Assembly (NCBI GenBank): GCA_905339165.1
Contig: CAJPFH010000031.1
Coordinates: forward strand, 1 to 64,000
Source: Flavobacteriales bacterium
Lineage (GTDB): Bacteria; Bacteroidota; Bacteroidia; Flavobacteriales_E; Vicingaceae
Direction of reading: 5' to 3'
DNA length: 64,000 nt
Part shown: positions 1 to 64,000 of the stretch, one piece after another
How positions within the stretch are numbered: the first letter of the stretch is position 1
Layout: each line of letters begins with the position of its first letter
Translations under genes and position numbers: made by a program
The notes under the pieces: generated by a model
What the model saw: the letters and a program-made list of their open reading frames with translations, nothing else
What the model was told of the DNA's origin: nothing
Databases searched by the model: none

Positions 1-195
1 ATCGCTCATTGCAAAACAAGTTTCCCAACCATTTGACATACCAGTGGTGTCTGCAACGGCTGTTCCAGAACTAAAGTCTAAGCCTGCACCATAGCCAAAA
101 TACCAGTGCATAGTGCGTTTAATATCGGGGTTTTGGGCAAATAATCTAATGCCTACACACAGGCAAATGCAAAAAACAAAAAAGGATTTATTCAT
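1..195 (-). CDS. Secreted protein, N-terminal fragment (runs off the window edge)
   Basis: An open frame starts at an ATG (complement of 193-195) and stays open to base 1. The first ~20 residues form a signal peptide (MNKSFFVFCICLCVGIRLFA, then Q-N-P). The mature start contains HWYFGYGAGLDFSSG, a motif I know from the beginning of large Bacteroidota T9SS-exported, gliding-associated proteins. Only 65 residues are visible, so the domain content and sorting signal lie outside the window. The call as a secreted protein is firm; assignment to the T9SS cargo class is inference from the motif. Confidence 0.7.
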   Translation of the reverse strand, partial: MNKSFFVFCICLCVGIRLFAQNPDIKRTMHWYFGYGAGLDFSSGTAVADTTGMSNGWETCFAMSD

Positions 196-261
196 AATTA
201 TATGGTTTTAAAATTTCACTTTTCTTTGTTCACCTAACCAAGAAAGCAGAAAAAAGGTTGG

Positions 262-294
262 GGAGGTATGGCTTATGTATTCATAAGCACCTCC
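262..294. repeat. Strong hairpin in intergenic DNA
   Basis: The arms GGAGGT (262-267) and ACCTCC (289-294), then GCTTATG (271-277) and CATAAGC (282-288), pair around a TATT loop with a 3-nt ATG bulge. T-rich sequence follows on the plus strand (TTTCTTTT) and an A-run precedes it, so it could act as a terminator-like structure on either strand. No gene visibly ends into it, so a palindromic repeat element is equally possible. Confidence 0.55.
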
Positions 295-305
295 TTTCTT
301 TTGTA

Positions 306-333
306 CCCCCCCCCTTGTACCTCTCAAGAGGGG
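306..333. repeat. C9 homopolymer and adjoining inverted repeat
   Basis: A run of nine C (306-314) leads into CCCCTTG (311-317), which pairs with CAAGAGGGG (325-333) with one bulged A. TTGTACC occurs directly repeated at 301-307 and 315-321. The function is unknown; the homopolymer is a candidate slippage site. Confidence 0.5.
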
Positions 334-766
334 AAAACAAAGAACTAACTGTGTTAAAATTTATAGACTAAAGGTAAAACAAAATAAGGAATAAAAAAAT
401 ATTTTATTTTAAAATGAGGAGATTAGGTGTTTTTACTTAGCGAGGGGGGGGATTTGAAATATAAAAGAGGAGTTTCATTTTTCAAAAGTTTTAAACTTTG
501 AAAAAGTTTCTGCTTAAGTATTAGAAATAAACAGAAGATAAATTAATTTCAAGCGAATGCTTGAAACAGAGTTTTTTATACTTGGAGGATAATGGGTATT
601 TATAAATATGGTGTATTTTTATCTAATCTTTAACTTTACGACATAATATTTACATATACTTTAGGATAACAAACCGAAAAAGAAGAAATAGCGTATTCCC
701 TTCCTGTCACAACATAGGCCTTTACTAAGGCGGGTATGCGTCCTTTAAAAAATAAATTATGCATAA

Positions 767-1507
767 ATGAAAAGAAATAGAGCGAAATACATTTTTATCA
801 GCGTATTGTCTATGCTTTATTTTTTAAATAATACACGATCGCAAAATGTAAAAATTTGCGGTGCAGTTGTAGGAGAAGATGGGCAAACAACATTTAGCAA
901 TTTGCTAATTATAAATAAGAAAACAAATGTTGGCATATTTGGTAATTCAGATGGCACTTTTTGTGTAAATGTTCAAAAAAGCGATATCCTAATAATTTCA
1001 TCGGTAGGATATAATCGTTTTTATGTTTCGGTAACCGATTCTCTTGTAAAGGAAATTTACAATGTTAAAATAATGCTAAAAAAACTTTCGGTTGAATTAA
1101 AAGAGTTTGAAGTAATACCTCAGCGAGAGTTGGAACAAATACAAAAAGACATTGAGAAATTGGGGTACAATAAAAACGATTATGTGTTAAGTGGAATAAG
1201 CTCCTTTTATAGTCCTATTACATACTTGTTTCAAATGTATAACCGCACAGAAAGGGGCAAACGAATAGCTGCCGAAATGGAAAATAATGATATGCGGAGG
1301 GCTTTGCTTAAAGAATTACTGGAAAAGTATGTAGATGCAGATGTGCTTTTTATGCTTGACGAAGAGTTTGATGATTTTATTGATTTTTGTAATTTTTCTG
1401 ATGATATAATGAAGCAAAGCACCCAGTATGAATTTATAATGTTAGTTAAGTTAAAATACAAGCAATATAGGGAAGGGCGAGTTATTAACAGGGTACCCAA
1501 AAAATAA
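767..1507 (+). CDS. Carboxypeptidase-regulatory-like domain protein, secreted
   Basis: A 246-residue protein with an N-terminal hydrophobic segment (residues ~8-24, ending TRSQ) that looks like a signal peptide. Residues ~28-105 fit the CarboxypepD_reg-like beta-sandwich (PF13715): KICGAVVGEDGQTTFSNLLI, then GNSDGTFCVNV, and IISSVGY, the three landmarks of this fold. The C-terminal half (~115-246) is charged, predicted helical, and not recognised. In Bacteroidota this domain often sits at the start of TonB-dependent receptors or in stand-alone periplasmic proteins; no barrel follows here, so this is the stand-alone kind. The gene is separated by 87 bases from the next co-directional gene. The exact role is unknown. 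Confidence 0.72.
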   Translation: MKRNRAKYIFISVLSMLYFLNNTRSQNVKICGAVVGEDGQTTFSNLLIINKKTNVGIFGNSDGTFCVNVQKSDILIISSVGYNRFYVSVTDSLVKEIYNVKIMLKKLSVELKEFEVIPQRELEQIQKDIEKLGYNKNDYVLSGISSFYSPITYLFQMYNRTERGKRIAAEMENNDMRRALLKELLEKYVDADVLFMLDEEFDDFIDFCNFSDDIMKQSTQYEFIMLVKLKYKQYREGRVINRVPKK

Positions 1508-1594
1508 TACGGTTGTTTTTAATAACTAAACATATGGCAAACGTAACAAAAACCGAAAAAATGCGTTTCATTTGTACTCGTATAAAGAAATAAG

Positions 1595-2602
1595 ATGATA
1601 AAAAGGGTGTTGCATATCTTCGTTTTTAGTCCTTTGTTATTTACAGGAATAGCTGCCGGAACGGGCTTATCTATTGATTTTAAAATGCTCGAAACGAGTA
1701 CATCAACAAGTCCTATCAGAAAAATAGAAGTAGAAGGGTTGCATACGGAAACAGCTCATTTTTTAGTAGTGCCCGATTTATACACACAAGGCTGGGATAC
1801 CTTAAAACATCCTGCTTTTTGGAGAAGTATCATGAAGTTAGGAAAAGATTCGGGTATTTTAAGCATCATGAGTACCCGACAAATTGTGGGCGTATTTTCA
1901 GGAGATGAATGGGATGGAAAAACCGATTTATTCAGAACGGCATACCGAGACAGCATCCGAAAAATCTACCATTTAAGTGCAGAAGATCGAATTCTCTTTA
2001 CAAGAGGAAAAAGAGATTTCTACGACTTTGGGGGGGCGCTTCCAGGTATAGGGAAGGCTATTACCATTTTCGAAGAAAATAATACAGATCCTTTTTATGC
2101 TCAAGCCATTTTACTTATCGAAAGTCCCGGTAAGTGTGCTAAATCCAATGTAGGAGCATACGGTTCTTTTCAGATAATGAAAGAGGTAGCTAAAAATTTG
2201 GGTTTAAGGGTAGATAAATCAGTTGATGAACGGGAAGATTTTGAAAAATCGGCATGGGCTGCAGCTAAGTTGATACGCACTATATGTATTCCCGAATTAA
2301 ACAAAATACTAGATGATAAATGCATTGAATACACCGGTAATGAATTGTGGTATAAATTGCTTGTTTTGCATGTTTACCACGCAGGAGCAGGTAATGTAAA
2401 ACTGGCATTAAATAGTTTAAGCCCTGTAAGAGGTGGAATGGAAATGATTACCGGTCTTTGGAATACTTCGGCCGGAGGTTTTAGAAATGCTTCGCAAAAT
2501 TATTCGCAGTTGGCTTTGGCTTCATTTTTAGAGCTAGATGATATCATCAAAAGCAAATCTTCACTAGTGTACTATTGTCCCGAGCCTTGGGAAATAGAAT
2601 AA
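1595..2602 (+). CDS. Lytic transglycosylase-like (SLT-domain) protein
   Basis: A 335-residue protein with a short N-terminal hydrophobic export segment (residues ~5-25). The C-terminal half carries the goose-lysozyme/SLT signature: LLIESPGK with candidate catalytic Glu at residue 176, then VGAYGSFQIMKEV (equivalent of the G-A-x-G-L-x-Q-x-M motif) and VYHAGAGNV (equivalent of A-Y-N-A-G-x-G-N). Such enzymes cleave the MurNAc-GlcNAc bond of peptidoglycan in the periplasm with formation of 1,6-anhydroMurNAc. The N-terminal ~150 residues match no family I recognise and no LysM repeats follow. A G7 run lies in the coding sequence (2030-2036, codons for Gly-Gly-Ala). The family call is good; substrate and physiological role are inferred. 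Confidence 0.78.
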   Translation: MIKRVLHIFVFSPLLFTGIAAGTGLSIDFKMLETSTSTSPIRKIEVEGLHTETAHFLVVPDLYTQGWDTLKHPAFWRSIMKLGKDSGILSIMSTRQIVGVFSGDEWDGKTDLFRTAYRDSIRKIYHLSAEDRILFTRGKRDFYDFGGALPGIGKAITIFEENNTDPFYAQAILLIESPGKCAKSNVGAYGSFQIMKEVAKNLGLRVDKSVDEREDFEKSAWAAAKLIRTICIPELNKILDDKCIEYTGNELWYKLLVLHVYHAGAGNVKLALNSLSPVRGGMEMITGLWNTSAGGFRNASQNYSQLALASFLELDDIIKSKSSLVYYCPEPWEIE

Positions 2603-2631
2603 AGAAATAATATCATAGAACTGTTTGTGTT

Positions 2632-3471
2632 TTAATTACCCTTTAAAAAGTTTAATGTTTTTTCTAACACACTTTTGGCTTGGAAGCTTATTTCATTATC
2701 AAGGTGCGGATGGCTAATTCCAAAGGTGTGATTGGCTTTTTGTATTAAAAACAAGTTTGCAGAAGGATTCCATTTTTTTAGATTTTCGGCTTCTGAAAAA
2801 TGCACCGCTTCATCATGGGTGCCGTGTATTATCAAGTGTGGAATTTTCAATTTTTTCTCACACTTTTCTATGTTTAATCTTTCTTGGTTGCCAAGTAGCG
2901 TTTCTACAAAATTAAAATACATAGGCATTTTTTGCTTTGTGCGGGCATTTTCAACATAAACAACGCCATTCTTTTTCCATTCCTCAATATCGGACACTCT
3001 GCTTATAAAGTCGGAAACAGCTGCCCATGTAACTAACTTTTTTATGCGGGTATCTTCGCTTGCTTTTATTATGGCAATGCCTCCGCCACGGCTGTGACCA
3101 ATTAAAAAAATATGCTGAGTATTTACTTCAGATGCCGGTAATAAAGTGTTGGTGTTTATCCAGTTTAATACCGATTCAACATCGTTCAATTCTTTTATAT
3201 AATCATTGTTCCCAAAGGCTTCTAAATCCGGAAAATCGAGGGGTTGGTCAATGGTTCCACCGTTAAAAGAAAAGTTAAACTTAATGAATACGAATTCTTG
3301 CTGAATAAAGAAATTCATTATAAAATTAAAATGCCCCCAATCTTTAAATCCTTTAAATCCGTGTAAAAAAATAATAATTGGTTTGGGTTTATTGTTTTCT
3401 AAATAACCAATATCGGTAAGGATAGGTTTTTTGTTTAACCCCTCAATAGCAACATTTTTGAAAATACGCAT
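2632..3471 (-). CDS. Alpha/beta hydrolase (dienelactone-hydrolase-like)
   Basis: A 279-residue cytoplasmic protein with the alpha/beta hydrolase landmarks: FLHGFKGFKDWG (oxyanion loop region), nucleophile elbow GHSRGGG with Ser127, HGTHDEAVH carrying the candidate acid Asp, and KANHTFG carrying the catalytic His. The closest match from memory is the COG1073/prolyl-oligopeptidase-like esterase group. It begins one base after the stop of the upstream LTA-synthase-like gene, so the two are almost certainly co-transcribed. The natural substrate cannot be told from sequence. Confidence 0.85.
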   Translation of the reverse strand: MRIFKNVAIEGLNKKPILTDIGYLENNKPKPIIIFLHGFKGFKDWGHFNFIMNFFIQQEFVFIKFNFSFNGGTIDQPLDFPDLEAFGNNDYIKELNDVESVLNWINTNTLLPASEVNTQHIFLIGHSRGGGIAIIKASEDTRIKKLVTWAAVSDFISRVSDIEEWKKNGVVYVENARTKQKMPMYFNFVETLLGNQERLNIEKCEKKLKIPHLIIHGTHDEAVHFSEAENLKKWNPSANLFLIQKANHTFGISHPHLDNEISFQAKSVLEKTLNFLKGN

Positions 3472-3472
3472 T

Positions 3473-5344
3473 TTAATTATCTAAATAAGTTTGAAAAACG
3501 TGTTGTAAAAAATATTTTCCTTCTTTTATCAATGGAGTGTTGTGGGTTTCGTTGTTTGTGCTTAATTCATAGTAACGGTTTAGCGGATAGTCGTAAACAA
3601 AAAAGCCTTCGGGCTTTATCCAGCCTACGCCATCTACAATAGCGTAATAAGCAAATTCTTTAGAGGTATTGTTAAGTAAATTTTTACTGAAGGTGTATTC
3701 GGAGAAATCGGTATTTAGTTGGGCTAGTAGAGTGGCTGCCAAATCGGTTTGTGAGCCTAATTTATTTACAATAAGCCCCACAGAGGAAGAGTCTATTGCC
3801 GGGCCGAAAAATAACATGGGAATTTTACGATATGCGGGCGAGAAGAAAGGGTGGTTTTTAGGTGAATTATGGCTGTGGTCGGGAATAAATACAAAGAGAG
3901 TATTCTTATACCATTGTTGTTTTTTTGCTTCATTCATAAATACTCCAAGGCAACTATCGGCATACCAAACAGAGTTTACATATCCGTTTTCGTTTTCGCC
4001 CCATTGGTGAATGTACGGGCGAGGAATGTCGTATGGTGCATGTGAGCTGAGGTTAAAGGAAACGGAAAAAAAAGGTTCGGGTAATTTGCTGGTAATATGT
4101 ATTTTTTCTTTGTACATAAATTCGTCAGGAACACCCAGTTTACTGCTGTTGAGCAAAGGATTAAAATCTTTACCTTCCATAAGATAATCGAAATGATTGT
4201 ATACAATAAAGCTTTTAATATTGCCGTAAGTAAGTTGTCCGCCAAAAACAAACGAAGTGGAATACCCCTCTTTTTTTAGGGTTTTACCAAGACAAGGTAA
4301 CTCTTTGTATTTAGAAGGTTGAGAAATAATGGAAGTAGTAGGTTGTGCGGGGAATGCACTTAAGATAGCAGCCATACCTTGGTCGGAACGATCACCGCTT
4401 GCATATATATTTGAAAATAAAATTCCTTTTTTTGCCAAACTGTCAAAATGAGGTGTTACACCATGATAACCATTCAAAGAAGCTATTAAATCGGCACTCC
4501 ATCCCTCTAAAATAAAAAGTACAATGTTGGGTTTAGGGTGAGATAATACGGTCTGTCCGGAATCTTTATCGGAATAGAAGAGAGAGTCGACCACACTTTT
4601 TGCACGAATTGGAGTGGTAATGGAGTATGGGTTGTGGTTTAAATAATTAAAATTTTCTCTGATGCTGTGGCCTATATTCCAAAGAGAATTTACAGCAGTA
4701 TTGTTTAATGTATTGTTATGTGAATAATATACATCGCTTAGCTGAATGGGTATTTGTTGCCATCCGCCCCGAATGGAGAGTAATAAAAGAGGGGGGAAAG
4801 TAAAAAATAAAATGAAGAATGAAATAATTGGTTTTTCGGTTTTTAATGAGTTTGTGTGAATATATTTTCTGAAAAAAAAAATACCTATCAAAGAGAAGAT
4901 AAGAATGGCCAATGTAGATATCAGTAGTGTTTTTGTTCCGGCCGTTTGAATTACTTCGCTTGGATGTTGCAGGTATTTTAAGGCTTTGTAATGTAGTTTA
5001 ATGCCCCATTCTTTATAGATGTTTAATTCTGAAAACGTGATAATCATTACCAAAAAAAGCATTACCGAAACATAATAGAAATTTAGTTTATTAAAGAAAT
5101 TTATATTGGAAACAGAATAGAAAAGAGTAAGCAGGAAGGATACGGAAACAATGTACGATGTGGCCGATAAATCAATATATAATCCTTCGTAGAAGGCTCT
5201 GGAGATATGAAAAAATGATTCTTCAGATACTTTATAAAAGTGATAGATTAAAAATACACAACGAACAAAGAAAAATACAACAAGCCAAAACAAATACTGA
5301 TATACAAGATTTAGAGCGAGGCTTGCTACATGTTTATTTTTCAT
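3473..5344 (-). CDS. LTA-synthase-like sulfatase-family membrane protein
   Basis: A 623-residue protein. Residues 1 to about 215 hold about five membrane spans; the rest is an extracytoplasmic sulfatase/alkaline-phosphatase-fold domain. Visible landmarks are NIVLFILEGWSAD (first metal ligand, here Glu), the nucleophile region SGDRSDQG with a Ser around residue 319 where LtaS-type enzymes use Thr, and FIPDHSHN carrying the Asp-His metal ligands near the end. In Gram-positives the family polymerises glycerophosphate; Gram-negative relatives are phosphoethanolamine or phosphoglycerol transferases acting on lipids or glycans. Bacteroidota lack lipoteichoic acid, so transfer of a phospho-alcohol to an envelope glycan or lipid is the more likely role (inference). 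The gene leads a two-gene unit with the downstream hydrolase. Confidence 0.8.
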   Translation of the reverse strand: MKNKHVASLALNLVYQYLFWLVVFFFVRCVFLIYHFYKVSEESFFHISRAFYEGLYIDLSATSYIVSVSFLLTLFYSVSNINFFNKLNFYYVSVMLFLVMIITFSELNIYKEWGIKLHYKALKYLQHPSEVIQTAGTKTLLISTLAILIFSLIGIFFFRKYIHTNSLKTEKPIISFFILFFTFPPLLLLSIRGGWQQIPIQLSDVYYSHNNTLNNTAVNSLWNIGHSIRENFNYLNHNPYSITTPIRAKSVVDSLFYSDKDSGQTVLSHPKPNIVLFILEGWSADLIASLNGYHGVTPHFDSLAKKGILFSNIYASGDRSDQGMAAILSAFPAQPTTSIISQPSKYKELPCLGKTLKKEGYSTSFVFGGQLTYGNIKSFIVYNHFDYLMEGKDFNPLLNSSKLGVPDEFMYKEKIHITSKLPEPFFSVSFNLSSHAPYDIPRPYIHQWGENENGYVNSVWYADSCLGVFMNEAKKQQWYKNTLFVFIPDHSHNSPKNHPFFSPAYRKIPMLFFGPAIDSSSVGLIVNKLGSQTDLAATLLAQLNTDFSEYTFSKNLLNNTSKEFAYYAIVDGVGWIKPEGFFVYDYPLNRYYELSTNNETHNTPLIKEGKYFLQHVFQTYLDN

Positions 5345-5365
5345 TTTACAAAAGAGGTGGGTAAA

Positions 5366-7048
5366 TTATTTTACCAGTTTTTTGTATTTGAAACGTTGGG
5401 GTTGCTCGCCTAATCTTTTCTTTCTGTTTTCTTCATATTCCGTAAAACCGCCTTCGAAATAATAAACATTTCCTTCTCCTTCAAATGCTAAAATATGTGT
5501 ACAAACCCTGTCTAGGAACCAACGGTCGTGTGAAATAATGACGGCACAACCTGCAAAATTATCAATAGCTTCCTCTAAGGCTCTTAGGGTGTTTACATCA
5601 AGGTCGTTAGTGGGTTCGTCTAACAACAATACGTTCGATTCTTGTTTCAGGGCCATTGCCAGATGTAGGCGGTTTCTTTCTCCTCCAGAAAGAATTCCAA
5701 CTTTTTTACTTTGGTCTGTTCCGCTAAAGTTGAAGCGAGAAACGTAGGCTCTGGAGTTTATAGTTTTTCCTCCAATGTCCATGTTTTCATTGCCTCCGGA
5801 AATTACTTCCCAAACATTTTTTTCGGGGTTAATTTCTTTATGCATTTGGTCTACATATGAAATCACAACGGTGTTGCCAATTTTAAATTCTCCTGCATCG
5901 GGTTGTTCTTCTTTCATAATAAGGCGAAACAAACTAGTTTTTCCGGCACCGTTTGGACCAATAATGCCCACTACTCCGGCCGGAGGCAATTTAAAATTTA
6001 AATCATCGAAAAGCACTTTATCGCCAAAGGATTTAGCTACATGTATGGATTCAATGACTTCGTTACCAAGCCTTGGACCGTTAGGGATAAATATTTCCAG
6101 TTTAGCCTCTTTTTCTTTGGTTTCTTCGCCCAACATTTTTTCGTAATTGTTTATACGGGCTTTTGCTTTTGCTTGTCTTCCTTTAGGCGACATTCGAACC
6201 CATTCTAGTTCTCGTTCGAGGGTTTTTCTTCGTTTACTTTCTTGTTTTTCTTCTTGTGCAAGGCGTGTGGTTTTTTGTTCCAACCAACTGGTGTAGTTCC
6301 CTTTCCATGGAATACCTTCACCTCTATCCATTTCTAATATCCAACCGGCTACATTGTCTAAGAAATAACGGTCGTGTGTAATGGCAATAACGGTGCCCGG
6401 ATATTGTTTCAGATGTTGTTCCAACCAGTAAACTGATTCAGCATCGAGGTGGTTGGTAGGCTCATCTAACAACAGAATATCGGGTTGTTTTAGTAATAAG
6501 CGACAAAGAGCAACTCTTCTGCGTTCTCCACCCGAAAGGTTTTTAATCAGTGCATCGGAGGGTGGACATTGGAGGGCGTCCATAGCACGGTTTAGTTTTT
6601 GTTCTAATTCCCACCCTCCTACGGCATCAATTTTATCTTGCAGTTCGGCTTGGCGGGCAATGAGTTTATCCATTTTATCAGGATTATTCAGAATTTCCTC
6701 ATCTCCAAATTTATTATTTACCTCTTCAAATTCTTTCAGCAGGTCAACAATCTCTTGTGTTCCTTCCTGCACAATTTCCAATACGGTTCTAGTCTCATCA
6801 AGCTTTGGTTCTTGTTCTAAATACCCGATGGAGTACCCGGGCGAAAAAACGACTTCGCCTTCGTACGATTTTTCGGCTCCGGCAATAATTCGCATCAGAG
6901 TAGATTTACCAGAACCATTTAAGCCTATGATGCCTATTTTGGCACCGTAATAAAATGAGAGGTAAATATCTTTAATAATAGTTTTACCTGTGCTAAGGGT
7001 TTTGCTTACCTTAACCATTGAAAATATAATCTTCTTATCGTCTGACAT
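5366..7048 (-). CDS. ettA: Energy-dependent translational throttle protein EttA
   Basis: A 560-residue ABC-F protein with two nucleotide-binding domains in tandem and no membrane segments: Walker A GLNGSGKSTL and GPNGAGKTSL, signatures LSGGERRRV and LSGGERNRL, and Walker B LLLDEPTNHLD and LLLDEPTNDLD. Between them lies the charged linker (residues ~240-325) typical of ABC-F factors. Its length is close to E. coli EttA (about 555). EttA binds the ribosomal E site and gates entry into elongation according to the ATP/ADP ratio. The full length and order of motifs support EttA over Uup or EF-3. A TAATTTTG box lies upstream at 7075-7082. Confidence 0.93.
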   Translation of the reverse strand: MSDDKKIIFSMVKVSKTLSTGKTIIKDIYLSFYYGAKIGIIGLNGSGKSTLMRIIAGAEKSYEGEVVFSPGYSIGYLEQEPKLDETRTVLEIVQEGTQEIVDLLKEFEEVNNKFGDEEILNNPDKMDKLIARQAELQDKIDAVGGWELEQKLNRAMDALQCPPSDALIKNLSGGERRRVALCRLLLKQPDILLLDEPTNHLDAESVYWLEQHLKQYPGTVIAITHDRYFLDNVAGWILEMDRGEGIPWKGNYTSWLEQKTTRLAQEEKQESKRRKTLERELEWVRMSPKGRQAKAKARINNYEKMLGEETKEKEAKLEIFIPNGPRLGNEVIESIHVAKSFGDKVLFDDLNFKLPPAGVVGIIGPNGAGKTSLFRLIMKEEQPDAGEFKIGNTVVISYVDQMHKEINPEKNVWEVISGGNENMDIGGKTINSRAYVSRFNFSGTDQSKKVGILSGGERNRLHLAMALKQESNVLLLDEPTNDLDVNTLRALEEAIDNFAGCAVIISHDRWFLDRVCTHILAFEGEGNVYYFEGGFTEYEENRKKRLGEQPQRFKYKKLVK

Positions 7049-7074
7049 GGTTTGTATTAATTAATTTTAGCCTG

Positions 7075-7082
7075 CAAAATTA
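7075..7082 (-). promoter_or_regulatory. Candidate -7 box (TAATTTTG) for ettA
   Basis: The minus strand reads TAATTTTG, an exact match to the Bacteroidota TAnnTTTG -7 element, 26 bases before the ettA start codon. A matching TTG at the -33 position is not evident, so the assignment rests on the -7 box alone. Confidence 0.45.
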
Positions 7083-7204
7083 GTTAAACTATCTGATAGA
7101 ACACTTTTAGGTAAGTTTTTGATAGGTATCTTAAATTTTATTAAAAAATAAAATGATATATGTTTTAGGTATAATATTGCCCTTTAAAACGAATATAAAG
7201 GACG

Positions 7205-7531
7205 TTGACAAAAACAGTACAAACCGGAATTTCATTTCTACTATTGGTAAGTGTGTTTTCATTGATGCACTTTTCTGTTTATAGTAAAACGAAACTTTCT
7301 GCTGCCGAAAATACATGTACAACGGAATTTGTTTCTAAATTTTTAAAAAAAGAAACCCTAAAAGACTGCAACTTTTTTTCCCTAAAAAAGGTTTACATCG
7401 AAAATATCATATCCCACCAATATTTAGATTTTTTTATACATTCTTATTTAGCCACCTATATTGCTTTTTCCAGAAATATAGAAAAGCCAAAATTGTGTAT
7501 TCTTTACAAGCAGTATAAAGTTTACTGTTAA
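7205..7531 (+). CDS. Hypothetical small exported protein upstream of dabA
   Basis: The frame encodes 108 residues from a TTG start (AAAGGA lies two bases upstream) or about 88 from the ATG at 7265. The TTG form has a plausible signal sequence (residues ~8-27, ISFLLLVSVFSLMHFSVYS). The rest contains several Cys (CTTEF, DCNFF, KLCILY, final C) and no recognised domain. It lies 90 bases before dabA on the same strand and could share its transcript. Nothing beyond length, position and the hydrophobic start supports it, so it may be a chance frame in a leader region. Confidence 0.35.
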   Translation: MTKTVQTGISFLLLVSVFSLMHFSVYSKTKLSAAENTCTTEFVSKFLKKETLKDCNFFSLKKVYIENIISHQYLDFFIHSYLATYIAFSRNIEKPKLCILYKQYKVYC

Positions 7532-7621
7532 GACGTCTCATTCCCCTCTTTTTACCCATTAAAGTGCAGCATGTACTTAATAGGGAAATCTCACTAAACT
7601 TATATTTTGTTTTCAATTAGT

Positions 7622-10120
7622 ATGTTGAAAGAAAATTTGCAAGAAAAAATAACTTGTTTTGATTTGGAAAAGACGCTTCATGAGTTGAAGCACTATCTTC
7701 CATCTCAGGCTCCACTAAAAGATTTTGTGCATCACAATACATTACATGCTTTTCAGCATGAGTTTTTTCATAAAGGATTACATAAAGCTTCTAAATTATT
7801 TGGATATCAAACCTATTTAACATTAGAGGAATACAGAAATCTTTTTATTCAGAAAAAAATAGATGAGAGAGTGTTGGATAGAATTTTATTGAGTAGAAAA
7901 GGAGAAAATAAAGAAGAGTGGAAAGAAAAGGGATTAAATAAAAGATATGATAGCCTTATTATACAACGAGTTGGAAGGTTTAGAGAACTATGGAAAAAAA
8001 AGTACAAAATAAATTTAGACAAATATGTTCATCCTACTTTATTTCGTTTGCTAGGCTCATACTTAGATCAAGGAATTAGTATTGATGGCTTTCCGATAAA
8101 TAAGCAAGGATTTTTAAACTCGGTGTTAGAGTTGCACAATTCAAGTATTATAAAGCTATTTACCAGCCAACGAGTAAACCAACTGATAAAAGATAAAGCT
8201 GTTTCGTTACAGGAGTTATTAAAAATGGTAGTAGGCAAGGAAGAATTCTTCGAATATTATTTATTTGATCAGCAGTTTGCCCACCCAGGATGGTCTGGTA
8301 TGGCAGCCGTTTTAAATGATAATGAATATTTATTACTTGATAAAAGAAACATTACTTTAAAAGATTTTATTACTATAGAATTGCTTTTGGAAATAGATGT
8401 GTTAGACAATAAATTTGGCGAAACATGGAAACCATTAGCTCTAAGTGTTGAAGAGGAGAACCTGAATTTATTTTCAAAAATAGAGTATGATGAGTTGTAC
8501 GATATTTTAAGCATTTGGCAGGAAGCCTACGAGTGGAGTTTTTTCGATTTTGTATTGAAAGGTTTACAACTTAAACAGGCAATCCAAAAATTCAACGCCT
8601 CATTTCAGGCCGTTTTTTGCATAGATGACCGCGAGTGTTCTTTTAGGCGATACCTAGAAAAAAATGACTCCCATTGCGAAACATTCAGCACGGCAGGCTT
8701 CTTTAATGTAGCTTTCTACTTTCAACCAGAACATGGGAAGTTTTATACCAAGCTTTGTCCGGCACCACAGTTCCCTAGTTATTTAATTAAAGAATACGAG
8801 GCTTCTAAGCGACATAGTAAAGATATACACTTCAATAAAAGTACGCATGGATTTCTAGGAGGATTTATTTTTTCTCCCACCATGGGTTTTTGGTCTATGT
8901 TTAAACTAGCTAAAAGTATTTTGTTTCCCACTCAAACAGAGGCTTTGATTTCTTCTTTTAAACATATGGATAGAAATGGTAAGCTCAGTATTGAAGCGAA
9001 TGCATTATGGAAAGAAAATAATTTACAATTAGGGTTTACCAAAGAGGAGATGGCTGATAAGGTAGAAGGTTTACTGAAAGGAATTGGCTTAGTCAATGAT
9101 TTTGCCCCTCTTATTTACATTATTGGTCATGGTGCAAGTAGCGTAAACAACACGCATTATGCAGGGTACGACTGTGGAGCTTGCTGCGGAAGAGCGGGTT
9201 CTGTAAATGCCAGAGTGGCCGCCTTTATGGCAAATCATAAAGAGGTGAGAGATTTACTAAAGTTGAGAGGAATAGAAATTCCCACAAGTACACAGTTTAT
9301 AGGTGGTTTGCATGATACCACTCGCGATGAAATTGAATTTTACGATGAAGAAGAATTAAATGAAGAAAATAAAAACTTACACTCTAAAAACAAAATAACA
9401 TTTGAAAAATCACTCTCGGAAAATGCCAAAGAACGAGCCAGAAGATTTTTACTGATAAAAAACAAAACCAATACAAAAAAAGTGCACGAAGAAGTAAAAT
9501 TGCGATCTCTTTCGCTCTTTGAACCTAGGCCAGAATGGAATCATGCCACTAACTCGCTGTGCATAATAGGCAAAAGAGAAAATTGTAAACATTTGTTTTT
9601 AGACAGACGAGCATTTCTAAACTCGTACGATTACCGTATAGATAAAGACGGAATGATTTTACTTGGTATTTTAAATGCCGTAGCACCGGTTTGTGGTGGA
9701 ATCAATTTAGAGTATTATTTTTCTAGAGTTGATAACTACCGCTTGGGAGCTGGCACCAAACTTCCCCATAATGTAATGGGATTATTAGGTGTAGCTAATG
9801 GTATGGATGGAGACTTACGTACCGGTCTTCCTAAGCAAATGATTAATATACACGACCCGCTTCGATTATTAATTACCGTAGAACATTTTCCACAGGAAGT
9901 ATTGCGCATTATAAAAATGAACCCGGCCACCTATGAGTGGTTTAAAAACGAATGGATTTTCTTGGTTGTTATACACCCTGATAATAGGTCATTATTTGTT
10001 TTTAAAAATGAGGAATTCGAACCTTATTTACCCCTTGCCGCTGAAATTAAAAAAGCAGAAAATATTCAAAAAACGGTTGAAGGAAGTTCAGAAAATTTAC
10101 CCGTCTATCTGATAAATTAA
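7622..10120 (+). CDS. dabA: DabA, inorganic-carbon accumulation complex catalytic subunit (DUF2309/UPF0753)
   Basis: An 832-residue protein from the ATG at 7622 (a TTG at 7607 would add five residues). It has the DUF2309 hallmarks throughout: LKDFVHHNTLHAF near the N-terminus, FCIDDRECSFRRYLE, GHGASSVNNTHYAGYDCGAC and VMGLLGVANGM. The beta-carbonic-anhydrase-like zinc site known for DabA is present as Cys338, Asp340, His508 and Cys523 (numbered from the TTG), with the 15-residue His-Cys spacing of characterised DabA. DabA hydrates CO2 to bicarbonate on the cytoplasmic side, made unidirectional by coupling to DabB. The gene is four bases from dabB. In heterotrophs the complex feeds carboxylases at low CO2. 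Confidence is high from family length, motifs and linkage. Confidence 0.93.
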   Translation: MLKENLQEKITCFDLEKTLHELKHYLPSQAPLKDFVHHNTLHAFQHEFFHKGLHKASKLFGYQTYLTLEEYRNLFIQKKIDERVLDRILLSRKGENKEEWKEKGLNKRYDSLIIQRVGRFRELWKKKYKINLDKYVHPTLFRLLGSYLDQGISIDGFPINKQGFLNSVLELHNSSIIKLFTSQRVNQLIKDKAVSLQELLKMVVGKEEFFEYYLFDQQFAHPGWSGMAAVLNDNEYLLLDKRNITLKDFITIELLLEIDVLDNKFGETWKPLALSVEEENLNLFSKIEYDELYDILSIWQEAYEWSFFDFVLKGLQLKQAIQKFNASFQAVFCIDDRECSFRRYLEKNDSHCETFSTAGFFNVAFYFQPEHGKFYTKLCPAPQFPSYLIKEYEASKRHSKDIHFNKSTHGFLGGFIFSPTMGFWSMFKLAKSILFPTQTEALISSFKHMDRNGKLSIEANALWKENNLQLGFTKEEMADKVEGLLKGIGLVNDFAPLIYIIGHGASSVNNTHYAGYDCGACCGRAGSVNARVAAFMANHKEVRDLLKLRGIEIPTSTQFIGGLHDTTRDEIEFYDEEELNEENKNLHSKNKITFEKSLSENAKERARRFLLIKNKTNTKKVHEEVKLRSLSLFEPRPEWNHATNSLCIIGKRENCKHLFLDRRAFLNSYDYRIDKDGMILLGILNAVAPVCGGINLEYYFSRVDNYRLGAGTKLPHNVMGLLGVANGMDGDLRTGLPKQMINIHDPLRLLITVEHFPQEVLRIIKMNPATYEWFKNEWIFLVVIHPDNRSLFVFKNEEFEPYLPLAAEIKKAENIQKTVEGSSENLPVYLIN

Positions 10121-10124
10121 GACT

Positions 10125-12002
10125 ATGGAAACCAATTATGTTTTATTAAGTTTTGTTATTGTACCACTACTTGGTTTTTTACTAAGCCTTATTTTCTCAA
10201 GTAAGAATGAATTTGCTTTATCTCGCATTGCTATTTATACCACATTTTTTCAGTTTATAATGGTGCTTGGGTTTATACTTTATTGGATTACATTGGGTGC
10301 TCCTTATATCAACATAAAAGAAACCGTTCTTTTTAAAAATAACGAGTACGAATTTTATATAGATTTCTTTTTTGATAAAATAACGGCCGTATACCTTTTT
10401 ACCGGAAGTTTTGTTACACTCCTTATTACCCGTTATAGCCGTTATTATATGCACATAGAAGATGGCTATAAACGGTTTTTTAATACTATTCTTTTTTTCT
10501 ACCTGGGGTATAACTGGACCGTTATTTCTGGAAATTTTGAAACCCTCTTTATTGGTTGGGAAATATTAGGCATATCTTCTTTTTTACTTATTGCCTTTTA
10601 CAGAGAACGGTATTTGCCTGTAAGAAATGCGGTAAAAGTTTTTTCTATTTACCGCATTGGCGATATAGGTTTACTGGCTGCCATGTGGGCAAGCCATCAT
10701 TTATGGCACGAGAATATTACCTTTCTGAAATTAAGTAATTACCATTTAGTACATGAACATTTAATGAGGTATAGTGATATTGGCTTATTTATCGGCCTAT
10801 CAATCTTAACGGCCGCAGTAGCTAAATCGGCACAGTTTCCTTATTCGTCTTGGTTACCAAGGGCAATGGAAGGGCCTACTCCATCGAGTGCCATTTTCTA
10901 CGGCTCGCTTTCCGTACATTTTGGAGTTTTCATTTTACTGCGAACCTTTCCTTTTTGGGAGCAGCAATTCATGGTACGAATCATTATTGGTTTAACCGGA
11001 TTAATAACAGCTATTATTTCTTTTTTTATTACTCGTGTTCAGTTTACTATTAAAACACAAATAGCCTATGCCTCTATTACGCAAATAGGTTTAATGTTTA
11101 TTGAAGTGGCTTTAGGTTGGCATGCCATTGCACTCATCCATTTTGCTGGTAACGCTTTTTTAAGAACCTATCAGTTACTGGTTTCTCCTTCGGTGGTAAG
11201 TTACCTTATCCGCGATCAGTTTTATCATTTTGTTCCTGTTTCTAAAATAGGAAACAATGGAATTAAAAACAAGTTTAGGTATACTATCTATACGCTTTCC
11301 CTTAAAGAATGGTATATGGATTATTTTATGAGTAACGTGTTTTTTAAATCACTGAAAGGGGTAGGTAAGTATTTAGATTTTTTAACTCCTAAAAACTTGT
11401 TGTTGTATTTTATTCCGCTATACACCATTGGGGTTTATTTTTACTTAAACGAACCTTCATTACCTTATTTTTTAAAAGAATATCTACCTGAATTCATTGC
11501 TTTTTCTGGATTGTTAATGGTTTTGAAAGCATTTTCTGAACGAAACTTTCCGCGTTTAGCTTGGCTTTTGGTTCTATTTAATCATTATTGTGTGGCATTG
11601 GCTGTGTCGTTTAACGAAAAATTCGAGTTACAGGAAACGCTCTTATATCTTTCAGGAGTGAGTGTTTCTGGATTCATTGGCTTTTTAGTGATACACGCTA
11701 TTCGAAAGAAAGAACCTAAACAATCTGATTTGAATATGTATTATGGGTTTGTTCAGAAATACCCCAAACAGGCTTTAGTCGTATTGCTTTGTTCTTTGGG
11801 TTTAATGGGATTTCCTATAACCCCCTCTTTTATTGGCGAAGATTTAATCTTTAGTCATATACAGGAGCATCAGTATTTTTTAGGCCTATTTACCGCTTTA
11901 AGCTTTGTAATGGGCGGAATTGCCATTATTCGAATATATGCCCGATTATTTTTGGGTCCTTATTGTAAGCCCACTTCCTCTAATCCTTTAAAATCATCTT
12001 AA
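10125..12002 (+). CDS. dabB: DabB, proton/cation-conducting membrane subunit (NuoL/MrpA-like)
   Basis: A 625-residue polytopic protein of the Proton_antipo_M family with well over a dozen hydrophobic segments. GWEILGISSFLLI matches the NuoL motif with the conserved Glu of the fifth helix, and AKSAQFPYSSWLPRAMEGPTP (residues ~227-247) is the family signature with its conserved Lys. It sits immediately after dabA, which distinguishes DabB from complex I NuoL; no other nuo or mrp genes are nearby. It is thought to let a cation flow down its gradient to drive CO2 hydration by DabA. The stop codon abuts the start of the next gene (TAAATG), implying translational coupling. Confidence 0.92.
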   Translation: METNYVLLSFVIVPLLGFLLSLIFSSKNEFALSRIAIYTTFFQFIMVLGFILYWITLGAPYINIKETVLFKNNEYEFYIDFFFDKITAVYLFTGSFVTLLITRYSRYYMHIEDGYKRFFNTILFFYLGYNWTVISGNFETLFIGWEILGISSFLLIAFYRERYLPVRNAVKVFSIYRIGDIGLLAAMWASHHLWHENITFLKLSNYHLVHEHLMRYSDIGLFIGLSILTAAVAKSAQFPYSSWLPRAMEGPTPSSAIFYGSLSVHFGVFILLRTFPFWEQQFMVRIIIGLTGLITAIISFFITRVQFTIKTQIAYASITQIGLMFIEVALGWHAIALIHFAGNAFLRTYQLLVSPSVVSYLIRDQFYHFVPVSKIGNNGIKNKFRYTIYTLSLKEWYMDYFMSNVFFKSLKGVGKYLDFLTPKNLLLYFIPLYTIGVYFYLNEPSLPYFLKEYLPEFIAFSGLLMVLKAFSERNFPRLAWLLVLFNHYCVALAVSFNEKFELQETLLYLSGVSVSGFIGFLVIHAIRKKEPKQSDLNMYYGFVQKYPKQALVVLLCSLGLMGFPITPSFIGEDLIFSHIQEHQYFLGLFTALSFVMGGIAIIRIYARLFLGPYCKPTSSNPLKSS

Positions 12003-12668
12003 ATGCTTAGTAATTATAAAAAACATTTAAGTTATATATATCCAATTCGGCATATTAAACTGAAAGGAGAATTTCATGAAGTGCTTGAAATTGTATGGGA
12101 AGACGGAAGAATGGTTTTAAACTCCAATTATGCAAATTATTCCTATGGAAGTTTGCACCAAGTATTCTTAAATGCATTTAAGCAATTTAAATTTTGCCCA
12201 AATTCGAAAGAAGATATTCTCATTCTTGGATTTGGAGCCGGATCCGTTTTTAAAATATTGAGACAAGATTATTCTTTTCAGGGAAAAATCATTGGAGTGG
12301 AAAAAGATAGCAAGATTATTTCGTTAGCAAGAGAATATTTTCAAATACCTGAAAACAACCCCTATTTTGAATTATTACATCAAGACGCATCCTTATATGT
12401 CAAATCTTGTAAAGAAAAATTTAATACCATCGTAGTAGACATATTTGTTGAACTTAATGTTCCCGATTTATTTCTGAAATCCGATTTTATGTTAGAACTA
12501 AAAAAAATATTAAAAAAAAACGGATGTATCTTTTTTAATATTATTCAAACAACGGCAACCCCACTAAATACAGTTAAAAAATCTATAGAAATAAGCAATT
12601 TATCATATACCTATTTTGAGCAAAAGATTTACAACACCAACAATTTTATTTTGAAAATCATAAATTAA
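12003..12668 (+). CDS. Spermidine-synthase-like class I methyltransferase-fold protein
   Basis: A 221-residue protein with a Rossmann fold of the spermine/spermidine synthase type: ILILGFGAGSVFKIL (nucleotide-binding glycine loop), IIGVEKDSKIISLAREYF (acidic residue after the second strand), LLHQDASLYV and FNTIVVDIF. True spermidine synthases have an N-terminal beta-barrel and the G-G-G-D-G loop; here the loop is G-F-G-A-G and the N-terminus is short, so polyamine synthesis is not supported. It begins directly at the dabB stop codon and ends seven bases before the SulP gene, so it belongs to the carbon operon. Its substrate and its reason for being there are unknown. Confidence 0.75.
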   Translation: MLSNYKKHLSYIYPIRHIKLKGEFHEVLEIVWEDGRMVLNSNYANYSYGSLHQVFLNAFKQFKFCPNSKEDILILGFGAGSVFKILRQDYSFQGKIIGVEKDSKIISLAREYFQIPENNPYFELLHQDASLYVKSCKEKFNTIVVDIFVELNVPDLFLKSDFMLELKKILKKNGCIFFNIIQTTATPLNTVKKSIEISNLSYTYFEQKIYNTNNFILKIIN

Positions 12669-12675
12669 CTAAACC

Positions 12676-14034
12676 ATGAAAAAAACATTTATCTCAGATT
12701 TATTAGCGGGCTTAACCGTAAGTTTTGCCGCTTTGTCATTAGGTGCCGCTTTTGGTATCATGTCTGGTAGAGGTGCCTTTGCAGGTATGCTCGGAGCAGC
12801 TATCATTCCCATTATTACATCACTTTTTGGAGGAACCAGATTGCAGGCTTCTGGGCCCACAGCCCCTATGACGGCCGTAACCGCTCTATTAGTAGCCAAT
12901 GCGTATGATAGTTTTGGAGGAGATAAACATCTAGCCGATGAGTTTATTACTTTAGTATTGCTTTTGGCCGGTGTTTTTATTATTCTTAGCGGTATATTTA
13001 AATTAGGTAAATACATACAACTGGTTCCGCAGGTTGTGGTACTAGGTTTTATGAACGGAATAGGCGTACTTATTTGGATTGATCAGCTAAAAAAACTTTT
13101 TGGATTAAACGGAATAAAGCCTTTAGAAGGCAATATAGTTATAAATATTGCCATTGCGTTTGGCACACTCGGGTTAATTTATCTAATACCATATGCATTA
13201 AAAAAATTAAACATATCAGCAAACATCAGGCGGTTCGTGCCTTCCATATTTGTAACCATAATTTTAGTTACAACATTATCTACTTTTCTTCAATTAAATA
13301 TCGAACACGTTAGCTTAGGTGAAAGTTATAATTCTTTTAGAGAATACATAAAAGTGGTATACTATGATTTACCTGTAGATAGTGCTATTTTCACTTCTGA
13401 ACATCTGTTTTTAGCTTTCCCTCTTGCCCTGCAACTATGCCTTTTGGCCTATTTAGATTCTTTGCTTACCAGTTTGGTAATAGATAAAATGACTAAAGAA
13501 AAAACGAAACCCAACAAAGAATTAATTGCTCAAGGTATTGCAAACACCCTTACTGGATTATTACAAGGAATACCCGGTGCACAAGCTACCATACGCTCTG
13601 TGTTGCTTCTAAAAGAAGGAGCCCAAACTCGTTTAGCAGGTGTATTTGTGGGCATATTTGCTTTGCTTGGATTTATTGTTTTTGGCAAACTCATTACTCT
13701 AATTACTTCTGCTGTATTTGTGGGTGTACTCTTAAAAGCCGGATTAGATGTGTTCGATAGAGATTTTGCTATAGCCTATGTAAAGAATAAGTGGATGACA
13801 AAACGAAAAAGAAATATTCAATTAATGTTTGTCGCTTACACAACCATCATTACCGTTTTGTTCGATTTGAATGTGGCCGTAATTTCCGGAACAATTTTCT
13901 TTTACTTAGGTAAAAAAATCTTTACTATTGCAGATGCAGAAGATGATTATTCCGAAGTACATGGTGAAGAATTACATGGTCAAAGTTTGGATACTGTAAA
14001 CGTAAAAATAAATAATAATGATACTTCACATTGA
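12676..14034 (+). CDS. SulP-family inorganic anion transporter without STAS domain
   Basis: A 452-residue, roughly 12-14-span protein of the SLC26/SulP family: early FAALSLGAAFGIMSG, then GGTRLQASGPTAPMTAV (the substrate-site beta-strand/helix region) and IANTLTGLLQGIPGAQATIRS later. Usual family members carry a ~100-residue cytosolic STAS domain; this one ends with a short acidic, polar tail, so STAS is missing. SulP proteins carry sulfate, bicarbonate or dicarboxylates; BicA of cyanobacteria is the bicarbonate example. Its place behind dabAB makes bicarbonate the attractive substrate (inference). It overlaps the next gene by 17 bases. Confidence 0.88.
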   Translation: MKKTFISDLLAGLTVSFAALSLGAAFGIMSGRGAFAGMLGAAIIPIITSLFGGTRLQASGPTAPMTAVTALLVANAYDSFGGDKHLADEFITLVLLLAGVFIILSGIFKLGKYIQLVPQVVVLGFMNGIGVLIWIDQLKKLFGLNGIKPLEGNIVINIAIAFGTLGLIYLIPYALKKLNISANIRRFVPSIFVTIILVTTLSTFLQLNIEHVSLGESYNSFREYIKVVYYDLPVDSAIFTSEHLFLAFPLALQLCLLAYLDSLLTSLVIDKMTKEKTKPNKELIAQGIANTLTGLLQGIPGAQATIRSVLLLKEGAQTRLAGVFVGIFALLGFIVFGKLITLITSAVFVGVLLKAGLDVFDRDFAIAYVKNKWMTKRKRNIQLMFVAYTTIITVLFDLNVAVISGTIFFYLGKKIFTIADAEDDYSEVHGEELHGQSLDTVNVKINNNDTSH

Positions 14035-14278
14035 GGTAAAACCAAATGCCAAACAAAATGAAATATTTTATTTAGGTGAAAATGCTTTAAAATTAAAAAT
14101 TAAAGCCCCGGCCACAGAAGGAAAAGCAAACCAAGCAATTGTTGAATTTTTATGCAAGGTGTTTAACACTTCAAAGTCTAAAATAGATATACTAAAAGGA
14201 ACTACTTCAAAGTTTAAGAAAATTCAGGTAGATTTGAGAGAAGCACACATTAAAGAAGTTTTAGAAAAATATAAATAA
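14018..14278 (+). CDS. DUF167 (YggU-like) family protein
   Basis: An 86-residue protein with the DUF167 pattern: HIEVKPNAKQNEI, then LKIKAPATEGKANQAIVEFL, then ILKGTTSKFKKIQVD. This is the full usual length of the family. Its biochemical role is not established. The start lies 17 bases inside the end of the SulP gene and its stop directly abuts the following ATG, so it is translationally coupled within the same transcript. Confidence 0.88.
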   Translation: MILHIEVKPNAKQNEIFYLGENALKLKIKAPATEGKANQAIVEFLCKVFNTSKSKIDILKGTTSKFKKIQVDLREAHIKEVLEKYK

Positions 14279-14656
14279 ATGGAAACCCTTTTTATACTTT
14301 ATGTAAAAGATCAAAATTCCAGTAGCCTCATGTATGAAAAGCTGTTGAGAATAAAGCCTCATTTGCATGTTCCGGGTATGACAGAGTTTATGCTAAATGA
14401 GAAAACAAAATTAGGTTTGATGCCGGAATCAGGAATCGCAAAAATTTTATCAAATAAAACCAAACATCCTGCTGACGGCAATGGAATACCAAGAGCTGAA
14501 GTGTATTTGTATGTAAAGGATATTCAAGAATATTATGAAAGAGCTACTGAGTTAAAACTTACGGAAGTAAGTGGAGTTGAAAAAAGAAGTTGGGGTGATG
14601 TTGCCTGTTACTTTGCCGACCCGGACGGACACATCATTACTTTTGCCTCCAAGTGA
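14279..14656 (+). CDS. VOC-superfamily (glyoxalase/bleomycin-resistance-like) protein
   Basis: A 125-residue protein of one VOC unit: ETLFILYVKDQNSSSLMYEK at the start, then EVYLYVKDIQEYYERA, and DVACYFADPDGHIITFA, the closing motif of glyoxalase-fold proteins with Asp-Pro-Asp-Gly-His. The canonical metal ligands are only partly identifiable. Enzymes of this fold act in isomerisation, epimerisation or antibiotic binding, so no reaction can be assigned. It is the last gene of the dabA-led run; the next gene converges from the other strand. Confidence 0.82.
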   Translation: METLFILYVKDQNSSSLMYEKLLRIKPHLHVPGMTEFMLNEKTKLGLMPESGIAKILSNKTKHPADGNGIPRAEVYLYVKDIQEYYERATELKLTEVSGVEKRSWGDVACYFADPDGHIITFASK

Positions 14657-14662
14657 AATAAA

Positions 14663-15148
14663 TTATTCGGTTTTATATACCACTTTTTTGCCTTCGTTAT
14701 TTATGTTAAAAATAAGTTTGGTGTAGCAATCTACAGGAATGTCTTTTTTTACGGTGGCAGGTATCCAGCCTGTCATTCCCTCAAGCATATTCTCTATTTT
14801 AATACCTATTTCAGTTTTTTCTTTGCTATCTTGAGCCCCTTTGCTTATTTCTTTAACACTAACCACCTCGCCTTTGCAATTAATAAGCACAACCATGTTG
14901 TATCTATAAGTTTGTTTACTTAGGTTAAATGCATGTAAATCTAAATTTAGGTCAATGTAAGTTTGTAAACTATCTTTTCCTTTGGGCCATAGAGGCAGTG
15001 TTTTAGGATTTTTGGTGTCAGATTTTGCGGCATTTTTTACTGCGGTTTCATCAAGCGAATACAAATCATTTTCGTTACACACTTTTTTGTTTTGTGCGTT
15101 TCCCCACAAAGAAAATGTAAGGAGTATAAAGATAAATAATTTGTTCAT
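14663..15148 (-). CDS. Secreted protein with TonB-C-like region
   Basis: The start is taken at the ATG at 15148, which gives a clean signal peptide (MNKLFIFILLTFSLWGNAQ); an in-frame start further upstream would put 12 extra residues before it. The mature part (~140 residues) has NCKGEVVSVKEISKG followed by GWIPATVKKDIPVD and TKLIFNI, the spacing of a TonB C-terminal domain (new strand after G-x-V, W-x-P-A, then hydrophobic strand). It has no proline-rich linker or standard TonB anchor. Similarity to TonB is from memory and moderate; it may be a periplasmic TonB-fold protein of unknown partner. It converges on the VOC gene with six bases between. Confidence 0.6.
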   Translation of the reverse strand: MNKLFIFILLTFSLWGNAQNKKVCNENDLYSLDETAVKNAAKSDTKNPKTLPLWPKGKDSLQTYIDLNLDLHAFNLSKQTYRYNMVVLINCKGEVVSVKEISKGAQDSKEKTEIGIKIENMLEGMTGWIPATVKKDIPVDCYTKLIFNINNEGKKVVYKTE

Positions 15149-15192
15149 GCAATAAAATTTAGGTGTTAACAACCAAAGATACACAATTCAAG

Positions 15193-15200
15193 TAATTTTG
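15193..15200 (+). promoter_or_regulatory. Candidate -7 box (TAATTTTG)
   Basis: An exact TAnnTTTG match lies three bases before the ATG at 15204. If used, transcription would begin at or within a few bases of the start codon, giving a nearly leaderless mRNA. No clear TTG sits at the expected -33 position. Confidence 0.35.
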
Positions 15201-15203
15201 CTC

Positions 15204-15770
15204 ATGCACAATTTAGAACCCTTTTATAATTGGAGAGCTTACTATAAATCTGAAGAAGATGAGAAATCGCCCTTCTTTAAAAGGGTATACAACGAATACG
15301 AATTAAGTGAAACCATCTATAATTATTATATCCACCCCAATTGGGACTCTATAGGTTCGCCCACTTTGTATGTAAAAATTCTTTATACAGATTATGCGGA
15401 AGGTTATGCTATTATTGAATTGTTTGGAGAATGGAATGATTGTCTGCACAATGACATTATGTTTCTAAAAAGAAATGTAATAGATGAGTTCATTCGTTAC
15501 AATATAAATAAGTTTATTTTAATAGGTGAAAATGTATTAAACTTTCATTATTCCGATGATTGTTATTACGAGGAATGGTACGATGAGTTGGAAGATGGTT
15601 GGATTATATTGCATAGTTTCAGAGAGCATGTGTTAGCCGAAATGAAAAAAGGAAAAATAGATTATTATTTTCAAATTGGAAAAAATTTGAACAGCCTGTC
15701 ATGGCGTACCTATATGCCAAAGCAACTGTATAAATTAGTGAATAATTGGGTGGTAAGGCAATTACCTTAA
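15204..15770 (+). CDS. Conserved-looking hypothetical protein, cytoplasmic
   Basis: A 188-residue protein from the ATG at 15204 (a TTG two codons earlier also opens the frame). It is rich in Tyr, Trp and acidic residues (for example YYKSEEDEKSPFFKRVYNEY and CYYEEWYDELEDGW), with no signal peptide or membrane span and no motif I recognise. The even codon use and good amino-acid composition argue that it is a real gene. It converges on the aminopeptidase gene (six bases between). No function is proposed. Confidence 0.75.
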   Translation: MHNLEPFYNWRAYYKSEEDEKSPFFKRVYNEYELSETIYNYYIHPNWDSIGSPTLYVKILYTDYAEGYAIIELFGEWNDCLHNDIMFLKRNVIDEFIRYNINKFILIGENVLNFHYSDDCYYEEWYDELEDGWIILHSFREHVLAEMKKGKIDYYFQIGKNLNSLSWRTYMPKQLYKLVNNWVVRQLP

Positions 15771-15776
15771 TAGTTT

Positions 15777-17213
15777 CTATTTTTCAAACATTCCCTTTTC
15801 TTTCATTAGTAGTTCAATATCTTCTACTTTACGTGGTGCTTTCCCCGATAAAATAACAGGTTTGCTTGCAGTGATTAATATATCGTCCTCAATGCGAACA
15901 CCAATATTCCACCATTTTTTGTCGCAGTCCGAACCTTCCGGAATATAAATGCCGGGCTCTACGGTTATAATGGAATTTTCTTTTAAAGGACCGTACGTTC
16001 CGGCATCGTGCACATCAAGCCCCAGATAATGAGAAGTGCCGTGTGTAAAATATTTGTTAACATGAAAGGAGTTTTTAATAATTCCAAGTTTCAATAAGCC
16101 TTCAGTAATTACTTTAGTAGCTTCGGTATGCGGATCCCAAAATTTGTTACCGACCTTGCATGCTTCTATGCCGGCTTCTTGAGCCTGAAGAACCAAATTA
16201 TAAATTATTTTTTGTTCCTCACTAAATTTTCCGTTTACCGGAAGAGTACGGGTAATATCGGCTGTATAACCGTGGTATTCTGCACCAATATCGGAAACCA
16301 GTAATTCATTTTTTAATAATGGCTTACGGTTAGAAGTGTAATGCAAAATGCATGAATTTTCACCGGATCCCATTATACTGGGAAATCCGGGGTGTTCGGC
16401 CCCCTCTTTTTTAAAAATGTATTCTACCAAAGCCTCTGTTTGGTATTCCTTCATTTCGGGGGTTAACGATTTCATTAATTCTATTTGCGCATCGCAGGTA
16501 ATGTCAATGGCTTTCTGTATTAAAGCCAATTCTTCGGGTTGCTTTATTTCTCGTAGTTGGTCTAAAAAGTTTTTTAATTTTATTTTGTTTGATTTTACTT
16601 TGTCGGAGGCTATCCTATTTCGGAATACCTTCACTAAGTTATATAAATCGCCTTTGTCGTTTTTGTCATCACGAATATCATCGGCAGGATTGATATAAAT
16701 TACTTCGGAAAATATACTAAAATCGAAATTTTTTTCTGTGAAAATGGTATTTTTTTGTGCCAGTTTAATCCCCAGCTTTTCCACGGTAGCCTGTGTGCCA
16801 AGTTGCCTTCCTGTCCACACCTCTTTTTCAGCATCTTTTTCAGGAATATAAAGTATTTCATTCGTTTTTCCGGAGTCTATAACAATATCTTCTTTGAAGA
16901 TGAGCAGCAGGGCATTGGGTTCTCTAAATCCACTCAGGTAATAGAAATTAGGGTCTTGATGATACTCATAATCTACATCGTTAGATCTGTTACGTATAGG
17001 GTTAGAAAAAATAATCGCCACGCTTCCCTCGGGCATTAATTCTCGTAGTGCGTTTCTTCTTTCTGCATGAAAGTTTTTAGGAAGTAAATCATGGTCGTAA
17101 AAATAATTCTCTTTTTTTTCGGTGGTTGATATGTTTGCTTTATTGTTTTCCTGCGAAGAAATAGGAAGCGAGATAACAAAAAATGCAATGGTTAGTAGAA
17201 GTAGCTTTAACAT
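15777..17213 (-). CDS. Xaa-Pro aminopeptidase (M24B), exported
   Basis: A 478-residue protein: signal peptide (residues 1-21, ending SLPISSQ), aminopeptidase P N-terminal domain (~50-190, SVAIIFSNPIRNRSNDVDYE, YLSGFREPNALL) and the pita-bread M24 domain (~225-470). All five metal ligands are visible: Asp in VSDIGAEYHGYTADITR (two Asp), His in THGTSHYLGLDVHD, Glu in VEPGIYIPEG, and Glu in GVRIEDDIL. It removes N-terminal residues next to proline. An export signal on an aminopeptidase P is usual in Bacteroidota, where these enzymes process periplasmic peptides. A terminator at 17232-17257 separates it from rpmB upstream. Confidence 0.92.
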   Translation of the reverse strand: MLKLLLLTIAFFVISLPISSQENNKANISTTEKKENYFYDHDLLPKNFHAERRNALRELMPEGSVAIIFSNPIRNRSNDVDYEYHQDPNFYYLSGFREPNALLLIFKEDIVIDSGKTNEILYIPEKDAEKEVWTGRQLGTQATVEKLGIKLAQKNTIFTEKNFDFSIFSEVIYINPADDIRDDKNDKGDLYNLVKVFRNRIASDKVKSNKIKLKNFLDQLREIKQPEELALIQKAIDITCDAQIELMKSLTPEMKEYQTEALVEYIFKKEGAEHPGFPSIMGSGENSCILHYTSNRKPLLKNELLVSDIGAEYHGYTADITRTLPVNGKFSEEQKIIYNLVLQAQEAGIEACKVGNKFWDPHTEATKVITEGLLKLGIIKNSFHVNKYFTHGTSHYLGLDVHDAGTYGPLKENSIITVEPGIYIPEGSDCDKKWWNIGVRIEDDILITASKPVILSGKAPRKVEDIELLMKEKGMFEK

Positions 17214-17231
17214 AAGGTAAAGGTAAAAAAA

Positions 17232-17257
17232 AACGCTGCAGTATTTACTGCAACGTT
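17232..17257 (-). terminator. Rho-independent terminator after rpmB
   Basis: The arms AACG-TGCAGTA and TACTGCA-ACGTT form a 10-12-bp stem with one C-A mismatch and a short TT/ATTTA loop. On the minus strand it is followed by a run of U (complement of the A-run 17225-17231), 26 bases after the rpmB stop. Confidence 0.75.
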
Positions 17258-17282
17258 TTTGCCAAAAAAATATTTTTCGAAT

Positions 17283-17519
17283 TTATGCGATAAGTCCTTT
17301 TTCCCTAGCCTCTTTCAGGCATACCGACAACCCTTTTTTATTAATGGTTCTGATACCGTTGGCAGAAACTTTTAATACAATCCAGCGATCTTCTTCGGGT
17401 ATATAAAATTTCTTTTTAAACAAGTTGGGTTGAAATACTCTTTTTGTTTTGCGGTTAGAGTGCGAAACACTATTGCCGGTAATTACCTTTTTTCCTGTTA
17501 TTTGACAAATGCGAGACAT
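17283..17519 (-). CDS. rpmB: 50S ribosomal protein L28
   Basis: A 78-residue basic protein that is a complete L28: [20 protein letters not shown] at the start with the S-H-S-N-x-K hallmark, then RRF-like [14 protein letters not shown] and [12 protein letters not shown] near the end. It is part of the large ribosomal subunit. In Bacteroidota rpmB is often followed by rpmG, which is not present here; instead the gene ends in a terminator. It follows cinA on the same strand with 57 bases between. Confidence 0.96.
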
Positions 17520-17576
17520 GTTGTAAATGTTTTATATTTTTAAAAACGGATTGCAAAATAAAGAAAATAAATGCAT

Positions 17577-18824
17577 TTATTCAAATTCAGCAATAATTTC
17601 ATTTCTTAACATCATGAGTGCCGTGTTAGAAGCCCTCATAATATTACGTTCTCTATTATTTCCAAAGTTAAATTTTTCGGATTTTATCTTGTTTTTGTAT
17701 GCTACGGCAATCCAAACGGTTCCAACCGGTTTCTCTTTGCTACCTCCGGTTGGTCCTGCAACACCGGAAGTTGCCACCGAAAAATCGGTACCAAAGGTCT
17801 TATTTACACCCCAAGCCATCTCTTCTACTACCTTTTTACTAACGGCTCCTACCTCGTTTAAACTCTCTGCTTTAACCCCTAAGGTATTGATTTTTATAGA
17901 ATTAGAATAGGATACAACGCCCCCTTCGAAATAATCGGAGCACCCTGCTATTTGGGTAATTAAATGAGCAATATAGCCTCCGGTACAACTTTCGGCAACC
18001 GAAAGTGTTAAATGGTGTTTTCTAAGCAGTTGTCCAATGGCAGAGGCTAAGGTATCGTCATCATACCCAAAAATATAGTTGTAAATAATGGGTTTTAAAA
18101 GCTCTACTTGTTGAGTAATCAGTTTTTCAAGTTCCTCTTTATTGTTACCTTTTGCAGTAAGCCTTAGTTTAACCATATCTGGAGAAGGTAGGTATGCTAA
18201 GCGAAGTTTAGTGGGCAGATTTTTTTCCCAATGCTCTATTTTTTCGGCTAAAATGGCTTCGGCAATACCTATTGTTAAAATAAATTTATGAACAATGACT
18301 TCATGGTTATTTATTTCGGAAAGCTTGGACAGCACAACATCGTTCATCATCCCTCTCATCTCGTGAGGTACTCCCGGCATAGAAACTACAATTTTTCCTT
18401 TTTCGTTAAACCACAAACCGGGAGCAGTACCCAATTTATTGCGAATGGGTGTACATTTTTCGGGTACATAGGCTTGTTTTCGGTTGTTTTCGTTTAAGGG
18501 AATACCTCTAGGAGTTAGCATACTAGAAATATCGTTTAACACCTCATTATTCAATACAATACTACTGTTAAAGAATTCTGCTAAGGTGGGCATTGTAAGG
18601 TCATCGGAGGTGGGGCCTAGTCCTCCGGTAATAAGAACTACATCAACAGAATCCATGCTTCTTTTTAGGGCATCAATGATATTTTTTTTAGAGTCGCCCA
18701 CTGCAATTTTTTCGTACACCTCCCATCCATTGGCGTTTAATTGCTGAGCCATCCAAGCCGAATTAGTGTCTATGGTTTGCCCGTACAAAAGTTCATCGCC
18801 AATGGTAATAATGTTTAATTTCAT
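17577..18824 (-). CDS. cinA: CinA-family protein (NMN amidohydrolase / competence-damage protein)
   Basis: A 415-residue two-domain protein. The N-terminal MoCF-like domain (~1-170) has ITIGDELLYGQTIDTNSAWM and VLITGGLGPTSDD. The C-terminal PncC domain (~255-412) has VAESCTGGYIAHLIT, FEGGVVSYSN and ATSGVAGPTGG. The C-terminal domain deamidates nicotinamide mononucleotide to nicotinic acid mononucleotide in pyridine-nucleotide recycling; the N-terminal domain has ADP-ribose pyrophosphatase activity in characterised members. The length is normal for the family. It lies upstream of rpmB and is divergent from the DUF4197 gene. Confidence 0.93.
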   Translation of the reverse strand: MKLNIITIGDELLYGQTIDTNSAWMAQQLNANGWEVYEKIAVGDSKKNIIDALKRSMDSVDVVLITGGLGPTSDDLTMPTLAEFFNSSIVLNNEVLNDISSMLTPRGIPLNENNRKQAYVPEKCTPIRNKLGTAPGLWFNEKGKIVVSMPGVPHEMRGMMNDVVLSKLSEINNHEVIVHKFILTIGIAEAILAEKIEHWEKNLPTKLRLAYLPSPDMVKLRLTAKGNNKEELEKLITQQVELLKPIIYNYIFGYDDDTLASAIGQLLRKHHLTLSVAESCTGGYIAHLITQIAGCSDYFEGGVVSYSNSIKINTLGVKAESLNEVGAVSKKVVEEMAWGVNKTFGTDFSVATSGVAGPTGGSKEKPVGTVWIAVAYKNKIKSEKFNFGNNRERNIMRASNTALMMLRNEIIAEFE

Positions 18825-18902
18825 GGAGTAAAAATATTAAACAAAAGTGCCATGGAGTTTATTTGGCAAAAAAATTGATAACATTGTTGTACAATTTTAA
18901 AA

Positions 18903-19631
18903 ATGGATAAAATGAAAAAAATAGCCTTAACAATAGCTTCATCATTTATTTTGTTTTCGTGTGCCGAAATGGAAGGCGTTATGAAAGAAATGGGTAGTGG
19001 AGAAACTCCTCTTACTAATGAGGAAGTAATTAAAGGATTGAAACAGGCTCTTGAGGTAGGAACCAATAATTCGGTAAAACTGGCTTCTAAACCCGAAGAA
19101 GGGTTTTATAAAAATGCCCGTTTATTTATTCCTTTTCCTCCGGAAGCTATAAAAGTAAAAAATAAAGTGGAAGAGTTGGGTATGCAAAAACAGGTAGAAA
19201 AATTTGTGTTAACACTAAATAGGGCAGCCGAAGAAGCTGCTCTGGAAGCTGCTCCCATTTTTGTAAATGCCATTACTCAAATGAGCATTGCCGATGGTTT
19301 TGCTATTTTAAAAGGTAACGATAATGCCGCCACTATGTATTTAAAAGATAAAACAACCAATGATTTAATAAAGGTATTCCGTCCGGTTGTGGAACGTGCC
19401 ATTAACAAGGTAGAACTAACCAAAGCTTGGGACCCCATTGTAAGCACTTACAATAAAATTCCTTTGGTAGAAAAAGTAAACCCCGATTTAGCAGAATACA
19501 TCACCGGAAAAGCGGTAGCGGGTATGTTTATATTAATAGAAGATGAGGAACGCTTAATTCGTAAAGACCCCATGGCAAGGGTTACCGATTTATTAAAAAG
19601 AGTATTTGGCTCTAAAGAAGCTCAGAAATAA
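18903..19631 (+). CDS. DUF4197 lipoprotein
   Basis: A 242-residue protein with a lipoprotein signal (residues 1-20, lipobox ILFSC, modified Cys20). The mature sequence follows the DUF4197 plan: LTNEEVIKGLKQALEVGTNN, then GFYKNARLFIPFPPEA, then DGFAILKGNDNAAT and VERAINKVELTKAWDP. The fold is helical; the function of the family is unknown, and it is found in the envelope of many Gram-negatives. A second ATG three codons in (18912) may be the true start. It ends directly in a strong terminator. Confidence 0.9.
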   Translation: MDKMKKIALTIASSFILFSCAEMEGVMKEMGSGETPLTNEEVIKGLKQALEVGTNNSVKLASKPEEGFYKNARLFIPFPPEAIKVKNKVEELGMQKQVEKFVLTLNRAAEEAALEAAPIFVNAITQMSIADGFAILKGNDNAATMYLKDKTTNDLIKVFRPVVERAINKVELTKAWDPIVSTYNKIPLVEKVNPDLAEYITGKAVAGMFILIEDEERLIRKDPMARVTDLLKRVFGSKEAQK

Positions 19632-19658
19632 AAAAAGCGGCTCTTGCCGCTTTTTTTT
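19631..19658. terminator. Strong bidirectional terminator
   Basis: A perfect GCGGC/GCCGC stem (19637-19641, 19646-19650) with a TCTT loop is flanked by A6 and T8, extending the pairing to 11 bp. It serves the plus-strand DUF4197 gene and the convergent minus-strand universal stress gene. Confidence 0.92.
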
Positions 19659-19674
19659 ATAAAAGTATGTTTTT

Positions 19675-20571
19675 CTAAAAAGAACCGAATGATCTTCCCA
19701 TTTGACTAATTTGGGCGAGGTGTTCTTTGGGTTTTACTGTTAATACCGGAATTTTAGATCGGTTTACAATTTGTTGTGCATAAGGTCCTAAAAACAAATC
19801 GGAAGAAGGCTCTTGCTCAGACATAATAACAATTAAATCGGCATTGATTTCTTTTCCGTAATCGTAACTTAAGCGAGATAAATTATTTCCTTTTCTAATG
19901 ATTTTTTTGTGGGGTACTTTATGCTTGTCGAAATATTCTTCTACTTGTGCAATACGTATTTCCATCTGTTTTTCTTCGCCTTCGTGTTCGGGGGTAATGC
20001 AGCCTAAAATGTGAATTACCGAACCATATTTTTCAGCAAAGGCACAAGCAGCCCCTACCTTATCGCGAGTATGCACTGATGAATCAATGGGAAGCAGAAT
20101 GTTTGAGAAACCCACTTTTTCGGTATGCTTCTGAACAGTAAGAACAGGGCACTCTACAGTGGTAATAGCTCTGTATGCATTACTACCAATAAAGAATTCC
20201 TGAAAACCGCTTACCCCATGTGTGCCCATAATAATGATATCGGCCTTACACTCTTCTGCTACTTCTTTTATGCCTGTTGCTACCCCTCCGGTATTTAAAA
20301 AGGTTTTCACTTCTACCCCGTTTTTTTTCTTAATTTCTTCGGCCTCCATATCTAAACGCGATTGTATGGCATCTTGCAGCACTTTTAAATTATTAGAGTT
20401 AAGAGTTAGTTCCGGCAAAGGAACGGTGGAAGTAATAGGCTTCATAATATGAAGTAAATTCAATTCTGCTTTAAATAAACGAGCCATAAAACCGGCATGT
20501 TCAATAGCTAATTTGGCGGTTTCCGAAAAATCGGTAGGAACAAGAATTTGTTTAATTTCTAATTGTTTCAT
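19675..20571 (-). CDS. Universal stress protein, two UspA domains
   Basis: A 298-residue protein with two tandem Usp domains. The first (~1-148) has QILVPTDFSETAKLAIEHA, then IIMGTHGVSGFQEFFIGSNA and CPVLTV; this is the G-x2-G-x9-G-(S/N) ATP-binding type. The second (~155-282) starts NILLPIDSSVHTRDKV but its end (IVIMSEQEP, FLGPYAQQIV) has lost the glycine-rich loop, so probably only the first binds nucleotide. It is a cytoplasmic stress-response protein of uncertain mechanism, monocistronic between a terminator and a divergent gene. Confidence 0.92.
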   Translation of the reverse strand: MKQLEIKQILVPTDFSETAKLAIEHAGFMARLFKAELNLLHIMKPITSTVPLPELTLNSNNLKVLQDAIQSRLDMEAEEIKKKNGVEVKTFLNTGGVATGIKEVAEECKADIIIMGTHGVSGFQEFFIGSNAYRAITTVECPVLTVQKHTEKVGFSNILLPIDSSVHTRDKVGAACAFAEKYGSVIHILGCITPEHEGEEKQMEIRIAQVEEYFDKHKVPHKKIIRKGNNLSRLSYDYGKEINADLIVIMSEQEPSSDLFLGPYAQQIVNRSKIPVLTVKPKEHLAQISQMGRSFGSF

Positions 20572-20698
20572 ACTTTGTGTGTGTTTTAATTTAGTGAAAG
20601 TCCTTTTGTATCTAGATCTATTTATTGCCGAAAGATAAGTATTTATTCAAAATTAATAAATGTTCAATAGCATTTCTATATAAAAGGCTGATTATTCA

Positions 20699-20706
20699 TA
20701 CTTTTG
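20699..20706 (+). promoter_or_regulatory. Candidate -7 box (TACTTTTG)
   Basis: An exact TAnnTTTG match lies eight bases before the ATG at 20715. It supports that ATG as the start, since the longer frame beginning upstream would have to cross the promoter. Confidence 0.45.
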
Positions 20707-20714
20707 AAATTAAA

Positions 20715-21587
20715 ATGATTGAGGAATCGGAATTAGTATTGAATAAGGATGGAAGCGTTTATCATCTTCATCTTAGACCTGAACAGGTAGCTAAAAATAT
20801 TATTGTGGCGGGCGACCCCGCTAGAATTGCCGTAATTTCAAGTTTTTTCGATAAGATAGAACATACAGTTCAACACCGCGAATTTATTACCCATACAGGT
20901 TGGTTTAAAGGAGAGCTTGTAACAGCTCTGTGCACAGGAATAGGAACCGATAATATTGACATTGTTTTAAATGAATTAGACACACTTTTCAATATAGATT
21001 TAAAGCGAAGAGAAGTGAAAGAGGAACATACTTCATTAAACATTGTGCGTATTGGTACTTCAGGTTCTTTGCAAGCCGATATACCTGAGGATTCTTTTGT
21101 GGCAAGCGAATGGGGGCTTGGCCTCGATAATCTAATGCATTATTATAGGGTTTCGAAAACTCCCGATTCTGATAAGATTTTACAACATTTCTGTCAACAT
21201 GCAAACTTAGGAGATTCACCGATTAGACCTTATATATTCAAAGCTTCAGGAAAATTGTTTACCCACCTTTCTCAAGGAATGTTTACCGGAATTACGGCAA
21301 CGGCTCCCGGTTTTTATGGCCCGCAAGGTCGCATATTGCGGTTGCAACCTGCTTTTGAAAGAATCAATGAAAAACTAAATTCTTTTAAATACAACAATCT
21401 TCGCATTACAAATTTTGAAATGGAAACCTCGGCACTTTACGGATTAAGTTCTCTCTTAGGGCATAATGCATGCACCGTTTGTTCTATTGTAGCCAATCGA
21501 TTCACACGCAGATTTAGTAAGAATTATCAATTAAAAATGAAAGAATTGATTGAGCTTACGCTACAACGATTAACAGCACAAGGTTAA
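20715..21587 (+). CDS. Nucleoside phosphorylase (uridine phosphorylase-like)
   Basis: A 290-residue PNP/UDP-family protein. The start is set at the ATG at 20715, since the 30 residues before it are low-complexity and preceded by the -7 box. Landmarks are VAGDPARIAVISSFF (phosphate-binding Gly-Asp-Pro-x-Arg), CTGIGTDNIDIVLNEL, RIGTSGSLQ (second phosphate site) and NFEMETSALYGL (ribose-binding Met-Glu). It catalyses reversible phosphorolysis of nucleosides in salvage. The base specificity (uridine versus purine) is not certain from the sequence; the pattern is nearer to uridine phosphorylase. It is followed by a SirB1-like gene on the same strand. Confidence 0.86.
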   Translation: MIEESELVLNKDGSVYHLHLRPEQVAKNIIVAGDPARIAVISSFFDKIEHTVQHREFITHTGWFKGELVTALCTGIGTDNIDIVLNELDTLFNIDLKRREVKEEHTSLNIVRIGTSGSLQADIPEDSFVASEWGLGLDNLMHYYRVSKTPDSDKILQHFCQHANLGDSPIRPYIFKASGKLFTHLSQGMFTGITATAPGFYGPQGRILRLQPAFERINEKLNSFKYNNLRITNFEMETSALYGLSSLLGHNACTVCSIVANRFTRRFSKNYQLKMKELIELTLQRLTAQG

Positions 21588-21628
21588 AAAATAAAATATT
21601 TACGGGTAGAATAAAAATAACCGGCCAT

Positions 21629-21636
21629 TACTTTTG
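21629..21636 (+). promoter_or_regulatory. Candidate -7 box (TACTTTTG)
   Basis: An exact TAnnTTTG match lies five bases before the ATG at 21642. It has the same arrangement as at 20699, suggesting this gene has its own near-leaderless transcript. Confidence 0.4.
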
Positions 21637-21641
21637 CTTGA

Positions 21642-22511
21642 ATGCAAGTAAAGGAAATTTCAGCACTGATCCGTTTGTTAGAAGATCCTGATGAAACAGT
21701 CTTTTATCATGTGAAAGACAAAATATTATCGTTTGGAAATGAGGTTATTCCTCTTTTAGAAAGTGCATGGGAAACTTCGTTTGAACCACTCATGCAAAAG
21801 AGAATCGAAAACATTATTCATCAATTGCAATTTGTAAATATTAAAACCGGAATACGAGAGTGGTATTTGGCGGGAGGAAAAGATTTGCTTAGCGGAGTAT
21901 TGTTTGTGGCCAAATACCAGTATCCTGACTTAAATGAAGAAAAAATAAAACACTTTATAAATCAACTTTCTCAAGATGTATGGCTCGAATTAAACGACTA
22001 TTTAACAGCTCCGGAAAAAGTGAAAGTGATAAATAAAATTTTATACGACATACACGGTTTTAGCGGAAATAAAACAAATTTTCATTCCCCACAAAATTCA
22101 TTTATAAATACGGTATTAGAATCAAAAAAAGGAAATCCATTATCTTTAGGAATAGTATATTTACTGGTTTGCAATAAACTTTCAATGCCGGTACTTGGTG
22201 TAAACTTGCCCGAACATTTTGTGTTGGCTTATATTGAAGATAACATTTTTAAATTCGGACAGAAAATTGAACGAAAGGATATTCTCTTTTATATTAATCC
22301 GTTTAATCGTGGCTTTATTTTTAGTTCGGTTGAAATAGACAAGTTTATTCAACAAATAAATATAATGCCAAGTGAGAGTCATTACCTTCCATGCAAAAAC
22401 ACAGATATTGTAGTAAGAATGCTAAAAAATTTGGTAATCTCTTACCAAAAACTTGGGTATGCCGAAAAACAGCAAGAGATAGAAGAATTGCTGAAAGTAT
22501 TTAGTGAATAA
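21642..22511 (+). CDS. SirB1-type transglutaminase-like protein
   Basis: A 289-residue protein of the Transglut_core2 (SirB1_N) family: LNDYLTAPEKVKVINKILYD, then GFSGNKTNFHSPQNSFINTV, then KGNPLSLGIVYLLVCNKL and VNLPEHFVLAYI. The usual cysteine nucleophile of papain-like transglutaminases is absent, as in SirB1 relatives, while the His is kept (PEHF). The N-terminal ~75 residues look like HEAT-like helices. The role is unknown. Its end overlaps the convergent sugar transferase gene by 11 bases. Confidence 0.85.
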   Translation: MQVKEISALIRLLEDPDETVFYHVKDKILSFGNEVIPLLESAWETSFEPLMQKRIENIIHQLQFVNIKTGIREWYLAGGKDLLSGVLFVAKYQYPDLNEEKIKHFINQLSQDVWLELNDYLTAPEKVKVINKILYDIHGFSGNKTNFHSPQNSFINTVLESKKGNPLSLGIVYLLVCNKLSMPVLGVNLPEHFVLAYIEDNIFKFGQKIERKDILFYINPFNRGFIFSSVEIDKFIQQINIMPSESHYLPCKNTDIVVRMLKNLVISYQKLGYAEKQQEIEELLKVFSE

Positions 22512-23091
22512 TTCGGAGCAGTGTTTTGAAAATTATTTTCAGATCTGTGGTGAAATTTTTGTCTTTTATGTACTCTAGGTTTAGTTTCAATTTTTCAGGC
22601 ATTACTTCATTTATATAGGTTTGTTCTGCATCTTTGGCATTCGCGAGAATTTCATTTTCGTTAAAATATTTTAGTGATGCATAGTCTGTAATACCCGGTT
22701 TTACATCGAGTACTTTTTTTTGTTCTTCGTTGTATAAAGCAACATATTTTGGAACTTCCGGTCTGGGTCCAACAAACGACATTTTTCCCGTTAAAACATT
22801 CAATAGTTGGGGTAATTCATCTATTTTATATTTTCGGAGGAGATAGCCTACGCGGGTAATGCGCAAATCTTTCATGCCCACAGTTAGCAGGCCTTTCTTA
22901 TCGGCATTTGTTTGCATACTCCTGAATTTGTATAGATAGAAATCTTGCTGATTTTTTCCTACTCTTATTTGTTTGTAGAAGATTCCACCTTTAGAATCGG
23001 CAATAATTAGTATAGCAATAATAATAAAAACCGGAAGTAAAATCAGCAAACCAATAACAGAGAATACAATATCAAAAATTCGTTTAAGCAT
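22501..23091 (-). CDS. PglC-type phosphoglycosyl transferase (sugar transferase)
   Basis: A 196-residue minimal bacterial sugar transferase: one re-entrant membrane helix (residues ~8-31), then FYKQIRVGKNQQDFYLYKFR, the DExP-type core KIDELPQLLNV with its Asp-Glu pair, and SFVGPRPEVP. It transfers a sugar-1-phosphate from a UDP-sugar onto undecaprenyl phosphate, the first membrane step of a glycan. The short form, without extra membrane spans, is like PglC. It overlaps the preceding aminotransferase gene by eight bases; that pairing suggests an amino-deoxysugar as the initiating sugar (inference). Confidence 0.9.
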   Translation of the reverse strand: MLKRIFDIVFSVIGLLILLPVFIIIAILIIADSKGGIFYKQIRVGKNQQDFYLYKFRSMQTNADKKGLLTVGMKDLRITRVGYLLRKYKIDELPQLLNVLTGKMSFVGPRPEVPKYVALYNEEQKKVLDVKPGITDYASLKYFNENEILANAKDAEQTYINEVMPEKLKLNLEYIKDKNFTTDLKIIFKTLLRIIH

Positions 23092-24301
23092 TTTTTAATA
23101 CTTCTTCAACAGATGAAATAACGGCATTGGCAACTGTTTTTAATTGTTCGGGGGTAATACCATAGAATACCGGTAGGCTAATTTCTCTGGAGTAATTATT
23201 CAATGCAACCGGATATTTTTTTATATCGTAGCCTAGTTTTTTGTAAAACGAAAGCATAGGAAGAGGCTGAAAATGTACGTTTACGGAAACGTCTTTATCA
23301 AAAATTTTTTGAATTATTAAATCTCTTTGCGATTCGGAAATGTTTTTAATCCTCAGAGCATACACATGGTATGAAGAAGTTTTTTTTTCTGTTACGTATA
23401 CCGGAATTTCGGCCCAGGCATAATTCGAAAATTCTTTTGTATAATAATCGAAAATATGTTTGCGGGCAGGTAATGTTTCTTTCTCGTAATATTTTAGTTC
23501 TATGAGGCCAAGGGCAGCATGGAGGTCGCTCATATTATATTTAAAACCGGCTTCTACTATATCGTACCTCCAGTTTCCTTTTTGTGTTTTTGCCAGTGCG
23601 TCTTTGTTTTGTCCGTGCAGCGATTTAATACAAAGGGTATTATAAATTTCTTTATTATCGAATACATCGGGCAAGTTTAGAGCAATGGCTCCACCTTCGG
23701 CTGTAGTTAAATTTTTTACAGCATGAAAAGAAAAAACAGATGCATCGGTTAAAGTTCCTGTTTTTTTTCCTTGGTAGGTGGCTCCAAAAGAATGGGCTGC
23801 ATCGGAAAGCACTAAAATTCTGTTTAGTTTTTTTTGTTCTTGGGTGTTGGGTACAAACAGTTTTTTTATTTCGGGCAGATTTACTAATTCATTTATTTCA
23901 TCGTAGTTGCAGGGAAAGCCCGAAAAATCAACAGGTATTATTACTTTTGTTTTGGGGGTAATGGCTTTTTTTATGGCTTCAAGCGAAATATTAAAATCAT
24001 TTTCTACATCAACCAATACAGGGGTTGCTCCGCAGTGCACCACCACATTTGCAGAGGCGCAATACGTATAAACCGGAACAATTACTTCATCTCCCTCTTT
24101 TACTCCATACCATCGCAACATTATTTCTAACCCGGCAGTGGCAGAGTTGAGGCAAAGAGTAGCTTTATTTCCACAGTAATTCGTAATATCCTTTTCGAAT
24201 TGTTTGGTACGTGGCCCTGTTGTAATCCATCCCGATTTTAAAACATGGACTATTTCTTCAATAAGCTCGGGATAAATTTTGGGTGGCGAAAAGGGAATCA
24301 T
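23084..24301 (-). CDS. DegT/DnrJ/EryC1/StrS aminotransferase (PglE-like)
   Basis: A 405-residue PLP enzyme. The start is chosen at the ATG at 24301 (MIPFSPPKI, the typical family opening); the TTG at 24325 is less likely. Landmarks are LNSATAGLEIML, VIVPVYTYCASANVV, SDAAHSFGA (PLP-contacting Asp and His) and FHAVKNLTTAEGG with the Schiff-base Lys. It aminates a nucleotide-linked 4-keto (or 3-keto) sugar. A ~20-residue insert around FVPNTQEQKKLNR precedes SDAAHS. It is translationally linked to the phosphoglycosyl transferase, as in bacillosamine-type pathways, but no dehydratase or acetyltransferase is in the window. Confidence 0.9.
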   Translation of the reverse strand: MIPFSPPKIYPELIEEIVHVLKSGWITTGPRTKQFEKDITNYCGNKATLCLNSATAGLEIMLRWYGVKEGDEVIVPVYTYCASANVVVHCGATPVLVDVENDFNISLEAIKKAITPKTKVIIPVDFSGFPCNYDEINELVNLPEIKKLFVPNTQEQKKLNRILVLSDAAHSFGATYQGKKTGTLTDASVFSFHAVKNLTTAEGGAIALNLPDVFDNKEIYNTLCIKSLHGQNKDALAKTQKGNWRYDIVEAGFKYNMSDLHAALGLIELKYYEKETLPARKHIFDYYTKEFSNYAWAEIPVYVTEKKTSSYHVYALRIKNISESQRDLIIQKIFDKDVSVNVHFQPLPMLSFYKKLGYDIKKYPVALNNYSREISLPVFYGITPEQLKTVANAVISSVEEVLKNA

Positions 24302-24322
24302 ATCATTGGGTATTAAATGTTG

Positions 24323-24330
24323 CAAATGTA
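24323..24330 (-). promoter_or_regulatory. Candidate -7 box (TACATTTG) for the aminotransferase unit
   Basis: The minus strand reads TACATTTG, an exact TAnnTTTG match, 21 bases before the ATG at 24301. It supports the ATG over the TTG at 24325, which lies inside the box. Confidence 0.45.
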
Positions 24331-24403
24331 AATAAATTGTAGATTGATTATGGGAATGATAGGGTGTAGTAAATATTTTTATGGAAAAAAGAGAGATGAT
24401 TTT

Positions 24404-26488
24404 CTAAATTCGAATTCCAATAATGCAGATATCATCTACCTGTTCAAGATTCCCTCTCCACTTATCGAATGTTGTTTCTAAACAATGTATTTGTTCAACC
24501 ATAGAATCTTGTTGAATAGAAAGGAGGATTTTTTTGAGTTGGGCGGCTTTAAATTTTTTGCCTTTTTCTCCGCCAAATTGATCTTGATACCCATCGGTAA
24601 AAAGATAGAGGGTATCACCTTTTTGCAAGAGTGTAGAGTGTAAAACAAAGGGAGCGGGAAAGTCTGTCTTTCCAATGGGCTGTTTGTTGGGTTTATATTC
24701 GGTTATTTCAGCATCATTTTTTTTAATTATCCAAAGTGGATTGTTGGCTCCGGCCCAGTCTAAATTGTACTCTCCAGATGGGTGCGATTCTAATTTACAA
24801 AGGGAAATATCCATACCATCTTTCACTTCTTCATCACTTTTCTCAAATTCTTTCATTACGAGTTCTCTGGTTTTATTTAAAATGTCATTAGGTATTGTTA
24901 AGCCAAATTCCCTAACGGCACGGTTAAGTGCATTGTTACAAATTACACTTACCATAGCTCCGGGTACGCCATGCCCGGTACAATCGGCAGCGGCAACGTA
25001 CAAGCTGTTTTCCGAGGCGTGGAACCAGTAAAAATCACCACTCACTACATCTTTGGGTTTATACAAGATAAAGCCATTGGGAAGATATTGTTTAATCAGT
25101 TTTTCTGATGGCAAAATAGCTGTTTGAATTCGTTTTGCATAGGCAATAGAGTCGGTTATTTCTTTGTTTTTAAGAGCCATTTCTTTATTATGTGCCTGCA
25201 ATAGGTTGGTAGAGCGTTTATTTAATTTAAAGCGATTGTAAAAAAGCAATATAATTACCGATAGCAACAGAGATCCGAGAATTAGAATGTTTTTATATTT
25301 TTTTTGTTTCTCTAATTCTAATTGTTGTGCCAGTTTTTGATTTTCTAATTCATTAATTTCTCTTTGTTTCTGAGTACTTTCATACTTGTTTTTAAGTTCG
25401 CTAACTTCTCTGTTTTGATCTTCTTTTAAAATAGTATCATTCAGTAACTTTAGTTTTTTCTGAAAGATAAATGCATTACTGAAATCTTTTTTCTGCTCAT
25501 AAATTTCGGATAGTGTACTATAATATAAAGTGCGTATTTTTTTTAGTTGCAATTGTTCTGCTATTGGCAATCCCTCGTTTACGTAGTACAGTGCAGAATC
25601 TAAATTTCCGCTATTTGCATGTGCCGAGGCAAGACTTACCATATAGGTTGTAATACCATCTTTATCGTTTAACTCTTTGTATAATGCAATGCTTTTAGTT
25701 AAATAATGAATAGCTTCTTTTTTTTCGTTTAAACTAAAATAAATACACCCAAGATTTCCGTAGGCCATGGCAATTTCGTTTTTAAATCCTCTTTGCAATC
25801 TAAGGTGTAGGCTTTTGGTAATATATATTTTTGCATTTTTATAATCTTTAATATTCTCGTATAAGGCTCCCAAATTATTGTAAATAGTGGCTAAAACATC
25901 TTTATTTTGAACAGTGTCGGCTATATTTTCGGCCTTTAGGTAATAATCAATAGCCGTACTGAAATCATTTTGATAGGAGTAAACATTGCCCACATTAACA
26001 TAGCAAGCAGAAAGGCGTTCAAAGTTTTTTAGTTTCTCAAAAATCTCAAGCGATTTAAGGTGGTTTTCAAGAGCCGGTTTAAACCTTTCTAAGAAAATGT
26101 AAACCCCTCCTAAATCCATATAACTTCTACCGATTAAATTACTGTCGTTGGTTTTTAATCGTTCTTCGAGTACCATTTTTCGGTAGTCTAATTCTTTTCT
26201 GTATTGGCCGTTTTTTCGGTATATGTTGGCATGAGCATAGTATGCTAAAGAAATTAAATAGGGATTATTTTTTTTCCTTGCAATTTGTAGTGCTTTCTTT
26301 GCAAAAAAAAGTGCACTATCTATGTTGTGCGATGAATAAGATGAAGCCAGCTTGTTTAGGTTTACAATTTTAAGACTGTCATCAGCAGCAGCAATTATCT
26401 TCAGTAGGCTGTCGGTATAATGATTATTTGCATTAACAGATAATGAGTAAAAGAAAAACAACAAGTAAAACGGTTTTAAAAATCGCAT
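24404..26488 (-). CDS. TPR-repeat SpoIIE-family protein phosphatase
   Basis: A 694-residue protein. The start is set at the ATG at 26488 because it gives a signal peptide (RFLKPFYLLFFFYSLSVNA); the open frame reaches to 26779 but overlaps the divergent gene. Domain order: six or more TPRs (~50-340, e.g. AYMNLG-type YNNLGALYE, YGNLGCIYFSL), a coiled coil, a membrane span (residues ~405-420, ILILGSLLLSVIILLFY), then a PP2C-type SpoIIE domain (~450-690) with VVSGDFYWF, AADCTGHGVPGAM and DGYQDQFGG, which hold the metal-binding Asp residues. It is an envelope sensor with periplasmic TPRs and a cytoplasmic Ser/Thr phosphatase, a common Bacteroidota architecture. Its target is unknown; no anti-sigma pair is adjacent. 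Confidence 0.9.
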   Translation of the reverse strand: MRFLKPFYLLFFFYSLSVNANNHYTDSLLKIIAAADDSLKIVNLNKLASSYSSHNIDSALFFAKKALQIARKKNNPYLISLAYYAHANIYRKNGQYRKELDYRKMVLEERLKTNDSNLIGRSYMDLGGVYIFLERFKPALENHLKSLEIFEKLKNFERLSACYVNVGNVYSYQNDFSTAIDYYLKAENIADTVQNKDVLATIYNNLGALYENIKDYKNAKIYITKSLHLRLQRGFKNEIAMAYGNLGCIYFSLNEKKEAIHYLTKSIALYKELNDKDGITTYMVSLASAHANSGNLDSALYYVNEGLPIAEQLQLKKIRTLYYSTLSEIYEQKKDFSNAFIFQKKLKLLNDTILKEDQNREVSELKNKYESTQKQREINELENQKLAQQLELEKQKKYKNILILGSLLLSVIILLFYNRFKLNKRSTNLLQAHNKEMALKNKEITDSIAYAKRIQTAILPSEKLIKQYLPNGFILYKPKDVVSGDFYWFHASENSLYVAAADCTGHGVPGAMVSVICNNALNRAVREFGLTIPNDILNKTRELVMKEFEKSDEEVKDGMDISLCKLESHPSGEYNLDWAGANNPLWIIKKNDAEITEYKPNKQPIGKTDFPAPFVLHSTLLQKGDTLYLFTDGYQDQFGGEKGKKFKAAQLKKILLSIQQDSMVEQIHCLETTFDKWRGNLEQVDDICIIGIRI

Positions 26489-26559
26489 TAGGTTTATACT
26501 AAAGATTAAGTATTTCAAAAGTAATTCAAAGATGCAAACTTTTTTCATATAACATAAAG

Positions 26560-26567
26560 TATATTTG
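26560..26567 (+). promoter_or_regulatory. Candidate -7 box (TATATTTG) for the amidotransferase gene
   Basis: An exact TAnnTTTG match lies 12 bases before the ATG at 26580, in the short divergent gap between the phosphatase and amidotransferase genes. The -33 TTG is not clear. Confidence 0.5.
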
Positions 26568-26579
26568 AGTTTTAATAAT

Positions 26580-27719
26580 ATGGAAAGCGAGGATAAATAT
26601 ATTATTTGTTCAAAAACAGTTTTAGACACCACTATTCCCGGTATTCGATTTGATGAAAATGGAGTGTCTTGTTTTGTAAAAATATATATGGAAATGGAAA
26701 AAGAGTACCCCTTAGGAGAGGAAGCCTCATATCGACTAAACACGCTTTTAGAAAAGATAAAACGGGCCGGCAAAAACAAGCCTTACGATTGTGTAATGGG
26801 GGTAAGTGGGGGCACTGATAGCACTTATGCACTTTATTTGGCTGTAAAGAATGGATTGCGTCCTTTAGCCGTTCATTTTGATAATGGATGGAATTCTGTA
26901 ACCGCAGTGGAGAATATTAAAAACACTTGCAAGAGTTTAAAGGTAGATTTATATACTTACGTGGTAGATTGGGAGGAATTTAAAAATCTTCAACTATCGT
27001 TTTTAAAAGCATCGGTTTCAGATGCCGAAATCCCTACCGATGTGGGGATTCATTCTGTTTTAATTAAAACGGCTGCAAAACACGATATAAAATATGTGTT
27101 GAACGGACATTCATTCCGAACGGAATTTATTATGCCACTCACCTGGACCTATATGGATGGTAAATACATACAATCGGTTCATCGTAAATTTGGCTCCGTT
27201 CCTTTAAAAACATTTCCAAATTTTACATTAGGCGATATGGTTTGGTATAATTTAGTAAGAGGTGTTAAGGTAATTCCTTTTCTTAATTATTTCAATTATG
27301 AAAAAGAAAAAACAAAGGCCATATTAGAGAAAGAGTTAAACTGGAAATATTACGGAGGGCATCATCATGAGTCTGTGTATACCAAATTTTTTCAGTCGTA
27401 TTTTTTACCTAAGAAATTTAATATAGACAAACGTAAAACCGAACTATCGGCCATGATTTTATCGGGGCATATAAAAAGAGAAGAAGCCTTAGAAAGGCTT
27501 AAAGAGCCCTATAAATACAATGCAGAAGATGTGCTGTATGTTTTAAACAAATTAGGCTTAAGCAAAGAGGATTTTAATGAAATACTTAGTGCGCCTATAA
27601 AAAGTTTTAAAGATTACCCCACGTATTACCCTTTTCTAAAAACAATGAAGCCACTGATATTAGTGGCTTCAAAAATAGGCATATTGCCTAAGGTGTTATA
27701 CTATAAGTTTTTTACCTAA
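26580..27719 (+). CDS. N-acetyl sugar amidotransferase (WbuX/WbpG/PseA family)
   Basis: A 379-residue protein from the ATG at 26580. The PP-loop MGVSGGTDSTYAL (residues ~74-86) marks an adenylating N-type ATP pyrophosphatase; VLNGHSFRTEFIMPLTWTYM and YYGGHHHESVYTKFFQ are typical of the family. It converts an N-acetyl group on a sugar to an acetamidino group with ammonia supplied by HisH/HisF-like partners (found here at 29145-30531). The N-terminal zinc ribbon (CxxC...CxxC in WbpG-type proteins) is degenerate: Cys10 is kept, Thr13 and Ser30 stand at Cys positions, and Cys31 is displaced. It ends one base from the convergent TonB-like gene. Confidence 0.88.
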   Translation: MESEDKYIICSKTVLDTTIPGIRFDENGVSCFVKIYMEMEKEYPLGEEASYRLNTLLEKIKRAGKNKPYDCVMGVSGGTDSTYALYLAVKNGLRPLAVHFDNGWNSVTAVENIKNTCKSLKVDLYTYVVDWEEFKNLQLSFLKASVSDAEIPTDVGIHSVLIKTAAKHDIKYVLNGHSFRTEFIMPLTWTYMDGKYIQSVHRKFGSVPLKTFPNFTLGDMVWYNLVRGVKVIPFLNYFNYEKEKTKAILEKELNWKYYGGHHHESVYTKFFQSYFLPKKFNIDKRKTELSAMILSGHIKREEALERLKEPYKYNAEDVLYVLNKLGLSKEDFNEILSAPIKSFKDYPTYYPFLKTMKPLILVASKIGILPKVLYYKFFT

Positions 27720-27720
27720 G

Positions 27721-28176
27721 TTATAAAGTAAATTTAATAGGCACATTATATCTTACTTTTACATTTTTTCCGTCTTGTTTGCCCGCAATCCAGCTTCCAT
27801 TGGTGGCTTTTACAGCTCTTAAGGCTTCTTTATCTAAGGCTTCATTTGTGCCACGCATAACTTCAACATCGGTTACATTTCCAAATTCATCGATTACAAA
27901 CGTAACATAAACAACCCCCGATATATTGTTTTTCTTGGCTTGCTCAGGGTACTTAATGTTTTCTGCTATAATATTAAACATCTCTTTATTGGTACACTCT
28001 TGTTTTTCTTGTTCAGTCATTACTCTAACAGCACAACGGTTAATCATGGGCATTTCATCTACTGTAGTAAACACATCGTTTACCGAAGTATTTGTTGTAG
28101 AATTTTGAGCATTTGCTATTGCCAATAAGCCTATTGTGAAAGCAAAAAAGAGGGCAGGTTTAAGTATTTTTTTCAT
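27721..28176 (-). CDS. TonB C-terminal-domain protein, exported
   Basis: A 151-residue protein with signal sequence (residues 1-23, ending ANAQ). The C-terminal ~85 residues are a TonB_C domain: IKYPEQAKKNNISGVVYVTF, DEFGNVTDVEVMRG, LDKEALRAVKAT, then NVPIKFTL. Classical TonB has an N-terminal anchor and proline-rich spacer to reach the outer membrane; both are missing, so this is a short stand-alone periplasmic form, frequent in Bacteroidota. It sits on the reverse strand inside the surface-glycan region. Confidence 0.88.
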   Translation of the reverse strand: MKKILKPALFFAFTIGLLAIANAQNSTTNTSVNDVFTTVDEMPMINRCAVRVMTEQEKQECTNKEMFNIIAENIKYPEQAKKNNISGVVYVTFVIDEFGNVTDVEVMRGTNEALDKEALRAVKATNGSWIAGKQDGKNVKVRYNVPIKFTL

Positions 28177-28224
28177 GTTTTTAAATTTTTATAAAGGTAA
28201 ACAAATTAGATTTCATGTGTAATT

Positions 28225-29043
28225 TTATTCAATTATAATTTTTTGCGAGTGTACAAACGTGTTGCTTACTACACTTACAATGTATATACCTTCGGTGAAC
28301 AGAGACTTTAGAAATATGGTCTCATTTTCTGTAGGTGCAAGGGCTTTATCTATTAATAATTTTCCGGTAATATCGTAAAGGCGGAGGTATGTTTCTTCCT
28401 TATTTTTACTGTTTTCAATATGAACACTTCCTTTAGAGTACCAAATGATAGGAGAGTTTGAATGAACCGTATTATTTTTAGAATCTAAGGGGTAATCGTA
28501 ATAAACCTTTACCCTAATATCAGACTGCATAAAAGTGCAAATGCCTGTTCCGGTAGAATTAATAAAAAGACCAAAGCTATTTGAATTTACCGTTGCAGGA
28601 GATAATATGGCATTCCAAACATCACTAGAGCTACCCAACGTATCTTTTTCTGAAACCGAAGCCGAATCGCGTTTGGTTGTTCCAATAATGGCTCCATTAT
28701 AAGCCAAATGAATAGAATCTATGTTCCAAGAGCCTTGATTACAGGCTCCTCGCCCATGTATTACCTCTACACCGGTAATAATAAAGTTGGGTGGAATATT
28801 TAGGTCTAAATCGTAAAAATAAAGATAATCGGATTTGCAATTGTTAATGCAGTTTACAGTAATGGGTGGGTTCGTAAATGCCGTACCGTTGTGGTTTAGG
28901 GGGTTTGAATTGGTAATAGTATAAGCTCCATTAGAAGAAGGATGAGTAACATTGGCCACACTATCGGGTATACCTATTACACTCATCTGCGAATAGGATT
29001 GAAAATAAGCAATGGTACAAAGGGTAAGTAAAAAAGTTTTCAT
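28225..29043 (-). CDS. T9SS-exported protein with type A sorting domain
   Basis: A 272-residue protein with signal peptide (residues 1-18, ending FQSYSQ). The body (~20-185) is beta-rich, of unknown family. The C-terminal ~75 residues form a type A (Por_Secre_tail) sorting domain: LRLYDITGKLLIDK, EGIYIVSVVS, ending SQKIIIE. The protein should be exported by the type IX system and anchored to or released from the cell surface. With the TonB-like gene (48 bases downstream) it forms a reverse-strand pair that interrupts the amidotransferase-hisH-hisF set. Confidence 0.85.
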   Translation of the reverse strand: MKTFLLTLCTIAYFQSYSQMSVIGIPDSVANVTHPSSNGAYTITNSNPLNHNGTAFTNPPITVNCINNCKSDYLYFYDLDLNIPPNFIITGVEVIHGRGACNQGSWNIDSIHLAYNGAIIGTTKRDSASVSEKDTLGSSSDVWNAILSPATVNSNSFGLFINSTGTGICTFMQSDIRVKVYYDYPLDSKNNTVHSNSPIIWYSKGSVHIENSKNKEETYLRLYDITGKLLIDKALAPTENETIFLKSLFTEGIYIVSVVSNTFVHSQKIIIE

Positions 29044-29144
29044 TTATAATGAATAATTGTTAACAGACCATAGACGAACAAATACTCAAAAGGTTGCATT
29101 AATCAATATACAAATTATGTAAATTCGTGCTTTAATGTTAAAAT

Positions 29145-29765
29145 ATGTTAGTGATTATTGATTATGGAATGGGCAATTTGCGTTCGGTATACAAAGCTTT
29201 TAAACGCATAGGAGCCGAGGTAGAAATCTCATCGAGCCCCGAAACCATTGCTGCGGCTGATAAATTAATTTTGCCGGGAGTGGGGTATTTCAAAACAGGA
29301 ATGCAAAATTTGAACGAAAGAGGCTTAGTTCAGTTGTTAAATCAAAGGGTATTAATAGATAAAGTTCCCATTCTTGGAATTTGTTTGGGTATGCAACTTT
29401 TTACCTCGCACAGTGAAGAGGGCGATGCCGAAGGCCTTAACTGGATTCATGCTCAAACCTTAAAATTTGATTTCTCCGGAACGCAAAACAGTTTGCTTAA
29501 AGTGCCGCATATAGGCTGGAATAGTATTGCGTGGAATAAACCTCATTTTTTGTTGGAGAATATCAATCAAAACGAACATTTTTATTTTGTACACTCCTAT
29601 TATGTAAAAGCGAAAGAACAGGAAAATGTACTCTGTTCTACTGATTACGGTATCACTTTTCATTCGGCACTTACAAAAGAAAATATAACGGGGGTGCAAT
29701 TTCATCCCGAAAAAAGCCACCACATGGGCATGAGCTTACTAAAAAATTTTATAGAAAAAAGTTGA
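29145..29765 (+). CDS. hisH: HisH-like glutamine amidotransferase for sugar amidation (WbuY type)
   Basis: A 206-residue class I glutaminase: IIDYGMGNLRSV at the start, nucleophile in ILGICLGMQL, and QFHPEKSH completing the Cys-His-Glu triad. Sequence alone does not separate it from histidine-pathway HisH, but the neighbouring HisF lacks a catalytic Asp and the set includes an N-acetyl sugar amidotransferase, so its job is most likely ammonia supply for acetamidino-sugar synthesis. One base separates its stop from the hisF start. A TAAATTCG, one mismatch-class variant of the -7 box, lies about 20 bases upstream. Confidence 0.9.
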   Translation: MLVIIDYGMGNLRSVYKAFKRIGAEVEISSSPETIAAADKLILPGVGYFKTGMQNLNERGLVQLLNQRVLIDKVPILGICLGMQLFTSHSEEGDAEGLNWIHAQTLKFDFSGTQNSLLKVPHIGWNSIAWNKPHFLLENINQNEHFYFVHSYYVKAKEQENVLCSTDYGITFHSALTKENITGVQFHPEKSHHMGMSLLKNFIEKS

Positions 29766-29766
29766 T

Positions 29767-30531
29767 ATGTTCCGACCCCGAATCATTCCTGTTTTGCTAC
29801 TAAAAAATAAGGGTTTAGTAAAAACCATAAATTTTAAATCGCCCACCTATATCGGAGATCCGATAAATGCCGTAAAAATATTTAACGATATGCGAAGCGA
29901 TGAATTGGTTTTTTTAGATATAACAGCATCGATTGAGAATCGCCTCCCCTTACCGGAAATTATTTCAAATATTAGCGATGAAGCTTATATGCCTTTTGCT
30001 GTAGGAGGAGGCATTAAATCTATTGAGGATGTAAAGGCTATGATAGGGGCGGGAGCAGAAAAGGTGGTAATAAATTCTGCGGCTGTTACAAATCCAGAGC
30101 TAATATCACGAGTAGCCGAACTCTTTGGTCGGCAAAGCATCATTGTTTCTATTGATGTAAAGAAAAACCTTTTTGGCAAGCAAAAAGTGTACACGCACTC
30201 GGGCACCAAACAAACAGCATTAAATCCGATTGAACACGCAATAGAAATGGAAAAGCGTGGGGCAGGAGAAATTTTAATTAATTCAATTGACAAAGAAGGA
30301 AGCATGACCGGCTACGATATTGATTTGATAAAAAAAATCACATCGGTTGTTAACATTCCGGTGATTGCCGTGGGGGGGGCAGGAAACTTAGAACATATTA
30401 AACAAGCAGTAACCGAAGGGGGAGCCAGTGCGGGTGCGGCAGGAAGCTTGTTTGTATATCATGGCCCATTAAAGGGGGTGCTCATTAACTATCCGGAACA
30501 AAAGGTGCTGCAACATTTATTTGTAAAGTAA
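29767..30531 (+). CDS. HisF-like barrel protein for acetamidino-sugar synthesis (WbuZ / HisF2 type)
   Basis: A 254-residue (beta/alpha)8 barrel: RPRIIPVLLLKNKGLVKTI at the start, GGGIKSIEDVKAMIGAGAEK, SIDVKKNLFGKQKVYTHSG and AVGGAGNLEHI. In true HisF the first strand reads A-C-L-D-V-K with catalytic Asp11; here the Asp is Leu (VLLLK), while the second catalytic Asp (SIDVKK) remains. This VLLLK form is known from the HisF2/WbuZ group that channels ammonia to N-acetyl sugar amidotransferases rather than making imidazole glycerol phosphate. A G8 run (30372-30379) lies in the coding sequence. Confidence 0.88.
   Translation: MFRPRIIPVLLLKNKGLVKTINFKSPTYIGDPINAVKIFNDMRSDELVFLDITASIENRLPLPEIISNISDEAYMPFAVGGGIKSIEDVKAMIGAGAEKVVINSAAVTNPELISRVAELFGRQSIIVSIDVKKNLFGKQKVYTHSGTKQTALNPIEHAIEMEKRGAGEILINSIDKEGSMTGYDIDLIKKITSVVNIPVIAVGGAGNLEHIKQAVTEGGASAGAAGSLFVYHGPLKGVLINYPEQKVLQHLFVK
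30372..30379 (+). repeat. G8 homopolymer inside the hisF2-type gene
   Basis: Eight consecutive G spanning codons GTG GGG GGG GCA (Val-Gly-Gly-Ala of the phosphate-binding loop). It is the longest G-run I see inside a gene of this AT-rich window and a potential slipped-strand site. Confidence 0.7.
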
Positions 30532-30541
30532 ATATTGATTG

Positions 30542-31846
30542 ATGGACAGACTGAGGCACTTAATAAAATCAAAATTTGCCAAAGATGGATTATGGTTAAT
30601 AGGCAGTCAATTGATTTTATCGGTCTGTGCATTACTTATCAATATTTTCATCTCTCAAAAATATTCTTCAGCAGGTTTTGGCGTATTTAATATCTCTTTT
30701 AAGGTGTATTTAATCACATCTGTTTTAGCCAGTTTCTCTACTAATGTAATTGTTTTACGATATATTTCGCAGTTTAATATAGAGAAAGAAAGAGAGGAAA
30801 AATGCCTGTCAACCGCATTTACGATGGCTCTTTTTTTTTCATTGCTTGTAATGATTGCAGGAATATTATTATGCTTTTTTATAACAAAGTGGGTTGGTAA
30901 AGAAACATTGCAACATTGTTTAATTGTATTCTTTATTGGCATTCCTTTTTTTGTGTTGAATAAATTTTATTTCAATGTTTTAAACGGATTGAGAAAAATG
31001 CAGTTGTTTGCTTTTCTTCAGGCATTAAGGTGGGTATTATTAGCCGTGGGGGTAATTACTTTTTCTGCTTTATTTTCTTTTTCATTGTGGAAGATGTGTT
31101 TATTTTTTCCGGTAACAGAATGTGTTTTATTTATGGTTTCAACACTTGCAGTAAAGCCATATTTTAAAACCAGGCTTACATGGAAAAAAGGGTGGATAAC
31201 AGAGCATTTTCATTTTGGATGGCAATCGGTTTCCTCATACGCAATTACCGAAATACATAACTATTCCGATGTTGTTGTTTTGGGCATTTTTACCAATATG
31301 AGTACAGTGGGATTGTATTCATTTGCGGCCGATATAGCTAAAAATCTTTTTGCTTTTACCGATATTCTTCAAACAAATTTTAACCCAATAATAACCGAAT
31401 TGTGGTGGAAAAATAAGTACGAAGAATTGAATTCTAAAATAAAACAATTAAGAAATTTTACCTACTTATTATATGCCCCAGTTTGTTTACTTTCTGTTTT
31501 TGCATATTCCGTTTTAATCCGGTATTTTTTAAATGATTCGGGTTACACGGAAAGTTATTATCTTTTTATTATATTATGTCTAGGTGTATTTTTATTTTCA
31601 GGTATTCGGCCATCAATGGCCATTTTAGAATTGTGCGGTTTCCAACAGTTGAAGCTAAAGATTAATATAGTAGCATTGTTTATGAATATACTTTTAAATG
31701 GACTTTTAGCATTTTTTTATGGAATTACCGGCATTGCTCTTGCAACAGTTTTTTCATACCTAATTTATGCTTTATTACTTGACTTTACGGTACAAAAAAA
31801 AATAAAAATTACCTTATTAACAGGCTGGCGGTATCAGGTTTATTAG
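30542..31846 (+). CDS. Polysaccharide flippase (Wzx-like, MOP superfamily)
   Basis: A 434-residue membrane protein with about 12 hydrophobic segments, starting at the ATG at 30542. The N-terminal LIKSKFAKDGLWLIGSQLIL and YSSAGFGVFNISFKVYLI patterns, and the later NYSDVVVLGIFTNMSTVGLY, fit the Polysacc_synt family. It is expected to move lipid-linked oligosaccharide across the inner membrane. It lies ten bases behind hisF2 and six before the glycosyltransferase, so it is part of the same operon. Confidence 0.85.
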   Translation: MDRLRHLIKSKFAKDGLWLIGSQLILSVCALLINIFISQKYSSAGFGVFNISFKVYLITSVLASFSTNVIVLRYISQFNIEKEREEKCLSTAFTMALFFSLLVMIAGILLCFFITKWVGKETLQHCLIVFFIGIPFFVLNKFYFNVLNGLRKMQLFAFLQALRWVLLAVGVITFSALFSFSLWKMCLFFPVTECVLFMVSTLAVKPYFKTRLTWKKGWITEHFHFGWQSVSSYAITEIHNYSDVVVLGIFTNMSTVGLYSFAADIAKNLFAFTDILQTNFNPIITELWWKNKYEELNSKIKQLRNFTYLLYAPVCLLSVFAYSVLIRYFLNDSGYTESYYLFIILCLGVFLFSGIRPSMAILELCGFQQLKLKINIVALFMNILLNGLLAFFYGITGIALATVFSYLIYALLLDFTVQKKIKITLLTGWRYQVY

Positions 31847-31852
31847 GTCAAT

Positions 31853-33049
31853 ATGGAGCAATCGAAACATACAATTTTGCTTATTACATCAGCTTACCCC
31901 CGATATAAAGGAGAAGAGAGAGATATGTTTATTTACCGCTTGGCAGAAGAGGTGGCAAACGAGTTTGAGGTAATTGTGTTGGCTCCGCGAGATAAGAATA
32001 CCCTAAAAAGAGAAGTGTACGGAAATGTAAAAGTAATTCGACATTCGCAATTCCCTTTTAATTGGCTAACCATTGCGTATGGCAGCGGAATAGTACCCAA
32101 TTTAAAAAAAAATATTTTTTTATGGTGGGCTGTGCCCTTTTATTTTTTATTTCAAATAGCAGCAATTAACCGAGTTGCTAAACGAAATAAAGTATATTGC
32201 ATTCACGCCCACTGGCTTATTCCCAACGCCTTTTCAGCGGCTTTGTATAAAAAAGGGTTTAACAAAAACGTCAAACTATTGGTAACCGCACACGGCTCAG
32301 ATGTTACAAGTTTTAACCATTTTATAGGAAGAAAGATAAAGAAATTTATTTTAAAAAATACAAACACACTAACCGTAGTAGGAGAAAACCTGAAAAAAAT
32401 ACTTGCAAAAGAAAATATGTGGAAAAAAGATATTTTGGTTTATCCAATGGGTACCGATACTTCTCTTTTTAAACCCGATGAGAGCACTCGTAACATGGAA
32501 AGAATAAATCTCCTTTTTGTGGGAAGAATTATTCGCGAAAAAGGAATTTATCATCTGATAGAAGCTTTGCCCGAAATAAAATCGCAATTTCCTAATGTTT
32601 TGTTACATATTATTGGCGAGGGAAACGAAAGACAGGAGGTACAAGAAAGCATAATAAAAATGAATTTATCAGAGCATGTTCGGTTTTATGGACACGTACC
32701 CCATTCGGAATTACCTCGCTATTATTCAATGACTGATATTTTTATACTTCCCTCTTTTTCTGAGGGTTTTGGATTGGTGCTTACCGAAGCAATGGCCTGC
32801 GGATGCATTTCTCTGTGCAGCAACATTGAACCTCTAAATAATATAGTAGAAAACAAACAAAATGGGTTTTTATTAGATCGTATTTCTGCTCAAAGTATTG
32901 CAAAATTGGTGATAAGTATTCTAAATTTACCTATTGCCAACCTACAAAAAATTAAAATACAGGCAAGAAAAAGAATTACAGAAAATCTTGATTTAAAAAC
33001 AGTCGCTTCGAACTATAAAAAAATATATTATCATCTGTTAAATGAATAA
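31853..33049 (+). CDS. Glycosyltransferase family 4
   Basis: A 398-residue GT-B protein. The N-terminal acceptor domain has ITSAYPRYKGEERDMFIYRL and HAHWLIPNAFSAAL; the C-terminal donor domain has LFVGRIIREKGIYHLIEALP, YGHVPHSELPRYYSMTDIFI and PSFSEGFGLVLTEAMACG, the E-x7-E retaining motif. It uses a nucleotide-sugar to extend a glycan on the cytoplasmic side. It overlaps the following methyltransferase gene by eight bases. Sugar specificity is not predictable. Confidence 0.92.
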   Translation: MEQSKHTILLITSAYPRYKGEERDMFIYRLAEEVANEFEVIVLAPRDKNTLKREVYGNVKVIRHSQFPFNWLTIAYGSGIVPNLKKNIFLWWAVPFYFLFQIAAINRVAKRNKVYCIHAHWLIPNAFSAALYKKGFNKNVKLLVTAHGSDVTSFNHFIGRKIKKFILKNTNTLTVVGENLKKILAKENMWKKDILVYPMGTDTSLFKPDESTRNMERINLLFVGRIIREKGIYHLIEALPEIKSQFPNVLLHIIGEGNERQEVQESIIKMNLSEHVRFYGHVPHSELPRYYSMTDIFILPSFSEGFGLVLTEAMACGCISLCSNIEPLNNIVENKQNGFLLDRISAQSIAKLVISILNLPIANLQKIKIQARKRITENLDLKTVASNYKKIYYHLLNE

Positions 33050-33698
33050 ATTACTATATTATATATATAAACAAGTAACACGATGGTTTTCTTTTGCTTT
33101 TCCGGGCTCGGCACGCTACTGGGAAAATCGTTATTCAAAAGGAAAAAATTCAGGAGTCGGCTCTTACGGAAAGTTGGCATCATTTAAGGCCGAGGTGCTC
33201 AATCAATTTGTAAAAGAAAACAACATACAAAGTATAATAGAGTTTGGATGCGGTGATGGATATCAATTATCGCTTTTTGAATTCCCTCACTATACAGGGC
33301 TTGATATCTCGGAAAAAGCAATTGAAATGTGCAGAAGCAAATTTGTAAACGATCAAACAAAAAGGTTTTATACATACCCCTCTAACAAGCAAGCATCTTA
33401 TAACGCAGAATTAGCGTTGTCGCTCGATGTAATTTATCATTTGGTAGAGGACGAAGTGTTTGAGAAGTACCTAAAAGACTTGTTTTTATCGGCTCAAAAA
33501 TATGTTATCATTTATTCCAGTAATTTTGATGGAAAACAGTATTTTCATGAAAGAGACAGATGTTTTACCCGGTGGATTGATAAAAATATTTCCGATTGGA
33601 ATTTTGTAAAAAAAATAAAAAACAAGTATCCTTATAACGAAACAAATCAGAACGAAACCTCTAAAGCCGATTTTTATATTTATAAAAAAAACATATAA
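33042..33698 (+). CDS. Class I SAM-dependent methyltransferase
   Basis: A 218-residue protein with motif I IIEFGCGDGYQLSLF (E-F-G-C-G-D-G), GLDISEKAIEMC (second-strand acidic residue) and LALSLDVIYHLVEDEVF. The N-terminal SARYWENRYSKGKNSGVGSY is typical of polysaccharide-cluster methyltransferases. It probably methylates a sugar hydroxyl of the glycan made by this cluster, given its overlap with the GT4 gene (inference). Confidence 0.87.
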   Translation: MNKLLYYIYKQVTRWFSFAFPGSARYWENRYSKGKNSGVGSYGKLASFKAEVLNQFVKENNIQSIIEFGCGDGYQLSLFEFPHYTGLDISEKAIEMCRSKFVNDQTKRFYTYPSNKQASYNAELALSLDVIYHLVEDEVFEKYLKDLFLSAQKYVIIYSSNFDGKQYFHERDRCFTRWIDKNISDWNFVKKIKNKYPYNETNQNETSKADFYIYKKNI

Positions 33699-33711
33699 AG
33701 CATAAACGTAG

Positions 33712-35682
33712 ATGAGCAATAGAAATAACATATTAATAGGAGTTATTTTTTTTCTAACGATTCTATGCATTACTTATTCAAACCACTTTACCAATGGTTT
33801 TGAATTTGACGATACTCATACCATCGTAAATAACCAGTATATTCGAAACATCAACAATGTTCCTCTGTTTTTTACCGATATAAAATATTACGGTACCAAT
33901 CCGGGTAATCAAGGCTATAATCCCATATTGGTTACCCTTAATACTGTTGATTACTGGTGGGCAGGAGAATTAAATCCGGTGTACTTCCATGTTTCAATTT
34001 TTTTGTGGTACATCGTACAACTTGTAGTAATGTACTTTTTATTTCTCAACATCTTTCATTTAATCGAAAAGAAAAATCAAAATAGGTGGATTAGTTTACT
34101 CTTGGTTGTTTTTTATGCTCTGCATACCGCCAATGCAGAAACGATAAACTACATCATAATGCGGTCCGACTCTTTTTCTGCCCTATGTATTGTGTCCGCT
34201 CTGCTCATGTGGCAAATTCAAATGACTCGCAAATATCATCTGTATTTACTTCCTATGGTAATTGGAATCCTTACCAAAGAAGTAGGAGTTATGTTCTCCC
34301 CTATATTATTGATGTATATTTTGCTTTTTGAAGAACATGTTTCATTAAGAGATTTTTTTTTGTTTAAAAAGAGAAAGGAAACCCTGCGAGCCTTCATAAA
34401 ATCGGCTCCGGCACTTCTTTTATCTTTCGGAATATTTATTGCAACACGAACGTTTTTTATGCCCGAAAACATTTCCCTATTATCTTCCGGAAATGTAGCA
34501 ACCCCATGGCAATACTTTTACACACAATGGGTGGTAATAGCACACTATCTTGGCAATTTTATACTTCCTCTCGATTTAAGTGCCGACCCAGACTTTGAAA
34601 TTTTCCCTACTTTTTTAAACCGAAAAGCATTGCTATCACTGATTATACTTTTGGCAATGGTAATTATTGCTTTTTGGGCATCAGCACAAAAAAAGAATTA
34701 TCCCATTGCATTTGGAATTCTTTGGTTTTTTATTTCTCTTGCACCTACCTCTAGTTTTATTCCTTTTGGTCAAATTGCTAACGATCATCGTACCTTTTTG
34801 CCTTATATTGGATTAGTGCTAAGTGCAGGGTGGGGGGCGTATAGACTCGCTACTCATTTTAAACTTTTAGAAATAAAAAAATGGAAATACATCCTCTCAT
34901 TGATTTACATTTTTACCATTGCACTCCATAGCTACGGAACCTATCAGCGGAACATTATGTGGGGTTCTAGCGAAAAATTATGGAAAGATGTTACTGAAAA
35001 AAGCCCACGCAACGGAAGAGGGTGGATGAACTACGGATTAATACACATGCAAAACGGGCGTTACGATGAAGCACTAGCTTGTTTTACCAAAACCTTAGAA
35101 TTTATGCCTTATTGGGCCTATATACACATAAATATGGGTATATTAAAAAATGCAATGGATAATAAATACGAAGCAGAAACTCACTTTTTAAGTGCCATAA
35201 AGTACCAGCCGGAGGTGCCCGAAGGTTATTATTATTACGCTAATTTTTTGTTGAATCAAAATCGCTTTTCTGAAGCAATTTCTTACGTTGAAAAAGGATT
35301 AGAAATAAGCCCCGGCCACTTAAATTTAAATCAACTTTATTCAACACTAAAGAATACAGTTCAAAATCCATTGCAACAGTTGAGCGACTACGAGGATTTG
35401 TGTAAACGAGAACCTAGTGCAACTAATTTTATTGAGCTAAGCGTGCTATATTATCAAAACAATATGTTTGAAAAATGCATAGAAGCGGGAAAAAATGCAA
35501 TTAAACTCGATTCGACAAATGCTATTGCTTACAATAATATTTGCAGTGCTTATAATGCCATGCAGCAATACGAAAAAGCCATTGAGGCCTGCAACGCAGC
35601 CCTGAGAATAGATCCCACCTTTGAACGAGCTAAAAACAACTTAGCTTTAGCTCTAGACAAAAACAAACAAGATAAAAAATAA
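33712..35682 (+). CDS. TMTC-like GT-C membrane protein with C-terminal TPRs
   Basis: A 656-residue protein. Residues ~1-410 hold about ten membrane spans with a GT-C-type first periplasmic loop containing FEFDDTHTIVNN (Asp-Asp) and, later, INYIIMRSDSFSAL (Arg-x-Asp), as in the TMTC / DUF1736 group of O-mannosyltransferase relatives. Residues ~430-655 carry about six TPRs (e.g. GWMNYGLIHMQNGRYDEALA, AYNNICSAYNAMQQYEKAIE). This architecture is known from eukaryotic TMTC1-4 and many bacterial proteins of unknown acceptor. It closes the glycan operon, 13 bases after the methyltransferase. Protein O-glycosylation is a reasonable inference only. Confidence 0.78.
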   Translation: MSNRNNILIGVIFFLTILCITYSNHFTNGFEFDDTHTIVNNQYIRNINNVPLFFTDIKYYGTNPGNQGYNPILVTLNTVDYWWAGELNPVYFHVSIFLWYIVQLVVMYFLFLNIFHLIEKKNQNRWISLLLVVFYALHTANAETINYIIMRSDSFSALCIVSALLMWQIQMTRKYHLYLLPMVIGILTKEVGVMFSPILLMYILLFEEHVSLRDFFLFKKRKETLRAFIKSAPALLLSFGIFIATRTFFMPENISLLSSGNVATPWQYFYTQWVVIAHYLGNFILPLDLSADPDFEIFPTFLNRKALLSLIILLAMVIIAFWASAQKKNYPIAFGILWFFISLAPTSSFIPFGQIANDHRTFLPYIGLVLSAGWGAYRLATHFKLLEIKKWKYILSLIYIFTIALHSYGTYQRNIMWGSSEKLWKDVTEKSPRNGRGWMNYGLIHMQNGRYDEALACFTKTLEFMPYWAYIHINMGILKNAMDNKYEAETHFLSAIKYQPEVPEGYYYYANFLLNQNRFSEAISYVEKGLEISPGHLNLNQLYSTLKNTVQNPLQQLSDYEDLCKREPSATNFIELSVLYYQNNMFEKCIEAGKNAIKLDSTNAIAYNNICSAYNAMQQYEKAIEACNAALRIDPTFERAKNNLALALDKNKQDKK

Positions 35683-35834
35683 TTTTAATAGCTGATATAC
35701 CTGAAGTTATCGCCTTTAATAGCACATTAGTATAAAAAGTGTTAAAAGTGATTAAAAACATTTTTTTATCACAATAAATGTGGTTAAATTTACTTTACCT
35801 ATTATGATTAATTAATTAAATACATTTACAAGTA

Positions 35835-38069
35835 ATGCAAACCATAGAAGCTACACTTACCGAAAGTTTAAAAGAATATTTCGGTTTTACACAATTCAAA
35901 GGGCAGCAGGAAGCCGTAATCAAGAACCTGCTTGCCGGAAACGACACCTTTGTTATAATGCCCACCGGAGGAGGAAAATCATTATGCTATCAGTTGCCCG
36001 CACTGCTTAGTGAAGGAACTGCTATTATCGTTTCCCCACTAATTGCACTTATGAAAAATCAGGTAGATGCGATGCGTGGATTCTCTACACAATCAGGAAT
36101 AGCACACTTTTTAAACTCCTCTCTTAATAAGGGAGAGATTGCTCAGGTAAGAGCCGACACGCTTTCTGGCAAAACCAAAATGCTTTATGTGGCTCCGGAA
36201 TCTCTTACCAAGCAAGAAAATGTTGATTTTCTAAAAGGAATTAAAATATCATTTTTTGCAATAGATGAGGCTCACTGTATTTCAGAATGGGGGCATGATT
36301 TTCGCCCCGAATACCGCAGATTACGCCCCATAATAGAAGCGATAGACCGTGTTCCTATTATTGCCCTAACAGCCACTGCAACGCCCAAAGTACAAGAAGA
36401 TATTCAGAAAAATTTAGGAATGACCAGTGCTACTGTTTTCAAATCTTCGTTTAATCGCGATAATTTGTATTATGAAGTAAGACCTAAAAAAGATATAGCA
36501 AAACAAATCATTCGTTTTGTCCGCGACTACTCTGGTAAATCCGGTATTATTTATTGTTTAAGCCGAAAAAAGGTAGAAGAAATTGCAGAAACTTTGGTGG
36601 TAAACGGAATAAAAGCTTTGCCCTATCATGCCGGTTTAGATGCTGCTACACGTTCTAAACACCAAGATATGTTTTTAATGGAAGAGGTAGATGTGATTGT
36701 GGCTACTATCGCCTTTGGTATGGGAATCGATAAACCCGATGTTCGTTTTGTGATTCATCATGATATCCCCAAGAGTTTAGAAAGTTATTATCAAGAAACA
36801 GGAAGAGCGGGAAGAGACGGAGGGGAAGGAAATTGCATTGCATTTTACAGCTATAAAGACATTGAAAAACTTGAAAAATTTCTTCAGGGAAAACCAGTAG
36901 CTGAGTTAGAAATAGGTAAACAACTTATTTTCGAAATGGTTTCTTTTGCCGAAACAGCGATTTGCCGCAGAAAACAATTGTTAAATTACTTTGGTGAAAA
37001 ATACGAAGATGAGGCCTGCAGCGAAAAAGGAATGTGTGATAATTGTCGAAATCCGAAAGAAAAATTTGAAGGGCAAGAGGATGTTTCTTTATTATTGGAA
37101 ACCATCTCTGCCCTGAAAGAGCAATTTCGAGCAAAGTACATTTCTGCCTTTATAGCCGGAAAACCTATTAGTGAGATAAAAACATACGGGCATGATTCTC
37201 ACGAACTTTTTGGTTGTGGTAAAGATGATGAAGATTGGGACGGCACAGAAGAATCCTCTCGTGATGAAAAATACTGGGAAGCAGTTATTCGTCAAAGTAT
37301 TATTGCTGGCCTGCTCATTAAAGAAGTTGAAAATTATGGGGTGTTAAAGTTGTCCGATAAAGGTAAAATCTTTTTAAAGAAACCGGAATCAATAATGCTC
37401 ATTAAACCTCATAAATACATAGATGCCGATACAACCGATGATGATGATATTGTAGCAAATCAAAAAGGAGGAGGAGCCACAGATGAACAACTCTACGCCA
37501 TACTGAAAGATTTGCGAAAAAAAATTGCAAAAGATCAAAATTTACCACCTTATGTAATTTTTCAAGACCCCTCTTTGGAAGATATGTGTACGCGTTACCC
37601 CATTACCTTAGAAGAGATGACCAATATTACAGGAGTGGGACAGGGTAAAGCCGAAAAATTCGGAAAACCGTTTTTAGATGTTATTAGCAAGTACGTTGAA
37701 GAAAATGAGATTGAAAGACCAACGGATATGGTGGTTAAATCGGTAGTAAATAAATCCGGTTTAAAAGTGTTCATTATTCAGTCGATAGACCGAAAAATTA
37801 CAATTGAAAGTATTGCAAATGCAAAAGGTAAAACAGCTTCAGAAATCATAACAGAAATTGAACACATTGTCAATTCAGGAACGAAAGTAAATATAGATTA
37901 TCAAATCAATGAAATGTTAGATGAAGAATATCAAGAAGAAATTTTTGATTACTTCAGAGAAAAAGCGAACGATAGCATTGAAGATGCTCTTAAAGAATTT
38001 GATAATGTTTATAGCGAAGAAGAAATAAGATTAATGCGAATTAAATTCCTTTCCGAACTTGGTAATTAA
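35835..38069 (+). CDS. recQ: ATP-dependent DNA helicase RecQ
   Basis: A 744-residue protein: helicase core with MPTGGGKSLCYQLPAL (Walker A), IDEAHCISEWGHDFRPEY (DEAH plus aromatic loop), QETGRAGRDGG (motif VI), a zinc-binding subdomain (CRRKQLLNYFG, EACSEKGMCDNC, four Cys), a winged helix, an HRDC domain (~555-635) and an additional C-terminal HTH_40 domain (~640-744) usual in Bacteroidota RecQ. It unwinds DNA 3'-to-5' in recombination and fork repair. It is a single gene, terminated by the hairpin at 38076. Confidence 0.95.
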   Translation: MQTIEATLTESLKEYFGFTQFKGQQEAVIKNLLAGNDTFVIMPTGGGKSLCYQLPALLSEGTAIIVSPLIALMKNQVDAMRGFSTQSGIAHFLNSSLNKGEIAQVRADTLSGKTKMLYVAPESLTKQENVDFLKGIKISFFAIDEAHCISEWGHDFRPEYRRLRPIIEAIDRVPIIALTATATPKVQEDIQKNLGMTSATVFKSSFNRDNLYYEVRPKKDIAKQIIRFVRDYSGKSGIIYCLSRKKVEEIAETLVVNGIKALPYHAGLDAATRSKHQDMFLMEEVDVIVATIAFGMGIDKPDVRFVIHHDIPKSLESYYQETGRAGRDGGEGNCIAFYSYKDIEKLEKFLQGKPVAELEIGKQLIFEMVSFAETAICRRKQLLNYFGEKYEDEACSEKGMCDNCRNPKEKFEGQEDVSLLLETISALKEQFRAKYISAFIAGKPISEIKTYGHDSHELFGCGKDDEDWDGTEESSRDEKYWEAVIRQSIIAGLLIKEVENYGVLKLSDKGKIFLKKPESIMLIKPHKYIDADTTDDDDIVANQKGGGATDEQLYAILKDLRKKIAKDQNLPPYVIFQDPSLEDMCTRYPITLEEMTNITGVGQGKAEKFGKPFLDVISKYVEENEIERPTDMVVKSVVNKSGLKVFIIQSIDRKITIESIANAKGKTASEIITEIEHIVNSGTKVNIDYQINEMLDEEYQEEIFDYFREKANDSIEDALKEFDNVYSEEEIRLMRIKFLSELGN

Positions 38070-38075
38070 AACCAT

Positions 38076-38103
38076 AAAGGCGTTTATTTAAAACGCCTTT
38101 TTT
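38076..38103 (+). terminator. Rho-independent terminator after recQ
   Basis: The arms AAAGGCGTTT and AAACGCCTTT enclose an ATTTA-type loop and are followed by T5-6. The stem begins six bases after the recQ stop codon. Confidence 0.88.
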
Positions 38104-38118
38104 ATTATTCTATTCTTT

Positions 38119-39339
38119 ATGCATACTTCTAACGCATCAAAACATGTCATTGCGGTTAAACATACGAATTTGCATAAAGTAGTTATCCAAATTCTAACAG
38201 AAACATTCTGCCATAATAAATACATCGATAAATCTATAGAAAAATGGTTTCGGCAAAATAAAAAACTAGGTAGCAGAGACAGAAAGTTTATTGCAGAAAG
38301 TGCCTACGAAATAGTTAGAAACTGGAGAATTCTTTTCACCTCTCTCTTTGAAGAAAATGGAATCATAACACCCGATAAAATAGAAAAAATATTCTATTTC
38401 TGGCTTTCTCAAAACAACTTAATACAAAATTCGAATTTCATTGAGGCGTCTCAAAAATACAGTGAACTAAGGAACATTCCAAAATACCATTTCTCAGTTC
38501 CCGATTGGTTATATGAATATGGATGCAAAGAATTAGGGCAAGAAAAATGGAATACCGAGATTGAAAGTTTAAGCAGTCCAGCTCCGTTAGTAATTCGTTG
38601 TAATATGCTAAAAGGCACCCGTTCGGAATTACAGAATCTATTGGCCAACCAAGGTATTGAAACAAACATTTTGGAGAGTTGCAGCGAGGCATTAGTGATA
38701 AAACAAAAAACAAATATTTTCAAATTAGAAGAATTTAAAAATGGATTTTTCGAAGTGCAAGATGCGGGCTCGCAGTTAATAGCTCCTTTTTTAGAAGTAA
38801 CACAAGGAATGCGTGTTATTGATGCTTGTGCCGGTGCGGGAGGGAAAACATTGCATATAGCTGCATTAATGAAAAATAAGGGTAGTATTATAGCCCTTGA
38901 TGTTGACGCATTAAAGCTGGAAGAACTGAAAAAACGAGCAAAACGTAACGCAGTTTTTAATGTACAACAACACTGTATTGAAAATAATAAAACCATCAAG
39001 CGACTAGAAAACAGTGCGGATAGACTTTTGTTAGATGTTCCCTGCTCCGGTATAGGCGTGCTGCGAAGAAATCCTGATGCGAAGTGGAAACTTTCCGAAG
39101 AATTTTTAATTCATCTTAAAGATAAACAACAATATATTTTAAGCAATTATGCTGTAATGCTTAAAAAAGGTGGAAAATTAGTATATTCTACATGCAGTAT
39201 ATTTCCTTCTGAAAACGAAAAGCAAGTAGAAATATTTTTACAATCTCATCCGAATTACATTTTAGAAGAAGAAAAAACGATTTATCCATCAGTGTTTGGG
39301 TTTGATGGCTTTTATATGGCTCGTATTTTAAAACAGTAA
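38119..39339 (+). CDS. RsmB-like 16S rRNA (cytosine-5) methyltransferase
   Basis: A 406-residue NOL1/NOP2/Sun-family protein. The N-terminal ~130 residues are NusB/RsmB-like helices (GSRDRKFIAESAYEIVRNWR); the catalytic half has FFEVQDAGSQLIAPF, VIDACAGAGGKTLHIA (SAM site), LLLDVPCSGIGVLRRNPDA and LVYSTCSIFPSENEKQV, the two Pro-Cys and Thr-Cys catalytic cysteines. It methylates C5 of a cytosine in 16S rRNA, probably C967 by analogy to RsmB. The ATG lies 16 bases behind the recQ terminator. Confidence 0.9.
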   Translation: MHTSNASKHVIAVKHTNLHKVVIQILTETFCHNKYIDKSIEKWFRQNKKLGSRDRKFIAESAYEIVRNWRILFTSLFEENGIITPDKIEKIFYFWLSQNNLIQNSNFIEASQKYSELRNIPKYHFSVPDWLYEYGCKELGQEKWNTEIESLSSPAPLVIRCNMLKGTRSELQNLLANQGIETNILESCSEALVIKQKTNIFKLEEFKNGFFEVQDAGSQLIAPFLEVTQGMRVIDACAGAGGKTLHIAALMKNKGSIIALDVDALKLEELKKRAKRNAVFNVQQHCIENNKTIKRLENSADRLLLDVPCSGIGVLRRNPDAKWKLSEEFLIHLKDKQQYILSNYAVMLKKGGKLVYSTCSIFPSENEKQVEIFLQSHPNYILEEEKTIYPSVFGFDGFYMARILKQ

Positions 39340-39359
39340 TACAGAGAGAGAGGAAGAAA

Positions 39360-40184
39360 TTACGAAACAAGCAGCAAGTAAGCATATAAAACAGGAGCCG
39401 AAAGAAAAACGCCATCGAACCGGTCTAAAACGCCTCCATGCCCTGGTAATATTTTTCCGGAGTCTTTGATACCTGCATTTCTTTTAAGGAGCGATTCAAA
39501 TAAATCGCCAAATGTGCCAAAAATTACTACAATACAAGCCGACATATACCACTCAAAAGAATCCATTCCACCCAAATAAGTGTAAATAAACCAGGCCGCT
39601 AGAAAAGAAAGTGCAGCACCTCCAATGCTTCCTTCCCACGTTTTTTTAGGTGATATCCGTTCGAATAATTTATGTTTGCCAAACTTTTTTCCGGTAATGT
39701 AAGCTCCTGTATCGTTGCACCAAAGAAGAATAAAATATCCTAACACAATTTCATAGTGATATGTTTCGCCCAATTTGTAATGACCTATAAACCCCATGTT
39801 AAATAGTGAAAGAAAAGGAATTGTAATGTAGATGGGGGCAAACAAACTAACGGCAATGCTTGGTAACATATTTTTTTTAGAAGTTAAAACGGTGGCAAGC
39901 ATTGTAAAAAATGGAAGAAACAACAACAAGGCAAATACGTTTAAATTGGTTTTATAAAACAAATGAAGCGAGGGTAATATAAAAGAGGATAGAGTAAGCA
40001 GGTAAACCCAAAAAGCCGATAAATTAATCTTTAATGTTTTTGATATTTGCAAATATTCATAAACTGAAATAAGTATAATGAATAGAAAAAGAAAGAAAAG
40101 AGTGTATTCGCTAACCATGATGCAGGTTATCAAAACAACTACAAAAAGGAAGCCGGTTATTGTTCGCGATAAGAAATTACTCAA
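39360..40184 (-). CDS. cdsA: Phosphatidate cytidylyltransferase
   Basis: A 274-residue membrane protein with about eight spans. The signature near the C-terminus is visible: LFERISPKKTWEGSIGGAAL and GDLFESLLKRNAGIKDSG..LPGHGGVLDRFDG (in short pieces), ending in the CDP-binding Asp pair. It makes CDP-diacylglycerol from CTP and phosphatidate at the inner membrane. The start is a TTG (complement 40182-40184) inside the ftsH stop region, an eight-base overlap; the next ATG is 22 codons in and would cut off the conserved RTITGFLF start, so TTG is preferred. Confidence 0.93.
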   Translation of the reverse strand: MSNFLSRTITGFLFVVVLITCIMVSEYTLFFLFLFIILISVYEYLQISKTLKINLSAFWVYLLTLSSFILPSLHLFYKTNLNVFALLLFLPFFTMLATVLTSKKNMLPSIAVSLFAPIYITIPFLSLFNMGFIGHYKLGETYHYEIVLGYFILLWCNDTGAYITGKKFGKHKLFERISPKKTWEGSIGGAALSFLAAWFIYTYLGGMDSFEWYMSACIVVIFGTFGDLFESLLKRNAGIKDSGKILPGHGGVLDRFDGVFLSAPVLYAYLLLVS

Positions 40185-42219
40185 TTTTTTGTGTTGATTC
40201 GTTATTGTTGTTTAAGGCAGTTTCCTTAGTCGGAATTATTTCTTTAGCTTCTTTTTCTTCGGTGGTAAGAAATGGCCGTTTACCGAAAATTTGTTCTAAA
40301 TCTTCTTTAAAAATAACCTCTTTTACCAAAAGCTGTTTGGCTAATAAATCCAGTTTATCTTTGTTCTCGAGCAAAAGTTTTTTTGTTTTACTGTAACATT
40401 CTTCTACAAACTTATGCACCTCTTCGTCTATTAACTGGGCAGTTTTTTCGCTATATGGTTTCTGAAAAGAATAGTCATTTTGACCTGATGAATCGTAGAA
40501 AGAAATATTACCTATTTTTTCATTCAGTCCGTACATTGTAATCATTGCATAGGCTTGCTTGGTTATTTTTTCTAAGTCGCTAAGTGCTCCGGTAGAAATT
40601 TCGTTAAAAATAATTTCTTCAGATGCTCTTCCTCCCAATGCTGCACAAATTTCATCAGTGAGTTGAAGTTTGGTTGTGATTTGGCGTTCTTCGGGCAAAT
40701 ACCATGCAGCTCCTAATGAACGACCTCTGGGAACAATAGTTACTTTTACCAGTGGAGAAGCGTGTTCGAGTAACCAGCTAACGGTAGCATGGCCGGCTTC
40801 GTGATATGCAATGACTTTTTTCTCTTCGGTTGTAATAATTTTATTTTTCTTTTCCAGTCCGCCAATTATTCTGTCAACGGCATCAAGAAAATCCTGATGC
40901 TCTACCACTTTTTTATTTTTTCGGGCGGCAATGAGTGCGGCTTCGTTACAAATGTTAGCAATATCGGCACCCGAAAAGCCGGGAGTTTGTTTGGCTAAAA
41001 AATCTAAATCTAAAGAGGTATCTAGTTTTAGTGGTTTTAGGTGTACTTTAAAAATTTCTTGGCGTTCTTTTAAATCAGGGAGATCTACAAAAATCTGTCG
41101 GTCAAATCGTCCTGCACGTACCAACGCTCGGTCAAGTACATCAGCCCGATTTGTTGCGGCTAAAATAATAACTCCGCTATTAGTGCCAAAGCCATCCATT
41201 TCGGTAAGAAGTTGGTTTAAGGTATTTTCTCTTTCATCATTTGCTCCTTGAGCAATTCCGCGGCCTCTGGCACGGCCAATGGCATCTATCTCATCTATAA
41301 AAATAATAGAAGGTGCTTTTTCTTTAGCTTGTTTAAATAAATCGCGAACTCTTGATGCTCCTACACCCACGAACATTTCAACAAAATCGGAACCAGAAAG
41401 CGAAAAGAAAGGTACTTGAGCTTCTCCTGCCACGGCTTTAGCTAACAACGTTTTTCCTGTTCCCGGAGGACCAACAAGAAGAGCTCCTTTGGGTATTTTT
41501 GCTCCCAGATTAGTGTATTTTTTAGGATTTTTTAAAAAATCTACAATTTCTTGTACTTCCACTTTTGCCTCTTCTAAACCGGCTACATCTTGAAAGGTTA
41601 CATTAATACTTTTTTCTTTATCGAATAATGTGGCTTTTGATTTTCCGATATTAAAAATTTGGCCTCCCGGACCGGAAGAACCGGACATTCTCCGCATAAT
41701 GAATAGCCAAATACCAATCATTAATGCAATAGGGATTAACCATCCTAAAATTTCGGTTCCCCAATTTTTGCGGGGGTCGTATTCTTCTTTTATTTGGTAT
41801 TCAGCCGGAATATCTTTTTGTAGTTCTTTAAAATCTTGTGCAAACTGTTCAATAGAGCCAATTTGCAGGTGGTAGTGAGGGCCTGGGTTTACCACTTGTC
41901 CGAAAGTACGGGAGCGAACGTCTCGGTATTTTTCATCGCTAAGTTTTTCCGGTTTAATATAGATTTCGGCAATCATTTCGTTGGTAACTACCACTACTCT
42001 GGAAACATCTCCTTTTTTTACCATTTCATTTACAAACGTATTCCACGTGGTTTTTTTTGTACCTCCGCTGAAACTAAAAAGGTTTAGCGAAATAAGAACT
42101 AACCCTACTATAGCGTATATCCAGTAAAAATTAAAAGGTTTATTCTGATTACCTTTTTGAGGTTTCAGTTTGTCTTTCATTTTATTAAATTCGTTTTTGG
42201 TATCTTTTTTATATGCCAT
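40177..42219 (-). CDS. ftsH: ATP-dependent zinc metalloprotease FtsH
   Basis: A 680-residue protein: two N-terminal membrane spans (~31-50 and ~155-175) flanking a periplasmic domain, AAA module with [18 protein letters not shown] (Walker A), [15 protein letters not shown] (Walker B), the second region of homology ([19 protein letters not shown]), and the protease domain with [14 protein letters not shown] (zinc ligands). It degrades membrane and short-lived cytosolic proteins. The order rsfS-ftsH-cdsA is commonly kept in Bacteroidota; all three are tightly packed here. Confidence 0.96.
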
Positions 42220-42224
42220 GTTTT

Positions 42225-42623
42225 CTAATTGCTTTTCTTTCTAACAATTTTTTTCTTTTTAGGTTCATTAAAAGTAACTTCTTCTGCATCTGCCCACAAA
42301 CTTTCTAAGTTATAAAAATCGCGTACCTCTTTTTGAAATATGTGAACTACGGTATCCACATAGTCTAAGAGTATCCATTCTGCATTTTGATATCCTTCGC
42401 TATGCCATGGTTTTTGTTTTAGTTTTTTTGAAACTTCGTTGTAAACATGGTTGGCTATAGCATCTACTTGTGTGTTTGAATTACCGCTGCAAATGATAAA
42501 AAAATCGGCTACTGCGTTTTTTAGTTTTCTTAAATCAAGACAAATAATATTTTCGCCTTTAAGTTCTTCTATTGCGATTACTATGGTATTAGGCAACTCT
42601 GTGCTTTCTTTTTTTTTGGCCAT
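42225..42623 (-). CDS. rsfS: Ribosome silencing factor RsfS
   Basis: A 132-residue RsfS/Iojap protein: IVIAIEELKGENIICLDLRK, then ADFFIICSGNSNTQVDAIA, PWHSEGYQNAEWILLDYVD and VVHIFQKEVRDFYNLESLWA. It binds L14 and prevents 50S-30S joining on starvation. A Lys-rich tail follows the conserved part. It heads the rsfS-ftsH-cdsA unit and is divergent from birA (156 bases between). Confidence 0.94.
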   Translation of the reverse strand: MAKKKESTELPNTIVIAIEELKGENIICLDLRKLKNAVADFFIICSGNSNTQVDAIANHVYNEVSKKLKQKPWHSEGYQNAEWILLDYVDTVVHIFQKEVRDFYNLESLWADAEEVTFNEPKKKKIVRKKSN

Positions 42624-42779
42624 TTTTATGCTCTATAATGGCACGAAATTAAGAAATTGTAAACGAATATGAAGGAAATATTGCTATTGCTGTAAAGTTT
42701 ACATTTTATTGTATTTTTATGGGCTGGCATGGCATCTCTTTTTTATTGGGTATTTTAAATTTTTAATGGTTAGTGTATC

Positions 42780-43517
42780 ATGTTTAACTCCATAGGTAGC
42801 TCGGTTATCAAAATAGATGAGTTAGATTCAACCAATTTGTATTTGCAGCAAATAAGTAAGTTGCAAACAATGAATGAGGGGGTGTTGGTATGGACCGAAC
42901 GTCAGCTATGTGGCAGGGGGCAACAGGGAAATATTTGGTATTCTAAGGAAGGAGAGAGTTTAACTTTTAGCTTTATTTTAAGTCCTACTTTTTTAATGGC
43001 CGATGAACAGTTTTATTTGTCAAAGGCATTTTCGATAGCGGTAAATCAATATTTAGTTAAAAAGTTTCAATTGAAAGTTCAAATAAAATGGCCCAATGAT
43101 ATTTTGCTGAATGGAAAGAAAATAGCCGGAATTTTAATAGAGAACAATATACTAGGAAATAAACTAAAACAAAGCATTGTAGGGATAGGTATAAATATGA
43201 ATAATCAGGTATTTCCTGAGCAATTGAGGGCTACTTCGGTTCTCTTAAACTCTGCTCATAAAGTAGATTTAAGGGAGTGTATTGATGAGATGATTCCGTT
43301 TTTAAACGAAATGTACTCTTTGGTGATTTTAAAACAATGGAAGGAGATAGACAGGCTTTATTTTGATAGTCTTTATGGATATAAAAAAAATCTTCGCTTT
43401 CACTCAGATGGCTATTTTAACGGCCGCATTGTTCGTGTAGATGAGGTGGGATACATCTACATAGAAACAGATGCCGGAGTAAAAAAATATACGTTTAAAG
43501 AGGTTATGTTTTGTTAA
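42780..43517 (+). CDS. birA: Biotin--[acetyl-CoA-carboxylase] ligase
   Basis: A 245-residue class I (no DNA-binding domain) ligase: IDELDSTNLYLQQI, RQLCGRGQQGNIWYSKEG (adenylate-binding Gly-Arg-Gly), KIKWPNDILLNGKKIAGIL-type VQIKWPNDILLNGKKIAG and VGIGINMN. It attaches biotin to carboxylase carrier proteins. There is no N-terminal helix-turn-helix, so it is not a repressor. It overlaps the convergent SRPBCC gene by four bases. Confidence 0.93.
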   Translation: MFNSIGSSVIKIDELDSTNLYLQQISKLQTMNEGVLVWTERQLCGRGQQGNIWYSKEGESLTFSFILSPTFLMADEQFYLSKAFSIAVNQYLVKKFQLKVQIKWPNDILLNGKKIAGILIENNILGNKLKQSIVGIGINMNNQVFPEQLRATSVLLNSAHKVDLRECIDEMIPFLNEMYSLVILKQWKEIDRLYFDSLYGYKKNLRFHSDGYFNGRIVRVDEVGYIYIETDAGVKKYTFKEVMFC

Positions 43518-43915
43518 AATACAGTTTCCAGTTTGGAGGCAAGCATATTAAAGAAATGGGTAAGAGGCGTTTCTACCATCAGTTTTAGCATAGGGTTTAA
43601 ATGCCCTTCGAATATTAATTGTGCATGAGAGGAATGGTCTGTTTCTTCGGTAATGCAAATATTTAGGGTAAATTTAAATGGCGTTTTTTCGCCCGATTCA
43701 ATTTCTATTTGGTGATTAGGAATTTCACTTTTTTTAACCAAAGAGATATCAGCCATGCCATTAATTCTAAATGAGCAGGTGTTGTCTGTTGTTACTACAT
43801 TTTCAATCTTATCGCTAGGAAGTAAAAGGGCAAAATGGTTCATGTCGGATAAAAAGGTAAAAAGTTCCTTTTGCCCTTTTTTAACATGGGCTTTATTGCT
43901 TTCTATTTTTGTCAT
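43514..43915 (-). CDS. SRPBCC (START-like) family protein
   Basis: A 133-residue protein with the helix-grip fold outline: KGQKELFTFLSDMNHFALLLP, a run of beta-strands (SFRINGMADISLVKK, PFKFTLNICITE, AQLIFEGHLNPMLKLMV) and a long C-terminal helix (PLTHFFNMLASKLETVF). Such proteins bind small hydrophobic ligands; no ligand is predictable. It lies ten bases after pyrE, so the two are probably co-transcribed, an arrangement I recall from other Bacteroidota. Confidence 0.75.
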   Translation of the reverse strand: MTKIESNKAHVKKGQKELFTFLSDMNHFALLLPSDKIENVVTTDNTCSFRINGMADISLVKKSEIPNHQIEIESGEKTPFKFTLNICITEETDHSSHAQLIFEGHLNPMLKLMVETPLTHFFNMLASKLETVF

Positions 43916-43925
43916 AAATTGTAAA

Positions 43926-44567
43926 TTATTTTCCCCAGTCTTGCGGGTTTTCGTTCCACTGTTTTAAAGAATCTCTGTCTTTGTCGTTTATATAACCTGA
44001 ATCTGCCGCTTTTTCAAGCAAGGAGGCATAGTTGCTTAGCGAAAAGTAGGGGCATTTTTCCGATTTAAAATTTTCTTCGGCAATTTTAAATCCATAATCG
44101 AAAATAGAAACCAAGCCTTTCACATCACATCCAATATTTTTTAATGCTTTTACGGCATTTAAACTACTGCCCCCGGTAGAAATCAAATCTTCTATAACCA
44201 CCACAGATTGTCCAGAACTGATATCTCCTTCAATTTGATTTTTTAAACCATGTCCTTTCATTTCCGAACGAACATAAACAAATGGTAAGCCTAAATCCTG
44301 AGCTACCAGCACACCTTGGGCAATGCCTCCGGTGGCTACTCCGGCAATATAATCGGGTTCACTAAAATTTTCTTGTATGGCATTTACCAATTGCTGTCTT
44401 ATGTAGGTTCTTATTTTGGGGTACGATAAGGTTTTTCGATTATCACAATAAATGGGAGAAATCCAACCAGATGCCCATTGAAAGGGGTGATTAGGTTGTA
44501 GTTTTATTGCTTTTATTTGTAAAAGGTGTTCGGCAATTTTTAATGCTGTATCTTTGTTAATTATCAT
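43926..44567 (-). CDS. pyrE: Orotate phosphoribosyltransferase
   Basis: A 213-residue type I phosphoribosyltransferase: WASGWISPIYCDNRKTLSYP (orotate side), VATGGIAQGVLVAQDLGLPF, VYVRSEMKGHGLKNQIEG (Lys of the flexible loop) and the PRPP motif VVVIEDLISTGGSSLNA. It makes OMP from orotate and PRPP in pyrimidine synthesis. A -7-type box (TACATTTG) lies directly upstream at 44572-44579, inside the start region of the divergent NUDIX gene. Confidence 0.95.
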   Translation of the reverse strand: MIINKDTALKIAEHLLQIKAIKLQPNHPFQWASGWISPIYCDNRKTLSYPKIRTYIRQQLVNAIQENFSEPDYIAGVATGGIAQGVLVAQDLGLPFVYVRSEMKGHGLKNQIEGDISSGQSVVVIEDLISTGGSSLNAVKALKNIGCDVKGLVSIFDYGFKIAEENFKSEKCPYFSLSNYASLLEKAADSGYINDKDRDSLKQWNENPQDWGK

Positions 44568-44571
44568 TTCG

Positions 44572-44579
44572 CAAATGTA
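44572..44579 (-). promoter_or_regulatory. Candidate -7 box (TACATTTG) for pyrE
   Basis: The minus strand reads TACATTTG four bases before the pyrE ATG and overlaps the ATG of the divergent NUDIX gene. If used, the pyrE mRNA is practically leaderless. Confidence 0.4.
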
Positions 44580-45186
44580 TAAAGTTTTTGTTAAGGATAA
44601 ACTGCTTTATCTTACATCGAATCCCAATTTTGAGGCAAGTTTGCAAAAAAACACTTTATTTTTAAAATATACTTCTTCTAGCGATTTTAAAATGGGTATT
44701 GATTTGCTTGAACATGACGTATCTTTGGCCGCTTTGGTTGTTTACCATCACGAAATAAATTTTTTGTTGCAGGAACTTTATAAGGTGTATAAGGTAATAC
44801 ATGCAGCCGGAGGGCTTGTAGTAAATGCTCAAGGAAAAGTGTTAATGATTTTCAGGCTTAAAAAATGGGACTTGCCGAAGGGTAAAATGGAAGAAGCAGA
44901 AACCCCGGAAGAAGCTGCGGTAAGAGAAGTAAAGGAAGAAACAGGTATTAGTAGTTTAAAAGTAGAGGAAAAACTGCCCGATAGTTTTTATTTTTACGCT
45001 ACCTCAAAAGGTGAAAGGGTGCTGAAGCATATTTACTGGTTTAAAATGTATTGCGGAAGCGTTGAAAAACTTGTTCCTCAAAAAGAAGAAGGCATTAGTG
45101 ATGTAAAATGGATGGATAAAGCAGAACTTTCGGAGGCCATTAAAAATACCTTTCCTTCGGTAAAAGATTTATTGCTTTCTATTTAG
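44575..45186 (+). CDS. NUDIX hydrolase
   Basis: A 203-residue protein from the ATG at 44575. The C-terminal ~135 residues are a Nudix domain: AAGGLVVNAQGKVLMIFRLKK start, WDLPKGKMEEAETPEEAA and REVKEETGI of the Nudix box, and VLKHIYWFKM. The N-terminal ~65 residues are an unassigned extension with no membrane segment. It hydrolyses a nucleoside diphosphate linked to another moiety; substrate unknown. Its last eight bases overlap the convergent TlpA-like gene. Confidence 0.9.
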   Translation: MYKVFVKDKLLYLTSNPNFEASLQKNTLFLKYTSSSDFKMGIDLLEHDVSLAALVVYHHEINFLLQELYKVYKVIHAAGGLVVNAQGKVLMIFRLKKWDLPKGKMEEAETPEEAAVREVKEETGISSLKVEEKLPDSFYFYATSKGERVLKHIYWFKMYCGSVEKLVPQKEEGISDVKWMDKAELSEAIKNTFPSVKDLLLSI

Positions 45187-46636
45187 TTTTTGAAATGTGG
45201 TAAAGCACTTTTTCTAAACTCTCTTCATTTGGTCGTTCTGCATTTCCTGTTGGTCGGGGAGCCGGAGCTTTATAAATAGTTCCGTCCGGATTTATTAAAA
45301 CATAGGACGGAATGGTTTTAACCATGTAGGCTTCTTTTATTTCATGCGAATTAGGTGAATATAAGAATGTCCACTTGAATGGATATTTGCTTAAAAATCG
45401 ATTCAGTTTTTTAGCATCTCCATCGGTACAAAGGCTTATAAATTCTACTTTTTGGTTGTATTTTTTGTGAATCTGTTCTAAAATGGTCATTTCCTTAATG
45501 CTTGGAATGCTCCAAGTAGCCCAAAATCCAAGGTAAACATATTTGTTTTTAAAAGTGCTGATTTTTACGGGGCGGTTTTCTGTATCGTAAAGGGTAAAAT
45601 CAGGAGCTAAAATTCCAATAGCTAAACTAGGATTTTGTAAGCGGTATTGAACCGTTGTGGCTATATTTCTTATTTCGAGGCAAACGCCTTTTTGTATATA
45701 ATGTTCCAGTAATTTTAAGAGGTATTTTTTGGGGGCATTTTTTTTGTTGTACGTTTCGTTTATTCCTTTTAAAAAGAACAACTCCAGAAGAGTATCGTTG
45801 GCAAAATAAGTGTAGTTTTTAAGGTATGAATTTATTTTTTGAAGAGGTATTTGTTCGTGCAATGCTCCTATTAAAAGAGTGCCTTTTTCTAGACGAATGC
45901 TCTCAAATTTTTCGTTGAACAAATTGTGAAACAAGTTCATGTATTCAGGGTGGTTAAAGAGTACACGAGAGTTTTTCAAATAATTTCTAAAAATGTATTC
46001 TTCGCTGCTGGGGTATTTAATATCGTTTTCTTCTTTTTTTGTTATACCCAGCGATATTTCAATTTGTGCAATAACAAAACTAGCGTAAGCATAAACATAG
46101 TTATTTTCTTTAAACTGTTTTTTTTCTAACTGGTTTTTTTTAAATACTTTCAGGCTTGAAGAAACTTTTTGCTTATCGCGTTTTACAAGATAAATAATAT
46201 TGTTATTCATAAATTCATCATACTCGGAATTAAATTCCATGATAAGCATGTTTAGTTCGTTTTTTTGTGGAAAAGGAAAAGTGAGCGATAGTTTTTTATC
46301 GTACACTTTACTTTTATTTAGTTCTTTGCTAAAACTTAAATGGATATTGTAAACCATGCCCGGTTCAGTATAAAGTGAAACCGACATATCTTCTATTTCC
46401 AATACTATTTTTGTGGTTTCCGATACATTGATGTTGGTCTCAAAAGAATCATCGTTGTTTATTTTTCCTGAGCCCAGTTTTTGCTTGGTAAATGTAATAT
46501 AATCGGAGTATTGGTAGATTGAAAGTTCTTTTTCGGCAAATGTTTTTGCTGTTCCTTTTATTACTACATTTTTAGAAAATGAAAAAAAAGGGAGAGTGCA
46601 AAAAATCAGGGAGCATAAATAGCAAGGAACTTTCAT
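45179..46636 (-). CDS. TlpA/ResA-like thioredoxin-fold protein lacking the active-site cysteines
   Basis: A 485-residue protein with an export signal (residues ~1-21). An N-terminal beta-rich part (DUF4369-like, ~23-115) and helical middle lead to a C-terminal TlpA-type thioredoxin fold (~345-480): LAIGILAPDFTLYDTENRP, then VYLGFWATWSIPSIKEM, EFISLCTDGD and the cis-Pro loop MVKTIPSYVLINPDGTI. In TlpA the active site reads W-C-x-x-C; here it is W-S-I-P-S, so it cannot do dithiol-disulfide exchange at that place. It overlaps coaD by four bases (ATGA). The role is probably structural or binding (inference). Confidence 0.83.
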   Translation of the reverse strand: MKVPCYLCSLIFCTLPFFSFSKNVVIKGTAKTFAEKELSIYQYSDYITFTKQKLGSGKINNDDSFETNINVSETTKIVLEIEDMSVSLYTEPGMVYNIHLSFSKELNKSKVYDKKLSLTFPFPQKNELNMLIMEFNSEYDEFMNNNIIYLVKRDKQKVSSSLKVFKKNQLEKKQFKENNYVYAYASFVIAQIEISLGITKKEENDIKYPSSEEYIFRNYLKNSRVLFNHPEYMNLFHNLFNEKFESIRLEKGTLLIGALHEQIPLQKINSYLKNYTYFANDTLLELFFLKGINETYNKKNAPKKYLLKLLEHYIQKGVCLEIRNIATTVQYRLQNPSLAIGILAPDFTLYDTENRPVKISTFKNKYVYLGFWATWSIPSIKEMTILEQIHKKYNQKVEFISLCTDGDAKKLNRFLSKYPFKWTFLYSPNSHEIKEAYMVKTIPSYVLINPDGTIYKAPAPRPTGNAERPNEESLEKVLYHISKTK

Positions 46637-47097
46637 TGATTTATTTTTACAGCAGTAGGCAGAAATTTAGAGGCATCGCCTCCGTTAATAATTATATCTC
46701 TTACGATGCTAGAACTAATGGAAGCGTATTCTTGCGAGGTGAGTAAGAATACGGTTTCTACACTGGGTTCAAGGCGGTGATTAATGTGGGCTATGGCTCT
46801 TTCAAAGTCAAAATCATTGGTAGTTCTTAACCCTCGAAGAATAAAATGAATATCGTTTTTTTTGCATACATCAACTGTAAGTCCACTGTAATGTACTATT
46901 TCTATTTGTGGGTTATTTTTAAAGCAGTCCTTTATCCATTGTTCTCTTTGGGGTAAAGAGAATAAATAGTTTTTAGAAGAATTAATACCAATCCCAATGA
47001 TGATTTTATCAAAAAGAGGTAATGCTCGTTGAATGATATCGAAGTGTCCGAGTGTAATGGGGTCGAACGAACCTGGAAAAAGGGCATTTTTTTTCAT
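46633..47097 (-). CDS. coaD: Phosphopantetheine adenylyltransferase
   Basis: A 154-residue nucleotidyltransferase: GSFDPITLGHFDII (T/HxGH motif), RGLRTTNDFDFERAIAHIN and YASISSSIVRDI (equivalent of the I-S-S-S-x-V-R motif). It makes dephospho-CoA from 4'-phosphopantetheine and ATP. The length is normal. It follows rsmD by three bases; the rsmD-coaD order is common in bacteria. Confidence 0.96.
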   Translation of the reverse strand: MKKNALFPGSFDPITLGHFDIIQRALPLFDKIIIGIGINSSKNYLFSLPQREQWIKDCFKNNPQIEIVHYSGLTVDVCKKNDIHFILRGLRTTNDFDFERAIAHINHRLEPSVETVFLLTSQEYASISSSIVRDIIINGGDASKFLPTAVKINQ

Positions 47098-47100
47098 GAT

Positions 47101-47637
47101 TTATTGGTTTATGAAAATACTAAACTTTACGCTTCCATAATTTCTTTCTTCTGCGAATTTAGACAAATGCGAGTATTTTTTTTTGGTTGGGTGTTCCATA
47201 ATAAGCCAACCTCCGGGTTCCAGTAAATGGTTTTCGAAAACAAGTTGGTGTACTTCTTCCAATATTTCGGCCACAAAGGGAGGATCGGCAAAAATAATAT
47301 GGTATTTACTTGTTTCTTTTTTAAGGTAACGAAGTACTTCCGATTTTATTATTTTTATGTTTTCGGTTTTTAGTTCGTTTGCAGTTTTTATAATAAATGT
47401 AAGGCACCCGTTATGCATTTCAACGCAGGTTATGTTTTTTGTGCCTCTTGAAAAAAATTCGAAAGTAATATTTCCGGTACCTGCAAATAAATCGAGCACC
47501 TTTGTTTTTTCTAACGTAAAATTATTATGCAGAATATTAAAAATAGATTCTTTTGCAAAATCGGTAGTTGGCCTTGCAGGTAGGTTGTTAGGAGGGTTTA
47601 GTTTTTTACCTCTGTGTTTTCCGGCTATTATTCGCAT
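47101..47637 (-). CDS. rsmD: 16S rRNA (guanine966-N2)-methyltransferase RsmD
   Basis: A 178-residue protein: MRIIAGKHRGKKLNPP start, RPTTDFAKESIFNIL, VLDLFAGTGNITFEFFSRG (SAM site) and IIFADPPFV (N-methyltransferase DPPF motif). It methylates N2 of a guanine in the 30S head. It overlaps the upstream DUF3822 gene by ten bases. Confidence 0.95.
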   Translation of the reverse strand: MRIIAGKHRGKKLNPPNNLPARPTTDFAKESIFNILHNNFTLEKTKVLDLFAGTGNITFEFFSRGTKNITCVEMHNGCLTFIIKTANELKTENIKIIKSEVLRYLKKETSKYHIIFADPPFVAEILEEVHQLVFENHLLEPGGWLIMEHPTKKKYSHLSKFAEERNYGSVKFSIFINQ

Positions 47638-48485
47638 ACCACTAAATTAAACAATAGGTAGTAATAATGGCTTGGTATTTCATTTAATACGTACGAATAG
47701 TTTATCTCCTTAGGTCTTTGAGCTAGCTTTAGATGTTTTATATAAGTATACAAAATGGAATAGTAGTCCGATTTTTTTTCTATTTCTCCTGCCACTATTG
47801 CGTTTATTTCTTTAGGACTAATTTTTAATTGTTCCAATGTAAAAAGAATATAATACGCAATGTCTTCAGGAGTTTTGTATGTAAACGAATTGAATAAAAC
47901 CAGTTGGTGAGAACTAAAAATCAGTAGTTCAAAATGAGAATCTTGTATGTGAATGAGAGCTGATTTTGTTGTAGAATTTGGAAAATTGATGGCAAAACTT
48001 TCTAAGAGTGGGGTAGCAAAATGGTAGGTGCTAACATTTTTAAACAAGTGGCTTACTTCATACATCTCTGAGGGTACAGCGTAAATATTATAGGAGTGTA
48101 GGTGTGTGAGCTTATTAGATAGGGTGGTTGCGTTTTGGGGTAGAGTCGAAAAATTAAATGAGAGAAAAGTATTTATTTTATTGCTTTGGTAAAGGCTCTC
48201 CGGAACTAACGTAGAGTAGGGAGAAGTAAAGGCAATGCGGATTTTGTTGATGGGTATTTGTGAAAGTTTTTGCTGAAACAGATAGTTACATAAATGGTTT
48301 ATCTTGGGCTGTTGTGTAGAGAAAGATTCTAAACAAAGAATTTTTCTTTGAGATTTGTCGAATAGGGCGTAGGTAAGGGAGTGTTCCTGCAATTGCATTA
48401 AAACCTCAAGTCCCGATGCGTTTTGGTTTCGCAGCAACGATTCATCTTGGTAGGAGGCAATAACAGAAATGTCTTGGTACGCCAT
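47628..48485 (-). CDS. DUF3822 family protein
   Basis: A 285-residue protein recognised from memory as DUF3822, which in Bacteroidota is regularly found beside rsmD and coaD. Sequence outline: two similar halves of alternating strands and helices (YALFDKSQRKILCLES, IRIAFTSPYSTLVPESLY; then SALIHIQDSHFELLIFSS, DIAYYILFTLEQLKISPKEI, AIVAGEIEKKS). That plan resembles the actin-like fold of PilM/GspL, but the nucleotide-binding glycines are not evident. There is no signal peptide or membrane span. It lies six bases after the membrane-anchored gene at 48492, so they form an operon with rsmD and coaD. Confidence 0.8.
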   Translation of the reverse strand: MAYQDISVIASYQDESLLRNQNASGLEVLMQLQEHSLTYALFDKSQRKILCLESFSTQQPKINHLCNYLFQQKLSQIPINKIRIAFTSPYSTLVPESLYQSNKINTFLSFNFSTLPQNATTLSNKLTHLHSYNIYAVPSEMYEVSHLFKNVSTYHFATPLLESFAINFPNSTTKSALIHIQDSHFELLIFSSHQLVLFNSFTYKTPEDIAYYILFTLEQLKISPKEINAIVAGEIEKKSDYYSILYTYIKHLKLAQRPKEINYSYVLNEIPSHYYYLLFNLVVCE

Positions 48486-48491
48486 GGGTTG

Positions 48492-49076
48492 CTACTCCCA
48501 GTTACCCGAGGTGGAAGCATCTGTCATAGAACCTACTTTTAGTCCGTCTTCGGGGTCTATGTTCGCAATAGAAAGATCTAAGCCTTTTAAAAAGAATTTG
48601 TGAGGAGCAAATGCTTCAAATACTTTTACTTTAACAGATCCTTTTTCTATTTCACCGGATTGTAATATAAATTTTTCTCCTTCGCTGAAGGGGATAATGG
48701 CTAAGTCATCAAACTGGGTGTAGTGTTTTAAAATAGTGTCTTTAACGGCAATCATTACCGTATCTTTTTTAACGATTCCAAGTTCTACTGCTTTCGCTTC
48801 TGTAAGCGTATCGGGTACGGTTCCTTCTATTTTTACCAAGGGAATAGAATCTTTTAAGAGAAATTGAATGAGTTGTTCAAAGTTTCCGGCAAAAGCACCG
48901 GTTTTATTTCTAAAAGTAATTTGCACAGTGCGTATATCTTTTAATCTTTCTACCACTACGTCTTTACGGGTTTTTACTTCATTATCAAAAGCAATTCGGC
49001 TATGAATACTATTGTAAACGGCATATGCCAATCCTATTACAATTACAGCTAAAGCGATTTGAATTCCTAATTTCAT
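48492..49076 (-). CDS. Single-span membrane protein of unknown function
   Basis: A 194-residue protein with an N-terminal transmembrane helix (residues ~4-22, IQIALAVIVIGLAYAVY), a predicted coiled region (~25-50), then a globular part with alternating strands (VQITFRNKTGAFAGNFEQLI, DTVMIAVKDT, LAIIPFSEGEKFILQ). I do not recognise the family. It is the first gene of an operon with DUF3822, rsmD and coaD. The layout (short cytoplasmic tail, one span, coil, compact domain) recalls PilN/PilO pilus proteins, but this is only shape resemblance. Confidence 0.75.
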   Translation of the reverse strand: MKLGIQIALAVIVIGLAYAVYNSIHSRIAFDNEVKTRKDVVVERLKDIRTVQITFRNKTGAFAGNFEQLIQFLLKDSIPLVKIEGTVPDTLTEAKAVELGIVKKDTVMIAVKDTILKHYTQFDDLAIIPFSEGEKFILQSGEIEKGSVKVKVFEAFAPHKFFLKGLDLSIANIDPEDGLKVGSMTDASTSGNWE

Positions 49077-49212
49077 ATCTGTTATTTTATAAAAAATTAC
49101 TCAATTTGTTTTTGCCATTTTGCACAAAAAAATCAACAGGGTAAAACATTTATGTACAATGATGACAAATTTTGAAGCACAAATCTACCATTTTTTTTAT
49201 GCTCATAAACAC

Positions 49213-49240
49213 TTGCCCCGTTATATTTACTTTATCTTTA
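49213..49240 (+). promoter_or_regulatory. Candidate promoter for the helicase gene
   Basis: TTG (49213-49215), 17 bases, then TATCTTTA (49233-49240), a one-mismatch TAnnTTTG. Spacing and both elements fit the Bacteroidota -33/-7 pattern; the ATG is 20 bases further at 49261. Confidence 0.5.
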
Positions 49241-49260
49241 CGGAAAATTAAGTAAAGTCA

Positions 49261-50691
49261 ATGCAAATAGAAAGGGGAGTGCTGAAAAACGCTATACTTG
49301 AACGCTTTGTTTATGATGCCACAGCCGATCAGATTGAAGCAATTGACCAATTAGACGCCTTTATTTCTTATACAGCCGAAAAAACGGCCTTTTTACTGAA
49401 AGGGTTTGCAGGAACTGGTAAAACATCGTTAATCGGAGCCTTGGTAAAAACATTGCCTTCTCTACCTCTCCAAACCGTGTTGTTGGCTCCTACAGGTAGA
49501 GCGGCTAAGGTGCTTTCCAATTATTCGGGAAAACCGGCATTTACCATTCACAAACAAATATATCGCTTACAAAGTTCGGCCGATGGCTTTATGATGTTTT
49601 TACTACAACAGAATAAATATACCGATACGCTTTTTATTGTAGATGAAGCTTCTATGATTTCAAATTCGCAGGGTTTAGAAAATATGAATTGGGGTAAGGA
49701 ACAAAATCTTCTCGATGATTTAATAAGCTATGTTTACAGCGGAAAAAACTGCAAACTCGTTCTTATTGGCGATACTGCTCAGTTACCTCCGGTAGGGGCA
49801 GCCTATAGCCCTGCATTAGATGCAGACTTATTGAGGTCTTCGTATTATTTTACACTCTTTACTACCGAAATGAAAGAGGTAGTTCGCCAACCCGATGCCT
49901 CGGATATTTTGTTAAACGCAACTGCTATCCGCGAAAGTTTATTGAGCGAAAAAAAACAGGCTTTTCGGTTTAAACAAACTAAAAAAAACGAGGTGGTGAG
50001 GGTAGAGGGACATGAATTAGAAGAATTATTAAACGATGCTTACCAAAAGTACGGGGCAGAAGAAGTAATGGTAGTTTGCCGCAGTAACCAACGGGCAAAT
50101 TTATTTAATGCACAAATACGGGTGCGTATTAAATGGCTCGATGAAGAAATTGCTGCAGGCGATTACATTATGGTGGTAAAAAACAATTATTTTTGGTTAG
50201 CCGATGATTCAAAAGCAGGATTTATTGCCAATGGAGATATTTTGGAAATATTAAAAGTTAAACGAATAGAAGAACAATACCATTTTAGATTTGCAGATTG
50301 TACGGTTCGTTTAATTGATTACCCTAATGAACCCGATTTAGAGGTAAAAATTCTACTCAATACCATTATGAATAAAACTCCTGCATTAAGCAAAGAACAG
50401 TCGGGGGCATTATATTCAGTTATACTAGAAGATTATGCCGATATTCCTGAAAAGAAAAAAAAACGGGGAGAAATTCGTAAAAACCCTTACTATAATGCGT
50501 TGCAGGTAAAATTTGCATATGCCATTACCTGCCATAAATCACAAGGGGGGCAATGGAAAGTAGTTTTTGTTGACCAAGGGTATCTTGCCGAAGATAGAGT
50601 AGACAAGGAATACTATCGTTGGCTATATACGGCTTTAACGCGTGCGAGCGAAAAGGTATATTTGGTGGGTTTTAACGATTCGTTTTTTTAA
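49261..50691 (+). CDS. RecD-like / UvrD-type DNA helicase
   Basis: A 476-residue superfamily 1 helicase: KGFAGTGKTSLIGALVKTL (Walker A, ~residues 47-60), VLLAPTGRAAKVLS, LFIVDEASMISN (Walker B), LIGDTAQLPPVGAAYSPAL (motif III), and at the C-terminus AYAITCHKSQGGQWKVVFVD and YRWLYTALTRASEKVYLVG (motifs V-VI). It resembles the stand-alone RecD2/AAA_30 proteins; no RecB or RecC is nearby. It is shorter than typical RecD2 (about 700+), lacking the extra N-terminal domain. A repair role is likely. It converges on the Rrf2 gene. Confidence 0.9.
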   Translation: MQIERGVLKNAILERFVYDATADQIEAIDQLDAFISYTAEKTAFLLKGFAGTGKTSLIGALVKTLPSLPLQTVLLAPTGRAAKVLSNYSGKPAFTIHKQIYRLQSSADGFMMFLLQQNKYTDTLFIVDEASMISNSQGLENMNWGKEQNLLDDLISYVYSGKNCKLVLIGDTAQLPPVGAAYSPALDADLLRSSYYFTLFTTEMKEVVRQPDASDILLNATAIRESLLSEKKQAFRFKQTKKNEVVRVEGHELEELLNDAYQKYGAEEVMVVCRSNQRANLFNAQIRVRIKWLDEEIAAGDYIMVVKNNYFWLADDSKAGFIANGDILEILKVKRIEEQYHFRFADCTVRLIDYPNEPDLEVKILLNTIMNKTPALSKEQSGALYSVILEDYADIPEKKKKRGEIRKNPYYNALQVKFAYAITCHKSQGGQWKVVFVDQGYLAEDRVDKEYYRWLYTALTRASEKVYLVGFNDSFF

Positions 50692-50694
50692 TTG

Positions 50695-51126
50695 CTATCT
50701 AACCAGAAAAAAATCTTTGTTTATAATTTCTTCCGAAAGTTCCTTTATGGTTTTGGTGCTGAATAACTGAAACAGATTATTGCGGGCTATTTTAAATGTG
50801 CCGTGTACAGGGCATGGTTTTTCTTCCGAACATTCCGAAAGCCCTAATCCGCAGGAGTGGAAGAAGGCCATATCGTCCATGGCATTAATAATTTGAATGA
50901 GGGGAAGTCGTAAATTTTTTTCAGACAGAAAGAAACCGCCTCTAGGCCCTTTTACCGATGAAACAATATTTTTTTTTGCAAGTTCTTGTAGTATTTTATT
51001 AGTAAAAGCCGAAGGAATTTTTAATTCATCTGAAATTTCTTTACCTCCTTTTATCTCCTGGTTTTTTGCTTGCACCGAAAGATAAAGAACAGCTCTGAGG
51101 GCATATTTTGTTTTTTGTGATAACAT
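50695..51126 (-). CDS. Rrf2-family transcriptional regulator (IscR/NsrR-like)
   Basis: A 143-residue winged-helix regulator: TKYALRAVLYLSVQ and IPSAFTNKILQELAKK (DNA-binding), KGPRGGFFLSEK (wing). Three cysteines (Cys92, Cys99, Cys105; spacing x6 and x5) in the C-terminal segment are positioned like the Fe-S ligands of IscR and NsrR, so it probably senses Fe-S state or nitric oxide. It is the last gene of a seven-gene operon with NO- and Fe-S-related proteins, and may regulate it (inference). Confidence 0.9.
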   Translation of the reverse strand: MLSQKTKYALRAVLYLSVQAKNQEIKGGKEISDELKIPSAFTNKILQELAKKNIVSSVKGPRGGFFLSEKNLRLPLIQIINAMDDMAFFHSCGLGLSECSEEKPCPVHGTFKIARNNLFQLFSTKTIKELSEEIINKDFFLVR

Positions 51127-51135
51127 GGTTTGTTG

Positions 51136-51453
51136 TTAAATAGAACCTAATGCTTTTTTTCCTGCTTCGCTTAGCATTTCTTTGTTCCATGCAGGTTCCC
51201 ATACTAAAAGTATTTCTACTTTAAAGTTTCTGAAATGGTTTTCAATGAGTTGTTTTGCATCTTCTATTATTACATCGCCCATGGGGCAGCCCGGAGAGGT
51301 AAGGGTAATTTCTACTTCAATTTTTTCTTCAGCAGGTTTGTGCCGAATATCGTACACCAAACCAAGGTCTATAATATTTATCATTAGTTCGGGGTCTATT
51401 ACCCCTTTTAAAAGTTCAAAAATATTTTGTTCTTCATTAGTTCGTTTTCTCAT
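51136..51453 (-). CDS. SufT/MIP18-type (DUF59) Fe-S maturation protein
   Basis: A 105-residue protein of the DUF59/PaaD family: LKGVIDPELMINIIDLGLVYD, then ITLTSPGCPMGDVIIEDA with the conserved Cys, and VWEPAWNKEMLSEAGKKAL. Members help mature Fe-S proteins or ring hydroxylases. The C-terminal W-x-P-x-W form is that of SufT. It overlaps the upstream membrane gene by 17 bases and precedes the Rrf2 gene by nine. A Fe-S role matches the neighbouring repair genes. Confidence 0.88.
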   Translation of the reverse strand: MRKRTNEEQNIFELLKGVIDPELMINIIDLGLVYDIRHKPAEEKIEVEITLTSPGCPMGDVIIEDAKQLIENHFRNFKVEILLVWEPAWNKEMLSEAGKKALGSI

Positions 51454-52720
51454 GGATGTGTGGTTTGTGTAAAATAATTTTAAAAGTGTTTATAGTGTAT
51501 AGCAAAGCAGAAATAAATAAAAGAGTTCCGGATAGCGTAATTACAGTATGGTGGCTTAGTATAATACCCAATAAAAGAAAAAAGAAGCCTGCAAAAAATA
51601 GATATAATTGTATGGTTAAAAGTTTTTCGGAATAGAGTTCTTTTGGCAAGGGCATTTTTATTTTTCCTATAAGTTTTTTGTAGACTTTCAGCCATATAAT
51701 AAAAGGCAGGGTTTTAAAGGTTTGTCCTAATATTAGAGAGGAAATAAAACCAATAATAATTAGGCTGCCATACGCAATGGCCAAACGTGGGGAATGGTTT
51801 TCATGAGTATAAAAGAGTAGTAAAAGTGAAATGATGCACACTAACAAGAGCGAAACAAAAGATAAAACTGATTGTTTCATGCCGGTATCAAAATTCTTTT
51901 TTACTCGTTTAGTGTACGCTTCTTTTAAATAAGAAACAAAGTAAAATACTCCGGTAATGAGTATAATAGCCGTAATAATAATGTCAATAATAGTATTCAA
52001 AAAGAAAGAACTGATGCTTAAAAGTAATCCGGCATTGATACAATAGTAGGCTATTTGCAATTTTTTTTTATTCAGGCTATGGGCAACCATAAACATGGGT
52101 AACAAGCGACTGGCTACTCCCATGATTAACTGTAAAAACCAACCTACTAATCCTGTATGGGCATGTATTTTAAGCAACCTTAAGTGTTCGGGTTTAAGAA
52201 AGGCATATTTTAAATTGAGGGCAAAAACAAATCCGGATAGTACGGTAAAAAGCAGCCATAGAGTTGAAGTAAGAATAAAGTCGCGTTCTATGCTTTTGTT
52301 TCGAGAAGTTTGAGCGGTTTTAAAAATATTAAAAGAAAACCCTATGACAGCTGAAATAATAAGTGTAGCGGCAAGGTGCAAAACACCTCCAAGCAAGAAA
52401 TTCCAAAATGAAAAACAAAGTAATATAGACCCTGCAGCAAGAGTAAAGAAAGAAAATATTGCTAGTTGCTCGCTGAAAAGTTTTGCATCTAATATAACCG
52501 GAATGAGTTGGTAAAGAGCCCCCCAAATAATCATACTTATCCAGCCCAATACGAGTAAATGGGTAATGGCTAGTAGTTTCGGATTAAAATAGTGAGTGGT
52601 AAATGCATCGGGAGAAAGAGCAATAAACAATGTTGCCGTAAGCCAAGCTAAGCTTCCAAATGCAAAGTGTGGTATTACAATGTTTGCAGAAGGTGCATTT
52701 TGACTGGCTATTTGCTGCAT
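51437..52720 (-). CDS. Heme-copper-oxidase/NnrS-like 12-span membrane protein
   Basis: A 427-residue protein with about 12 membrane spans. Conserved-looking histidines lie in THLLVLGWISMIIWGALYQ, KIHAHTGLVGWFLQLIMG and VASRLLPMFMVAHSL, a pattern shared with NnrS and with the heme-copper oxidase subunit I-like proteins of nitric-oxide loci. It lacks the full His set needed to call a NO reductase with confidence. In related loci such proteins help in NO tolerance. It is the fifth gene of the operon: its start and the stop of the preceding gene share a base. Confidence 0.7.
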   Translation of the reverse strand: MQQIASQNAPSANIVIPHFAFGSLAWLTATLFIALSPDAFTTHYFNPKLLAITHLLVLGWISMIIWGALYQLIPVILDAKLFSEQLAIFSFFTLAAGSILLCFSFWNFLLGGVLHLAATLIISAVIGFSFNIFKTAQTSRNKSIERDFILTSTLWLLFTVLSGFVFALNLKYAFLKPEHLRLLKIHAHTGLVGWFLQLIMGVASRLLPMFMVAHSLNKKKLQIAYYCINAGLLLSISSFFLNTIIDIIITAIILITGVFYFVSYLKEAYTKRVKKNFDTGMKQSVLSFVSLLLVCIISLLLLFYTHENHSPRLAIAYGSLIIIGFISSLILGQTFKTLPFIIWLKVYKKLIGKIKMPLPKELYSEKLLTIQLYLFFAGFFFLLLGIILSHHTVITLSGTLLFISALLYTINTFKIILHKPHIHEKTN

Positions 52721-53544
52721 TATTTACGAATTAAAAGTGTTACATTTCCCTCTTCAATTTCTAAAATCAAAACAGTATAGTTTCTGTCTTCTAACTCCGA
52801 AAGTAAGTACTGCGGAACTTTTTTATGATGCACAAACAAAGTTTCTTCTTTTTCTAATTTTTCTAGTTCGCTTAGTATGCTAACCATAGGCATAGGCATT
52901 TCCATTTCGCGAACATCAATTTCTTTTAACTTGTGCAGAAACTTATTTTTTTCGGTTTCAAATTCTTCTGTACTTACTTTTTTAATAATTCCTTTTAGAG
53001 TGGTATCAGAAATAGGTTGATTGGTTTTAATAAAATAAGTGTAAACGATATTGTTAATTGTTTCTACAAAACTAAAGTAACCTTTGTGGTTTAAAATTTT
53101 AATGAGGGGAATGGGTTCAAAGGTATTAATGATTTTCAGTGCGGTATCATCAGGTACTTCTTTTAGTCTTTGCATTATGAGATTAAACGGATCTGTTCCT
53201 TTAGCTAAGGAGGGGCGTACATCGAGTTCGTAAATTTTATTTTTTTCGATGGCGTTTTTTAGAATAGTCGGTATAGTGTGTGAAGAAGAATTTGAATTTA
53301 TATTTTCAGAAATTTCTTCGTGTTCAATTTCAAATCCCAGTGGCTTTAGTTTTTCGAAAAAATCGGAAACCTTGCATTTGCCTACTTTGGCTGCATCTTC
53401 TATAGTGATGCGGGGAGCTAGTACTGCTCGTAAAACAGGGTTTTTTAGTTTGTTAAAATGAGGATTAATAGAGGCAATGGCTTCTATGGCAGCTTTGTTA
53501 TGTTTTATAATTTTAGCAATATTGGAGTGTTTGTTTATTTTCAT
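52720..53544 (-). CDS. DUF1858-DUF2249 protein
   Basis: A 274-residue cytoplasmic protein. Residues ~1-65 form a DUF1858-like helical domain (NIAKIIKHNKAAIEAIASIN, then RITIEDAAKVGKCKVSDFF). Residues ~110-175 form a DUF2249 domain (YELDVRPSLAKGTDPFNLIM, FEPIPLIKILNHKGY). A C-terminal ~80-residue part is unassigned. DUF2249 and DUF1858 are found in NO-related and hemerythrin-linked loci; both are small sensing or partner domains of unknown chemistry. The stop overlaps the start of the next gene by one base, and the start overlaps the stop of the hemerythrin gene by four. Confidence 0.82.
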   Translation of the reverse strand: MKINKHSNIAKIIKHNKAAIEAIASINPHFNKLKNPVLRAVLAPRITIEDAAKVGKCKVSDFFEKLKPLGFEIEHEEISENINSNSSSHTIPTILKNAIEKNKIYELDVRPSLAKGTDPFNLIMQRLKEVPDDTALKIINTFEPIPLIKILNHKGYFSFVETINNIVYTYFIKTNQPISDTTLKGIIKKVSTEEFETEKNKFLHKLKEIDVREMEMPMPMVSILSELEKLEKEETLFVHHKKVPQYLLSELEDRNYTVLILEIEEGNVTLLIRK

Positions 53545-54071
53545 GGCTTAATGGTTCTTAAACTTTCGGCAAGAGCTTTTTTTCTTTCCGGCCCCAGTTC
53601 TCGTTCTTTGTCTTCGAATAAAAAATAGATTCGCTTCAGTTCTTCTTCATCGTACAATGATTCGGCCATGCTAAAGAGTTCATCGTTTTCAACGGCTATG
53701 TGATCTAATAAATCATTTATAAATGAAGCCAATGTTTTTTGTGCTTTTTCATACTCTTTATGTTGTATCGCTTCATCTATTTCTAGTACGGTTTCACGAA
53801 ACATTTCGTGGTGATTCTCTAATTCGGTTATAATATCTTTTAGCAAAAAATCGGGATTGTTCATTAGCTCCTTAAATAAAATATCTTCTTCTTTTTTATG
53901 GTGAAATTCATCGCTGTATTGACGAAAGAAAGTAATGAGTTTTTTTACATTTTCGCAATAGAGCGTTTCGTTGTTTTGCCATGTATGGTTCAGTGATTTT
54001 ATAATTTCTTCGGCCGTAACAATTACATCGTGTTCGTCTATTAATACTTGTATGGGGTTGGTGTTGTTCAT
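53541..54071 (-). CDS. Hemerythrin-domain protein
   Basis: A 176-residue protein; the ATG at 54071 is chosen since the longer frame would add an unrelated N-terminus overlapping the upstream gene. The helical bundle shows the di-iron ligand pattern: LIDEHDVIVTA (His), FHHKKEEDILF (His, Glu), LENHHEMF (His) and HIAVENDELFSMAE (His, Glu). It is expected to bind a di-iron centre and react with O2 or NO. It lies between the CopD-like and DUF1858 genes in the nitrosative-stress-like operon. Confidence 0.88.
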   Translation of the reverse strand: MNNTNPIQVLIDEHDVIVTAEEIIKSLNHTWQNNETLYCENVKKLITFFRQYSDEFHHKKEEDILFKELMNNPDFLLKDIITELENHHEMFRETVLEIDEAIQHKEYEKAQKTLASFINDLLDHIAVENDELFSMAESLYDEEELKRIYFLFEDKERELGPERKKALAESLRTIKP

Positions 54072-54084
54072 CGTTTTTATTTTT

Positions 54085-54564
54085 TTATATAGCGCCTCCT
54101 CTGGAAAGAATAATTCCAATGTAAACCATTGCCAGCGATAGCAACAGCATCATTCTTCCGCTCCAGCGGGCTATTAATTTAGAGTTCGTATTTGTATTTT
54201 TTTGCATTTCTTCTATTGTTTTTTTTCCCATCATTATATCGTGAAATCCGCTTACAGCTATTATTCCTGCAAAGAGAAACAGTTTGTAGGTTACTAATAT
54301 GCCGTAAGTGTTTTCGGTAAGTGCCTGCAGGGTAAGTGGTATTCCTCGTAAATACATATTTAGAATTCCTGTAATTACTAGAATAGCCATAGCAAACCAT
54401 CCATAAAATCGAAATTTTAGTCCGGTGCTATAAAGTATAGAAACTTTATCGGGGTTATTTTTTATTCCGGGCAGCATAACCAGTGGCAAAAAAAGCATAC
54501 CACCCACCCAAAAAGCGGCACTTACTACATGAAAAAAAACAGAGGTATAATATAATATTGGCAT
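54085..54564 (-). CDS. CopD-like four-span membrane protein
   Basis: A 159-residue protein with four membrane helices (~residues 5-28, 50-72, 85-108, 135-155). FFHVVSAAFWVGGMLFLP at the start is the CopD/DUF2269 signature with His and W-V-G-G. In copper loci CopD takes part in copper handling; stand-alone short forms, as here, may bind heme. It starts four bases after the Ric stop codon. The link to a nitrosative-stress operon suggests heme or metal delivery to the neighbouring membrane protein (inference). Confidence 0.78.
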   Translation of the reverse strand: MPILYYTSVFFHVVSAAFWVGGMLFLPLVMLPGIKNNPDKVSILYSTGLKFRFYGWFAMAILVITGILNMYLRGIPLTLQALTENTYGILVTYKLFLFAGIIAVSGFHDIMMGKKTIEEMQKNTNTNSKLIARWSGRMMLLLSLAMVYIGIILSRGGAI

Positions 54565-54568
54565 TTAA

Positions 54569-55516
54569 TTAAGCACCCATTAATTTTTCTTCTAGTTTAA
54601 TAGCTTTAGCAAATAGGATATTATTTTCTAAATGAATATGTTGGTGTAGGTCTTTTTCAAACTCTTCCAACTTGGCAAACAATACTCGGTACGAAGAGCA
54701 GGCGTCTTGTGGAGGGGTATAGTTATTGCTTAGCTCACGAATTTTTTCGTAGTTGCTGCCCACTGCGGTATGTTCTGCTTCCATCATATTAATAGGGTTT
54801 TTAATGGTTCCAAACCCTGGTGTACCAATAGATTCGCCTGTTTTTTCGGCAAGGGCTAATTGTTTAATGTATGGAAATAAAATCATCTCTTCTTTGTGCA
54901 TGTGCATTTTTAATTCTTGTGCAACGCCTTCAAAATAGTGAGCAATTTCTATTACTTCAGGGTGTGTGTTACCATGTACGGTGGCTACTTTATTACTAAA
55001 TTCGTAAAGCAGGGGTAAGGAATCGTTCACATAGCTGTGGTGTGTATTTACAATGTAATCTGCCAAAAAATCGAGATTCCATTTATTAAAATCTTGTTGA
55101 TGATTGACAGGCGATTTTTCTGTTTCTTCCAAAGCTTTTTCTACTTCCGAAACCGATACTCCTTTACTTTCGCAGGCTTCTTTTAGGGATTTATGTCCAC
55201 CGCAACAAAAGTCTAAACCGAATTTTCTAAATACTTCGGCTTTTCTGTAATCGCTGGCAACTAGTTCGCCTATGGTTTTCGATGTTTCGCCTGAGTTGAG
55301 CTTAGTAATTTTTACTTCCCAAATTTCGGGTCCTTTTAAAATATATTCCCACTCAAAAGTTTTTCCTCTTTCGGCAATCATTTGGTAGTATAGAGGTACG
55401 GGGTCGTGGTCGTTATGAATAACAAATGCTTCTCCGCCTTTCAGTGTATCAAATGTTTCAAAAATAGTAGGGTGTTTAAGGCGGGGTTCAATTTTGGTTA
55501 CATCTAAAGTTTCCAT
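54569..55516 (-). CDS. ric: Iron-sulfur cluster repair protein Ric/ScdA with N-terminal DUF2249
   Basis: A 315-residue protein from the ATG at 55516 (earlier frame extension is low-complexity and would cross the promoter). Domain order: DUF2249 (~10-78, KHPTIFETFDTLKGGEAFVI, DHDPVPLYYQM), ScdA_N/DUF542 (~85-140, GELVASDYRKAEVFRKFGL then DFCCGGHKSL with the Cys-Cys), then a hemerythrin bundle (~155-310) with NTHHSYV, HPEVIEIAHYF, HMHKEEMILFPY and HIHLENNILF. Ric (YtfE, ScdA, DnrN) repairs Fe-S clusters damaged by NO or oxidants. The extra DUF2249 is not in E. coli YtfE. It heads the seven-gene operon. Confidence 0.92.
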   Translation of the reverse strand: METLDVTKIEPRLKHPTIFETFDTLKGGEAFVIHNDHDPVPLYYQMIAERGKTFEWEYILKGPEIWEVKITKLNSGETSKTIGELVASDYRKAEVFRKFGLDFCCGGHKSLKEACESKGVSVSEVEKALEETEKSPVNHQQDFNKWNLDFLADYIVNTHHSYVNDSLPLLYEFSNKVATVHGNTHPEVIEIAHYFEGVAQELKMHMHKEEMILFPYIKQLALAEKTGESIGTPGFGTIKNPINMMEAEHTAVGSNYEKIRELSNNYTPPQDACSSYRVLFAKLEEFEKDLHQHIHLENNILFAKAIKLEEKLMGA

Positions 55517-55544
55517 GGTTGTATTTTTAAGGTTTATACTGGCA

Positions 55545-55552
55545 CAAAGGTA
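55545..55552 (-). promoter_or_regulatory. -7 box (TACCTTTG) of the ric operon
   Basis: The minus strand reads TACCTTTG, an exact TAnnTTTG match, 28 bases before the ric ATG. The dyad at 55558-55593 occupies the place where the -33 element should be. Confidence 0.6.
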
Positions 55553-55557
55553 GGAAT

Positions 55558-55593
55558 AAAATAATAAAAGATAAAAAAGTCTTTTATTATTTT
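55558..55593. promoter_or_regulatory. 14-bp perfect inverted repeat, candidate operator of the ric operon
   Basis: The arms AAAATAATAAAAGA (55558-55571) and TCTTTTATTATTTT (55580-55593) are exact reverse complements with an 8-base spacer. The dyad begins five bases upstream of the -7 box and covers the -33 region, the usual place of a repressor operator. An alternative is a weak AT-rich terminator for porP, which ends 66 bases before it; the stem has only one G-C pair, so this is less likely. Confidence 0.55.
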
Positions 55594-55659
55594 TTAAGAG
55601 CAATGGAAGAAAGTTCTTTCAATATTTTTTTAGAGAATTGAAAATCGGAAGAATAGAAA

Positions 55660-56604
55660 TTATTTTTTAGCTCGCATAAACACAACACTAAATTCTAATG
55701 CTCCTTTGCCTCCGGAGTGTTTTTTTAATCCCGATGTGGTAATGTCGTAGCTTATTCTGTAAATAAATTCATTGTATCGCAACCCCAATCCGGCAATTAC
55801 GGCATCGTTAAAACGGTAACCCACATCGGCCAATAGACTTACTTTTTCTTCCGGCCATTTGTATTCGCCCTTTATTCCGGCATTTATTTCTTTATTTTTT
55901 CCTTGCGTCATAGCTAGTACGCGTGGAGTTATCAGCACTTTATCGTTTGTTTTGATTTCGAATCCGGAGTAAAACATAAATCTTCTGGGCAAAGGTGTTT
56001 TTAAAGAAACAAACGATTCGTTGGGCGAAGAAATATGAAAAACAGAAAGACCGGCATAGGGGTTTACGCTAGCATTTTCGTCTTTCATTTTATAAGCCAT
56101 ACCCATATTTATTTCGGGCAAAAATTTTGATTGGGCCAGTTCGGTTTCTCCACTGCTGATGTTTTTATCAAATGTTCCTTCTGAATATTGGCTGTCGAAA
56201 ATTAAATTATCTCGCATATCTTTTTGAATAACCCCTAATTGTAATCCGGCCGACAACACATGTTTATCTTGTCCTGGAGTGGTTATTCTGTATGCCCCCG
56301 ACAAAACGAGGTGTTGGTCGTTGTAGCCAACAGCTGCTTCATTAGCAATTAAATATCCTCCCAATCCCCAACGTTCGTTCAAGGGCATATCAAAGTTTGC
56401 CACCATGCTTACATAAGGGCGGGTAGTAAAAGCTCTCCATTGATTTCGGCCTTGAATGGAAGCCCTGTAGGAGCCTTCCATGATTCCGGTATTGGCTGCA
56501 TTTAGAAATACGGCAGATGCCTCGTATTGCGAAAGATGAAAATCTTGTGCCTGTACAATGCTAATGCAAGTAGTAAGCAGAATGATTATGATACTTCTTT
56601 TCAT
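55660..56604 (-). CDS. PorP/SprF-family outer-membrane protein
   Basis: A 314-residue beta-barrel-type protein with signal peptide (residues 1-19, ending VQAQ). DFHLSQYEASAVFLNAANTG and YRASIQGRNQWRAF are the opening of PorP/SprF; alternating aromatic strands follow (e.g. GYRFNDAVIAGLGLRYNEF) and a closing FSVVFMRAKK strand. These proteins pair with T9SS cargo bearing type B sorting domains and help to place them on the surface. The immediate upstream gene is just such a cargo, 18 bases away. Confidence 0.92.
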   Translation of the reverse strand: MKRSIIIILLTTCISIVQAQDFHLSQYEASAVFLNAANTGIMEGSYRASIQGRNQWRAFTTRPYVSMVANFDMPLNERWGLGGYLIANEAAVGYNDQHLVLSGAYRITTPGQDKHVLSAGLQLGVIQKDMRDNLIFDSQYSEGTFDKNISSGETELAQSKFLPEINMGMAYKMKDENASVNPYAGLSVFHISSPNESFVSLKTPLPRRFMFYSGFEIKTNDKVLITPRVLAMTQGKNKEINAGIKGEYKWPEEKVSLLADVGYRFNDAVIAGLGLRYNEFIYRISYDITTSGLKKHSGGKGALEFSVVFMRAKK

Positions 56605-56622
56605 AAGATTTTATTTTTTCGG

Positions 56623-59600
56623 TTATCTTAAAAGTTTTACTTCGCCACTTATTTTGTAAGGTATATTATCTAATGTTAGTGCATCAACGGTATAAACGTA
56701 AATTCCAATTTGCGTGGGTTTTCCTTTGTAAGTGCCGTCCCATCCTATTTTTTGGTCGGTGCTGTTAAACAGTCTTTCACCCCATTCATTATAAATATTA
56801 AAATTCAATTCTAAAAAGGGACCTCCTCTCACAAAAAGAGTATCGTTCAGCCCATCTCCATTAGGTGTAAAACCTGTTGGTAATACGGGGGCATACACAA
56901 AGTCTTCTTTGGGTTTTATTGTTATATCGTTCGATACACTATCGGTACAACCAAACTGATTGCTTACATAAAGTGTAATGGTATACGTTCCTTCGTTTTG
57001 GTAAGAATAAATAGGATGAGTGCTTGCGGAGGTTCCTATACCATCGCCAAAAGTCCACCAATTGGAGCTTTGCCCTGTAGAGGTATTGGTAAATTTCACA
57101 TCTTGATTGGGTTCAAAAATATTTCCATTTGTAGTGAAAGCAGCTATAGGGCTAGGGAAAATGTTGATTGTTTTTGAAATGGTATCAATACAACCTTTGT
57201 CGGTTTGTACTACCAACATTACATTGTATGAGCCTGTTTGAGTGTAAATATGGGTTACATCTTCCTGCTGAGAGTTAAAGCCATCGCCAAAATTCCACTG
57301 CCAGCCGTTGGTTATTCCATTCGGGAAATAGGAGGAATCGTTGAAATTTACAGGTTGATTAACACAGGCATTGGAATAGTAGAAATCGGCTACCAAGGTG
57401 TTTTCCATATTTACAAAAATACTATCGGAAACTGGGTTACAAGCACCATTGTAATCGGAAGTTAATACAATGTAAAATTGCCCGATAGCACTATCTAGAG
57501 AACTTGGGATATAATTCGTGATAAGGTTGGTGTTGTTGGGTACAAAAAATCCGGTTCCGGTGCTGCTCCATGTTCCTCCGGGCGAGTTGATAACCTGCCC
57601 GATAAGCGAGATAGGTTTGGTGCTGGGGCAGGCTACTATATCATTTCCCGCTATTACAATATGCTCTTGTTGCACGGTAATCAAAAGTGTATCGTAGCCC
57701 GGCAAACAACTGCCGTTATGGGTAGACTCTAATATCAATTGCACCAGTCCGGCTAAACTATCAGCCGAACTTAAAATGTAGATGGCATTTAAAGCCGAAT
57801 CGTTGGGTTGAAAAGTTCCGGAGCCCAAGGTAGTCCATTTACCTGTGGTAGAACCACCCGTAACAAATCCATTCAGTTGAGCCTGTAAATCGGTTACGCA
57901 AACAGCTATATCAGGCCCTGCCGAAACAAATGCCGAGGGGCCAAAGGTAATGAGTACCGTATCGGTTACAGCCGCACATTTTCCGTTGTTGGTAGAGGTA
58001 AGTACAAGTTTTACCCAACCATTGGCTGTATCGGAAGGGCTGTATACATAAAAACAATTAAGAATATTATTGTTAGGAATAAAAACTCCGCTACCCAAGG
58101 TAGTCCATTGCCCTGTGGTGGTGCCACCTGAAACAATACCCTGCAATTGCGTTTGAATACTGAATTTACAAACATATTGGTCTATTCCGGCATTTACAAC
58201 CGGTGGTGGTGTAATGGTTATAACAATGGTATCGCTAACCGGATTGCAGGTGCCATTACCGGTTGTGGTAAGTATTAAAGTTACGGAACCGTTATTAATT
58301 TCGGCTTGGGAAGGTATGTACGTAGGATTTAAAACGGTATTGTTAGGGATATACGTACCGCTGCCTCCTGACCAAATTCCTCCGCTAGCAATCGTAACAG
58401 CACCATTTAGCTGATAGTTTGGGGCATTGGCACACACATCATCATCGGGGCCTGCATTGGCGGTTGGTGCAGGTGTAAAGCTAAGGGTTATGGTATCTTT
58501 CGATTGGTTACAACTATTGGCTGTTAAAATTAGCTGAATTGAACCCGCTGCCGTATCGGCCGGACTGGGTACGTAAGTGGCATTTAATGTATTGGCATTT
58601 GGGATAAATCCTCCAGACCCTGTGGTACTCCATGTTCCTGTGGGAGCTCCGGTAATAGACCCATTTAACTGAGCGGTGGTATTGGCACAAATGGTAATAT
58701 TATTACCTGCATTAGCCACCCCTGCCGGAAGAATAGTAACTTTGATGGTATCACTAACCGGCAAACAATTACCATTATTGGTAGAAGTTAAAATGAGATA
58801 AACTACGCCATTGGCCGAATCTTGCGAACTAGCATGGTAAACGGCATTTAATGCGTTTGGATTGGGAGTAAAGTTTCCTGTTCCTAGGGTGTTCCACATT
58901 CCGGTAACAGTACCCCCGGTTACACTTCCGTTTAATTGTAAATGCAGGTTATTTACACATAAGTTGGTGTCGTTTCCGGCAAACACAAGTGGTGCAGGAG
59001 TGATCGTAACGATAATGCTGTCCGAAACAGGTAAACAAATGGTAGGCGTAGTGGTAGTAAGTTTTAGTTTTACCGTACCTGCGTTAATATCTGCTTGGCT
59101 TGGAACATAGGTGGCATTTAAGGTAATATTATTAGGAACAAATGTTCCCGTTCCGTTACTGATCCAAATAGCCGATGAAGAGTTGGTGATGATCCCGTTT
59201 AACAACACATTTGGATTATTTGCACATACTGTTGTATTAACGCCTGCATCGGCTGTTGGAGCTTTTATAATGGTAACTTTTATTGAATCTTTAGCCGATG
59301 GGCAACCTCCGTTGTTTGTAGAGGTAAGTTTTAGCCAAACTATTCCGGCTGTTGTATCTCCGTTACTAGGAACGTAGGTAGCATTTAACTGAAAAGGATT
59401 GGGAACAAAATTTCCGGTTCCGCTGGTAGTCCATTGACCAAAGTTAGAGCCGCCCCATACATTTCCATTCAGCACAAGTATGGCATTGTTGGCACAAAGG
59501 GTTGTGTCGTTTCCGGCCGATGCAAAAATTTGCGGGGTAAAATAGAGAATTAAACTATCCATTTCAGGCAAACAATTTCCGTTGGCTGTAGAAACTAAAT

Positions 59601-61455
59601 AAAGCGTAACCTGTCCTGCTGCGGTATCTGCATTGCTAGGAACATACTTGGCATTTAGTATGGCTGCGTTTGGGAAAAAAGTTCCTGTTCCGCTGGTTGA
59701 CCATAAGCCTGTTACTGAACCTCCTGTTACACTACCCGATAGTTGTACCGAATCTTTGGCACAGGAGTAGATGGTAGGAGGCCCTGCATTGACAACAGGG
59801 GCAGGAGTAAAAGTAATCATCATATTATCGCTTACAGGAGTGCAATTACCTGTAGAAGTAAGTGTAAATTGAATAAATCCAATGGTAGTATCAGCGGGCG
59901 AAGGGGTGTAAACCGCGTTTAATGTAGTGTTATTGGGCGTAAAAATTCCCGAGCCGGTGGTTGTCCATATACCCGTTGTAGAACCACCTACTACCGAGCC
60001 ATTCAGGTTTACTACGTTGTTGGCACAAACCAGCATATCCGGTCCGGCATCAACAAAAATTTTAGAGGCAAACTCAGAAAAGAAACCATACCGGCAACCG
60101 GTTGCAGCTCCTCCGTTAATAATACCTAGGGCAAATACATCGGTTGAGTTGGTAACTAAAAAAGTAGAATCGACTGGTATTTGTACGGTATTATACTGAA
60201 TTCTTGCAGCCATCCATTGACCACCTGTTCCTGGCACTGCAACGAATGAAGCAGGATTTATTACCGCTGTACCTGAACCTATAATTGAAAAATTCCCTAT
60301 AGAGGCCGACCTTACTAATAAGGTAAGAAAAAAGGTTTCGGCTGTAGAACGCACAAAACTTACTTGCTGAGAGCCTGCACAATTAAGAGGGGGTAATATG
60401 GCTTGCCCCATTTCGCAGCCAAATCCGGTAATGTGCATGGCATAAACAGGTTTCGAAGAGGTAATATATACACTGCTACCGGCCGGAGAGCCAAAAAGAT
60501 TATCCATATCGTACCGATAGGTTTCTCCTGCAAACAAGGTGGCAATGGGTATGGGGTTTCCGTTTATAAAAATTTGAGTGTTATTCTGTACAGCAGTAAT
60601 AATAACACTTTCATCGCCTGTGGCATTTAATTGTCCTTTAACGGCAACATATTCGGTACCTAAAATATCTACAGGAACTATTTGGTCTCCGGTTAAATCG
60701 TAGCAACCACCCGAAGGATTATGATTGGAATCATCCTTAATGCTTACCGCAATAGGTTTATCCGCAATAACAACAGCCCCCGAAGGGTGAGTAGAGGGTT
60801 GTTGATAATTTAAGCCTGTCCAACCGCAGGAATATGTTTGGCCCATGTTTAATGTAACACTAAATTGCTGCAGGGCAGGGTGTCCGTCTACCTGAACGGG
60901 AGAATAAATGGTTACTACTGTATTATTTTCTGTAGCTACAATATCAAACGAGGCATATGCTTCGTGTGGAGAAGCAAAGGTGTGGTTAAAGAATGGGGCG
61001 TGTTTGTGTAGTGGAATGTAAAATTCTTTACCTAGTCCGTTGGCTCCTTTCAATGCAAAAATATCGGTGTTGTTGGTGTTACTTATTTCGTAATAACAAG
61101 TAATAGTAGCAGTAGATTGAACTCTTAATCCGGTGTTTAAAACAACATTGGTGGGTTCTGTTTCCAACATTGTTTTGAATGAAGTAAGATTTATTCTGGC
61201 GGTAGAATTTGCATTTAGGTTTACGACAATGGGTACACCTCCATTAAACCCAGGGTTGGCAGGTTGAGAAATGGTAACGGTTGCTGCCTGCCCAAAAGTA
61301 GATACTAAGAGATAGATGGGTTCTCCTCCGGGTGTGTTGTGTAAATCGGTAACTTCCGGTGGGGCAAACCAAAAATCGGTTCCGCTTTGGGCTTTAGTAA
61401 TAAATGGAAAAAACGAAAGAAATGCTCCGAGGGAAAAAGCATAAAATTTTTTCAT
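56623..61455 (-). CDS. Giant T9SS type B cargo with IgGFc-binding-like, ten tandem modules and PKD domains
   Basis: A 1610-residue exported protein. Order: signal peptide (1-22, ending ITKAQ); IgGFc_binding-like N-terminal domain (~23-460, SGTDFWFAPPEVTDLH, VEITISQ-type beta-rich sequence, GGCYDLTGDQIVPVD); ten tandem ~88-residue modules (~468-1355) each of form A-G-x-D-x-x-x-C-A ... L-N-G-x-V-x-G-G ... G-x-W-T-T-x-G-(S/T)-G ... F-x-P-N ... L-N-A-x-Y-x-P-S; two PKD domains (~1357-1520, each W-x-F-G-D-G); and a CHU_C type B sorting domain (~1525-1610, TGFTPNGDGLNDTLFV, YNEWGERLFNS, GIYVYTVDA). It is probably a surface adhesin or gliding-associated filament secreted through the adjacent PorP/SprF system. 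No enzymatic domain is visible. Confidence 0.92.
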   Translation of the reverse strand: MKKFYAFSLGAFLSFFPFITKAQSGTDFWFAPPEVTDLHNTPGGEPIYLLVSTFGQAATVTISQPANPGFNGGVPIVVNLNANSTARINLTSFKTMLETEPTNVVLNTGLRVQSTATITCYYEISNTNNTDIFALKGANGLGKEFYIPLHKHAPFFNHTFASPHEAYASFDIVATENNTVVTIYSPVQVDGHPALQQFSVTLNMGQTYSCGWTGLNYQQPSTHPSGAVVIADKPIAVSIKDDSNHNPSGGCYDLTGDQIVPVDILGTEYVAVKGQLNATGDESVIITAVQNNTQIFINGNPIPIATLFAGETYRYDMDNLFGSPAGSSVYITSSKPVYAMHITGFGCEMGQAILPPLNCAGSQQVSFVRSTAETFFLTLLVRSASIGNFSIIGSGTAVINPASFVAVPGTGGQWMAARIQYNTVQIPVDSTFLVTNSTDVFALGIINGGAATGCRYGFFSEFASKIFVDAGPDMLVCANNVVNLNGSVVGGSTTGIWTTTGSGIFTPNNTTLNAVYTPSPADTTIGFIQFTLTSTGNCTPVSDNMMITFTPAPVVNAGPPTIYSCAKDSVQLSGSVTGGSVTGLWSTSGTGTFFPNAAILNAKYVPSNADTAAGQVTLYLVSTANGNCLPEMDSLILYFTPQIFASAGNDTTLCANNAILVLNGNVWGGSNFGQWTTSGTGNFVPNPFQLNATYVPSNGDTTAGIVWLKLTSTNNGGCPSAKDSIKVTIIKAPTADAGVNTTVCANNPNVLLNGIITNSSSAIWISNGTGTFVPNNITLNATYVPSQADINAGTVKLKLTTTTPTICLPVSDSIIVTITPAPLVFAGNDTNLCVNNLHLQLNGSVTGGTVTGMWNTLGTGNFTPNPNALNAVYHASSQDSANGVVYLILTSTNNGNCLPVSDTIKVTILPAGVANAGNNITICANTTAQLNGSITGAPTGTWSTTGSGGFIPNANTLNATYVPSPADTAAGSIQLILTANSCNQSKDTITLSFTPAPTANAGPDDDVCANAPNYQLNGAVTIASGGIWSGGSGTYIPNNTVLNPTYIPSQAEINNGSVTLILTTTGNGTCNPVSDTIVITITPPPVVNAGIDQYVCKFSIQTQLQGIVSGGTTTGQWTTLGSGVFIPNNNILNCFYVYSPSDTANGWVKLVLTSTNNGKCAAVTDTVLITFGPSAFVSAGPDIAVCVTDLQAQLNGFVTGGSTTGKWTTLGSGTFQPNDSALNAIYILSSADSLAGLVQLILESTHNGSCLPGYDTLLITVQQEHIVIAGNDIVACPSTKPISLIGQVINSPGGTWSSTGTGFFVPNNTNLITNYIPSSLDSAIGQFYIVLTSDYNGACNPVSDSIFVNMENTLVADFYYSNACVNQPVNFNDSSYFPNGITNGWQWNFGDGFNSQQEDVTHIYTQTGSYNVMLVVQTDKGCIDTISKTINIFPSPIAAFTTNGNIFEPNQDVKFTNTSTGQSSNWWTFGDGIGTSASTHPIYSYQNEGTYTITLYVSNQFGCTDSVSNDITIKPKEDFVYAPVLPTGFTPNGDGLNDTLFVRGGPFLELNFNIYNEWGERLFNSTDQKIGWDGTYKGKPTQIGIYVYTVDALTLDNIPYKISGEVKLLR
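57390..60055 (-). repeat. Ten tandem coding modules of about 265 bp
   Basis: Within the giant cargo gene the sequence repeats in units of ~88 codons. Motifs such as the codons for L-N-G-S-V-T-G-G and F-x-P-N-x-x-x-L-N-A recur in register. The units are diverged at DNA level but similar enough for recombination between some neighbours. Units 6 and 7 are the shortest and lack part of the G-G-x-T-T-G segment. Confidence 0.85.
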
Positions 61456-61647
61456 AGAGTAATATTTTGTAATAATGTTACGTACAAGTGAATAGATGGT
61501 TACATTTTGTTTGTAGTTATTGATTTATATCTATTTTACAAACAGTTAAACTTTTTACGCAATTACATTTTAATATAGATTTGAAGAAACAAAGGGAATT
61601 GCAAAAGAGCCTTGTTTTTTACTTGTAATTTAGCCGAAAAATAAAGT

Positions 61648-62175
61648 ATGCGAGTTAAAATTGGAATTGTTACCACTTCAGACAGAGCTTCGGCCAATGT
61701 ATATGAAGATATTTCGGGCAAAGAAATTATGGGTACTTTAAGTTCATATTTACTTTCCGACTGGGAACCGGTTTATAGGGTAATACCCGATGAGCAATCA
61801 ATGATAGAATCTACTTTAATTGAGTTGTGCGATAAAGAAAATTGTTGCTTGGTGGTTACCACAGGTGGTACCGGGCCAGCTCTGCGAGATGTAACCACCG
61901 AAGCGACCGAAGCGGTTTGTCAAAAATTGTTGCCGGGTTTTGGCGAATTAATGCGTAATGTAAGTTTGCAATATGTGCCCACAGCTATTCTATCCAGGCA
62001 AACGGCCGGAATCCGAAACAAAACCTTAATTATAAACTTGCCAGGAAAACCATCGGCCATTAGGCAGTGTTTAGATGCTGTTTTTCCTGCTATTCCTTAT
62101 TGTATCGATTTAATTGAGGGGCCTTTTTTAGAATGTAATGCAGAGGTGATAAAAATATTTAGGCCAAAGAAATAG
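61648..62175 (+). CDS. mog: Molybdopterin adenylyltransferase (Mog/MoaB family)
   Basis: A 175-residue MoCF-fold protein: IGIVTTSDRASANVYEDISG, then VVTTGGTGPALRDVTTEAT (substrate loop with G-G-T-G-x-x-x-R-D) and LIINLPGKPSAIRQCLDAV. It adenylates molybdopterin before metal insertion. The T-P-E motif of Mog reads D-V-T-T-E-A. No other cofactor-synthesis genes are in the window. It is divergent from the giant cargo gene and followed by palindromic repeats. Confidence 0.9.
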   Translation: MRVKIGIVTTSDRASANVYEDISGKEIMGTLSSYLLSDWEPVYRVIPDEQSMIESTLIELCDKENCCLVVTTGGTGPALRDVTTEATEAVCQKLLPGFGELMRNVSLQYVPTAILSRQTAGIRNKTLIINLPGKPSAIRQCLDAVFPAIPYCIDLIEGPFLECNAEVIKIFRPKK

Positions 62176-62230
62176 AGGATTGTTCTTTCTCCTTTCTTGC
62201 TAAAAATTGTTTTTAATACTACGAGGCTTT

Positions 62231-62278
62231 TCTCCTCGATACGCCCTCATGCTTCGGGCTACTCGAAGTGACAGAGGA
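62231..62278. repeat. REP-like hairpin (CTCGATACGCCC...GGGCTACTCGA)
   Basis: CTCGATACGCCC and GGGCTACTCGA form the arms around TCATGCTTC; TCGA/TCGA and GCCC/GGGC pair while the tac/cta part mismatches in places. The sequence is of the kind seen dispersed in intergenic regions of Bacteroidota genomes. Confidence 0.6.
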
Positions 62279-62298
62279 TGATAAAAACCTCTGTTTAG

Positions 62299-62319
62299 AT
62301 TCCGAAACAAGTTCGGAAT
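62299..62319. repeat. Palindrome ATTCCGAA-ACAAG-TTCGGAAT, copy 1
   Basis: Perfect 8-bp arms around a 5-base loop. An identical unit occurs at 62480-62500, 181 bases downstream, both preceded by TTAG, so a longer repeated element is present. Confidence 0.75.
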
Positions 62320-62371
62320 AACTAGTTCTCGTATTGCGTCATGCTAAACTTGTTTCAGCATCTTTCTTTTT

Positions 62372-62457
62372 CGTCATTGCGAGCGAAGCGAAGCAATCTT
62401 TTTAATACGAAGCAAGAATGAAGAGATTGCTTCAGTCGTACCTCCTTCGCAATGACG
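62372..62457. repeat. Inverted pair of CGTCATTGCGAG-type elements
   Basis: CGTCATTGCGAGCGAAGCG continuing to AAGCAATCT (62372-62399) faces AGATTGCTTC (62424-62433) and CCTTCGCAATGACG (62444-62457) in opposite orientation. The CATTGCGAGxGAAGCGAAGCAATC family is a widespread bacterial intergenic palindromic repeat. The pair can fold into one long imperfect stem. Confidence 0.8.
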
Positions 62458-62479
62458 AGGTATGGTTTGCTTCGCTTAG

Positions 62480-62500
62480 ATTCCGAAACAAGTTCGGAAT
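62480..62500. repeat. Palindrome ATTCCGAA-ACAAG-TTCGGAAT, copy 2
   Basis: Identical to the unit at 62299-62319. A related sequence with GCTAAACTTGTTTCAGC occurs at 62342-62358. Confidence 0.75.
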
Positions 62501-62572
62501 GACTTTCTTTTGTTTTTACTTTTCAAGATTTCTTTTTTCAACTTTCTGATTTCATATTTCTACTTTCCACTT

Positions 62573-63604
62573 TCATCTTTTCAAGGTAACATTTCCTTTT
62601 TTGGTTATTACCTCTCCGTTTGGCAGCGTGGCTACCAGCGTGTAGGCATACACCCCTGTGGGGGCGGGTTGCCCTTTAAAGATGCCATCCCAGCCTGTTT
62701 CTTTTTCGTTGCTGTAAAACACTTGCTGCCCCCAGCGGTTGTACACCCGCAGTTCTATGCTCTGCATGTACTTTGTACCGAGTACTCTAAATACATCGTT
62801 CTCTCCATCTGCGTTGGGCGAAAAGGCAGTAGGTAGGTTTAAGTAAGCGGTATCTTTGGGTATAGGAGGCGGCAGGGTATCGTTGCAGCGGTATATGCTT
62901 ACTTCGTCTAGGTAGTAGTAGGCGTAATTTTTAAAGGAATTGGTTTGCGTGTTTTGTTTAAAAACAGCTATTACTTCATTTTGAAGAGCAAAATTGCCAA
63001 TTATAAAATACTTTTCATCGCCTTTTGCTTTATAATTCATTTTTAATTCTACCCAACCACTGTCATTTTCCAAATAATAGTCTTCCTGTACAAATGAAAC
63101 TTTTTGTTGTATGAAGGCTAAACTATCCGTTAAATAAGGAGTAATGGAGTAATCACTTTTATAATTTAAAAACAAAATGCCAAAATATTTTGCATTTATG
63201 TAGTAATTTGAGCTATCGCCATGACTAATAAAAAATGAAATACAGTATATTGAATCTTTTTGCAAAACATTCTTTAATGACCCTTGTACAAATTCTCTAT
63301 CAATGCCAAATGAAAAGTAAAGATAACCACCTGCATAGGCTATTCCACTTTTTGCAACTTCGTGCCCAATTCCATTTTGTGGTACACCTGCCCCCCAGTT
63401 TATAATATTGCATTCATTAAAATAATCAGGTGTTTTGTTATCTGGAGAATACCAATTATTGCAGTACTCATAATATATACCAGCAGAAAGATATGTATCA
63501 CAGGCATTATTATACTCTTCAAAGCTATTATTCAAAACCAAGTTTATTTGAGCAGAACAAAGTACATAAGAAGATAAAAATATATATGTAAAAATATATT
63601 GCAT
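62573..63604 (-). CDS. T9SS type B cargo with CHU_C sorting domain
   Basis: A 343-residue protein from the ATG at 63604 (signal peptide QYIFTYIFLSSYVLCSAQ). The middle (~25-250) is a beta-rich galactose-binding-like domain (LVLNNSFEEYN start, Cys pairs) of a type seen in gliding-associated proteins. The C-terminal ~85 residues are a CHU_C sorting domain: LPTAFSPNADGENDVFRV, RVYNRWGQQVFYSNEKETG, WDGIFKGQPAPTGVYAYTL, ending KKGNVTLKR. It should be exported and anchored by the type IX system. The ligand is unknown. Confidence 0.87.
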   Translation of the reverse strand: MQYIFTYIFLSSYVLCSAQINLVLNNSFEEYNNACDTYLSAGIYYEYCNNWYSPDNKTPDYFNECNIINWGAGVPQNGIGHEVAKSGIAYAGGYLYFSFGIDREFVQGSLKNVLQKDSIYCISFFISHGDSSNYYINAKYFGILFLNYKSDYSITPYLTDSLAFIQQKVSFVQEDYYLENDSGWVELKMNYKAKGDEKYFIIGNFALQNEVIAVFKQNTQTNSFKNYAYYYLDEVSIYRCNDTLPPPIPKDTAYLNLPTAFSPNADGENDVFRVLGTKYMQSIELRVYNRWGQQVFYSNEKETGWDGIFKGQPAPTGVYAYTLVATLPNGEVITKKGNVTLKR

Positions 63605-63607
63605 AAA

Positions 63608-63632
63608 AAAAAAGAGAGTCAAAAGGCTCTCT
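63608..63632 (-). terminator. Terminator after the window-edge T9SS gene
   Basis: The arms AGAGAGTC and GGCTCTCT (one U-G pair) around AAAA are followed, on the minus strand, by a T-run (complement of A-run 63605-63613). It lies six bases after the stop at 63638 and just before the next gene start at 63604. Confidence 0.75.
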
Positions 63633-63637
63633 GAATA

Positions 63638-64000
63638 CTATTTAATAATTATAATTTTAGTGTTAAAAACAATGTTATTACCCCTTGCTTTTATATTATA
63701 AATACCGGTTGGCAAGGTTGTAATATCTATTGATGTTAAGCTATTTTTTGTTACTTTTTCCGCTACAAGCTGCCCAATTGAACTATATACCGAAATATGT
63801 ACAACTGTATTTTCCGGCAACTCAACTACAACTATTTCAGCAGCCGGATTGGGATAAATTTTTATCAAAGAATTTTCCGCTATTGTATTCTCTTTTTCTT
63901 CCGATGGTGCTAATCTTTGCCCGTTTCCATTTATATCACCCTGCTGCCGCAAGTATTTACTTGTGGCATTAAAATTTGTATTTAAAATTGACTGCATATT
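63638..64000 (-). CDS. T9SS cargo, C-terminal fragment with type A sorting domain
   Basis: The frame is open to the window edge, so at least 120 C-terminal residues of a longer protein are visible. The last ~80 residues form a type A sorting domain: LIKIYPNPAAEIVVVELP, HISVYSSIGQLVAEK, LPTGIYNIKARG, ending FNTKIIIIK. The preceding piece (GDINGNGQRLAPSEEKENTI) is linker-like. The main part lies outside the window. It precedes another T9SS gene in the same direction, with a terminator between. Confidence 0.85.
   Translation of the reverse strand, partial: NMQSILNTNFNATSKYLRQQGDINGNGQRLAPSEEKENTIAENSLIKIYPNPAAEIVVVELPENTVVHISVYSSIGQLVAEKVTKNSLTSIDITTLPTGIYNIKARGNNIVFNTKIIIIK

Follow-up and report, generated by a model that had tools for sequence, protein, structure and literature searches.

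Vectorial, ion-gradient-driven carbonic anhydrases of the DabAB family convert CO2 into cytoplasmic bicarbonate, whereas transporters of the SulP family are membrane carriers in which a C-terminal STAS domain is usual, but not universal. Many heterotrophs possess DAB complexes, and a conserved pairing with a SulP bears on the use they are put to there. The active site of the DAB2 complex, as seen by cryo-EM, comprises Cys351, Asp353, Arg355, His524 and Cys539, of which three bind zinc (Cys2His) while Asp and Arg form a dyad (PMC13144422). In BicA, the HCO3-/Na+ site is formed by T69, D258, T262, G300, A301 and T302, and the STAS domain is required for both transport and dimerisation (PMC13249358). 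The dabAB-SulP pairing itself is not new, as it was noted in 2017, before the function of DAB was known: according to the COGNAT paper, pairs in which the COG3002 gene comes before the NuoL-like one often have a COG0659 transporter in their vicinity (PMC5700660). The stretch of 64,000 nucleotides analysed here (the window), from a Flavobacteriales bacterium, holds a conserved unit of this known kind, with its gene content, intact active sites, recurrent pairing and a distinct clade of SulPs with a BicA-type pocket; the role of the SulP in it is predicted.

The gene run and its neighbours

Six genes, from dabA to a VOC gene, form a tightly spaced run on the + strand of the window, according to their ORF coordinates. 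The first, dabA (7622..10120, 832 aa; PF10070, 703.7 bits, E 4e-211), codes for the cytoplasmic zinc subunit of the DAB complex and starts at the ATG at 7622, with an alternative open TTG at 7607. After a gap of 4 nt it is followed by dabB (10125..12002, 625 aa; PF00361 Proton_antipo_M, E 6e-39), for a NuoL/Mrp-like membrane subunit, then, with a gap of 0, by a spermidine-synthase-like gene (12003..12668, 221 aa; PF01564 Spermine_synth, E 3e-9) and, after 7 nt, by the SulP gene (12676..14034, 452 aa; PF00916 Sulfate_transp, E 2e-53). A DUF167 (YggU) gene (14018..14278; PF02594, E 6e-23) overlaps the latter by 17 nt, and the last gene is VOC/glyoxalase-like (14279..14656; PF12681, E 1e-8), on whose end the gene at 14663 converges. 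The gaps of 4, 0 and 7 and the overlap of 17 described in the earlier note were thus reproduced base for base. The source assembly is a draft (3.16 Mb in 136 contigs), which lends some ground to the idea that dabAB and SulP are neighbours by coincidence or through an error of assembly, but this is hardly credible: the complete run lies inside one contig, and the same order is found in other families and in a sister genome of the genus, which refutes the idea for the window.

That sister genome (G396) keeps the run minus the spermidine-synthase-like gene. For this ORF, which the earlier note had labelled methyltransferase-like, spermidine-synthase-like is the better label given its Spermine_synth match; against the NCBIfam polyamine aminopropyltransferase model it reaches 64 bits, far below the cut-off of that model. 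Another genome (G424) has a frameshifted remnant of it after dabB. Its candidacy as a functional part was dropped, as it is missing in the former genome and broken in the latter beside a broken dabA; it is an optional passenger and not integral to the unit. The interrupted dabA of the latter genome (L114, 5260-10191) may belong to a decaying dab operon or reflect a draft error. DUF167 also follows a SulP of the window type in another family (G500; L223, 10898-11152), and a VOC gene beside a dab operon has so far been found only within the genus of the window (L113, 13508-13885). Searches for signals gave little: the Bacteroidota promoter pattern has 6 matches vs 6.5 expected, with none upstream of the operon, the counts of sigma-70-like and terminator-like elements are at shuffle level, and a plasmid search returned no place at >=60% identity.

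Regarding the enzyme itself, C333, D335, R337, H503 and C518 of DabA are invariant in an alignment of 16 relatives and align with C351, D353, R355, H524 and C539 of H. neapolitanus DabA2. The locus has two marks of a DAB/DAC system, namely a PF10070 DabA with the Cys2His ligands and the Asp-Arg dyad, and an adjacent NuoL/Mrp-like DabB. The statement of the earlier note that four zinc ligands are kept holds in so far as all the active-site residues are retained, but the number is slightly off, the ligands being three and the rest the dyad. In related loci dabB lies downstream of dabA, while a second type of DAB in Bacteroidota has the order dabB-dabA, with no SulP in the short flanks examined. 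Two records whose names lie outside the phylum, Azotobacter chroococcum (L194) and a MAG labelled Planctomycetota (L184), also contain dabAB resembling those of Bacteroidota, suggesting either transfer or an error of naming or binning.

A SulP without STAS domain

The transporter of the run belongs to the SulP/SLC26 family by its Sulfate_transp domain and SLC26-type fold (Pfam, AlphaFold, Foldseek). As the earlier note had proposed, it has no STAS domain: Pfam gave no STAS match, and 51 residues are left after its transmembrane domain, where the Bacteroidota SulPs set against it have 110-181; residues 423-452 have a pLDDT below 50 in the AlphaFold model. All nine members of its clade have 28-51 residues after the membrane domain, too short for STAS.

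At the positions of the BicA site all nine have T, D, T, Q, A and T, so that five of the six residues are kept and G300 is replaced by Q; the motifs GPT[AG]PMT, LDSLLT and PGAQATIRS, which hold the equivalents of BicA T69, D258, T262, A301 and T302, are present in 9/9. D258 and T302 correspond to D261 and T305 of the window SulP. In most of the SulPs that usually accompany dabAB the corresponding motifs are GPAAG, LESLL and MISEVARSS, or near variants (T69 to A, D258 to E), and those proteins retain 0-1 BicA-site residues, at most T262. The pocket of the window SulP thus resembles that of the Na+-coupled BicA and not those of SULTR4;1 or SLC26Dg and, judged by five of the six residues, is a putative BicA-type Na+/HCO3- pocket. 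The possibility of a SulP belonging with sulfate carriers, which the earlier note had kept in mind, was not borne out, the pocket being unlike that of the sulfate reference.

The comparison with profile models and structures points in the same direction. Among the proteins scanned, the NCBIfam BicA model ranks first, ahead of those for sulfate permease and DauA, only for the window-type and BicA-like clades, whereas the dab- and carbonic-anhydrase-linked SulPs scanned score it below those two. The window SulP obtains 197.5 bits against the BicA model (NF050096), which does not reach the cut-off of 880, and the BicA-like proteins of Bacteroidota, with 435-480 bits, are likewise below it. BicA is also the best PDB match by sequence (6KI1, E 2e-41) and, for an AlphaFold model with a mean pLDDT of 83.7, the first in Foldseek (E 1.9e-19, TM 0.73), with SLC26Dg close behind. 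In a careful SulP tree, from which SULTR4;1 was omitted as a long branch, the window SulP leans to the BicA side with a support of 70/82, but AU tests did not reject the rival placements (p 0.30-0.33), and the tree was set aside as a means of placing the SulP. Of the grouping with BicA that the earlier note had suggested checking, the leaning stands and a firm placement does not.

Recurrence of the pairing in Bacteroidota

The adjacency was surveyed in 93 dabA-dabB loci drawn by DabA similarity, a set that is not random and comes nearly entirely from Bacteroidota. A SulP lies within the same same-strand run in 62 of the 93 and within about five genes in 10 further loci; the remaining 21 have no SulP, and in 7 of these 21 the run touches a contig or locus edge. 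Because genomes carry only a handful of SulP genes, this is far beyond chance, and the survey that the earlier note had called for shows a recurrent arrangement which is not unique to the window genome. At one locus (L123:2562-10870) dabAB has a SulP on either side, and in the downstream SulP a beta-carbonic anhydrase is part of the same protein.

The usual dab-linked SulP has ~530 or ~730 aa and 24-29% identity to the window SulP, and shares a clade with the carbonic-anhydrase-linked SulPs (tree support 100/100). One of the ~730-aa proteins that was scanned (L127:3350-5542) has STAS and roughly 200 C-terminal residues with no Pfam domain. The window-type SulP, searched in 396 genomes of the phylum, 100 relatives and 395 genomes of the class (overlapping sets), forms a STAS-less clade of 9 members in those sets, 6 of which lie in dab operons of three families. 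Within the family of the window, it is separated from dabB by one gene in the window genome (G000), stands directly after dabB in the sister genome and in G430 follows a partial dabB with which the contig begins; it is also directly after dabB in G569 and G544, both of family f65, and in G500, of family f81. As for the other members, that of G517 (f65) is at a contig end and is followed by a DUF2490 gene, an order also found in dab operons, that of G049 precedes a beta-CA, and that of G524 follows formate-dehydrogenase-like subunits, which are of the molybdopterin and Nuo51 types (L225:9412-15082). The window-type partner is found at two places of the DabA tree, with two changes, which could mean that the SulP partner was exchanged or gained more than once, or else transfer or loss. 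The window SulP is, in short, a distinct STAS-less variant in a known dabAB-SulP unit.

It could be argued that the SulP is unconnected with bicarbonate, for instance a sulfate permease, and merely a hitch-hiking neighbour in the run, given that the family is broad, its tree placement is not firm and seemingly unrelated genes (DUF167, VOC and spermidine-synthase-like) are also part of the run. This is improbable, as the adjacency recurs in three families with the window-type SulP and throughout the phylum with the usual one, and both types stand in tandem in one run after dabB in G430. The presence of at least two SulP types in the same place suggests that, outside autotrophs, the hydration of CO2 and the direct transport of anions cooperate.

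Candidate leader ORFs upstream of dab operons

Upstream of the run, 90 nt before dabA, there is a candidate leader ORF on the + strand (7205..7531, 108 aa, with a TTG start after AAAGGA), with a hydrophobic segment at its N-terminus. It has no Pfam or NCBIfam matches, and is kept in the sister genome (84% aa; dN 0.086/dS 0.206). Upstream of 76 of 94 operons there is a small ORF, 80-165 aa long, whose product starts with a hydrophobic segment. Such small secreted ORFs stand before dabA, or before a SulP that opens its operon, as in the window and at L001:979-1395, and were recorded at 92 places. When 57 non-redundant dabA leaders are aligned at their stop codons, their last 15 residues contain 13.9 bits, vs a mean of 1.4 and a maximum of 3.9 in 500 random sets of other proteins, and positions -20 to -34 of the leaders hold 2.3 bits. 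With a motif score trained without similar sequences, 72% of leaders vs 1.4% of other small ORFs score above 5; L138 is one of those with a strong motif, and the copy in the window, with 3.3, is a weak fit. Many leaders before SulP-carbonic anhydrase pairs, including that of the other locus of the window genome (L001), have PPP near the C-terminus, with just a few residues behind it. A similar C-terminal motif was seen before a 422-aa gene, outer-membrane-efflux-like by eye (L180:16485), which hints at a wider class of leaders.

Arrest peptides have been sought as small unannotated upstream ORFs with an N-terminal signal or TM segment, a conserved C-terminus and a spacer over 30 aa, and stop-anchored leader classes have been described ahead of sec genes in Bacteroidota (PMC10987492). 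The leaders described here have all of these properties, the window copy being weak at the C-terminal motif, and are as a class candidate translation-arrest leaders, to which the window copy fits weakly. RNA structure after the leader was also considered, with a mean z of -1.8 for leaders vs -1.3 for controls (p 3e-4), but the value of the window copy is -0.7 and no claim is made. It can be put forward, tentatively, that apparently undescribed secreted leaders control the inorganic-carbon operons of Bacteroidota (dabAB-SulP and SulP-carbonic anhydrase), their last ~14 stop-anchored residues stalling the ribosome, and that in some lineages a STAS-less Na+/bicarbonate importer has taken the place of the usual SulP. 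If the leader ORFs did stall ribosomes, they would constitute an apparently undescribed regulatory layer for carbon supply in a large phylum.

Proposed function

The earlier note had seen no RuBisCO in view, and this extends to the entire assembly, from which PEP carboxylase and the PYC_OADA domain are also absent. The genome has two biotin-carboxylase-domain genes, two SulPs and one beta-CA, the latter adjoining the other SulP. Light-driven anaplerosis was considered and set aside: the search for a rhodopsin gave no match, but neither did its positive control.

The run is probably an operon for the supply of inorganic carbon by two complementary routes, in which DAB would hydrate CO2 and the SulP would import bicarbonate. 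DabAB would convert CO2 into bicarbonate in the cytoplasm, driven by an ion gradient, and the STAS-less SulP would bring in bicarbonate directly, probably with Na+, in the manner of BicA. The bicarbonate would then, as its likely use, supply biotin-dependent carboxylases and further carboxylation reactions of an ordinary kind, and not a RuBisCO-based CO2 fixation. Here we infer the substrate, Na+ coupling and direction of the SulP, as well as the co-transcription and the physiological use of the run. A two-route unit was already the reading of the earlier note, and it fits the recurrent adjacency, the BicA-type pocket and the carbonic anhydrase or formate dehydrogenase genes that adjoin other members of the clade, while the placement with BicA is not firm, substrate and direction are predictions and the adjacency was already known. 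Against bicarbonate import stand the need of BicA for its STAS domain (PMC13249358), which the window clade lacks, the Q in place of G300, the difficulty of inferring SulP substrates from sequence, and the other SulP that the genome already has beside its sole beta-CA.

A rather unlikely alternative is anion exchange, in which the SulP would release the bicarbonate made by DAB in exchange for sulfate, formate or an organic acid, so that the pair would power anion uptake or adjust pH instead of serving carboxylation. Exchangers as well as carriers of sulfate do occur among SLC26/SulP proteins, a member of the clade has formate-dehydrogenase-like subunits as neighbours (L225) and the genome has just two SulPs; nonetheless, the pocket matches the Na+-coupled BicA at five of six positions, and not SULTR4;1 or SLC26Dg, and the recurrent neighbours act on CO2/HCO3-. 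Lacking STAS by nature but having a pocket of the BicA type, the window SulP is a test case for the role of that domain.

Comparison with known systems

The DAB2 complex of Halothiobacillus neapolitanus shares with the window locus the DabA family and active site and a NuoL-like membrane subunit (PMC13144422), but it serves a RuBisCO-based autotroph, whereas the window genome has no RuBisCO and carries a SulP within the same run. MpsAB of Staphylococcus aureus (PMC6689103, PMC8567241) also joins a DabA-family protein to a NuoL-like subunit, in a heterotrophic host, the residue comparison made here being with DAB2 only. For the transporter, the cyanobacterial SulP bicarbonate transporter BicA (6KI1) is the closest in sequence and fold, with 29% identity over the structural alignment and T69, D258, T262, A301 and T302 common to both; unlike it, the window SulP has no STAS domain, has Q at position 300 and is not placed within the BicA clade. 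Bacteroidota SulPs that are joined with a carbonic anhydrase, by linkage or by fusion (L001, L121, L123), likewise pair a SulP with an enzyme of CO2/HCO3-, but belong to a different clade and have an A/E-type pocket. Finally, the ‘clade C’ of COGNAT 2017, in which COG3002-COG1009 (ybcC/nuoL-like, now dabA-dabB) appears with COG0659, has the same order with dabA upstream and a SulP nearby; in the cited parts of that paper the operons are given by COG, with the SulP types not separated, and mention is made of NuoM (COG1008), which is absent from the window run (PMC5700660).
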